A program made the position numbers and the translations under genes. Positions 1 to 36,416 of a stretch of DNA of 36,416 bases are shown here, one piece after another. The stretch is from NCBI GenBank assembly GCA_947624355.1, contig CANQKI010000014.1, positions 1 through 36,416 of the forward strand. The letters run 5' to 3'. Position 1 is the stretch's first letter. Each line of letters opens with the position of its first letter. The notes beneath the pieces were generated by a model. It saw nothing but the letters and a program-made list of their open reading frames with translations, was not told where the DNA came from and ran no database searches. Source of the stretch: an uncultured Clostridia bacterium (GTDB lineage Bacteria; Bacillota; Clostridia; Christensenellales; Aristaeellaceae).

Positions 1-176
1 AGACCGCTTGGCTGGTTATCCCCTCGCTCTTTCCTCCGGAATTACTTTACTGTCCTATTTGTTTGACAAACTTACACACAGGGCATTTTCCACCCGATCA
101 GCACTGTAAGCGGCATCCTATTATTTCCATATTTTTCCTTTCAAGTTTATTTACAAATTTCATCAATATTTCATTC

Positions 177-204
177 TTGACTTTCCATAAATCCCTGTTA
201 TAAT
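177..204 (+). promoter_or_regulatory. Sigma-A promoter of the ABC exporter operon
   Basis: A -35 box TTGACT (177-182) and a perfect -10 box TATAAT (199-204) are separated by 16 bp, in an AT-rich stretch that contrasts with the GC-rich coding DNA. The first gene starts 34 nt downstream of the -10 box, behind a GGAGGTGG ribosome site at 223-230. Upstream, 1-176 shows no gene and no convincing terminator; the neighbouring gene lies outside the window. Confidence 0.8.
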
Positions 205-216
205 GACAGGGATTTA
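188..216. promoter_or_regulatory. Palindromic operator centred on the -10 box
   Basis: A perfect 11-bp inverted repeat has arms TAAATCCCTGT (188-198) and ACAGGGATTTA (206-216), separated by 7 bp that contain the TATAAT box. A dimeric repressor bound here would block RNA polymerase directly. This is the usual arrangement for MarR-, PadR- or TetR-type control of drug-export operons. No regulator gene is in the window, so its identity is inferred only. The arms could also form a hairpin at the start of the transcript, but the overlap with the -10 box favours a DNA operator. Confidence 0.6.
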
Positions 217-237
217 CGCCATGGAGGTGGTTTCCGT

Positions 238-1971
238 ATGCCGACCCTGAAGCGGATCTGGGGCATGATGAAGCCCTACAAGCGCTGGGTGGTCATCGGG
301 CTGTCGCTGCAGACGGTGGTCATTCTTTGCCGCCTGATTTCGCCCTATGTCACCAAGGCTGTGGTCAACGACGTGATCACCGGCCAGCAGTACAACCTGC
401 TGTATCCTCTCTGCGGCCTCATTGTGGGGCTGACGCTGCTGCGGGGCCTGTGCACCTTCGGGCGGGCCATGCTGTTTGAGCGTTTGGGGCAGAACGCCGC
501 CTGGGATTTGCGGACAGGCCTGTACGCGCATTTGGAGGAGCTGCCCAGCGAATTTTACGACAAACACCGGGTGGGCGAAATCATGAGCCGCATGACGGGC
601 GACCTGGACGGCGTGCGGAACCTGCTCTCCTCCGGCATCATCACGGTGTACGACAACGCGCTGAACTTTGTGGGCTCCCTCATCTTCATGATGACCATGA
701 GCTGGCAGATCACCCTCATGATCCTGGCCATCACCCCCATCATCGCCGTGCTGGCCTGGGCGTTCAACAAGCGCATCCGTCCCATTTTCCGGGAAGTGCG
801 GGAGCAGAACGCCGTGCTCAATACTCGCACCCAGGAAAATCTGGCGGGCATGCATGTGGTGAAGGCCTTCGCCCAGGAACCCCATGAAGAAGAGCTCTTT
901 AATAAGGAAAACAATAAACTGGCCGATATGCACCTGAAGGTCACCTGGGTGTGGAGCAATTTCGTGCCGCTGATGGACTTTCTGGGTTCCGTCTGCACCC
1001 CCATTACCCTGTTCGGCAGCATGCTGCTGTTGGCCAGGGGGCAGATCGACATCGGCACGGTGGTGGGCGTGACGGGCTATATCTGGATGCTGGTCAACCC
1101 CATGCGCCAGCTTTCCAATATCCTCAACATGGTCACCCAGGCCGTCACTTCGGCCGAAAAGCTGTTCTATTATGTGGATTTCGGCGCGTCCATCAAGGAA
1201 CCCGAAAACGCGAAGACGCCCGAAAAATTCGAAGGGCATGTGGTGTTCGATCATGTGAATTTCTCCTACGGCAACCAGATGGTGTTAAAAGACATCTGCC
1301 TGGACGTGAAGCCTGGGCAGACCGTGGCCGTCATGGGCGCAACGGGGGCGGGGAAATCCACGCTGGTATCCCTGCTGGGCCGGTTCTATGAGCTGACTTC
1401 GGGCAGCCTCAAAATCGACGGCATCGACGTGCGGGAGCATTCCCTCAAGCCTCTGCGCCGGCAGATCGGCTATGTGATGCAGGACACCTTCCTCTTTTCC
1501 GACACCCTGGCCGAAAACATCCGTTTCGGCCGCCCGGATGCGGAAATGGAAAAAATCACCCGCAGCGCCAAGGTGGCCCAGGCGACGGAATTTATCGACC
1601 ATATGCCCCAGGGCTATGAAACGGTGGTGGGCGAGCGCGGCCTTGGCCTTTCCGGCGGCCAGAAGCAGCGCGTGGCCATTGCCCGGGCCGTGCTGATCGA
1701 TCCGGCCATCCTGGTGCTGGACGACAGCACCTCCGCCGTGGATATGGAAACGGAATACCAGATTCAGCAGGAGCTGAAAGAGGTGCTCAAAAACCGTACC
1801 ACCTTCGTCATTGCCCACCGCATTTCCTCCGTCAAGAACGCCGACCAGATCATCGTGCTGGATCACGGGGAAATCGCCGAGCGGGGCACGCACAAAGAAC
1901 TGATGGCCCAGGGCGGCATCTATTACCAGATGGTGATGGACCAGATGTCCTCCGCCGTGAAAGTGGATTGA
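238..1971 (+). CDS. ABC exporter half-transporter, degenerate-site subunit (TM287/BmrC type)
   Basis: This 577-residue protein has an N-terminal exporter-type membrane domain of about six helices (about residues 15-310) followed by an ATPase domain. The ATPase shows Walker A GATGAGKS (367-374), signature LSGGQ (from 471) and a Walker B ending in Asp-Asp (495-496), where the catalytic Glu is replaced by Asp. In heterodimeric exporters such as TM287/288, BmrCD and LmrCD, this subunit carries the catalytically poor Walker B and a normal signature, while its partner does the opposite. The next gene fits that partner exactly, 16 nt downstream with a GGGGAGGGA ribosome site. The pair probably exports drugs, lipids or peptides; the substrate cannot be read from sequence. 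The promoter carries an overlapping operator, suggesting a repressor, perhaps substrate-responsive. Confidence 0.92.
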   Translation: MPTLKRIWGMMKPYKRWVVIGLSLQTVVILCRLISPYVTKAVVNDVITGQQYNLLYPLCGLIVGLTLLRGLCTFGRAMLFERLGQNAAWDLRTGLYAHLEELPSEFYDKHRVGEIMSRMTGDLDGVRNLLSSGIITVYDNALNFVGSLIFMMTMSWQITLMILAITPIIAVLAWAFNKRIRPIFREVREQNAVLNTRTQENLAGMHVVKAFAQEPHEEELFNKENNKLADMHLKVTWVWSNFVPLMDFLGSVCTPITLFGSMLLLARGQIDIGTVVGVTGYIWMLVNPMRQLSNILNMVTQAVTSAEKLFYYVDFGASIKEPENAKTPEKFEGHVVFDHVNFSYGNQMVLKDICLDVKPGQTVAVMGATGAGKSTLVSLLGRFYELTSGSLKIDGIDVREHSLKPLRRQIGYVMQDTFLFSDTLAENIRFGRPDAEMEKITRSAKVAQATEFIDHMPQGYETVVGERGLGLSGGQKQRVAIARAVLIDPAILVLDDSTSAVDMETEYQIQQELKEVLKNRTTFVIAHRISSVKNADQIIVLDHGEIAERGTHKELMAQGGIYYQMVMDQMSSAVKVD

Positions 1972-1987
1972 GGGGAGGGACGGAAAA

Positions 1988-3781
1988 ATGGCAAAAGTAA
2001 TCCGCCAATTGGACGACGAAGCCCTGGAAAAGCCGTTTAACAAACAGCAGTTCGTCCGTCTGCTGGGCTACATGAAGCCCTTTAAAAAGCAGATTGCCCT
2101 GTCCCTGGTGCTGATGGTGATTGCCATGGGCTGCTCCCTGGCCAGCCCCTACCTCATGAGCCGCGCCATCGGCGATATGGAGGCCCAGGCCATGGAGGCC
2201 CTGCCCTGGTTGCTGGGCGGCATGGTGGCGGTGGCCGTGATTGGCTCCCTGTGCACGCGTCAGCGCATCCGCTGGATGGATACCGCCGGGCGCAAGGCCA
2301 TCGCCAAGCTGCGGGAAGATTTGTTCGCCCACATTCAGAACATGTCCTTTTCCTTCTTTGACACCCGTTCGGCGGGCAAGCTGCTGGTGCGCGTCATCAA
2401 CGACGTGAACTCCCTGAACGACCTGTTCACCAACGGCATCGTCAACGTGCTCATCGACACCCTCACCATGGTGATGCTGCTGGTGATTATGTTCCTGGTG
2501 AACTGGAAGCTGACGCTGATTGGCATGTGCATCCTGCCCCTGCTTCTGCTGGTGCTGTTCAAGCTCAAGCGGGTCATGCGCCTGCGCTGGCAGCGGTTCC
2601 GGGTGAAGAACTCCACCATGAACGGCTATCTGCACGAATCCCTGACAGGCATGCGGGTGACGGAAGCCTTCGTCCGGGAGGACGAAAACGCCGATACCTT
2701 CCGCAACGTCAACAACGATATCCGCAAGACCTGGATGCAGGCCGTGACCATCAACAACATCTTCTGGCCCGCCCTGGACCTGACCGGCAGCATCGGCACG
2801 GTACTGGTGTACATCTTCGGCGTCCGGTTCATGCAGGCGGACGGGCTGCTGCTGGCCGATCTGCTGCTGCTGCTCTGGTACCTGGGCCGGTTCTGGGAGC
2901 CCCTCAACACCCTGTCCAATTTCTACAACAACGTGCTCACCGCCACGGCCTCCATGGAGCGCATCTTTGAAATCATGGATACGCAGTCCGATATTCAGGA
3001 TAAGCCGGGTGCCGAGCCCATGCCCCCCATCGAGGGCCGCGTCACCTTCGACCACGTAAGCTTCTCCTACGACCGGGAAAAGACCGTGCTCAGGGACGTG
3101 AGCTTCGATATCCCCGCTGGGAAGACCATCGCGCTGGTGGGCCCCACGGGCGCGGGCAAATCCACCATCGTGAACCTGCTCAGCCGCTTCTATGACGCCA
3201 CGGAGGGCCGCGTGCTCATCGACGGCCATGACGTCCGGGATATGCAGCTCAAGACCATGCGCAAGCAGATGAGCGTGATGATGCAGGATTCCTTTATCTT
3301 CTCCGGCACCATCATGGACAACATCCGCTACGGCCGCCTGGACGCCACGGACGAAGAGGTCATCGAGGCCGCGAAAACGGTGTGCGCCCATGAATTCATC
3401 ATGGAAATGCCCCAGGGCTACCAGACCGAAGTCAACGAGCGGGGCTCTTCCCTGTCCCAGGGCCAGCGGCAGCTGATTTCCTTCGCCCGGGCGCTGCTTA
3501 ACGACCCCAAGATCCTGATTCTGGACGAGGCCACCTCCTCCATCGACACCCGCACCGAAATGCTGATTCAGAAGGCATTGGAGCGGCTGCTGAAGAACCG
3601 TTCGTCCTTCGTCATCGCCCACCGCCTGTCCACCATCCGCAATGCCGACCTGATTATGGTGGTGCAGGACGGCCGCATCGTGGAGCGGGGCAACCATGAC
3701 GAGCTCATCAAGCTGCCCGGCGGCCATTACCGCGGATTGTGCGAAGCCCAGTACCGGTTCATGACCCAGGATGCGAAATAA
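1988..3781 (+). CDS. ABC exporter half-transporter, catalytic subunit (TM288/BmrD type)
   Basis: This 597-residue protein has a six-helix exporter membrane domain (about residues 35-325) and an ATPase domain. Walker A is GPTGAGKS (385-392). The signature is LSQGQ (489-493), with Gln in place of the usual Gly. Walker B is canonical, with catalytic Glu514, and an H-loop lies in the VIAHRLST segment. The altered signature pairs with the Asp Walker B of the upstream subunit to form the degenerate ATP site; this subunit's Glu and the other's LSGGQ form the consensus site. Complementary defects are strong evidence that the two gene products form one heterodimer in the cytoplasmic membrane. Transcription probably ends in the hairpins at 3797-3825 and 4062-4101. 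Confidence 0.92.
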   Translation: MAKVIRQLDDEALEKPFNKQQFVRLLGYMKPFKKQIALSLVLMVIAMGCSLASPYLMSRAIGDMEAQAMEALPWLLGGMVAVAVIGSLCTRQRIRWMDTAGRKAIAKLREDLFAHIQNMSFSFFDTRSAGKLLVRVINDVNSLNDLFTNGIVNVLIDTLTMVMLLVIMFLVNWKLTLIGMCILPLLLLVLFKLKRVMRLRWQRFRVKNSTMNGYLHESLTGMRVTEAFVREDENADTFRNVNNDIRKTWMQAVTINNIFWPALDLTGSIGTVLVYIFGVRFMQADGLLLADLLLLLWYLGRFWEPLNTLSNFYNNVLTATASMERIFEIMDTQSDIQDKPGAEPMPPIEGRVTFDHVSFSYDREKTVLRDVSFDIPAGKTIALVGPTGAGKSTIVNLLSRFYDATEGRVLIDGHDVRDMQLKTMRKQMSVMMQDSFIFSGTIMDNIRYGRLDATDEEVIEAAKTVCAHEFIMEMPQGYQTEVNERGSSLSQGQRQLISFARALLNDPKILILDEATSSIDTRTEMLIQKALERLLKNRSSFVIAHRLSTIRNADLIMVVQDGRIVERGNHDELIKLPGGHYRGLCEAQYRFMTQDAK

Positions 3782-3796
3782 GCACTCTGAAAAGAA

Positions 3797-3825
3797 GGTC
3801 TTCCAGGCCAAACGCCTGGAAGACC
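3797..3825 (+). terminator. Terminator-like hairpin without U-tract (left copy)
   Basis: A perfect 12-bp stem (GGTCTTCCAGGC / GCCTGGAAGACC) closes a 5-nt loop, 15 nt after the exporter stop codon. No T-run follows; the repeat element begins at once. Nearly the same hairpin recurs at 4062-4088, this time with a T-run. This copy looks like a terminator that lost its U-tract when the repeat element became placed beside it. Confidence 0.6.
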
Positions 3826-3826
3826 T

Positions 3827-4059
3827 CAGGGTGTCGAAAAACAAGTTTTCGACACCCTGCGATGCAGGATCGCTTACGCGTTCCTGCATCGGTTGCATCA
3901 TTTTCCTGTTCGCTACGCTCACGGCCGGAAAATGATATAGGTAGAAGTCATTCTGACTTCTCCTCGGGGCGGCGAACCCGCCCCTGCGGATTACACATGA
4001 AGGGGCTGCGGCCCCTTCATACATCCCCAAAACTGTAACACGACTATTTTGACACCCTG
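3827..4059 (+). repeat. Structured intergenic repeat, copy A
   Basis: This multi-hairpin element starts with a 12-bp hairpin (3829-3840 / 3846-3857, loop ACAAG). A GATGCAGGA/TCCTGCATC hairpin follows, then a 119-nt core (3908-4026) shared with copy B. Core hairpins are GAAGTCA/TGACTTC (3944-3960), GGGGCGG/CCGCCCC (3966-3984) and ATGAAGGGGC/GCCCCTTCAT (3997-4020). The outer ends, CAGGGTGTC at 3827-3835 and GACACCCTG at 4051-4059, are inverted repeats, as in a miniature mobile element. The core is about 90% identical to 35175-35293, and several differences are compensatory within stems. An open frame of about 100 codons crosses it, but its conservation follows from the DNA repeat. Function unknown: a MITE-like element or a structured RNA downstream of genes. 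Confidence 0.8.
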
Positions 4060-4061
4060 AA

Positions 4062-4101
4062 GTCTTCCAGGCAAAATGCCCGGAAGACCTCTTTCTTTTT
4101 T
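4062..4101 (+). terminator. Intrinsic terminator (right copy of the duplicated hairpin)
   Basis: The stem GTCTTCC-A-GGC / GCC-C-GGAAGAC (4062-4088) has one A/C mismatch and an AAAAT loop, and is followed by a pyrimidine tract ending in a run of T (4090-4101). It is an imperfect direct repeat of the hairpin at 3797-3825, and the two flank repeat copy A. It should end transcripts from the exporter operon before the promoter at 4131. Confidence 0.75.
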
Positions 4102-4130
4102 ACACGAACGACAGTTTTTCAGGAAAAGCA

Positions 4131-4159
4131 TTGAAAAACAGCGGTAAATAGCGTAATAT
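4131..4159 (+). promoter_or_regulatory. Promoter of the CPCC protein and GH43-like genes
   Basis: TTGAAA (4131-4136) and TAATAT (4154-4159) are separated by 17 bp in a locally AT-rich stretch just after the terminator. The leader to the first start codon is about 45 nt and contains an AAGGAGGT ribosome site. No operator or riboswitch was recognised. Confidence 0.65.
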
Positions 4160-4211
4160 GGAACAAGAAAACGTATCCGAAAACGCCTGACGGGCAAGGA
4201 GGTGCAGAAAC

Positions 4212-4415
4212 ATGAATTCTCCAAAAATCGAACCTGAATTGACAAAATGCCCTGTGTGCGGGCAATCCATGCTTGAGCATTTTGAAGTTTGCAGCATATG
4301 CGGCTGGCAAAATGATTATTATCAGCTCGATTTCCCAGATAAAGATGGGTGCGCAAACAATATGTCGCTGAACGAGGCCCGGGAAGCCTACAAAAAGGGC
4401 GAACGGATTCATTAA
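4212..4415 (+). CDS. Small CPCC-type cysteine-rich protein
   Basis: This 67-residue protein has two Cys pairs, KCPVCGQ (about residues 12-18) and VCSICGW (about 30-36), then a C-terminal SLNEAREAY segment. Paired CxxC knuckles followed by an aromatic/acidic stretch and SLNEAR..Y match the small 'cysteine-rich CPCC' family, which probably binds zinc and has no established biochemical role. The start is well supported by AAGGAGGT just upstream. Base composition is more AT-rich than the neighbours, which hints at recent acquisition but proves little in so short a gene. Its stop is 65 nt before the GH43-like start, and one promoter probably serves both. Confidence 0.75.
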   Translation: MNSPKIEPELTKCPVCGQSMLEHFEVCSICGWQNDYYQLDFPDKDGCANNMSLNEAREAYKKGERIH

Positions 4416-4479
4416 CGCCGTGCGGGTGTGCACCGCCATCCCCAAATTGACCGAGAATCAAACTCCGGGAGGGATATCT

Positions 4480-6057
4480 GTGCCTGTTTTGAAGGTTTAC
4501 GAGCGCGCCATTGTCAACGCGCGCACCTACCCCAGCGCCCTGGCCCGAAGCGTGCATTTTGCAATCAGCCCGGATGGCGGGGCCTTTGAACCGCTCAACA
4601 ACAATTACGGCATCCTGTTTCCGAAAGCGGAAATCAGCCCGGAAGATACGATTCTGGAACGGAACGCCGCTCATCCGCGGATCGTTCGCACAGGGGGCGC
4701 AGTCTATGTGGCGGCGGATTTTACGGACAGCGAAGGCGTGAACCTCCGCCCGAACCAGGTTTACCTCTGGAAAACGGCCGATTTCCAGCACTATGATGAT
4801 CTCGGACTTGTGGACAAGGGTGCGCTGCCCTTTGACGCCGAGGCGGCGGGCGATACGCTGACCGTCACCGTGCCCGAAATGGCCGCGCTGCTGACGCGGT
4901 TCGGCAGGCCGCGCTTTTCGCATATCGAGCTGCCGGAGGCCGTCTCCCGGAAGTCGCTGCCCGCCATGGCGCCCGTCGTCTATACCGACGGCTCTCGGGA
5001 CCTGAAGCCCGTACGTTGGACCGTGCTGCCGGGCGGACAGGCTGCCCGGGGCGAAGTGCTGCAGGCAAAATATCCGTTTCCTTCCGCCTGCGGCTGGGCC
5101 GACCCCATGCTGTTCCGGCATGAAGGACACTGGTATTTTCTGGCCACCAACGACAACACAGGCGACGTGGGACTGTACATCCGCCGGGCGGAAACCGTGG
5201 TCGGGCTTTTCGCCGCGGGGAACGAGCCGGTCTGCATTCTGCCGTATGACGAAGCGCGGGGCTTCATCCAGACCTTCTGGGCGCCGGAATATCACGAAAT
5301 CGGCGGCGAAGGGTATATCCTGCTGGCCATCGGCGGGAAGCAATGGTCGCCCCACGCCCATATGATGCGGCTGAAAAAAGGCACTGACCCGCTGCAGCCC
5401 GATGCCTGGGAAGCCCCGGTGCGGGTGGTCCGGGCGGACGGAAGCGACCTTGCGCCCGGAAAAATCACCCTGGATATGACCCACTTTCATTGGAAGGGCC
5501 GGGATTATCTTTGCTGGTCCCAGCGGCGGTACAACCCCGATTCCGGGTCGATGCTGTTCATTGCGGAAACGGATCCGGAAACCCCCTGGGTGCTCAAAAC
5601 CGAGCCGGTGCTGCTTTCCCGGCCGCTGCTGGGCTGGGAAAACCAGTCCGGCACAATCAACAACGAAGGGCCGTTCCCGCTGATTGTCGGCGATACGCTG
5701 TACCTGGCCTATTCCGGCGGGGCCGCGGGCGGGTATTCCTACGTGGTGGGCTTTCTGGAGCTTGCCAGGGACGGCGATCCGCTGGATCCCGGCTGCTGGG
5801 CAAAATCCCCCTGCCCGGAATGCTCCTCCTTCATGTTCGGCGACCGGGAAGGGCCGGCGCACAATTCCTTCTTCACCGGCGACGACGGCAAGCTGTATTT
5901 TGCCTGCCATGCCCAGCGCCCCGGCGAGGACAATCACCGGAACACCTCGATCACCCGTCTCCATTTTGGCGCAAACGGCCGGCCCGTGCCCGGTCTGGAG
6001 CCGGAGGAGGATCTGCCGGAAGAGGCAAGGTTTGTAACCGTACGGCTGACGGAATAA
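4480..6057 (+). CDS. GH43-like five-bladed beta-propeller glycosidase, cytoplasmic
   Basis: Starting at GTG 4480, 6 nt after GGGAGGG, the protein has 525 residues. A GTG at 4420 would add 20 residues but lacks a ribosome site. The features are those of glycoside hydrolase family 43: WADPMLF with candidate general-base Asp208, FWAPEYHEI, LDMTHFHW with candidate modulator Asp332, INNEGPFPL with candidate general-acid Glu396, and a late GPAHNSFF motif. The family includes arabinofuranosidases, xylosidases and arabinanases; the exact substrate is not readable here. The N-terminal 150 residues contain further propeller-like segments. There is no signal peptide, so it should act on imported oligosaccharides. 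No sugar transporter or regulator is adjacent. Confidence 0.75.
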   Translation: MPVLKVYERAIVNARTYPSALARSVHFAISPDGGAFEPLNNNYGILFPKAEISPEDTILERNAAHPRIVRTGGAVYVAADFTDSEGVNLRPNQVYLWKTADFQHYDDLGLVDKGALPFDAEAAGDTLTVTVPEMAALLTRFGRPRFSHIELPEAVSRKSLPAMAPVVYTDGSRDLKPVRWTVLPGGQAARGEVLQAKYPFPSACGWADPMLFRHEGHWYFLATNDNTGDVGLYIRRAETVVGLFAAGNEPVCILPYDEARGFIQTFWAPEYHEIGGEGYILLAIGGKQWSPHAHMMRLKKGTDPLQPDAWEAPVRVVRADGSDLAPGKITLDMTHFHWKGRDYLCWSQRRYNPDSGSMLFIAETDPETPWVLKTEPVLLSRPLLGWENQSGTINNEGPFPLIVGDTLYLAYSGGAAGGYSYVVGFLELARDGDPLDPGCWAKSPCPECSSFMFGDREGPAHNSFFTGDDGKLYFACHAQRPGEDNHRNTSITRLHFGANGRPVPGLEPEEDLPEEARFVTVRLTE

Positions 6058-6099
6058 TTCGACACAGCGTATAGATCGTTTTTCAGAATTGCCACACAA

Positions 6100-6128
6100 A
6101 AACGGGCGGAGATTTTCTCCGTCCGTTT
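6100..6128 (-). terminator. Intrinsic terminator of the 6S RNA gene
   Basis: A 13-bp stem with one G-U pair and a triloop (arms 6100-6112 and 6116-6128) is followed on the minus strand by TTTTTGTGTG. It lies directly after the closing stem of the 6S RNA. It could also help end the plus-strand GH43-like transcript, 43 nt beyond that stop codon, though only three T follow in that direction. Confidence 0.75.
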
Positions 6129-6130
6129 CG

Positions 6131-6325
6131 GATATCCCAAAGTGCCGCTGCCCCTATTTTTTCACCCGCTATGTTAAGCAGGCCGGTACCCTGCGGCGGA
6201 TTTCTGCCGTCCCCTGGCATGCCCGAGAGCACGGGGGCATGACATCTGGCCGCTCGACGCGGGTTCCGTTATGTGAAATGTGGGTAAAAACAGGAAACTG
6301 GCGAACACCCCAGGATCGTCCTTCC
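6131..6325 (-). ncRNA. ssrS: 6S RNA
   Basis: A transcript of about 195 nt lies between a perfect promoter and a terminator, with no open frame of its own. Its 5' segment (minus strand 6317-6306) reads GATCCTGGGGTG and is followed by TTCGCC. Its 3' segment reads GGCAGCGGCACTTTGGGAT (about 6151-6133). The two ends pair through at least 11 bp including G-U pairs, the same closing stem with internal loop seen in E. coli 6S (GATGTTCGC / GCGGCATC). The middle is a long irregular rod with an AU-rich bulge, as expected for a promoter mimic. 6S RNA binds sigma-A RNA polymerase holoenzyme and damps transcription in stationary phase. The 5' end is inferred from the promoter and could be a few bases off. 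Confidence 0.8.
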
Positions 6326-6331
6326 GTTTTC

Positions 6332-6360
6332 ATTATATGCGGTTTTTCCGGGCTTGTCAA
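6332..6360 (-). promoter_or_regulatory. Consensus promoter of the 6S RNA gene
   Basis: On the minus strand, TTGACA (6360-6355) and TATAAT (6337-6332) are separated by exactly 17 bp, a full sigma-A consensus. Initiation is expected near 6325. It lies just downstream of the stop codon of the fusion gene at 6380, so 6S RNA has its own strong promoter. Confidence 0.85.
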
Positions 6361-6379
6361 GCCCTGAAACAGACTTTCT

Positions 6380-8647
6380 TCACGATTCTTCGACCCCGCC
6401 CGATACCTGACGGATAGCGTCCAGGTAAAAATCGCAGAGTTCCCGGGCGATTTCCGCGTCCGCCGATTCGCTGACCACCCGCACGGCGTTTTTGTAAGCG
6501 TCCGGGGCCACGGTGGCGAAGCCGTTTTCGTGGCGGAACCGCACGCCCTCCCCCAGGGTGCGCGGGCAGGCGCTTCCCTGGCAGAGGCTGTGCAGAATGC
6601 GGCCCTTGTCCTGAGCGCGGCAGGGAATATCCCGGATCAGAATGTGGGTTTCGGGCAGGGCGGCAAGCAGGTGAGCAAGAGGCCCTTCCTTCAGCGCTTC
6701 GCAGACCAGCAGCATACCCGCCAGACCGTCTCCTGACAGCATTTGCTGGGCGGCGCAGGCAGGGCTGTCGTCCTTTTCCCGGAGCGGGGCCAGCTTTTCC
6801 GCCGCTCTCGGCACGTCACTGAGATCGTACAGCTTCCCCGTACGCCGGAGCAGCAGGGAAAGCAGCAGCATCGATTTCTGCTCGGGGGACGGAATGCAGC
6901 CCTCGGCAAACACGCTCATTTCCTCCCCGTCCTCGGACAGGAGGAACCCCGTTTCCTGGGGCCGCAACGTCATATCCCCCGTATCCCCTGTTCGCACGTT
7001 CCGGGCGTTCAGCCCCTCCAGCGCTTCCCGGGCCATTTTGCAAAGCCGGTCCGACGCGGAAAAGACCGCTACGGGGGACAGCAGCGCCTTTCCGGCGTCT
7101 TCGGGCATAATTCTGGATAAATACAGCTCCTCCGCCCCGGAGAAACGGGTGATGCCCCCCTGCCTTGCAAAAGCCGGCAGGGTGTCCTGGCGGAGCACGG
7201 CGGCGTCCATGGCGTTCATCTGCTTTCCAGTAAGCGGTTCGCCCTTGGCCGTCAGGAATCGGAGATTCCGCCCCTCCGCCAGGACGCCGCCCCCAAGACG
7301 CATTTCGGGAACGAGCCTTCGGAGCATGGGCCAGGTGATTTCCCCCGCCTGCAGCACCCGCACGCCCGAAGCCGCCAGGGCCCCGGCGGCAATGGACTGC
7401 AGCGCAGCGCCGTCCCGGTGGCCCACCAGCACCTGCCGGGCCCCCGTCACCTTGGCATAGGCGGCGCACAGAAGGCACACGCTTTCGGCGGAATCGCAGG
7501 CAATGCCCCGGCCTGTCCACAGCGGGACATCCAGGCTGCTCTCGGTCATGGTGCGGCTCACCACCGCGCCGGGGGTTACCTTCAGATGCGGCCAGATGCG
7601 AATGCCCGGGCGTACCTCGCTTTGGGCCCCGGCCACGGCTCCCTGGCCCAGGGCGCTGCCCGACTGCAGCATCGCGCCCTGCCGCACCGCCGCGCCGTCG
7701 CACAGCACGCTGCCCATAATATGGGCCTTGTCCCCCACCACGGCCCGGTTCCACAGGCACGAGCCTTCGATCACCGCTCCCGCGCCTACCGTGCACTGAT
7801 CGCCGATCACGGCGTTGCGGAGCCGCGCCCCGGGGCCGACATGTACGTCCCGGCCGATACGGCAATGGCCCTCCAGCCGCGCTGCGGGGTCGATGCGGGC
7901 AGTGGGATCAATGCCTTCCGAATGAGGCAGGTCCACTTCCCCCCGCATCAGGGCCAGCTGGGCGGAAAGATAGGCCCGCTGGTCCCCCACGTCGCACCAG
8001 TAGCCCTGCATTTCCCAGGCGTACATGGGCAGGCCTTTTTCAAGAAGCGAGGGGAAAATATCCTTGCCGAAATCGGGCATGCCGCCTGCCGGAATATGAT
8101 CGAAAATTTCGGGTTCCAGAATGTAAATGCCCGTATTGACCAGGTTGGAAAACACCCGGCTCCAGGCGGGCTTTTCAAGAAACCGGGTGACGCGGCCCGA
8201 TTCGTCCGTCATCACCACGCCGTAGGGCAGCGGCACGCGGACCCTGCGCACCACCAGCGTGGCCAGGGCCTTCTTTTCCCGGTGCCAGGCCAGGGCGGCG
8301 GTCAGATCGCAATCGGTCAGCCCGTCCCCGGACAGGACAAAAAAAGTGCCCTTGAGATGATCCCGGGCCAGGCGGACGCTGCCCGCCGTGCCAAGGGGCG
8401 CCGTCTCTTCGTAATACCGGAGGCGCACCCCCGCCGCCTCCCCTTTTCCGAACGCCGCGCGGATTTTCCGGGGCTGATACCAGAGGGTCGCCCCCACGTC
8501 CGACACCCCGTGCCGCCGCAGCAGCTTCAGAGTATAGCCCATCACCGGCTCTCCCAGCAGCGGTACCAGGGGCTTGGGCAGGTTCACCGTCAGCGGCCGG
8601 AGCCGCACGCCCTCGCCCCCCGCCATGATGATCGCCTGTACGGCCAA
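6380..8647 (-). CDS. Sugar-1-phosphate nucleotidyltransferase / hexapeptide repeat / degenerate phosphohexomutase fusion
   Basis: This 755-residue, three-part protein begins with a Rossmann-like nucleotidyltransferase domain (about 1-235) with AGGEGVRLRP, SGDGLTD and FLEKP segments, typical of mannose-1-phosphate guanylyltransferase or glucose-1-phosphate uridylyltransferase relatives. Hexapeptide repeats forming a left-handed beta helix follow (about 245-370). The C-terminal 380 residues resemble a phosphomannomutase/phosphoglucomutase, but the catalytic serine loop (TASHNP in active enzymes) is missing, with GGVLAEGRN where it is expected. The C-terminal phosphate-binding loop is also unrecognisable. 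It may supply NDP-sugar for envelope polymers while the mutase part is regulatory or structural. Start: TTG at 8647 behind AAGGAGGAG, 6 nt upstream. It is divergent from rbgA. Confidence 0.82.
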   Translation of the reverse strand: MAVQAIIMAGGEGVRLRPLTVNLPKPLVPLLGEPVMGYTLKLLRRHGVSDVGATLWYQPRKIRAAFGKGEAAGVRLRYYEETAPLGTAGSVRLARDHLKGTFFVLSGDGLTDCDLTAALAWHREKKALATLVVRRVRVPLPYGVVMTDESGRVTRFLEKPAWSRVFSNLVNTGIYILEPEIFDHIPAGGMPDFGKDIFPSLLEKGLPMYAWEMQGYWCDVGDQRAYLSAQLALMRGEVDLPHSEGIDPTARIDPAARLEGHCRIGRDVHVGPGARLRNAVIGDQCTVGAGAVIEGSCLWNRAVVGDKAHIMGSVLCDGAAVRQGAMLQSGSALGQGAVAGAQSEVRPGIRIWPHLKVTPGAVVSRTMTESSLDVPLWTGRGIACDSAESVCLLCAAYAKVTGARQVLVGHRDGAALQSIAAGALAASGVRVLQAGEITWPMLRRLVPEMRLGGGVLAEGRNLRFLTAKGEPLTGKQMNAMDAAVLRQDTLPAFARQGGITRFSGAEELYLSRIMPEDAGKALLSPVAVFSASDRLCKMAREALEGLNARNVRTGDTGDMTLRPQETGFLLSEDGEEMSVFAEGCIPSPEQKSMLLLSLLLRRTGKLYDLSDVPRAAEKLAPLREKDDSPACAAQQMLSGDGLAGMLLVCEALKEGPLAHLLAALPETHILIRDIPCRAQDKGRILHSLCQGSACPRTLGEGVRFRHENGFATVAPDAYKNAVRVVSESADAEIARELCDFYLDAIRQVSGGVEES

Positions 8648-8856
8648 ATGTTTCTCCTCCTTTGTTCTTTTTCTGTTTCGTATTATGCGCCCGCTCGCCC
8701 GGCAATATGCCCGCAGGGATTTTTACCAATGGATGACCGGTTTGTAAAATTCCATGATCCCCCTGATTTCGCTCTTGCGTTTTTGGAAAAAAAGTGTTAT
8801 TACTTAAGAAGAACGCGATTGCGGCTCTATGTTACAATTTTTGGAAGGAACGCTGA

Positions 8857-9729
8857 ATGGACATTAACTGGTATCCCGGCCACATGGCCCGCGCCAAAAG
8901 AATGCTGTCGGAACAGCTGAGCCGGGTGGATGTGGTCATTGAACTGTGCGACGCGCGGCTGCCCCTTTCCAGCCGCAATCCCGATCTTCTCCGCCTGACC
9001 GCCCGGAAAAAGCGGGTGCTGCTCCTGGGCAAAAGCGACCTGGCGGACGACAGGGCCACGGAGGCCTGGCTGAAATCCTTCCGGCGGGAAGGCCTGCTGT
9101 GCGCCGCCGTGGATATGAACAGGCAGGCAAAAAAAGCGCTGCCCCTCATTGAGGACGCTGCCCGGGAAACGGTGGAGCGGGCCGCACAGCGGGGCATCAA
9201 AAAAACGGTGCGCGCCATGGTGGTGGGCGTGCCCAACACGGGAAAATCCACCTTTATCAACCGCCTGCACGGTACCCCCATCGCCAAGGTGGGCGATATG
9301 CCGGGCGTGACGCGGAGCAATCAGTGGGTGAAAATATCCCCCTTTCTGGAACTGATGGACAGCCCGGGTCTGCTCTGGCCCCGGCTGGACGACCCCATCG
9401 CCGCCCGGAGGCTGTGCTACATCGCCGCCATCGGGGATCAGGCGGTGGATATTGCCATGCTTGCCATTCAGCTGCTGGAAGATATGATTGCCGCCGCGCC
9501 GGGAGCTGTGGCAGAGCGGTTCAAAATCCGCGACCTGTCCCTGCGGGGTCCCGCCCTGCTGGACGCCGTGTGTGCGGGCCGGGGATTTTTAATGAAGGGC
9601 GGCGTGCCCGACCTGGACCGGGCCTGCAAGACCGTGCTGGACGAATACCGCGGCGGCAAATTAGGGCGCATCACCCTGGAAATGCCGCCCAAGGAGCAAA
9701 AACATGACGACGATTCACAAGAAGCGTGA
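8857..9729 (+). CDS. rbgA: Ribosome biogenesis GTPase RbgA (YlqF)
   Basis: This 290-residue, circularly permuted GTPase assists late assembly of the 50S subunit. It opens with DINWYPGHMA, matching the family N-terminus. Motifs appear in permuted order: G4 at 58-61, then G1 GVPNTGKST (124-132), the GVTRSNQWVK switch region, and G3 DSPG. The family C-terminal RNA-contacting domain is present. The G4 motif reads GKSD where NKxD is expected, so Asn, which normally recognises guanine, is replaced by Gly. Start: ATG 8857 behind GGAAGGA (8843-8849). The 209-bp gap from the divergent upstream gene holds only a weak promoter candidate (TTGCGT near 8775, TTATTA near 8797). rnhB overlaps its end by 26 nt, as in the classic Bacillota ylqF-rnhB pair. 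Confidence 0.93.
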   Translation: MDINWYPGHMARAKRMLSEQLSRVDVVIELCDARLPLSSRNPDLLRLTARKKRVLLLGKSDLADDRATEAWLKSFRREGLLCAAVDMNRQAKKALPLIEDAARETVERAAQRGIKKTVRAMVVGVPNTGKSTFINRLHGTPIAKVGDMPGVTRSNQWVKISPFLELMDSPGLLWPRLDDPIAARRLCYIAAIGDQAVDIAMLAIQLLEDMIAAAPGAVAERFKIRDLSLRGPALLDAVCAGRGFLMKGGVPDLDRACKTVLDEYRGGKLGRITLEMPPKEQKHDDDSQEA

Positions 9730-10330
9730 GGAACGGCTGCGGGTCCTGACCCAGACCCACGACGGTTTTCTGTGGGCGCAGGGCATCCGCTTTGCGGGTA
9801 TGGACGAGGCGGGGCGCGGGCCCCTGGCGGGCAATGTAGTGGCCGCCTGCGTGATCATGCCTCCCGAGCCGCTCATTCCCTGGGTGGACGACAGTAAAAA
9901 GCTGTCCGCTGTGCGGCGGGAGCAGGTTTTCAACGAGATCATGAAAACGGCGCTATTTGTGGGCGTGGGCCAGGCGGGCCCGGAAGAAATCGACGAAATC
10001 AACATTCTGGAGGCCACGAAGAATGCCATGCGCCGGGCCGCCGCGGGGGCAAAGGCCGATATTTACCTGATCGACGCTTTGCAGGGCCTGGGCCTTTCCG
10101 GTGAGGAACGCGGCATTATCCATGGGGACGCGCTGAGCTATTCCATCGCTGCGGCCAGCATCATCGCCAAGGTGACAAGGGACAGGCAGATGGAAGCGCT
10201 GGACAGGGAATACCCCGGCTACGGCTTTGCCGGGCACAAGGGGTACGGCACTGCCCGGCACATCGAGGCCCTTCGGGCCCTGGGCCCCTGCCCCGCCCAC
10301 CGGCGCAGCTTCATCGGGCACTTCGTATGA
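9704..10330 (+). CDS. rnhB: Ribonuclease HII
   Basis: This 208-residue enzyme cuts RNA in RNA-DNA hybrids and removes single ribonucleotides from DNA. The hallmark DEAGRGP holds catalytic Asp34 and Glu35, and later acidic residues lie in the YLIDAL and AAASIIAKVTRD segments. A C-terminal GHKGYGT-ARHIEAL-LGPCPAHRRSF block is characteristic. The gene overlaps rbgA by 26 nt, so translation is probably coupled, and its ATGA overlaps the yraN start. An N-terminal extension of about 30 residues precedes the catalytic core, common in Bacillota RNase HII. Confidence 0.95.
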   Translation: MTTIHKKREERLRVLTQTHDGFLWAQGIRFAGMDEAGRGPLAGNVVAACVIMPPEPLIPWVDDSKKLSAVRREQVFNEIMKTALFVGVGQAGPEEIDEINILEATKNAMRRAAAGAKADIYLIDALQGLGLSGEERGIIHGDALSYSIAAASIIAKVTRDRQMEALDREYPGYGFAGHKGYGTARHIEALRALGPCPAHRRSFIGHFV

Positions 10331-10659
10331 ACGTTTTCAAAAAAGGGCTGCTGGGCGAATGGCGGGCGGCGTGGTATCTGCGCTTCCGGGGCATCAAAAT
10401 CCTGGAAAAGCGCTACCGTACGGCCCATGGGGAAATCGACCTGATTGGCCGGGACGGGAAAACGACGGTATTTGTGGAAGTAAAATATCGGCCCCGGGGC
10501 AAAATGGGAGAAGGGTTCGATGCCGTCAACGCCCGGAAACGCGGGCATATCCGGTATGCCGCTGCCCTGTACCTGCAAAAGCACCCGGCGGAAGATGTCC
10601 GGTTTGACGTGGTGGAAATTTCGTCAGGCGGCGTGCGGCACCTGAAAAACGCATTTTAA
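10327..10659 (+). CDS. yraN: UPF0102 family protein YraN
   Basis: This 110-residue protein shows the family pattern GEIDLIGRDG followed by TVFVEVKYR (about residues 37-58). These acidic and Lys residues match the D-ExK core of Holliday-junction-resolvase-like nucleases. The family is widely conserved beside rnhB and comM/dprA, but its function is unproven. The start ATG overlaps the rnhB stop (ATGA), indicating coupled translation. The C-terminus (DVRFDVVEI) is intact. Confidence 0.9.
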   Translation: MNVFKKGLLGEWRAAWYLRFRGIKILEKRYRTAHGEIDLIGRDGKTTVFVEVKYRPRGKMGEGFDAVNARKRGHIRYAAALYLQKHPAEDVRFDVVEISSGGVRHLKNAF

Positions 10660-10668
10660 GGAGCAATT

Positions 10669-13600
10669 ATGAAAAACAAGCGGGTTTACGGGATCATCGG
10701 GTGTGCGGCGCTGGCCCTGCTGCTAGTTTTGGCGGCCTGGCTGCTGTTTTTCCGCCAGGCCAGTGGAGGCGGCACGTACGATAACCTGATCCGGAACGGC
10801 GATTTTGAAATCACCGATGACGACGGCATGCCGAAAGATTGGTACACCGAGGCCTGGATTTCCCAGGGCTATACCACCTATGACCTGCAGGAAGGCCCCT
10901 CCGGCAAGGCCGCCTATATCATGAACCTCTTTCCCAACGACGCCCGCTTCGTACAGACGGTGTCCGTTTCCCCCGATACCCTGTACTGCCTGCACGGCCG
11001 CATCCGGGCCAACGCGGCCGCGGAAGGCAGCAGCCGGGGCGCCAACCTTTCCATTGAAAACCTGAGCGTTTATTCCGAATGCCTGTACGACACAAACGGC
11101 GAATGGCAGGAGGTTTCCCTCTACGGCCGCACAGGGCCCAAGCAGCGGACGGTCACTGTATTCGTCCGCCTGGGCGGCTACAGCGGCGAAGCGACAGGCG
11201 AAGCCTGGTTTGACGATATATCCTTCCAACGGGTAGACGAAGTACCCGCGGGATACTATGAAATGCCCCTGTATGAAGTCCAGTCCTCCACGGTTTCCGA
11301 TACATCCAAGGAAAAAACCGGAAGCCTGTGGCTGATTCTGGCCTGCATTGCCTATGCGGGCATTTTCTGCGTGCTGGCCCGGTTCCTGAGCGGGACGGCA
11401 AAATGGAACGCCAAAACAGAAATTATCATTCTGGGCGGAACCATGCTGCTTTTCTTCGCCCTGCGAGTATTGACGGCCGCCCTGATTCCGGGCTATGACG
11501 TGGATATCGCCTGCTTCCGCAGCTGGGCCGGGCACATGGCCAACGTGGGCCCCACGGAATTCTATACCACGGTGGGCTTTTGCGATTATCCCCCGGGATA
11601 TTTGTGGGTGCTGTGGATCGTGGGGCTTATGGGCAAGGCCCTGGGCGGCGTCAGCGAGCTGATGGTAAAACTGCCCGCGATCCTGGCCGATACGGCCCTG
11701 TGCTTCCTGCTTTACCGGGAAGGGAAAAAGGCGCTGGGCGGGCAGCAGGCGCTGATGCTGTGCCTGCTCATGGCGGCCAATCCCCTTTCCTTCGCAGCGG
11801 GGGCCGCCTGGGGGCAGACCGACAGCCTGATGACCGTGCTTTTGTGCGTCACGGTGATCTGCGCCCTGCGGGGACAATGGAAGGCCGCGCTGCCCGTGTA
11901 TGTGTTTTCCATGCTGGTGAAGCCCCAGGCGCTCATGTTCGGGCCCCTGGGAGCGGCCGCGCTGCTGCTGCACATTCTGAAAAACGCCCGGGATGGAAAA
12001 AAGCGCAGGGCCATGCTTCAGGACGTGCTCATTGGCCTCGGCCTCTCCGCCGCTGTGGCTGCCGTCATCGCTTTGCCCTTCACGCCGGGCCAGCCCTGGA
12101 ACTGGCTCATTCAGCTTTACGGCCGGACCATGGGCGAATACGACCGTGCCACGGTGAACGCCTGCAACCTGTATTTTCTGTTCGGAAAGAACTGGGCGGA
12201 CAGCGCCGCCGCCGTACCCTGGTACATTGCCCTTTGTGCTTTCCTGCTGCTGGCCATTCCCTGTGTGCTGGCACAATGGCCTCAATACCGCGCTTTCTTT
12301 TCATCCAATACGCGTTCCCTGCGGGAAAACCGCCCGGCCGCGGCTGCGCTTTTGTCCGCTGCCCTGTGCTGCGCGCTGCTTCTTGCCCTGGCAGTGCTGA
12401 TGATTCTGGGCCATCTCACCTACTCCGCCCTGAGCGTCTGCATGATCGCCGCCTGCGTAACGCTCTTTGCCGGGCTGCTGCTGATTCACGGCAAAGATGA
12501 AAACCTGCCGCTCTTTGGCGCGGCCATGCTGATGATGATTTTTGCCGCGGGCGGAATGATGCACGAAAGGTACCTGTTCCCGGCGGCGGCGCTGCTGCTG
12601 CTGGCCTATACGCGGACCCATGACCGGCGGATTCTGTACCTGGCCGTGGGCATAACCCTGACGGGGCTTTTGAACGTGGGCTGCGCCCTGGACCGGAACA
12701 TCCGCATCGGCGGAGTGGACGGGCACCTGGACGCCCCCGATTTCCTTATTCAAAGCGACATGGCCTTCCTGGAATACCTGGCCGCCGCGGGCAACTGTCT
12801 GCTGGGGGCGGCGGGCGTGTACCTCTCCTGCGCCCTTGCCGGAGAAAATGCCCGGGTGCTGAGCCTGTCTTCTGTTGCTGAAAAGGCTGCGGGAGCGGCC
12901 CGTGAAAAACGCAAAGCGCCTCTTCCCGAGAATGCGCCCCTTCGCAAAATGACGAAAAAGGACTGGCTGATTCTCGCCGTCGGAACCGCGCTGTACGCCG
13001 TATTGGCCTTTACACATCTCGGCTCCACGAAAGCGCCCCAGACCGCCTGGGTGTCCGAAGCCTCCTACGAACAGGAAACGGCAACAGGCCGGATGACGCC
13101 CGTTCAGGAATCCGTGGTGCTGGACCTTGGGGAAAGCCGCGTATTCAATATGGCCTATTTTCTGGGCATCCATCACAGCGATTACACCTTCCTGGTGGAA
13201 ACGGGCGAGGACGGGGAAACCTGGCCCCAAACCTATGAAGCCTCGGCCAATCAGGGGGACTGCTTCAAATGGAAATACGTGCCGGACGTCGCGGGGGGAT
13301 CCAATCCCGCCGCCCTGTCAGGGCGCTATGTGCGCATATCCGCCCGGAGCGTAAGCCTGACCCTGTTCGAAACCCTGTTCCGGGACGCCGCAACCAAGGA
13401 AACCATTCAGGCTTCGCTGGTATCCAGTTCTTTGGGCAACGAAACCGCCGCCTGCCTGGTGGACGAACCCGACACCCTGGAGGGCGAGCCCGGCTGGTAC
13501 AATTCCACCTATTTTGACGAAATTTACCACGCCCGCACGGCCTATGAACACCTCCACGGTCTGACCCCCTACGAAACCACCCATCCTCCCCTTGGCAAGG

Positions 13601-14835
13601 TGCTGATGAGCTTCTGCATCGCCATTTTCGGCATGACGCCCTTTGGCTGGCGCTTTGCGGGGGCGTTGGCCGGGGTGCTGATGCTGCCCGGGATGTACCT
13701 GCTGGGCAAGCTGCTCATCAAAAAGGAATGGGGCGGCCTGGGGGCCATGCTGCTCATGACCCTGGACCTGATGCACTTCACCCAGACCCGCATTGCCACC
13801 ATCGACAGCTTTGTGGTACTGTTCATCATTTGGTCGGTATACTTCATGCTGCGCTGGTTCATGCGGGATTTCTTCAGCACGAAGTTTATCAAAACCCTTG
13901 CCGACCTCTTCCTGTCCGGCCTGTTCATGGGCTTTGCCATTGCCAGCAAATGGACGGGCTGCTATGCCGCCGTGGGCCTGGCCGTGATTTTCTTCTTCGG
14001 CCTGTGGCGCAGGATCCGGGAAATCATTCACGCCAAAAAGCTTCCCGAAGCCCAATTGACGAACCACGACCGCGCCGCCCGGGCGGGCGTCCGGCCCCTG
14101 TGCATCACGGTGGCCCTGTGTTTCCTTTTCTTCATCGTCCTTCCGCTGACCATCTATTACCTTTCCTATATTCCCTACTTCGCCCCCTCCGGCGGGGTGA
14201 CGGTGGAAAAGGTGATTCATGCCGCCGTGGGCGATTATTTCACCACCGGCGTGCTGGACGAATACGACGGGATGCTGGGTTACCATTCCAAGCCAGGTCG
14301 GGGCATGGATCATTTCTTCTATTCCCCCTGGTACGAATGGCCCATTATTGCCACGCCCATGTGGTACGCGGAAGATCAGTATGAGCCCGCAGGCACGGCC
14401 CGGACCATCATGGCCATGGGCAATCCGGCCGTGTGGTGGACGGGGCTTGCGGCGCTGTTCGGGGTGATATTCCTGTGGGCCAGGCGGCATATCGTGCAAA
14501 AGCACACCCTTGTTCTGCATCCCGAACGCGACGACCCCCGGTACGCCCTGCTCATCATCTGCTTCCTGGCCCAGTATCTGCCCTGGATGCTGGTGCCCCG
14601 GGGAACGTACATTTACCATTACTTCCCCTCCGTGCCCTTCATCATCCTGTGCACCATGCTGTGCCTGGACTGGCTGAGCGAAAAGCACGATAAGGCCGCC
14701 CGGATTGCATTGCTTTGCCTGACAGCGACGGCGCTGATTCTTTTCATTCTTTTCTTCCCCTATGCCAGCGGCGTCACCGTATCCGAAAAATGGCTGGACG
14801 CCATGAATTGGTTCCCCCGCTGGCTCATGTACTGA
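10669..14835 (+). CDS. Giant double GT-C membrane glycosyltransferase with carbohydrate-binding domains (PMT family)
   Basis: This 1388-residue membrane protein starts with a transmembrane segment (about 9-28). A jelly-roll-like domain (about 36-180) follows, opening with NLIRNGDFE and closing with AWFDDISFQ as in carbohydrate-binding modules. A first GT-C helical region (about 215-720) has an early-loop GYDVDIACF (Asp277, Asp279) and CDYPPGY. A second anchor (about 763-780) leads to a discoidin-like domain (about 785-900). A second GT-C region, of dolichyl-phosphate-mannose protein mannosyltransferase type, has FDEIYHART (Asp950-Glu951) and ETTHPPLGK. GT-C enzymes use polyprenyl-phosphate sugars on the outer membrane face, so this may glycosylate exported proteins or cell-wall polymers. 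It sits 9 nt after yraN with AAGGAG. An unusual fusion inside a housekeeping cluster. Confidence 0.82.
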   Translation: MKNKRVYGIIGCAALALLLVLAAWLLFFRQASGGGTYDNLIRNGDFEITDDDGMPKDWYTEAWISQGYTTYDLQEGPSGKAAYIMNLFPNDARFVQTVSVSPDTLYCLHGRIRANAAAEGSSRGANLSIENLSVYSECLYDTNGEWQEVSLYGRTGPKQRTVTVFVRLGGYSGEATGEAWFDDISFQRVDEVPAGYYEMPLYEVQSSTVSDTSKEKTGSLWLILACIAYAGIFCVLARFLSGTAKWNAKTEIIILGGTMLLFFALRVLTAALIPGYDVDIACFRSWAGHMANVGPTEFYTTVGFCDYPPGYLWVLWIVGLMGKALGGVSELMVKLPAILADTALCFLLYREGKKALGGQQALMLCLLMAANPLSFAAGAAWGQTDSLMTVLLCVTVICALRGQWKAALPVYVFSMLVKPQALMFGPLGAAALLLHILKNARDGKKRRAMLQDVLIGLGLSAAVAAVIALPFTPGQPWNWLIQLYGRTMGEYDRATVNACNLYFLFGKNWADSAAAVPWYIALCAFLLLAIPCVLAQWPQYRAFFSSNTRSLRENRPAAAALLSAALCCALLLALAVLMILGHLTYSALSVCMIAACVTLFAGLLLIHGKDENLPLFGAAMLMMIFAAGGMMHERYLFPAAALLLLAYTRTHDRRILYLAVGITLTGLLNVGCALDRNIRIGGVDGHLDAPDFLIQSDMAFLEYLAAAGNCLLGAAGVYLSCALAGENARVLSLSSVAEKAAGAAREKRKAPLPENAPLRKMTKKDWLILAVGTALYAVLAFTHLGSTKAPQTAWVSEASYEQETATGRMTPVQESVVLDLGESRVFNMAYFLGIHHSDYTFLVETGEDGETWPQTYEASANQGDCFKWKYVPDVAGGSNPAALSGRYVRISARSVSLTLFETLFRDAATKETIQASLVSSSLGNETAACLVDEPDTLEGEPGWYNSTYFDEIYHARTAYEHLHGLTPYETTHPPLGKVLMSFCIAIFGMTPFGWRFAGALAGVLMLPGMYLLGKLLIKKEWGGLGAMLLMTLDLMHFTQTRIATIDSFVVLFIIWSVYFMLRWFMRDFFSTKFIKTLADLFLSGLFMGFAIASKWTGCYAAVGLAVIFFFGLWRRIREIIHAKKLPEAQLTNHDRAARAGVRPLCITVALCFLFFIVLPLTIYYLSYIPYFAPSGGVTVEKVIHAAVGDYFTTGVLDEYDGMLGYHSKPGRGMDHFFYSPWYEWPIIATPMWYAEDQYEPAGTARTIMAMGNPAVWWTGLAALFGVIFLWARRHIVQKHTLVLHPERDDPRYALLIICFLAQYLPWMLVPRGTYIYHYFPSVPFIILCTMLCLDWLSEKHDKAARIALLCLTATALILFILFFPYASGVTVSEKWLDAMNWFPRWLMY

Positions 14836-14860
14836 TTCTGCGAAAGGAGGCGAAGCAGGT

Positions 14861-16396
14861 ATGCTGGCGCGAACGCTGTGCTTTGCATTGCAGGGCGTGG
14901 ACGGGCAGCCCGTCCATGTGGAAGCGGACGTATCCTCCGGGCTGAACGTGTTTTCCATCGTCGGCCTGCCCGACACCGCCGTGCGGGAAAGCAAGGACCG
15001 GGTGACCGGCGCCCTGCGGAACTCCGGCTTTGCCATGCCGGGCGGCCGGGTGACGGTAAACCTGTCCCCTGCCGACCTGAAAAAGGAAGGCGCGGCCTTT
15101 GATTTGCCCATCGCCCTGGCCCTCCTTGCGGCCAGCCGCCAGGCGGCCCTGCCCGACCTTTCCAATATCCTGCTGCTGGGGGAGCTTTCCCTGGACGGCA
15201 GCCTGACCCCCGTGCGGGGCGTGCTTTCCATGGTGATTGCCGCCCGGGCTTACGGGGTGGACAGCGTGATTCTGCCCGCGGACAACGGGGCCGAGGTGCA
15301 GTCCCTGGAGGGGATGGTGATCTACCCCGCCCGGCATCTTCGGCAGGTGGTGGAACACCTGACGGGCAAATGTCCCCTGCCTGCCCAGAATCAGATTTCC
15401 TATGAAAACTGCATTTCCCAGAGCGCGCCGGCCCTGGACATGGCCCTGGTGAAGGGGCAGCAGGGGGCCAGGCGAGCCCTGGAAATCGCCGCGGCGGGCG
15501 GGCATAACCTGCTCATGATCGGCGTGCCCGGCAGCGGCAAAACCATGCTGGCCCGGTGCCTGCCGGGGATTCTGCCCCGGATGACCTTTGAAGAGGCCTG
15601 CGAAACCACCCGGATTCATTCCGTGGCCGGGCTGCTCAAACCCGGGCAGGGTCTTATGACCGAACGTCCCTTCCGCACGCCCCATCACGCCGTATCCGCC
15701 CCCGCTTTGGTCGGCGGCGGGTCGGACGCCAAGCCCGGGGAAATTTCCCTGGCCCACAACGGCGTGCTGTTTCTGGACGAGCTGCCCGAATATGCCCCCA
15801 ACGTGCTGGAAGCCCTGCGGCAGCCCCTGGAGGACGGCTTTGCCAGCGTATCCAGGGTGCGGGCCCGGGCCAGGTACCTGTCCCGGTGCATGCTGGTGGC
15901 GGGCATGAATCCCTGCCCCTGCGGCTATTACGGCAGCCGGGTGCGCGCCTGCCATTGCGGCGAACCCGCCATCCGCAAATACCTGAGCCGGGTATCCGGC
16001 CCCCTGCTGGACCGGATCGACCTGCAGATCGAGGTGGACGCCGTGCCGGTGAGCGAAATCACAACATCCGCCCCGGCGGAAAGCTCCGCCGCGGTGCGTG
16101 CCCGGGTGCAGGCGGCCAGGCAGCGGCAGCTATGCCGTTTGCAGGCCCACGGGCTGCACTGCAACGCGCAGATGGACGGAGCGGCGCTGAAGGAGCTGTG
16201 CCCTCTGTCCGGCAATGCCCAGGCCATTCTGACCCGGGCGGTGGAAAAAATGGGTATGAGCATGCGGGGCTATACCCGCATCATCAAGGTGGCCCGCACC
16301 ATTGCCGACCTGGCGGAGGAGGATATGATTTCCCCCGCCCACATTGCCGAGGCCATTCAGTACCGGGCCCTGGACAGTAAATATTGGGGGACGTGA
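14861..16396 (+). CDS. comM: ComM/YifB family AAA+ Mg-chelatase-like ATPase
   Basis: This 511-residue protein has an N-terminal ChlI-like fold (about 1-180), an AAA+ core with Walker A GVPGSGKT (221-228) and Walker B FLDELPE, and a C-terminal Mg-chelatase domain ending in a helical ARTIADL segment. A Cys-rich insertion, PCPCGYYGSRVRACHC, is typical. ComM is a hexameric helicase that promotes branch migration during natural transformation; in Bacillota the role is inferred. An AAGGAGG site precedes the ATG. dprA follows 2 nt after the stop, so the two transformation-linked genes are probably translated from one message. Confidence 0.93.
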   Translation: MLARTLCFALQGVDGQPVHVEADVSSGLNVFSIVGLPDTAVRESKDRVTGALRNSGFAMPGGRVTVNLSPADLKKEGAAFDLPIALALLAASRQAALPDLSNILLLGELSLDGSLTPVRGVLSMVIAARAYGVDSVILPADNGAEVQSLEGMVIYPARHLRQVVEHLTGKCPLPAQNQISYENCISQSAPALDMALVKGQQGARRALEIAAAGGHNLLMIGVPGSGKTMLARCLPGILPRMTFEEACETTRIHSVAGLLKPGQGLMTERPFRTPHHAVSAPALVGGGSDAKPGEISLAHNGVLFLDELPEYAPNVLEALRQPLEDGFASVSRVRARARYLSRCMLVAGMNPCPCGYYGSRVRACHCGEPAIRKYLSRVSGPLLDRIDLQIEVDAVPVSEITTSAPAESSAAVRARVQAARQRQLCRLQAHGLHCNAQMDGAALKELCPLSGNAQAILTRAVEKMGMSMRGYTRIIKVARTIADLAEEDMISPAHIAEAIQYRALDSKYWGT

Positions 16397-16398
16397 GC

Positions 16399-17487
16399 AT
16401 GGATTATTCCCGGGAACAATTGGCCCGCATCTGGCTGCAGTGTCTGCCCATGGGCGCATGGAACAAACGGGACGCGCTGATCAGGCATTTCGGCAGCGCG
16501 GAAGCCGTGTGGGAGCATTTCACCCCCGCGCTGTATCATTCCCTGGGGCCGGAGTACTTCTCCTTTCTGGCGGACACGCGGATGAACCGCTGCGCGGCCG
16601 CCCTGCGCCTGCTGGATTCCCTGGGCGCCCGGGCAATTTTCCGGGGCAATGACGATTATCCCGCCCTGCTGAACGCCGTCGGGGACGCGCCGGATGTGCT
16701 GTTCGTGCTGGGCACGCTGCCCAAGGACGACGTGCCCGCCGTGGCCATTGTAGGCTCCCGGCGCAGCACCCGTTACGGCACGGCGCAGGCCAGGCGCATT
16801 GCGGGCGAGCTGGCCGATGCCGGCGCGGCGGTCGTCAGCGGCATGGCCCGGGGCATCGACGCGGCGGCCCATCTTGGCGCGCTGGATCATCATGGAATCA
16901 CCGTGGCGGTGCTGGGCAGCGGCCTTGCGCACATCTACCCGCCCGAAAACAAGGATCTGTTTGCCCGCATTATTGCCGAGGGCGGCGCGGTGGTGAGCGA
17001 GCTGCACCCCGATTTCACGCCCCTGCCCTACCATTTTCCCGTGCGCAACCGGATTATTTCCGGCCTCTCCCACGCGCTGCTGCTCATCGAAGCCCAGGAA
17101 AAGAGCGGCACGCATTCCACCGTCAACCATGCCCTGGACCAGGGGCGCGAGGTCTTCGCCCTTCCGGGCAACGTGGACGCCCCGGGCAGCGAGCTGCCGC
17201 TCAAATTGCTCAAGGACGGCGCGAATCTGTGCACCTGCGGCGATGATATTTTATCCGCCATGGGCTGGCGTCGGCCGCCGCCCGAGCAGACCTCCTTTTT
17301 CGCCCCGGATACCAAAGAGGAAAGCGACCCCGTCCTCCGCGCCCTCGGCATGGAGGAAAAGACCCTGGAGGAGCTCATTGCCGAAACGGGGCTGAACGCC
17401 CAGGAGCTTGGCACGCAACTGACGCTGCTGGAGCTTGAGGGCAAAGTGGAGCGCCGGGCCGGGCGGGCCTACGCCCTGGTAAGATAA
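16399..17487 (+). CDS. dprA: DNA processing protein DprA
   Basis: This 362-residue protein loads RecA onto incoming single-stranded DNA in transformation. It has a helical SAM-like N-terminus, a Rossmann core with VGSRRSTRYG, VSGMARGID, VLGSGL and the ALPGNVD motif, and a C-terminal winged helix (about 300-362). ATG 16399 is chosen because GGGGGA lies 7 nt upstream; a TTG at 16384 would overlap comM. The gene lies 2 nt after comM. Three copies of an 80-bp tandem repeat start 3 nt after its stop. Confidence 0.93.
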   Translation: MDYSREQLARIWLQCLPMGAWNKRDALIRHFGSAEAVWEHFTPALYHSLGPEYFSFLADTRMNRCAAALRLLDSLGARAIFRGNDDYPALLNAVGDAPDVLFVLGTLPKDDVPAVAIVGSRRSTRYGTAQARRIAGELADAGAAVVSGMARGIDAAAHLGALDHHGITVAVLGSGLAHIYPPENKDLFARIIAEGGAVVSELHPDFTPLPYHFPVRNRIISGLSHALLLIEAQEKSGTHSTVNHALDQGREVFALPGNVDAPGSELPLKLLKDGANLCTCGDDILSAMGWRRPPPEQTSFFAPDTKEESDPVLRALGMEEKTLEELIAETGLNAQELGTQLTLLELEGKVERRAGRAYALVR

Positions 17488-17490
17488 ATC

Positions 17491-17720
17491 GTTTAGGCGA
17501 CCGGCCCGAAAGGCGATCGGCCGTGTTGCTGGGCCGCGCATGCGAGCACGGCGACAAACATGGGATAATAGTTTAGGCGACCGGCCCGAAGGGCGGTCGG
17601 CCGTGTTGCAGGGCCGCGTATGCGTGCACGGCGACAAACATGGGATAATAGTTTAGGCGACCGGCCCGAAGGGCGGTCGGCCGGGTCGCCGGGCCGCGGA
17701 TGCGTGCACGGCGACAAACA
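17491..17720 (+). repeat. 80-bp tandem repeat, about 2.9 copies, between dprA and topA
   Basis: Units start at 17491, 17571 and 17651; the first two are 80 bp and the last is cut at 70. Each begins GTTTAGGCGACCGGCC, ends GCGACAAACA, and is joined to the next by TGGGATAATA. Within a unit GGCGACC..GCCC pairs with GGGC..GGTCG..CC (bulged hairpin, GAA loop in copies 2 and 3), and GCCGTG pairs with CACGGC around a longer loop. Copy 3 diverges in the second hairpin. GATAAT resembles a -10 box but has no -35 partner. The repeat fills the gap between dprA and topA, so it could modulate read-through. Units are adjacent with no unique spacers, so this is not CRISPR. Confidence 0.9.
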
Positions 17721-17746
17721 AAACCAATCAACGGAGGGGAACAACC

Positions 17747-19870
17747 GTGGCAACCGCATCCAAACTCATCATCGTGGAATCGCCCGCCAAGGCACGCACC
17801 ATTTCCAAGTTTCTGGGCCGAAGCTACAAGGTGGAGGCCAGCCAGGGGCATGTGCGCGATATGCCCAAATCCCAGCTGGGCGTGGACACCGAGAAGGATT
17901 TCGCCATCAAATACATCACCATTCACGGCCGGGGAAAGATTCTGGCCAAGATCCGCAAGGAGGCCAAAAACGCTTCCCGCATTTACCTGGCCACCGACCC
18001 TGACCGGGAAGGGGAAGCCATTTCCTGGCACCTGGCGCAGACGCTGGATATCGACGTGAATTCCCCCTGCCGGATTGAGTTTCACGAGGTCACCCAGAAG
18101 GCCGTGGAAAACGCCATCAAAAACCCCCGGCCCATCAACATGGATAAGGTGGACGCCCAGCAGGCCCGCCGTGCCCTGGACCGCCTGATCGGCTACAAAA
18201 TCAGCCCCCTGCTCTGGGCCAAGGTCAAGAAGGGCCTGAGCGCCGGGCGCGTGCAGTCCGTTGCCACGCGGCTGGTGGTGGACAGGGAACAGGACATTGA
18301 GGACTTTATCCCGGAGGAATACTGGGACGTTACCGCCAATGCCCTTCTGCCCAGCGCCCGGGGCCGCAAAACCACCTTCACCCTGCGCCTGACCACCCTG
18401 GACGGCCAGAAAGCCGAACTTCACAACGCGGACGAGGCCGAGGAAGCCCGGAAGCGCGTGGAGTCCGCGTCCTTCGCCGTATACAGCCTGAAATCCGGCG
18501 AACGGCGCAAGCTGCCCGCCCCGCCCTTCACCACCTCCTCCCTCCAGCAGGAGGCCAGCCGCAAGCTGAATTTCACCACCCAGAAAACCATGCAGGTGGT
18601 GCAGCAGCTCTATGAAGGCGTGGACCTGGAGAACGAGGGCACGGTGGGTATCGTCACCTACATCCGCACGGACAGCGTGCGCATATCCGACGAAGCGCTG
18701 CAGGCCGTCCGCGCCTATATTCCCGCGCACTTCGGCCCGGAATACCTGCCCGAAACCCCCAATGAATTCAAGGGCCGCAGCAACGCCCAGGACGCCCACG
18801 AGGCTATCCGCCCCACGGATATCGCCCGCACCCCGGATGACGTAAAATCCTCCCTGACCAAAGAGCAGTACCAGCTGTACCGCCTGATTTACCACCGCTT
18901 CCTGGCCAGCCAGATGAAGCCCGCCCTGTACGACACCCTCGGCATGGATGTGGCCGGGGATGGCGTGGGCATGCGGTTTTACGGGGAACACAAGCGCTTT
19001 GCCGGGTTTACCTCCATTTACGAGGAGGGCACCGACGACGAAAAGGAAGCGGCCGAATCCACCCTGCCCCAGTTTGAGGAGGGCGCGCCTGTGCGTATTG
19101 AGTCGGTGGAATGCGCCCAGCACTTCACCCAGCCCCCTTCCCGCTACACGGAGGCCAGCCTGGTGCGCACGTTGGAAGAAAAGGGCATCGGCCGCCCCTC
19201 CACCTATGCCCCCACCATCACCACCATTCTGGCCCGGGGCTATGTGATGCGGGAAAACAAGCGCCTCTTCCCCACCGAGCTTGGCAAAATGATCAACGCC
19301 ATGATGACCCAGTATTTCGGCCCCATTGTAGACACCGAGTTCACCGCCGGCCTGGAAGAGCAGCTGGACGAGGTGGAAGCCGGGGACGTGGACTGGCATC
19401 AGGTGCTGCGGGATTTCTATCCCCCCTTCGTGGAAATGCTGGAAGGGGCCGAAAACGCCATTGAAAAAGTGGAAATCAAGGATGAACCCAGTGACGTGAT
19501 CTGCGACAAGTGCGGGGCCCGGATGGTGTACCGGGTGGGCCGCTACGGCAAATTCCTGGCCTGCCCCAATTTCCCCGAGTGCCGCAACACCAAGCCCATC
19601 CTCACCTACATCGATGCCCCATGCCCCAAGTGCGGCGGGCGGCTGCTGGAAAAAACCAGCCGGAAAAACCGCAAGTTTTACGGCTGCGAGCATTACCCGG
19701 AATGCGATTTCGTTTCCTGGGAAATGCCCGTGCGGGAAAAGTGCGAAAAGTGCGGCAGCTACATGACCCTGAAGCGTTCCCGGAAGGGCGAAACCTGGTA
19801 CCTGTGCAGCAACGAAACCTGCCGCCACCGGGTGGCCGTGCATGAAGACGGGGCGGAGGATGCGGAATGA
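17747..19870 (+). CDS. topA: DNA topoisomerase I
   Basis: This 707-residue type IA topoisomerase relaxes negative supercoils. The toprim domain has IIVES (Glu11) and ATDPDREGE (Asp84, Asp86). The catalytic tyrosine is Tyr305 in the TYIRTDS motif. Three C-terminal zinc ribbons, each with two Cys pairs, lie at about 583-612, 624-652 and 664-692. The start is GTG 17747, 7 nt after GGAGGGG, with [16 protein letters not shown] matching the family N-terminus. The gene follows the 80-bp tandem repeats and overlaps trmFO by 4 nt (ATGA). Confidence 0.96.
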
Positions 19871-21162
19871 GCGCGCGTGTCATCGGCGCGGGGCTGGCCG
19901 GGTGCGAGGCCGCGTGGCAGCTGGCGAAGCGCGGGATTCAAGTGATCCTCACCGAACAAAAGCCCGCCCGCATGAGCCCCGCCCATCATTCCCCCCTCTT
20001 TGCGGAATTGGTGTGCTCCAATTCCCTGCGGTCCGACCGGCTGCAAAACGCCGTGGGCCTGCTGAAAGAGGAAATGCGGCACATGGATTCCCTCGTCATG
20101 GCGGCGGCCGATCAGGCCCGGGTGCCCGCCGGCGGCGCATTGGCAGTGGACAGGGAACGGTTTTCGGGGTATATTACAAAGCGGCTGACGGAGCACCCCC
20201 TTGTCACCCTGGAATCGGCGGAACAGACGGAGATTCCAGACGCCCCCGCTATTATCGCCACCGGGCCCCTGACCTCGGACGCCCTGGCGGCGGCTATCGC
20301 GGACATGGACGAAGTGAGCACCCTGAATTTTTACGACGCGGCGGCCCCCATTGTCACGGCGGAATCGCTGAACATGGACAAAGTGTACCGCGCTTCCCGT
20401 TACGGCCGGGGGGACGATTACCTGAACTGCCCCATGACCAAAGAGGAATACGACGCCTTTGTGACGGCGCTGCTCGGGGCCGAAGGGGCCCCTGTCCACG
20501 GGTTTGAGGAAACGAAGGTGTTTGAGGGCTGCATGCCTGTGGAATCCATGGCGAAGCGGGGGCACATGGTATTGGCCTTCGGGCCCATGAAGCCCGTGGG
20601 GCTGCCCGACCCCCGGACGGGCAAAGAGCCCTATGCCGTGGTGCAGCTGCGGCAGGACGACGCGGCGGGCTCGCTGTACAACATCGTGGGGTTCCAGACC
20701 CGGCTGAAATTTCCCGAGCAGAAACGGGTGTTCGGCATGATTCCGGGGCTTGAAAACGCGGAATTTGCCCGGTACGGCGTCATGCACCGCAACACCTTCC
20801 TCAACAGTCCCGGCCTGCTGGACCATAACTTTCAGATGATTTCCCGGCCCGGCCTGTACTTTGCCGGACAGATGACGGGAGTGGAAGGGTACGTGGAATC
20901 GGCGGCCAGCGGGCTGCTGGCAGGGGTCGCCCTGGCCATGCAGGTAAAGGGCTTGCCCGCCCCCGACCTGACGGGAGCCACGGCCATGGGCGCTTTGGGC
21001 CGGTACGTATCCGCCCCCAACCGGAATTTCCAGCCCATGAACATTACCTACGGCATCATCGACCCTCCAAGGGAGCGTATCCGGAACAAACAGCAGCGGT
21101 ATGAAAAAGTAGCCCAACGGGCGCTTGAAACCATCGATGCGCTGCTTCCGGCCCTTTCCTGA
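19867..21162 (+). CDS. trmFO: tRNA (uracil-54-C5) methyltransferase, folate-dependent
   Basis: This 431-residue flavoprotein makes m5U54 in the tRNA T-loop using methylenetetrahydrofolate and FAD. It shows an N-terminal FAD-binding Rossmann motif ([13 protein letters not shown]) and two conserved Cys motifs, CSNSLRSD (Cys50) and EGCMPVE (Cys222), equivalent to the B. subtilis catalytic pair. A C-terminal [12 protein letters not shown] block is typical. Its ATGA start overlaps the topA stop. In many Bacillota a tyrosine recombinase gene (xerC/codV) follows trmFO; here hslV follows directly after 78 bp. Confidence 0.95.
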
Positions 21163-21240
21163 CGCAATTCTGCCGCCATTCGCCCCCTGCCCGGGCGTAT
21201 CATAAATTAGGCCCCATTCAGATTACGGAGGACATACAGT

Positions 21241-21774
21241 ATGGAAATGCGGGGAACCACCATCTGCGGCGTGCGCAGAGACGGCCATATCGCCATCGCG
21301 GGCGACGGCCAGGTCACCATGGGCGAACATACCATTTTCAAGTGCAGCGCCAAAAAGGTGCGGCGGATCTTCAACGATTCGGTGGTCACGGGCTTCGCGG
21401 GTTCGGTGGCCGACGCCTTTTCCCTGTGCGAGCGGTTTGAGGACAAGCTGACCCAGTGCGGCGGCAACCTGGAGCGGGCCGCCGTGATGCTGGCCCAGGA
21501 CTGGCGGGGCGAAAAGGGCTTGCGGCAATTGGACGCCCTGCTGATTGTGGCCAACAAGGAAAGCATGCTTATCGTATCCGGCAACGGCGAAGTGATCGAC
21601 CCGGACGACGGCATCGCCGCCATCGGCTCGGGGGGCAATTACGCCCTGGCCGCCGCCCGCGCCCTGAAAGAAAACACCGACCTTTCCGCCGCCGAGATTG
21701 CCGAAAAAGCCCTGCGCATCGCGGCGTCCATCTGCGTCTACACCAACGACCATATCATCGTGGAGGAGGTTTGA
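21241..21774 (+). CDS. hslV: ATP-dependent protease subunit HslV (ClpQ)
   Basis: This 177-residue N-terminal-nucleophile peptidase forms the proteolytic core of the HslVU complex. The family start TTIxxVRRDG appears at residues 6-15, so the catalytic Thr would be exposed after removal of a short MEMRG leader. [11 protein letters not shown] and [10 protein letters not shown] are diagnostic. A GGAGG site lies about 9 nt before the ATG. It is followed after 5 nt by hslU, and the two make one complex. Confidence 0.95.
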
Positions 21775-21779
21775 AGGCA

Positions 21780-23147
21780 ATGAAGGAACTGACTCCCCGG
21801 GAAGTGGTCCGGGAACTGGATCGCTACATCATCGGCCAGGACGAGGCCAAGCGCGCCGTGGCCATCGCCCTGCGCAACCGCTACCGCCGGGCCAAACTGC
21901 CCGAGGATATGCGGGAGGAAATCTATCCTAAGAATATTCTCATGATCGGTCCCACGGGCGTTGGCAAAACGGAAATCGCCCGCCGCCTGGCAAAATTGGT
22001 AGACGCGCCGTTCATCAAGGTGGAGGCCACCAAATTTACCGAAGTCGGCTATGTGGGCCGGGACGTGGAATCCATCATCCGCGACCTGACGGAAAACGCC
22101 GTGCGCATGGTGAAGGACGAGCACGCCGCCCGGGTGCGGACGAGGGCGCAAGTGCTGGCCGAGGACAGGCTGGTGACGCTGCTTTTGCATCCCCCCAAGA
22201 AGCCGGGCAGCGGCAATCCCCTGGATTTCCTGCTGGGCAAGAAGAACGAGCCCGAACCCACCGAGGAAGAAAAGGTGGAAATCAGCCGCAAGCGGGGGGA
22301 ACTCAGGGAGCAGCTCCGCCGGGGCGAACTGGAAGACACGGAGCTGGAAATCGAAGTGGAGGAGAGCGCGCCGCAGCTGGAAGTGGGCGGCGCATCCATC
22401 AGCATCGGCGACATGATGGGCGGCATGCTGCCCAAGAAGACCAAGCTGCGTCATGTGAAAGTAAAGGAAGCCCGGGACATTCTGATTGCCGAGGAATCCC
22501 AAAAACTCATCGACGAGGACGCGGTCAAGGAAGAAGCCGTGCGCCGGTGCGAGCAGAGCGGCATCGTGTTCCTGGATGAGATCGACAAGATCGCGGGCCG
22601 GGGCGGCACGGGCTCGGGCCCGGACGTGAGCCGGGAAGGGGTGCAGCGGGATATTCTGCCCATTGTGGAAGGCTCCACCGTCAACACCAAATACGGCCCC
22701 GTACGGACGGATTTCATGCTGTTTATCGGCGCGGGCGCGTTTCATGTGGCCAAGGTGACCGACCTGATTCCTGAACTGCAGGGGCGTTTTCCCGTGCATG
22801 TGCAATTAAAGAGCCTGACCCAGGAGGATTTTGTGGCCATCCTGACGAAAACGGATAACGCCGTGACCAGGCAGTACGCCGCCCTGCTGGAAGTGGACAA
22901 GGTACATTTGACCTTTGAGGACGAGGCCCTTTCGGAAATCGCCCGCATCGCCATGCTCTCCAACGAAACGGGGGAAGACATCGGCGCCAGGCGGCTGCAC
23001 GCCGTGTTTGAGGAGCTCCTGGAGGACGTATCCTTCAACGCGGGGGGCGACAGCATGCCGGACGTGTACCTGACCATCACCGCCGATTACGTGCGGGAGC
23101 ACCTGAAGGCGGCCAAGGAACTGGATATGAAGCGGTATATTCTCTAA
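21780..23147 (+). CDS. hslU: ATP-dependent protease ATPase subunit HslU (ClpY)
   Basis: This 455-residue AAA+ unfoldase feeds substrates to HslV. It begins [10 protein letters not shown] and contains [12 protein letters not shown], Walker A GPTGVGKT (57-64), the GYVGRDVE pore loop, an inserted charged I-domain (about 120-240), Walker B FLDEIDKI, and a C-terminal LDMKRYIL that docks into HslV. ATG 21780 is chosen: the frame is open for a further 324 nt upstream, but that part only shadows hslV. The ribosome site GGAGGAGG lies in the end of hslV. codY, which often follows in Bacillota, is absent; cmk comes next. Confidence 0.96.
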
Positions 23148-23176
23148 AAAGACAAAAGAGGGGGAGAGCAAACCTG

Positions 23177-23860
23177 ATGAAGCCTCTGACGATTGCCATC
23201 GACGGGCCCGTGGGGGCCGGGAAATCCACGATTTCGGATGCGGTAGCCAAGCGCCTGGGGATTTTACATTTGGATACGGGGGCCATGTACCGGGCCGTGG
23301 GCCTGTGCGCCATGGAGCGGGGCATCGATCCCCGGGATGAAGAAAAGGTTTCAGAATTATGTGTGGCGGGCGGCGCCCGCGTGGACGTCCGGTATGACGG
23401 CGGCCGGCAGATTACGCTGCTGAACGGCCGGGACGTGAGCAGGGAAATCCGCACGCAGGAAGCGGGGCAAGCCGCCTCCACCGTATCCCGGTACGCCGCC
23501 GTGCGGCGCATGATGGTGCGCCGTCAGCAGGAATTGGCCGCGGGCCAGGCCATGCTGCTGGACGGCCGGGACATCGGCACGGTGGTGCTGCCGGACGCCA
23601 CCCTCAAAATCTTTCTCACCGCCAGCCCCGAAGTGCGGGCAAAACGGCGGATGCTGCAGCTTCGGGAGAAGGGCGACGAAACACCCTTTGAGGAAATCCT
23701 GGAAGAGGTCAACGCACGGGACAGGCAGGATATGAACCGCCCGCTGGACCCCCTCCGCCAGGCGGAGGACGCCGTGCGCATCGACGCTTCCGACATGAGT
23801 TTTGACGCCGCCGTGCAGGCCATAATCGATCAATTGGAGGTTCGCCATGATGCAGAATGA
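23177..23860 (+). CDS. cmk: Cytidylate kinase
   Basis: This 227-residue enzyme phosphorylates CMP and dCMP. Features are the P-loop GPVGAGKS (10-17), LDTGAMYRA of the CMP-binding region, and LDGRDIGTVV. The lid and C-terminal region include AKRRMLQLRE and NARDRQDMNRPLDPL. A GGGGGAG site precedes the ATG. Its end overlaps plsC by 14 nt. The cmk-plsC pair is common in Clostridia, often followed by ispH and rpsA, which are not here. Confidence 0.95.
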   Translation: MKPLTIAIDGPVGAGKSTISDAVAKRLGILHLDTGAMYRAVGLCAMERGIDPRDEEKVSELCVAGGARVDVRYDGGRQITLLNGRDVSREIRTQEAGQAASTVSRYAAVRRMMVRRQQELAAGQAMLLDGRDIGTVVLPDATLKIFLTASPEVRAKRRMLQLREKGDETPFEEILEEVNARDRQDMNRPLDPLRQAEDAVRIDASDMSFDAAVQAIIDQLEVRHDAE

Positions 23861-24509
23861 TCCCTCCGCGCCCCTTCCCGCCGAAAAGAAGGAGCGCACG
23901 CCCGTATACACCTTCGCCCGGGGCGTGGCCGCCGTGGTGGTGCACGTTTTGTTTCCTGTCCGCTATCACGGGCTGGAGCATTTTGCGCTTCGCGCCCCCT
24001 ACATCCTCATGTGCAACCATCAGAGCCTGCTGGACCCCTTCGCGGTGGCGTACCCCTGCAAGGATTACGAGGTGCGCTTTCTGGGCAAGAAGGAAATCTG
24101 CAAAACGAAGCTGGTGGCCTGGTTTGCCGATAAGCTGCACATGATTCAGGTGGACCGCCACAACACCGACCTGAACGCCATGCGCCAGTGCGTAAAAGCC
24201 CTGCGAAATAACCAGGTGCTGGGTATTTTCCCTGAGGGCACCCGCCACCATGACGACCTGATGAGCACCATTGAAACGGGCACGGCTGTGCTGGCCCTCC
24301 GGGCCAACGTGCCCCTGCTTCCCATGTATATGGACAGGAAAATGCGGCTTTTCCGCCCCGTGAACATATATGTGGGCCAGCCCATGGATATTTCCGACCT
24401 GTGCACCCAGGGCATGGACGCCCAGGTGGTGGACGCGCTGACCGGCCGCATCCGGGATACCTACCTGACCATGCGTACGGAAACGCAAAAAGCCCTGCCC
24501 GGCAAGTAA
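23847..24509 (+). CDS. plsC: 1-acyl-sn-glycerol-3-phosphate acyltransferase (PlsC family)
   Basis: This 220-residue membrane-associated acyltransferase makes phosphatidic acid from lysophosphatidic acid. The acyltransferase motif NHQSLLD (NHxxxxD, about 51-57), the FLGKKEICK block, and FPEGTRH (motif III) are all present, preceded by a single hydrophobic helix (about 24-38). The start overlaps cmk by 14 nt, with GGAGGT inside the cmk end, suggesting coupled translation. No terminator is evident; the next gene has its own promoter. Confidence 0.9.
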   Translation: MMQNDPSAPLPAEKKERTPVYTFARGVAAVVVHVLFPVRYHGLEHFALRAPYILMCNHQSLLDPFAVAYPCKDYEVRFLGKKEICKTKLVAWFADKLHMIQVDRHNTDLNAMRQCVKALRNNQVLGIFPEGTRHHDDLMSTIETGTAVLALRANVPLLPMYMDRKMRLFRPVNIYVGQPMDISDLCTQGMDAQVVDALTGRIRDTYLTMRTETQKALPGK

Positions 24510-24525
24510 ACGTCCTCTGCCCGGC

Positions 24526-24554
24526 TTGATTTTTCCTGGCATTTATGCTATGCT
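24526..24554 (+). promoter_or_regulatory. Promoter of the envelope operon
   Basis: TTGATT (24526-24531) and TATGCT (24549-24554) are 17 bp apart. The leader to the start at 24603 is about 40 nt, with an AGAGGTG ribosome site. The position after plsC and before a change of functional theme supports a separate transcription unit. Confidence 0.6.
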
Positions 24555-24602
24555 TTTTCGGGCTTTGTATTCATATTCATTCCATTCGAAAGAGGTGCCT
24601 CT

Positions 24603-25568
24603 ATGCCCATGATCCGCCGGTTGATGTGCCTGACGGCCGCCGTGCTGCTGGCCGCTCTTTTTGCTTTGCCCGCCTCGGCAGAATTGACGCCCCTGCCCAT
24701 GAACGATCTTTCCTTCGGCCCGGCGCCCAAGGATGAAAATTATCTGGATGACTGGACGTACGCGGACGAATCCATTTCCGTAAAGCTGGGCGAAGGCCGC
24801 TGGTGCGATACAACGTACATGTACGCCCATGTGAAGATTGCCGATCCTTCCCAGCTGCGCACCGTGCCGGCCAATGTTTACACCTCCCCCAACGCGAAAT
24901 TCACCGCCGGTTCCTCCGACGCCAATTTCCGGGGGCGGCTGGTGGCCGCGAAGGTGAACGCGGTGGTGGCCCTCAACGGGGATTTCTATACCAAGCCCAA
25001 CGTGGTCAAGGTGGTGCTGCGGCAGGGGCAGCAGGTGCGCAACAAGGCAGAAGGCAATTCCGACGTGCTGATCATCGACAAAAACGGCGATTTTTCCTAT
25101 CTGCCCCTTTGCACCCAGGCGGACTATGAAGCCTATTACGTCCAGCACGCTTTGGAAATGTACCAGGCTTTCTGTTTCGGCCCCGTGCTGGTGAAGGACG
25201 GAAAAAGCCTTATCGATGAAAGCTATCTCAACAAATCCATCGGCTCCCAGAACAACACCCAGCGCTCCGCCATCGCCCAGCTGGGCGAACTGGAATACCT
25301 GCTGGTGGTGTGCGCCAGCAATGAGGCCTATGAAAAGGATAAGGGCCTGACGCTGTATGAATTTGCGGCTTTGTGCGAGCAGCTGGGCAAGGAGCTGAGC
25401 GAAAACGGCTGCCGCCTGGCCTACAACCTGGACGGCGGCAACAGCACCACACTGGTGTTCAAGCGGATGGATCCCAAGGAAAACAGGCTGAAATACGTAA
25501 AGGCCAATTGGCCCGAGAAAGAACGTTTTTTAGGCGATATCATTTATTTCGCCACGCTGGTAAAATAA
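24603..25568 (+). CDS. Exported phosphodiester glycosidase (NAGPA/DUF2233 family)
   Basis: This 321-residue protein has a clear signal peptide (about 1-27, cleaved after PASA). The rest matches the family of N-acetylglucosamine-1-phosphodiester alpha-N-acetylglucosaminidase: VVALNGDFY (about 119-127), a central GPVLVKDGK, and the diagnostic LDGGNSTT with Asp277. Relatives remove sugars from phosphodiesters, and bacterial members are linked to cell-wall glycopolymers or exopolysaccharide. It is the first gene of a tight three-gene unit, with the next start 2 nt after its stop. The substrate is unknown; a teichoic-acid-type polymer is an inference. Confidence 0.82.
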   Translation: MPMIRRLMCLTAAVLLAALFALPASAELTPLPMNDLSFGPAPKDENYLDDWTYADESISVKLGEGRWCDTTYMYAHVKIADPSQLRTVPANVYTSPNAKFTAGSSDANFRGRLVAAKVNAVVALNGDFYTKPNVVKVVLRQGQQVRNKAEGNSDVLIIDKNGDFSYLPLCTQADYEAYYVQHALEMYQAFCFGPVLVKDGKSLIDESYLNKSIGSQNNTQRSAIAQLGELEYLLVVCASNEAYEKDKGLTLYEFAALCEQLGKELSENGCRLAYNLDGGNSTTLVFKRMDPKENRLKYVKANWPEKERFLGDIIYFATLVK

Positions 25569-25569
25569 C

Positions 25570-26544
25570 ATGGGCGCGGAAATTGTGACGGTATCCCTGG
25601 GCGGGGCGTCGGTGACGCTGTACGCCCTGCTGGCCGCGGCGGGCTTTGTGTGCGCCGCGCTTCTTTCCCGCTTTATTCTGCCAAAGCGCGGCCCCAACCG
25701 GGGGCAAAGGCTGCTTTTCGCCGCTGTCGCGGGGATATTTTCCCTGGGGCTTGGACGGCTGATTTTCTGCCTGGTACGCTTTGACAGCCTGTTTTTCGAC
25801 GAAATGGGCCATGCCCTGGGCATTGCGCCCTTCTTTGATACGGCCCTGGGGGGCGTCAGCATGGTGGGCGCGCTGCTTGGGCTCCCCCTGGCGGCCCTGC
25901 TTTGCGGTGCAGTGACAAAGAAAAAAGCGGCGGATTACCTGGATATCGCCGCCCTGCCGGCCCTCGGTTATTTCTGCTTCATGCGGGCCATCGAGCCCCT
26001 CTGCGGCCAGGGGTACGGGGACTATCTGGAGAATTCCCCCTTCGCCTTTCCCCCGCTGGCCATCGTCACCGAATGGGGCGACGCATTCGTGGCCGTCTGC
26101 TGGATCGAGGCAATATTAGCATTGATTGTGCTGGTCGCCCTGATTTTCGCGGGACGGAAAACGCGGCGGCCCGGCACGATTTCCCTGTACGCCGCCGCGC
26201 TGCTGCCCGCCTGTCAGGTGCTGCCCGAATGCCTGCGCTGCGACGACGCGCTCTACATCTTCATTTTCGCCCGGGTGACGCACATCGGCTATGCGTTCCT
26301 GCTGTTCTTTGCCCTGCTGCTTCCGCTGATCGGGGGCAGCAAAAAAGGCCTCGCCCCGTGGAAGGCGGCCGTTGAAATAACGGTTATGCTGCTGGGCCTG
26401 GGCCTTTGCATCGGCACGATCTTCGCCCTGGACAAAACCAACCTGCCAAAGCTGCTGGTGTACGCCGTCATGGCGCTGGATATGGCGGGGCTGGCCTTTC
26501 TGGCCTGCCGACGCATTTATAAGGAGGACTGCCGTCCATGCTGA
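25570..26544 (+). CDS. Polytopic membrane protein, Lgt-like and probably divergent
   Basis: This 324-residue protein is almost entirely hydrophobic, with about seven to eight predicted helices. GGVSMVGALLGLPLAALL followed by ADYLDIAALPALGYFCFMRAIEPLCGQGYGDYLE has the layout of prolipoprotein diacylglyceryl transferase (helix, then LD..AP...GQ..GR.G). However, the conserved His of the Lgt GG(L)xxxHGG region and the GRIGNF(L)NGE signature are not intact, so lipoprotein modification is doubtful. It starts 2 nt after the glycosidase stop with no clear ribosome site, which suggests translational coupling. It overlaps the RCC1 gene by 7 nt. It could be an accessory to the exported partners. Confidence 0.55.
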   Translation: MGAEIVTVSLGGASVTLYALLAAAGFVCAALLSRFILPKRGPNRGQRLLFAAVAGIFSLGLGRLIFCLVRFDSLFFDEMGHALGIAPFFDTALGGVSMVGALLGLPLAALLCGAVTKKKAADYLDIAALPALGYFCFMRAIEPLCGQGYGDYLENSPFAFPPLAIVTEWGDAFVAVCWIEAILALIVLVALIFAGRKTRRPGTISLYAAALLPACQVLPECLRCDDALYIFIFARVTHIGYAFLLFFALLLPLIGGSKKGLAPWKAAVEITVMLLGLGLCIGTIFALDKTNLPKLLVYAVMALDMAGLAFLACRRIYKEDCRPC

Positions 26545-27713
26545 AAAAAATTCTGGGGTTTGCGCTGCTTCTGTGCCTGCTGGTTTCCCCCGCTTCGGCC
26601 CTGGTGTATGAACTGGAGGACGGGCGCACGGTGATGGTTTCCGTGGGCGGCAGCTTCGCCTATTCCCGGGACACCGCCGGAAACATCCGCGTGTGGGGCG
26701 ACAACCAGTTCGGCCAGCTGGGCAAGGGCAATACCAAACAGAGCTTTGCCGTGGCCGATTTCAAAACCAAGCAGGCAGAATTGGACGTAAGCCATATGGT
26801 GGACGTGGTGACGGCTACCGATTTCAGCTTCATGTGGATGGACGACGGCTCCATGTTCGGGGTGGGCAGCAACGTGTACCTCCCCCTCACCATGCCCCAG
26901 GATATTTCCTATTCCACCCATGTGCGGGTCAACCTGCCCGAGCCCGCCGCCGCCGTGGCCACGGGGTTCGGCCATGTGCTGATTCTCACCGAAAACGGCG
27001 AAGTGTACGCCTGGGGGCGCAACAGCCAGGGCCAGGTAGGCAACGGAAAAACGGTCAAGACCAACGTGCCTTATAAACTGCCCCTGCAAAACATCGTGCA
27101 GATCGCCTGCGGGGGCAAATTCTCCCTGGCGCTGGATAAGGACGGGGTGCTGTGGGGCTGGGGCGACAATGAATACCACCAGCTGTCCCCTGATTCCCAT
27201 CCCTACCAGCCGACCCCCGCCCCCGTGGATTACGGCGGGGTGGACATCGCGTACATCGACGCGGGCGACGCCTCCGTGGTGCTGCTGGACAAGAACGGCG
27301 TTCTCTGGACCTGGGGGCGCAACCATGTGCAGGAACTGGGTTACGACACCAACGGGCAGACCACTTCCGCCCCCCGGCCCGTGCCCCTGCCCCTGCCTGT
27401 CACCTTTGTGGCGGCCTACTCCTATCAGACCTACGCCATCCTGACGGACGGCTCCCTCTGGAGCTGGGGCAACAACACCTACGGCCAGCTGGGCCAGGGC
27501 TTCCGCACCGCCTCCGGCCTGGGCGTGCTTCCCGGCAAGGCGTACGATAAGGATGTAGTGCTGGTGCAGGGCGGCAGCCTGTACTGCGTGGCCATGCTGA
27601 AGGACGGCACCATCCTCACCGCCGGCATCAGCAAATTCGGCCAGCAGGGGGACGGAACGGACCAAACCAAGCCCACCCTGGCCCCCAACGGCATGAACCT
27701 GATCGTCAATTAA
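26538..27713 (+). CDS. Exported RCC1-repeat beta-propeller protein
   Basis: This 391-residue protein has a signal peptide (about 1-22). Repeats of the RCC1 type follow, each with a W-G-N/D-N-xx-G-Q-L/V-G core: VWGDNQFGQLG (about 53-63), AWGRNSQGQVG, GWGDNEYHQL, TWGRNHVQELG and SWGNNTYGQLG. This makes a five-to-seven-bladed propeller outside the membrane. Such proteins usually act as binding scaffolds; the ligand is unknown. The start overlaps the Lgt-like gene by 7 nt and has AAGGAGGA within it. It ends 2 nt before the convergent sfsA stop. Confidence 0.85.
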   Translation: MLKKILGFALLLCLLVSPASALVYELEDGRTVMVSVGGSFAYSRDTAGNIRVWGDNQFGQLGKGNTKQSFAVADFKTKQAELDVSHMVDVVTATDFSFMWMDDGSMFGVGSNVYLPLTMPQDISYSTHVRVNLPEPAAAVATGFGHVLILTENGEVYAWGRNSQGQVGNGKTVKTNVPYKLPLQNIVQIACGGKFSLALDKDGVLWGWGDNEYHQLSPDSHPYQPTPAPVDYGGVDIAYIDAGDASVVLLDKNGVLWTWGRNHVQELGYDTNGQTTSAPRPVPLPLPVTFVAAYSYQTYAILTDGSLWSWGNNTYGQLGQGFRTASGLGVLPGKAYDKDVVLVQGGSLYCVAMLKDGTILTAGISKFGQQGDGTDQTKPTLAPNGMNLIVN

Positions 27714-27715
27714 AA

Positions 27716-28393
27716 TCAGAAAGCGAGCGGCACGGGCGCGTCCAGGGTCAGGCCGTCCTCCGTTACAAGGCAGTCATAGCACAGAATATGAACGCCGGCC
27801 GCTTGGGCCCCACGAAGCGCATCCCCGAATGCGGGATGCGTTTTTTCGTTGGGTGCAAAGGCGGTTACCCCCTTCATCTGCACCAGAAACAGCACGGCGG
27901 CCTCGTATCCCGCCGCCAGGCAGTTTTCAAGTTCCCGCAGGTGCTTCACCCCGCGCTCGGTGGGCGCGTCGGGAAACAGAGCCAGGCCGTTTTCCTCCAG
28001 CGTGACCCCCTTCACCTCCAGGAAAATCTTCCTTTCCCCCGCTTCCAGATAAAAATCCAGCCGGGAATCGCCGAACCGCGCTTCGGGCCTGACCAGCGAC
28101 AGCCCGGGAAACAGCCGGGGCAGCGCCTCCCGGACGGTTTTGTTGGGGGCCTGGCTGTCCATATTGATATAAAGGCCGCCCTTCCGGACGGCCACCAGAT
28201 CGTACTTCGTTTTCCGGGCAGCCCGATCCGACCGGGCCAGGGTGACCCGCGCCCCCGGCACCAGCAGCTCCCGGCACCGGCCCGTGTTCTTCACATGGCA
28301 GGTTTCCACCCCGTCCGCCGTTTCCACCTGGGCGATAAAACGATTGGGCCGGGCAAGAAAGATGCCCGGCTCCACGTGCTCGTATAATTTCAT
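27716..28393 (-). CDS. sfsA: SfsA family DNA/RNA nuclease-like protein
   Basis: This 225-residue protein begins MKLYEHVEPGIFLARPNRF and contains CHVKNTGRCRELL, DSRLDFYL and KIFLEVKGVTLEENGLALFPDAPTERGVKHL, all hallmarks of SfsA. The family has an OB-like N-terminal part and a PD-(D/E)xK nuclease-like fold; it was first linked to sugar fermentation control in E. coli, and the biochemical role is unsettled. It starts just after the M20 gene with only a weak AGGAAA site, so it is probably the last gene of the met operon. Its stop is 2 nt from that of the RCC1 gene. Confidence 0.93.
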   Translation of the reverse strand: MKLYEHVEPGIFLARPNRFIAQVETADGVETCHVKNTGRCRELLVPGARVTLARSDRAARKTKYDLVAVRKGGLYINMDSQAPNKTVREALPRLFPGLSLVRPEARFGDSRLDFYLEAGERKIFLEVKGVTLEENGLALFPDAPTERGVKHLRELENCLAAGYEAAVLFLVQMKGVTAFAPNEKTHPAFGDALRGAQAAGVHILCYDCLVTEDGLTLDAPVPLAF

Positions 28394-28395
28394 GT

Positions 28396-29595
28396 TTACG
28401 CCGTTTCCTGCGCTTTCAGCGCCCGCTGATGATCCGCCTTGACGGCTGCCAGGGTATCCGGATGCTCGATAAGCTCCAGGGCCGTCAGCGCCAGGGCTTT
28501 CGCTCCCAAAGCGATGGACTTAAGCCCTTTTTCGGCACAGGCCGCCGCCTTGAAGGCCTCGCTGTGGCCCGGGGTGGGGGTATCGGTAATGCTGATCATG
28601 GGCTGAATGGTGGGCACCACCTGGGATACGTTGCCCACGTCGCTGGAGCCGATGCTGGCATTGACGTCCGGAACGCTCATTTTCTCCCCCAGGGATTCCA
28701 GCACTTTTCCGTACACCGCGTCGAAAACGGGAGTCTGCACGGTGTTTTCCACCCGGTTTTGATAGGGCTGCATGCGGCCTTTCGCCCCCGTCATGGCTGC
28801 CGCGCCCTCCACGATGCGCTGCACCTTCCGGTACACTTCCTCCAGCCGCGGGGCTGTGGCCGCCCGGATAAAGAATTTGGCCGCGGCGTATTCCGGCACG
28901 ATGTTGGGGGCGTCGCCGCCGTGGGTGATAATGCCGTGGATGCGCACATCGCCCGTCAGGTGCTGGCGCAGGGCGTTGACGCCGTTATAGGTGAGAATCA
29001 GCGCGTCCAGGGCGTTGATTCCCTTTTCAGGGGCGCTGGCCGCGTGGGAGGGACGGCCCCAGAACTCGATATCCACCGGGGCGCAGCCCAGGGATTTCGT
29101 GGTGGGCAGGTGCCTGTCTGAACCCGGATGCACGCACAGGGCCGCGTCCACATCCCGGAAGAACCCTTCCCGGACGAAGCTGCCCTTGGCGCTGCCGTTT
29201 TCGCCGCCCTCCTCGCCGGGGGTGCCGTACAGCCGCACCTCGCCCCCCGTTTCGTCGATCACCTGCCGCAATGCGGCGGCGGCCAGGCAGGAGGTGGCCC
29301 CGAACAGATTATGCCCGCAGCCGTGGCCGAGGCCCGTCAATGCGTCATATTCCGCCAGGAACACCAGCACCGGGCCGGGCTTTGCGGCCTTATAGGAGGC
29401 AGTAAAGCCCGTGCGGTGCCCTGCCACGTCCACCTGCACCGAAAAGCCCTCTTTCTTCATCTGTTCGGACAGGCGTTCGCAGGCAAAAAATTCGTAATTG
29501 CTGACCTCGGGCTTTCCGTGGATATCCAAGGCAATCTGCCGGTATTCGGGCCATTTTTCATCAGCATACCGGAGAATGGTATCGCGGCGGGTCAC
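28396..29595 (-). CDS. M20 family amidohydrolase in a methionine-uptake operon
   Basis: This 399-residue metal-dependent hydrolase has metal-binding motifs EYDAL and GHGCGHN (about 83-103), the GTPGEEGGE segment with the catalytic/metal Glu, CVHPGSDRH, and GRPSHAA at the start of the dimerisation domain. It resembles the AbgB / PM20D2 (aminoacylase-1-like) branch that releases amino acids from N-acyl or dipeptide-like conjugates. Start: GTG 29595 behind GGGGAGG. It lies 15 nt after metI. M20 genes also sit inside metNIQ loci of streptococci, which supports a role in freeing methionine from an imported or internal derivative; the substrate is inferred. Confidence 0.85.
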   Translation of the reverse strand: MTRRDTILRYADEKWPEYRQIALDIHGKPEVSNYEFFACERLSEQMKKEGFSVQVDVAGHRTGFTASYKAAKPGPVLVFLAEYDALTGLGHGCGHNLFGATSCLAAAALRQVIDETGGEVRLYGTPGEEGGENGSAKGSFVREGFFRDVDAALCVHPGSDRHLPTTKSLGCAPVDIEFWGRPSHAASAPEKGINALDALILTYNGVNALRQHLTGDVRIHGIITHGGDAPNIVPEYAAAKFFIRAATAPRLEEVYRKVQRIVEGAAAMTGAKGRMQPYQNRVENTVQTPVFDAVYGKVLESLGEKMSVPDVNASIGSSDVGNVSQVVPTIQPMISITDTPTPGHSEAFKAAACAEKGLKSIALGAKALALTALELIEHPDTLAAVKADHQRALKAQETA

Positions 29596-29610
29596 TGCTT
29601 TTTCCTCCCC

Positions 29611-30315
29611 TCAGTGCTTCACGCGGAACAGGCCGCGGTTGGTGGTGCGTTTGGCCAGGAAATTGCCCAGGGTCTGCAGCAGGAACACCAGCACCAGCAG
29701 CACGATGACGCACACGTTCACAATGTCCTGATGATTCTGGTTCTGGCCGTAATTGATGGCAAAGCTGCCGATGCCGCCTGCGCCCACGGCCCCGGCCATG
29801 GTGGTCAGGCCAATGAGGCTGATAGCCGTCACGGTGGTGACGCGGATGATCTCGGGCACCGCTTCATGCAGGTACACCCGGAACACCAGGCCCCAGGTGC
29901 CGCTGCCCATGCTGCGGGCCGCCTCGATCTTGCCCGGGTCCACGCCGGAGATCGCCACCTCCACCTGCCGGGTGTAAAAGGGCACCGTGCCGAACACCAG
30001 GGGCAGAATGGCCCCCTTTACCCCGATGGCCGTACCCACCACGGCGCGGGTCAGGGGAATGAGGAAAATGAGAAGAATCAAAAAGGGAATGGAGCGGAAC
30101 ACGTTCACCACCACGTTGGTGATCTGGTACACAATGGGGTTTTCCCACACGCCGCCCTTCCGGGTAATGACCAACAGCACGCCGAACAACATGCCGATCA
30201 CAAAAGCGATGAGCCCGGCTTTCAGAAACATTTCCCCCGTAGCCGAACAGCTGGTTAAAAAGCGGGTGCGGTAGGCGTACAAGTTCGGCGCGATTTGCTT
30301 GATAAACTCTCCCAT
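29611..30315 (-). CDS. metI: Methionine ABC transporter permease MetI
   Basis: This 234-residue permease has about five transmembrane helices (first near 30-50) and a binding-protein-dependent transport signature in the central cytoplasmic loop, EAARSMGSGTWGLVFRVYLHEAVPEI, quoted here in two parts: EAARSMGSGTW and GLVFRVYLHEAVP. Phrases such as FRSIPFLILLIFLIPLTR match MetI closely. The start ATG shares one base with the metN stop (TGATG), so translation is coupled. The N-terminus is slightly longer than in E. coli MetI. Confidence 0.95.
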   Translation of the reverse strand: MGEFIKQIAPNLYAYRTRFLTSCSATGEMFLKAGLIAFVIGMLFGVLLVITRKGGVWENPIVYQITNVVVNVFRSIPFLILLIFLIPLTRAVVGTAIGVKGAILPLVFGTVPFYTRQVEVAISGVDPGKIEAARSMGSGTWGLVFRVYLHEAVPEIIRVTTVTAISLIGLTTMAGAVGAGGIGSFAINYGQNQNHQDIVNVCVIVLLVLVFLLQTLGNFLAKRTTNRGLFRVKH

Positions 30316-31391
30316 CAGTTCAGCACCTCGGTTCCCACATGATTCTCATTCAGGTATGCAAGGGCGGCGGCCACGTCTTCCTCTTTGCCGCTCAGGATGG
30401 CCACCAGGCCGCCCAGGGTGCTGTCCTGCAGGATCTCCACGTTGGCCAGCACGATATTGAGATCGACGTTGTAATTCCGGGCCACGGTGGTGATCAGGTG
30501 ATCCCCCACGCAGTCGTTGCCGAAGGTCAGGCGGATAAGCTTTTCCCCGGGCTTGGTCTGCACCAGCTGGGACTTGCTTTCCACCAGGGTGTCGACCTTG
30601 CTGAGGGCAGAGGCCGAGGCCACAAAGCGCTTGGCGATGGGCGTTTGCGGATTGGCGAACACGTCGTACACGTCGCCCTCCTCCACCACGCGCCCGTCCT
30701 CCATCACGGCCACCCGGCGGCAGATGGTTTTGATGACCGCCATTTCGTGGGTGATGAGCACGATGGTCAGGTGCAGCTTCTCGTTCAGTTCCTTAAGCAG
30801 GTTGAGAATGGCCGCCGTGGCGTCCGGGTCCAGGGCGCTGGTAGCCTCGTCGGAAAGCAGGATTTTGGGATTGCTGGCCAAAGCCCGGGCGATGGCCACC
30901 CGCTGCTTCTGTCCGCCGGACAGCTGGGAGGGGTATACGTCCTTTTTCTCCGTCAGCCCCACCAGCTCCAGCATTTCCAGCACCCGGGCGCGGATCGCGT
31001 CCTTCTTCATGCCGGAATACCGAAGGGGGTAAGCCACGTTTTCAAACACGGTGCTGCGGTCCAGCAGGTTAAAGTGCTGGAAAATCATGCCCACGCCCCG
31101 GCGGAGGGCGTTTTGTTCCTTGCGGCTCATGGGGCGCTTGCCGCCCTTGTCGGCAATGTACGCCCGGCCGTTTTCAAAGGTCATTTCCGGCGAATCGCCC
31201 ACGCGCAGGCTGCCGCCGTCCGGGATTTCCAACAGGTTCAGGCACCGAACCAGCGTGGATTTGCCTGCGCCGGAATAGCCGATCACGCCGTAAATTTCCC
31301 CGTCCTCCACGGTCAGGGACACGTCCTGCACGGCGTCCACGTCGCCGCCCTTTTGCTTGAAAGTCTTGCTCAGATTCTTGATCTCGATCAT
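30315..31391 (-). CDS. metN: Methionine ABC transporter ATP-binding protein MetN
   Basis: This 358-residue ATPase has Walker A GYSGAGKST (38-46), signature LSGGQKQR, Walker B ILLSDEATSALD and an H-loop LITHEM. The C-terminal 100 residues (about 260-358) form the NIL/ACT-like domain that in E. coli MetN binds methionine and shuts the transporter (trans-inhibition). A run of residues inserted before KEQNALRRGVGMIFQ (about 72-88) is longer than in most MetN. The ribosome site (GGAG, about 13 nt upstream) is poor. An intrinsic terminator lies between metQ and this gene, so expression should be lower than metQ. Confidence 0.95.
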   Translation of the reverse strand: MIEIKNLSKTFKQKGGDVDAVQDVSLTVEDGEIYGVIGYSGAGKSTLVRCLNLLEIPDGGSLRVGDSPEMTFENGRAYIADKGGKRPMSRKEQNALRRGVGMIFQHFNLLDRSTVFENVAYPLRYSGMKKDAIRARVLEMLELVGLTEKKDVYPSQLSGGQKQRVAIARALASNPKILLSDEATSALDPDATAAILNLLKELNEKLHLTIVLITHEMAVIKTICRRVAVMEDGRVVEEGDVYDVFANPQTPIAKRFVASASALSKVDTLVESKSQLVQTKPGEKLIRLTFGNDCVGDHLITTVARNYNVDLNIVLANVEILQDSTLGGLVAILSGKEEDVAAALAYLNENHVGTEVLN

Positions 31392-31422
31392 GGGATGGAT
31401 GCCGCTCCAATCTCAGGTATTT

Positions 31423-31463
31423 GCAAAAAGGAAGGTTCGGAGGCGGACGGCCGCCCCCGAACC
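31423..31463 (-). terminator. Intercistronic terminator between metQ and metN
   Basis: On the minus strand, GGTTCGG-G-GGCGG pairs with CCGCC-T-CCGAACC (7 bp, a G-U pair, 5 bp) around a CCGT loop, then TTCCTTTTTG. It starts 11 nt after the metQ stop. On the plus strand the G-U becomes an A/C mismatch, so the structure favours the minus-strand transcript. Partial termination here would give more binding protein than permease and ATPase, a common ratio in ABC importers. Confidence 0.75.
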
Positions 31464-31473
31464 GACAGGTGGA

Positions 31474-32427
31474 TTATTTCACCAGCCCGGCCGCGTCCTT
31501 CAGCGCGTCCAGGGATTCAAAGTTCTTGGAGTACAGGGACAGGGGCGCGATCAGCGTGTCGCCGATGACAGTGAGATCATAGCCGTTCACGTCGATTTCG
31601 TTCTGCAGGAAAGCCTTGTGCTGGAAGGAGTTCAGGTCGATTTCGCCGCTGTTCAAGGCTTCGTTGGGCAGGGTGTAGGCGTCAAATTCCACCAGTTCAA
31701 TATAGATGTTGGCGCCCTCGTCGTCCAGCACTTTCTGCACGGCCTTCCACTGGTCGTTCTGGGAGCCGCACACGCCCACCTTCACCACCGTCTTGCCGTC
31801 CTTGGGGGATTCATAGGAAACGATTTCCTGGGCCACTTCGGGGGTGACGGTAAATTCGGCCTCGGCGTCATAGGGGAAGGCCGGGAAGTAGGATTCGGCA
31901 TAATTGACCAGCAGGAATTCGGCCACCAGCTGGGTCTGGTACGCTTCCACGATGGTCTTGTAGGTTTCGTTGTCCTTTTCTTCCGTCCGGGCCACGATGA
32001 TGTTCACGAAGGGGTTTTCCGCGCCCTCGTCCTGCTTTTCAATGAGCAGCGCGTCCTTGGAGGGCTTGAGGCCGGCGGAGGTGGCATAGGTGCCGTTGAT
32101 GGTGCTGGCGGCATAGTCGTCCAGGGTCGCGGGCAGGGTGTTGGCAGCCACAGGCATGATTTCAATATTGTAAATGTACTTGGTTACGTCCTTGACTTCG
32201 GGGGTGAAGCCCACGGCGGGGTCAACCTCAATGAGGCCGGCGGTTTCCAGCAGCTTGATGGCGCGGGAAAGGTTGGTGCCGTCGTCGGGCACGCCGATCT
32301 TTTGGGGTTCCCCGGCCGGCTTGGAGGAAGAGGACGTAATCAGAACGGCAGCCACAACAACGGCCGCGATGACCAGCACAACGATTACGGCAATCAGGAT
32401 CTTTTTCTTGGCAGACAGGTTCTTCAT
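31474..32427 (-). CDS. metQ: Circularly permuted, membrane-anchored MetQ-type methionine-binding protein
   Basis: This 317-residue protein has an N-terminal transmembrane anchor (about 9-30) and no lipobox Cys. The NlpA/MetQ sequence then appears in swapped order. Residues 43-175 match the normally C-terminal half: KIGVPDDGTNLSRA, STINGTYATSAGL, NPFVNIIVART. After a new linker (about 176-213), residues 214-317 match the normally N-terminal half: VVKVGVCGSQ, VEFDAYTLPNEAL, GEIDLNSFQHKAF, PLSLYSKNFESLDAL. The chain stops where a normal MetQ would run into its PNDPTN segment. All expected pieces are present, and the two cut ends meet in a conventional MetQ, so a folded two-lobe protein is plausible. 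metN and metI downstream confirm the methionine system. AAGGAG precedes the ATG, which overlaps the stop of a 33-codon ORF. Confidence 0.88.
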   Translation of the reverse strand: MKNLSAKKKILIAVIVVLVIAAVVVAAVLITSSSSKPAGEPQKIGVPDDGTNLSRAIKLLETAGLIEVDPAVGFTPEVKDVTKYIYNIEIMPVAANTLPATLDDYAASTINGTYATSAGLKPSKDALLIEKQDEGAENPFVNIIVARTEEKDNETYKTIVEAYQTQLVAEFLLVNYAESYFPAFPYDAEAEFTVTPEVAQEIVSYESPKDGKTVVKVGVCGSQNDQWKAVQKVLDDEGANIYIELVEFDAYTLPNEALNSGEIDLNSFQHKAFLQNEIDVNGYDLTVIGDTLIAPLSLYSKNFESLDALKDAAGLVK

Positions 32428-32525
32428 GATGCAATCTCCTTTTTCATGTTTTTTCGGGGATGGAACAGGGAATATGGGCGATCCGACATTCGATCCTTCA
32501 CCCAGCCCACATGCAGCCCGGCCAT
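32424..32525 (-). CDS. Short ORF coupled to metQ (33 codons)
   Basis: This ORF lies between the attenuator terminator and metQ. It starts ATG 32525 behind AAGGAAG with 7-nt spacing, and its TGA stop overlaps the metQ ATG (ATGA). The peptide begins MAGLHVGWVKDRMSD and ends KKEIAS; it has no recognised domain, signal peptide or amino-acid bias. The good ribosome site and exact stop-start overlap suggest a role in translational coupling rather than a product with its own function. It could also be fortuitous. Confidence 0.45.
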   Translation of the reverse strand: MAGLHVGWVKDRMSDRPYSLFHPRKNMKKEIAS

Positions 32526-32541
32526 GGAATCACTTCCTTGC

Positions 32542-32579
32542 AATAAAAATCGGAGGGCCCCACGCGGCGGCCCTCCGAT
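32542..32579 (-). terminator. Attenuator terminator of the met operon leader
   Basis: On the minus strand, an 11-bp perfect stem (arms 32579-32569 and 32559-32549, ATCGGAGGGCC / GGCCCTCCGAT) with a 9-nt loop is followed by TTTTATT. It lies 28 nt after the stop of the Met-rich leader peptide and upstream of metQ, so it must be bypassed for operon expression. The loop and first stem base contain CGCGTGGG, complementary to an upstream leader segment. Confidence 0.85.
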
Positions 32580-32606
32580 CAGAATCACAATCCGATCACG
32601 CAGGCG

Positions 32607-32687
32607 TCAAACGCATGGGAAAGCGGAGCACATGCTCATGCACATGCCCATGCGCATCATCATCGCCCGGTTCTGCAAAGATGCCAT
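32607..32687 (-). CDS. Methionine-rich leader peptide (attenuation sensor)
   Basis: This 26-codon ORF has eight Met and three Cys. Met codons are at positions 1, 9, 10, 11, 13, 15, 17 and 19, and Cys at 16, 20 and 25. It starts ATG 32687 with AAGGAAGG 8 nt upstream and begins about 27 nt after the expected transcription start. Codons 12-14 contain CGCATGGG (32654-32647), which pairs perfectly with CCCATGCG (32619-32612), 2 nt before the stop. That second segment can instead pair with CGCGTGGG (32566-32559) in the downstream terminator. A ribosome stalled for lack of charged tRNA-Met would free the second segment and favour read-through; one reaching the stop would mask it and allow termination. 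This is inferred from architecture. Confidence 0.8.
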   Translation of the reverse strand: MASLQNRAMMMRMGMCMSMCSAFPCV

Positions 32688-32720
32688 GGCGTCCGCCTTC
32701 CTTTCCGCGTTGATGGTGTT

Positions 32721-32749
32721 ATTATAAACGGTCTTCCCTGCCCTGTCAA
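32721..32749 (-). promoter_or_regulatory. Consensus promoter of the met operon
   Basis: On the minus strand, TTGACA (32749-32744) and TATAAT (32726-32721) are 17 bp apart, a full consensus. Initiation is expected near 32714. No palindromic operator overlaps it, and the leader lacks the conserved SAM-I (S-box) or Met T-box features. Strong constitutive initiation with control by the downstream attenuator is therefore the likely logic. Confidence 0.85.
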
Positions 32750-32808
32750 TACCAAAACAATCAAAATACAAAAATAATTTATGTTCGCCTTTTTCGTGCC
32801 GATTTCCC

Positions 32809-32837
32809 TTGACACAGACGCGTTTTGGCGGTATAAT
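32809..32837 (+). promoter_or_regulatory. Consensus promoter of thrS
   Basis: TTGACA (32809-32814) and TATAAT (32832-32837) are 17 bp apart. Transcription should start near 32844, a few bases before the T-box Stem I. It is divergent from the met operon promoter, with the two -35 boxes about 60 bp apart in an AT-rich stretch. Confidence 0.85.
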
Positions 32838-32844
32838 ACACCCG

Positions 32845-33082
32845 TCTTCGGAATGACGGAGGACATGTTTTCCGCAAATGCGGCCTTCAGAGAGGCGGGC
32901 GCTCGGTGCGAGCCTGCCAGGCAGCGCGGCGGAAGGTACCGCCTCCCGACCAAAGGCCGCGCCGCGCACGTTACGCGCGCTGAAAGCGGCCCGTTTCGGC
33001 GGGCAAAAAGGGTGGAACCGCGGGCAGCGAAGCAGTTTCGCGCTCGTCCCTTCATGAACAATGAACGGGACGGGCGTTTTTT
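32845..33082 (+). promoter_or_regulatory. T-box leader, threonine-specific
   Basis: Stem I opens at GAATGACGGAGGACA (from 32851). It includes CAGAGAGGCGGGC with GGTGCGAG at its head, and closes with GCCTCC (32941-32946) pairing GGAGG. The specifier ACC (32938-32940), a Thr codon, lies just before that closing strand. The invariant T-box AGGGTGGAACCGCGGG is at 33009-33024, with the TGGAACC bulge that binds the tRNA acceptor end. An intrinsic terminator follows: GCTCGTCCC/GGGACGGGC plus TTCAT/ATGAA (33042-33075), then six T (33077-33082). Uncharged tRNA-Thr would stabilise the antiterminator and switch thrS on. The specifier matches the downstream gene. Confidence 0.92.
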
Positions 33083-33117
33083 CTTGCCCCGCCCCCACGC
33101 AAGAAGGAGGAAAAACC

Positions 33118-35022
33118 ATGCTGATTACCCTCAAAAACGGCGCCCGGGAATTTGAAAATGGCATGAGCGCCCTGGACATCGCCGGGCAGCTGAGCCAGGA
33201 GCTCAAAAAGCAGGCCATCTGCGCCCGGGTGGACGGGGAAATCCAGGAGCTGTGGAAGCCCATCGACCGGGACTGCGCCCTGGAAATCCTGACCTTTGAC
33301 GACGACGACGCCAAGCGCGTGCTGCGCCACACGGCCTCCCATGTGCTGGCCCAGGCCGTCAAGAAGCTGCGGCCCGAAGCCAAGCTGGCCATCGGCCCGG
33401 CCATCGACAACGGCTTCTATTACGACTTTGACGTGGACGAACCCTTCACCCCCGAATTTCTGACAGCGGTCGAAAAGGAAATGAAGAAGATCGTGCAAAA
33501 AAACGACCAGCTGGAGCGGTTCGAGCTGCCGCGGGAAGAAGCCATCAGATTCATGGAAGAAAAAGGCGAGCCCTACAAGGTGGAGCTGATCCGCGACCTG
33601 CCCCAGGACGCCGTTATTTCCTTCTATAAGCAGGGGGATTTTACCGACCTGTGCGCCGGCCCTCATGTGCCCTCCACCGGCAAGGTAAAGGCCTTCAAGC
33701 TCACCTCCATCGCCGGGGCGTACTGGCGCGGCAGCGAAAAGAACAAGATGCTCCAGCGCATTTACGGCACGGCTTTCACCAATAAGGAAGACCTGGACGC
33801 TTACCTCCAGCGCCTGGAGGAAGCGAAGAAGCGGGATCACCGCCGCTTGGGCCGGGAGCTGGACCTTTTCGACGTGCGGGATGAGGGCCCCGGCTTCCCC
33901 TTCTTCTATCCCAAGGGCATGATCCTGCGGAACATCCTGGAGGATTACTGGCGGCAGATTCACCGGGCGGCGGGCTATGAGGAAATCAAGACCCCCATTA
34001 TGCTCAACCGCGCCCTGTGGGAGCGTTCGGGCCACTGGGATCACTACCGGGAGAATATGTACACTACCAAAATCGACGAGACCGATTTTGCCATCAAGCC
34101 CATGAACTGCCCCGGCGGCATGCTGGTGTACCAGCGCAAGCAGTGGAGCTACCGGGACCTGCCCATCCGCTCGGGCGAACTGGGGCTGGTGCACCGGCAT
34201 GAGCTGTCCGGCACCTTGCACGGCCTCATGCGTGTGCGGTGCTTCACCCAGGACGACGCCCACATTTTCATGACCCCCGAACAGATCCGGGACGAAATCA
34301 AGGGCGTATACAAGCTCATCGACAGCGTGTATTCCACCTTCGGCTTCCCCTACAAAGTGGAGCTTTCCACCCGCCCGGAAAACTCCATCGGCACGGACGA
34401 AATGTGGGAAATGGCCACCAACGGATTGCAGGGCGCGCTGGACGATCTGGGGGTGCCGTATGTCATCAACGAGGGCGACGGCGCTTTCTACGGCCCCAAG
34501 ATCGACTTCCACCTGGAGGATTGCCTGGGCCGCACCTGGCAGTGCGGCACCATTCAGCTGGATATGAACCTGCCCGAGCGCTTTGACCTGACCTATGTGG
34601 GCGCGGACGGCGAAAAGCACCGGCCCGTCATGATTCACCGGGTGGTGTTCGGCTCCATCGAGCGCTTCATCGGCATCCTGACCGAGCATTTCGCCGGGGC
34701 CTATCCCCTGTGGCTGGCCCCCGTGCAGGTAAAGGTGCTCACCATCACCGACCGGGCCGACGAGGCCGCGAAGCAGGTGCAGGCTACCCTGGAGGAAGAG
34801 GGGATCCGCACGGAAATCGACCTGCGCAACGAAAAGATCGGTTTCAAGGTGCGCGAGGCCGTGATGATGAAGATTCCCTACATGCTGGTGCTGGGCGACA
34901 AGGAAGTGGAGGATGGCACGGTGAACGTGCGCACCCGCAAGGGCGAGGTCATCGGCACCATGAAGCTGGACGAAGCCATCCGCCTGTTCAAGGAAGAAAT
35001 CAAAACCAAAGCAATCAAATAA
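33118..35022 (+). CDS. thrS: Threonyl-tRNA synthetase
   Basis: This 634-residue enzyme has an N-terminal TGS domain (about 1-60) and an editing/SAD domain with HxxxH (His71, His75). The class II catalytic core has the zinc ligands Cys331 (NCPGGM), His382 and His507. The C-terminal anticodon-binding domain spans about 535-634. ATG 33118 follows AAGGAGG directly. An in-frame ATG at 33061 is rejected because it lies inside the T-box terminator. The gene is controlled by the Thr-specific T-box upstream. Repeat copy B starts 1 nt after the stop. Confidence 0.97.
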   Translation: MLITLKNGAREFENGMSALDIAGQLSQELKKQAICARVDGEIQELWKPIDRDCALEILTFDDDDAKRVLRHTASHVLAQAVKKLRPEAKLAIGPAIDNGFYYDFDVDEPFTPEFLTAVEKEMKKIVQKNDQLERFELPREEAIRFMEEKGEPYKVELIRDLPQDAVISFYKQGDFTDLCAGPHVPSTGKVKAFKLTSIAGAYWRGSEKNKMLQRIYGTAFTNKEDLDAYLQRLEEAKKRDHRRLGRELDLFDVRDEGPGFPFFYPKGMILRNILEDYWRQIHRAAGYEEIKTPIMLNRALWERSGHWDHYRENMYTTKIDETDFAIKPMNCPGGMLVYQRKQWSYRDLPIRSGELGLVHRHELSGTLHGLMRVRCFTQDDAHIFMTPEQIRDEIKGVYKLIDSVYSTFGFPYKVELSTRPENSIGTDEMWEMATNGLQGALDDLGVPYVINEGDGAFYGPKIDFHLEDCLGRTWQCGTIQLDMNLPERFDLTYVGADGEKHRPVMIHRVVFGSIERFIGILTEHFAGAYPLWLAPVQVKVLTITDRADEAAKQVQATLEEEGIRTEIDLRNEKIGFKVREAVMMKIPYMLVLGDKEVEDGTVNVRTRKGEVIGTMKLDEAIRLFKEEIKTKAIK

Positions 35023-35023
35023 A

Positions 35024-35293
35024 CGGGTGTCGAAAAACAAGTTTTCGACACCCTGCGATGCCGCTGCTCCGCACGTCTGAGCCTACGGCTCATCCGCGCT
35101 ACTTAAGCAAATTGCTTGGTTGCGTTCCGGCGTGGCTACGCCCCGCCTCCACAATGCTCTGCGCATCAGTTGTAGTTCGTTGCGCTCACGGCCGGAAAAT
35201 GATATAGGAAGGAGTCATTCTGACTCCTCCTCGGACCGGCGAACCCGGTCCTGCGGATTTCAAATGAAGGGGCTGCGGCCCCTTCATGCATCC
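35024..35293 (+). repeat. Structured intergenic repeat, copy B
   Basis: This copy begins right after thrS with the same 12-bp hairpin as copy A (35025-35036 / 35042-35053, loop ACAAG). A divergent middle (35054-35174) follows, with small hairpins of its own such as GAGCC/GGCTC. The 119-nt core is at 35175-35293. In the core, GAAGTCA/TGACTTC of copy A becomes GGAGTCA/TGACTCC (35211-35227), and GGGGCGG/CCGCCCC becomes GGACCGG/CCGGTCC (35233-35251). Loops and the ATGAAGGGGC hairpin are unchanged. The right-hand GACACCCTG end found in copy A is absent. It fills most of the 338-bp gap before the ZnuA-like gene. Confidence 0.8.
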
Positions 35294-35360
35294 CAAGGTC
35301 ATAATGTTGCCCCTTCAGCTGGGTAAAGCGTTTTTTACTGTTTATCCGGGAAGGTATTGA

Positions 35361-36269
35361 ATGAAAAAGTTGTTTGCTCTGTTTCTGGCGTTCTGCTTGG
35401 CCGTGGGCTGCGGCGTGTGCCGGGCGGAAGAGGAAGAAACGGTCATTGTAGCCTCCTTCTATCCCGTGTACATCCTGGCCAAGAACGTGCTGCAGGATGT
35501 GCCCGGGGTGCGCCTTGCCTGCATGGCGGCCCCGAGTACGGGCTGCCTACACGATTACCAGCTGTTGACCAGCGATATGCGCGCCCTCTCGTCCGCCGCC
35601 GCCCTGCTCATCAACGGCGCGGGCATGGAGGGCTTTCTGCCCATGATCCGGGAACAGCTGCCCGATCTCCCCATCGTGGACTGCGGGGCGGGCGTGGCGC
35701 TGCTGGAAGAGGAAGATCATCATTCCGATGAAGACGGGCATGGAGAAGAAGGAAATCCCCACATCTGGCTCTCCCCCGTCAATGCCATTCAGATGGTGCA
35801 GAACATGGCCGACGGGCTTTCCGTCCTGCTGCCGGATGCCGCCGGAATCATTCAGCAAAACGCGGCGGATTACGAAGCGAGGCTTTCCGCCCTGGACGCG
35901 GAACTGGCCGCCGCCATCGCCGCTCTGCCCGGGCGGGACATCGTCACCTTTCACGAGGCCTTCCCCTACTTTGCCGCCCGGTACGGCCTCAACGTAGCCG
36001 CCGTGGTGGCCATCGAGCCGGAAGAGCCCCTTTCCCCCCGGATGCTGACCGATGTAATCGAGCGGGTGCGGGCGGCGGGTAATCCCCCCCTCTTCGCCGA
36101 GGCCCAGTACGACAGCGCCGCCCTGCGCATCATCAGCCAGGAAACGGGCGCGCCGCTTTACGCCCTCAACGCGCTGACCTCGGGCCCCGACGCCCTGACG
36201 GCCTATGAGGACGGCATGCGGGAAAACCTGGCTGCCCTCACGGAAGCCCTTGGAAACGAGCGGCCATAA
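35361..36269 (+). CDS. Metal ABC transporter substrate-binding protein, ZnuA/TroA type
   Basis: This 302-residue exported protein has an N-terminal hydrophobic signal (about 1-22). LAVGC at 13-17 could be a lipobox, though a plain signal peptidase site is also possible. The cluster A-I fold is indicated by VIVASFYPVYILAKNV, LHDYQLL (His ligand), an acidic His-rich loop DHHSDEDGHGEE with NPHIWLSP (His ligand), TFHEAFPYFAARYGL (His ligand) and a C-terminal FAEAQYDS. The His-rich loop favours zinc over manganese. The partner permease and ATPase genes are not in the window. A GGGAAGG site lies about 7 nt before the ATG. No Zur-type operator was recognised. Confidence 0.88.
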   Translation: MKKLFALFLAFCLAVGCGVCRAEEEETVIVASFYPVYILAKNVLQDVPGVRLACMAAPSTGCLHDYQLLTSDMRALSSAAALLINGAGMEGFLPMIREQLPDLPIVDCGAGVALLEEEDHHSDEDGHGEEGNPHIWLSPVNAIQMVQNMADGLSVLLPDAAGIIQQNAADYEARLSALDAELAAAIAALPGRDIVTFHEAFPYFAARYGLNVAAVVAIEPEEPLSPRMLTDVIERVRAAGNPPLFAEAQYDSAALRIISQETGAPLYALNALTSGPDALTAYEDGMRENLAALTEALGNERP

Positions 36270-36298
36270 ATAATCTTTATAAACATCCGCATCATCCG

Positions 36299-36337
36299 CC
36301 GGCATCCGGATATACGTCCGCCTGCCGGTATTTTTTT
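36299..36337 (+). terminator. Intrinsic terminator after the ZnuA-like gene
   Basis: CCGGCA (36299-36304) pairs with TGCCGG (36323-36328), enclosing an inner GGA/TCC pairing, and TATTTTTTT follows. It lies 30 nt after the stop codon, suggesting the substrate-binding gene is the last of its transcript. Confidence 0.7.
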
Positions 36338-36416
36338 CGTAGGCTCATTGTAAAATGAAGTTGCAATAGAGAGAGGAGTGAAGAAAAGAATCCATCGTGA
36401 TGGATCTGTGGTAGAA
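36338..36416. other. Window edge, unassigned
   Basis: This is an AT-richer tail with a GAGAGAGGAG purine tract and a short palindrome, ATCCATC-GT-GATGGAT. A frame from GTG near 36378 stays open to the edge but is only about 13 codons, and its ribosome site would be too close. It could be the start of a gene or an insertion-sequence end; it cannot be decided here. Confidence 0.3.

Follow-up and report, generated by a model that had tools for sequence, protein, structure and literature searches.

We propose that the methionine-rich leader located upstream of metQ, metN and metI in the window (the whole stretch of DNA analysed, 36,416 nucleotides) is a ribosome-mediated transcription attenuator that reads the methionine supply, and we give this reading a probability of roughly 0.84. 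Such an attenuator would sense charged tRNA-Met, and perhaps cysteine too. The same mechanism had been suggested earlier from the letters alone (the sequence-only reading), and it is supported by the anatomy of the leader, by its recurrence, by its operon specificity and by a collective antiterminator bias.

Anatomy of the leader and its operon

All the elements of the leader are on the minus strand. A sigma-70-type promoter, TTGACA-17-TATAAT, which matches the consensus at 12/12 positions, is found at 32721..32749 (-) and is followed by a Shine-Dalgarno region, GGAAAGGAAGG, at 32696..32706 (-). The Met-rich leader ORF, MASLQNRAMMMRMGMCMSMCSAFPCV, occupies 32607..32687 (-) and has 26 codons, including 8 for Met (codons 1, 9, 10, 11, 13, 15, 17 and 19) and 3 for Cys (codons 16, 20 and 25). 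We consider the leader a putative translatable short ORF with a ribosome site. The regulatory codons would be codons 9-19, seven of them for Met and one (codon 16) for Cys, at 32631..32663 (-) as calculated from the codon numbers. Among the 392 short ORFs of 15-45 aa in the window, this is the only one with at least 5 Met within 11 codons.

Regarding the RNA elements, three segments can be paired in two ways. Segment 1, CGCATGGG, at 32647..32654 (-), is complementary by inspection to segment 2, CCCATGCG, which is located at the end of the leader ORF (32612..32619, -), and segment 3, CGCGTGGG, in the loop and 3' arm of the terminator (32559..32566, -), is the candidate antiterminator partner of segment 2. 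The intrinsic terminator hairpin and its T tract extend over 32543..32580 (-), the hairpin being 32580-32547, with a folding energy of -26.6 kcal/mol and the tail TTTTTATT. The full-consensus promoter, the ORF with its 26 codons, 8 Met (7 of them in codons 9-19) and 3 Cys, and the three pairable segments are exactly where the sequence-only reading had placed them. The terminator and its T tract were also found as described, but the stem is not of 11 bp, since the fold has 14 pairs and one bulged base.

The genes downstream are those of methionine uptake, as had been noted: metQ, a methionine-binding lipoprotein (NlpA lipoprotein) at 31474..32427 (-), metN, an ABC ATPase with a NIL domain at 30315..31391 (-), and metI, the permease, at 29611..30315 (-). 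An M20 peptidase and then SfsA follow them. Between the terminator and metQ there is a second small ORF that begins with MAGLHVGWVKDRM (32424..32525, -; an alternative start exists further upstream) and whose stop overlaps the metQ start. The motif V-C/K-D-R-M is present in the second mini-ORFs of four loci, namely the window, L033 (2795-2872), L034 (2547-2615) and L043 (1367-1420). A different small ORF upstream of metQ, MRNRQSANIAAWLSLCRMCPALTPHS, without a Met cluster, was seen in L103 (481-561, -). Elsewhere in the window a 6S RNA is encoded at 6130-6319 (-; Rfam RF00013, 61.4 bits).

Judging from the protein alignment, the MetQ of the window is circularly permuted, with its two halves swapped and an exact junction: residues 213-313 match residues 31-131 of E. 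coli MetQ (4yah), and residues 43-170 match 132-257. Permuted MetQ proteins were also seen in L033-L037, L043-L045, L047 and L049, and the permuted order is common to nine relatives from separate assemblies that were aligned end to end, with 31-70% identity to the window MetQ. No paper among the literature matches listed has permuted MetQ as its subject, by title. In L060 (7447-9087) ordinary metQ genes form a tandem pair downstream of a Met leader, and the permuted MetQ query matched across this pair. The permutation could have arisen from such a duplication.

Recurrence and operon specificity of the leader

The sequence-only reading had proposed comparing the upstream regions of related metQ genes. 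We gathered 18 loci by similarity of the MetQ protein, without using the leader as a query: 10 came from named genomes and 8 from a draw of 396 genomes of the order (E up to 1e-30, the window included). In 11 of the 18 a Met-rich short ORF and an intrinsic terminator are located at the operon start (the window, L033, L034, L036, L037, L043, L044, L045, L046, L047 and L049). Some loci were read on extended stretches, specifically L044 in L058, L045 in L059, L046 in L060, L049 in L064 and L048 in L061. A T-box was found instead in three loci (L035, L038 and L039) and a SAM riboswitch in one (L041), while the other three (L040, L042 and L048, read in L061) had no recognised regulator within the stretch examined. 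The layout of the recurring leaders is constant and their sequences are different. In the Met-rich leader of L036 (2839-2913) a terminator-like hairpin overlaps the end of the ORF and its Met codons, therefore its switching logic must differ from that of the other leaders.

Within the window's genus the picture is another one. MetQ found matches in 28 of 29 genomes, the window's genome included. In the 27 others the 29 matching loci resemble it weakly, the best reaching 45% identity across a portion of the protein; the match in L008 of G022 spans all of MetQ, at 30% identity. Near these MetQ matches (29 loci, 27 genomes, flanks to about 1.5 kb) we found no Met-rich short ORF with a T tract. 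The nearest relatives of the window locus are L033 and L034, in the family genomes G1036 and G931. The weak matches and the missing leader in the genus suggest that the window locus probably came from another part of the family.

At the family level PF03180 matched 278 of 308 genomes (E up to 1e-10). From the strongest full-length matches listed we picked, for genus spread, 40 further metQ loci in 38 genomes, and therefore this sample contains mostly or only unpermuted metQ. A Met leader stands on the operon in 17 of the 40 (L074, L075, L079, L081, L091, L092, L095, L097, L098, L100, L101, L104, L105, L108, L109, L110 and L112), so the proposed comparison speaks for the sequence-only reading. 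The operons behind the leaders are metQ, metNIQ or metA-metNIQ; in L081, for instance, the leader precedes metA (homoserine O-succinyltransferase) and then metN. In L076 and L077 the Met leader is divergent from metN. The other loci were 18 without a Met leader and three outside the scoring (L099, L102 and L111), where a contig end cuts the locus or the operon start is missing. Two additional Met leaders, L069 and L136, were met in profile searches.

Two side observations concern these loci. Downstream of the Met leader of L076 and L077 (and of L114 and L115) comes a small ORF with RM repeats at its end. The next gene in L077 is a DUF218 gene, and L114 encodes a similar protein. L073 and L087 lack a Met leader; at their promoters there are palindrome-like stretches (about 3331-3360 in L073 and about 1616-1650 in L087), for example CCGATAGGAATTGCGTAATTCC, and it looks as if a repressor had replaced the leader there.

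In order to measure specificity we used an automatic rule, devised after leaders had been seen, that looks for a short ORF of 15-45 aa with at least 4 Met in any run of 11 codons past the start, an SD-like sequence and a terminator within about 105 nt. Applied to both strands of the 40 family loci (140,295 bases), it gave 17 matches, 15 of them on leader-bearing operons and 2 divergent beside metN, and none away from leader operons or a metN neighbour; it missed the leaders L091 and L105. The same rule was run with 12 control residues. There were no matches for W, H, F, K, N and Y, and 2 for I, 1 each for D, Q and T, 9 for P and 2 for C, both of the latter being Met leaders.

The leader set analysed comprises 31 distinct leaders, after leaving out L108 (same peptide as L060) and L113 and L118 (same loci as L033 and L034). 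Promoters matching at least 10/12 positions were found in 19 of the 31, in a search limited to 70 nt upstream, and the terminator was detected automatically in 29 and by eye in the other two (L101 and L109). Met represents 21.3% of the residues after the start, although the leaders were selected for Met richness and this content is itself no test. Cys was no selection criterion, and it represents 9.8% of the residues, is present in 29 of the 31 leaders (at least twice in 22) and is encoded by TGC in 63 of 80 codons. The earlier remark that the Cys codons could add a sensing of sulfur limitation gains weight from these values. They favour a refinement of the attenuator rather than a competitor to it, in which cysteine would be sensed along with methionine, and thus the total of sulfur amino acids. 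However, the Met clusters are denser than the Cys codons, and pairing with the terminator (UGCG with CGCA) may be the reason why UGC persists; on balance we regard this refinement as possible but doubtful.

We also searched for the leader more widely. A leader profile, A1, found 7 of 391 class genomes (E up to 0.1), of which we judged the window and G031 to be real, and profile A2 found 26 of 308 family genomes (E up to 1) but not the leader of the window itself, and cannot serve as a census. The pattern ATGATGATGCGNATG occurred at 26 places in 22 of 398 phylum genomes (4 in the reversed control), a count that is no measure of spread, as the pattern covers some leaders only. An SD-like site, a frame of 12-45 codons and a terminator-like hairpin occur together at just three of the 26 places (the window, L147 and L160). 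The L147 peptide resembles that of L154, from another genome, and L147 and L160, judged on these three features, are candidate leaders. Spread beyond the family is therefore indicated by the same-order loci L047, L058, L059 and L064 and by two MAGs whose titles name Spirochaetales (L036) and Oscillospiraceae (L037) and which may be misbinned.

Predicted switching of the leader RNA

The structure tests covered 30 leaders, excluding L036, where the terminator overlaps the ORF. We computed how much of the terminator 5' arm pairs with the upstream RNA that the ribosome leaves free. With the ribosome stalled at the Met codons the mean pairing probability was 0.69-0.74 and with the ribosome at the stop codon 0.17, a drop that is partly trivial because less RNA is free when the ribosome is at the stop. 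The best stalled value exceeded the stop value by more than 0.3 in 26 of the 30 leaders.

With a ribosome placed on the Met codons, the antiterminator was more stable than in shuffled sequences when the leaders were taken together: mean z -1.46, Stouffer -8.0, with p<0.05 in 10 of 30, and Stouffer -6.3 for 21 representatives, values that overstate the significance because the leaders are related. The leaders' own arms had a mean z of -1.48 (n=30) and arms taken across loci -0.50 (n=90), a difference with a nominal Mann-Whitney p of 5e-5. The cross-locus value implies that roughly one third of the effect is independent of the locus. A plain duplex test agreed more weakly (Stouffer -3.8, p<0.05 in 2 of 30, cross-locus mean z -0.05). 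Thus, antiterminator pairing of the kind that the sequence-only reading proposed is collectively stronger than both the shuffled and the cross-locus controls, although the window alone is no better than its own shuffles (antiterminator z +0.39, duplex z -0.39). The best segment-2 duplex begins within the ORF in 29 of 30 leaders, and a ribosome at the stop codon may cover part of it. By inspection, the antiterminator partner lies in the terminator loop in the window, where CCCATGCG pairs with CGCGTGGG, in L033 (CCGTGCG with CGCATGG) and in L034 (TCATGCG with CGCATGG).

Two other expectations are not supported. Covariation of the alternative pairings, named beforehand as a check, was not above shuffles in 9 related leaders: the score was 0.167 against 0.146 (reached by 130 of 500 shuffles), and 74.8% of the cells were paired against 71.8% (67 of 500). 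Slid structures had 34-56% of the cells paired, and one of them (+2) was equal in score. L060 and L069 were left out of alignment A5 because their arms were misaligned in A4. Furthermore, pairing of segments 1 and 2 had been expected to restore termination when the leader is not translated. However, in the untranslated leader the 5' arm is still predicted to be mostly paired upstream (mean 0.64 over the 30 leaders, 0.81 in the window), and on this prediction the pairing of segments 1 and 2 would not bring termination back. Some attenuators lack a protector pairing, and for this step we lower the claim to saying that the leader may work like an attenuator.

From the features above we infer that the leader is translated, that ribosomes stall in it, that polymerase reads through and that methionine supply is the signal. 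Transcription would begin at the strong promoter and a ribosome would translate the Met-rich leader. With ample Met-tRNA, the ribosome would reach the stop codon and cover segment 2, the terminator would form, and a short transcript would result, the importer not being made. When charged elongator tRNA-Met is scarce, the ribosome would stall in codons 9-19 and leave segment 2 free to pair with the 5' arm or the loop of the terminator, so that polymerase would read into metQ-metN-metI. With no translation at all, folding would favour the antiterminator-like state. The Cys codons may contribute a sensing of cysteine.

The folding results also bear on the idea that the terminator and the RNA fold alone matter and that the Met-rich ORF is incidental; the element would then be either a constitutive attenuator or a riboswitch of an undescribed kind. 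The leader RNA (32714-32540) is indeed more stable than its dinucleotide shuffles (z -3.6, none of 200 as good), the alternative pairing already exists in the untranslated leader, and the family uses SAM riboswitches, which we found in 127 of 150 genomes. However, the Met clusters and the SD persist in leaders whose sequences differ widely, and Rfam at E up to 1 gave no SAM riboswitch and no T-box on the window leader, where the weak matches were Xoo2 and SNORD94, both far under their gathering scores. The one SAM riboswitch copy found in the window's genome is upstream of metK. We consider this explanation very unlikely. Close to the leader there is a T-box ahead of thrS (32844-33054, +), which scores 61 bits against an Rfam gathering score of 93 and is absent from the default scan; it is the sole T-box in 32400-33130 and is on the strand opposite to the leader.

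The T-boxes of L035, L038 and L039 help to suggest the signal. Their bulge is GAAGAUGG, which contains AUG, in our own reading the probable specifier codon. As L035 is a related permuted-MetQ operon with such a bulge, tRNA-Met is a plausible signal for the leader as well. A division of labour could follow, in which SAM would act on its own synthesis and charged tRNA-Met on the uptake of methionine.

The least likely explanation is that the leader peptide arrests translation as a nascent chain or, being rich in Met and Cys, senses a metal (copper), in which case its amino acids would matter and not the tRNA charging. Met and Cys make up 31% of the residues of the 31 leaders (which had been chosen for Met), peptides rich in these two residues are able to bind Cu(I) and a second peptide with the V-C/K-D-R-M motif follows in four loci, but the peptides are poorly conserved outside Met and Cys (mean column identity 30%), the regulated genes are those of Met uptake and metA and no metal genes, and a related operon carries a T-box.

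Returning to the methionine-reading attenuator, a broader picture may be outlined, although we hold it tentatively and would not expect all of it to stand. A lineage of Clostridia might have its own class of sulfur-amino-acid attenuators, in which leaders reading Met and Cys would control metNIQ and metA, the SAM riboswitch would keep metK, and the second mini-ORF with the V-C/K-D-R-M motif would act as a translational gate in some permuted-MetQ operons.

Comparison with known systems

Attenuation in response to amino acids is textbook regulation. As an amino acid to be read, methionine is unusual: its single codon, AUG, also serves initiation, and starvation should slow initiation too. The set of 31 leaders makes it testable how a leader could read the charging of elongator tRNA-Met without being misled by the initiator pool.

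We found no Met-reading leader among the open-access literature matches listed, in line with the sequence-only reading, whose author was not aware of one described in Clostridia, and there is no Met example in passages of PMC2965389, PMC1262725, PMC4833913, PMC1183508, PMC11550727, PMC9413887 and PMC3766115. Leader-peptide attenuation has long been known; methionine as the amino acid read appears to be new, although an earlier report is possible.

Leader-peptide transcription attenuators are described, in the available portions of PMC1183508 and PMC9413887, for the trp, his, thr, leu, ilv and phe operons. The present leader shares with the E. coli-type attenuators a short ORF with clustered regulatory codons, an intrinsic terminator and, as predicted, a competing antiterminator, whereas it would read Met, which has no synonymous codon and whose AUG doubles as the main start codon, and control uptake. 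In Firmicutes, His and Leu leader peptides have been proposed (PMC2965389, PMC9413887, PMC4833913 and PMC5794164, as far as their available text goes), the same proposed class of mechanism in Gram-positives, at positions that carry T-boxes in relatives; the present leaders differ from them in the amino acid and in the genes. The cysteine leader peptides of Actinobacteria are likewise encoded by short ORFs, with many codons for a sulfur amino acid, upstream of sulfur genes, but PMC1262725 reports no conserved terminator hairpins and no Met elements for them, whereas the present Met leaders have terminators. Finally, relatives have a T-box (RF00230; L035, L038 and L039) or a SAM riboswitch (RF00162; L041) in front of the met transport operon. 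They sense tRNA and SAM, respectively, directly by RNA and without a translated ORF, whereas the Met leader has an ORF. Thus, T-box, SAM riboswitch and leader peptide replace one another ahead of related transport operons.
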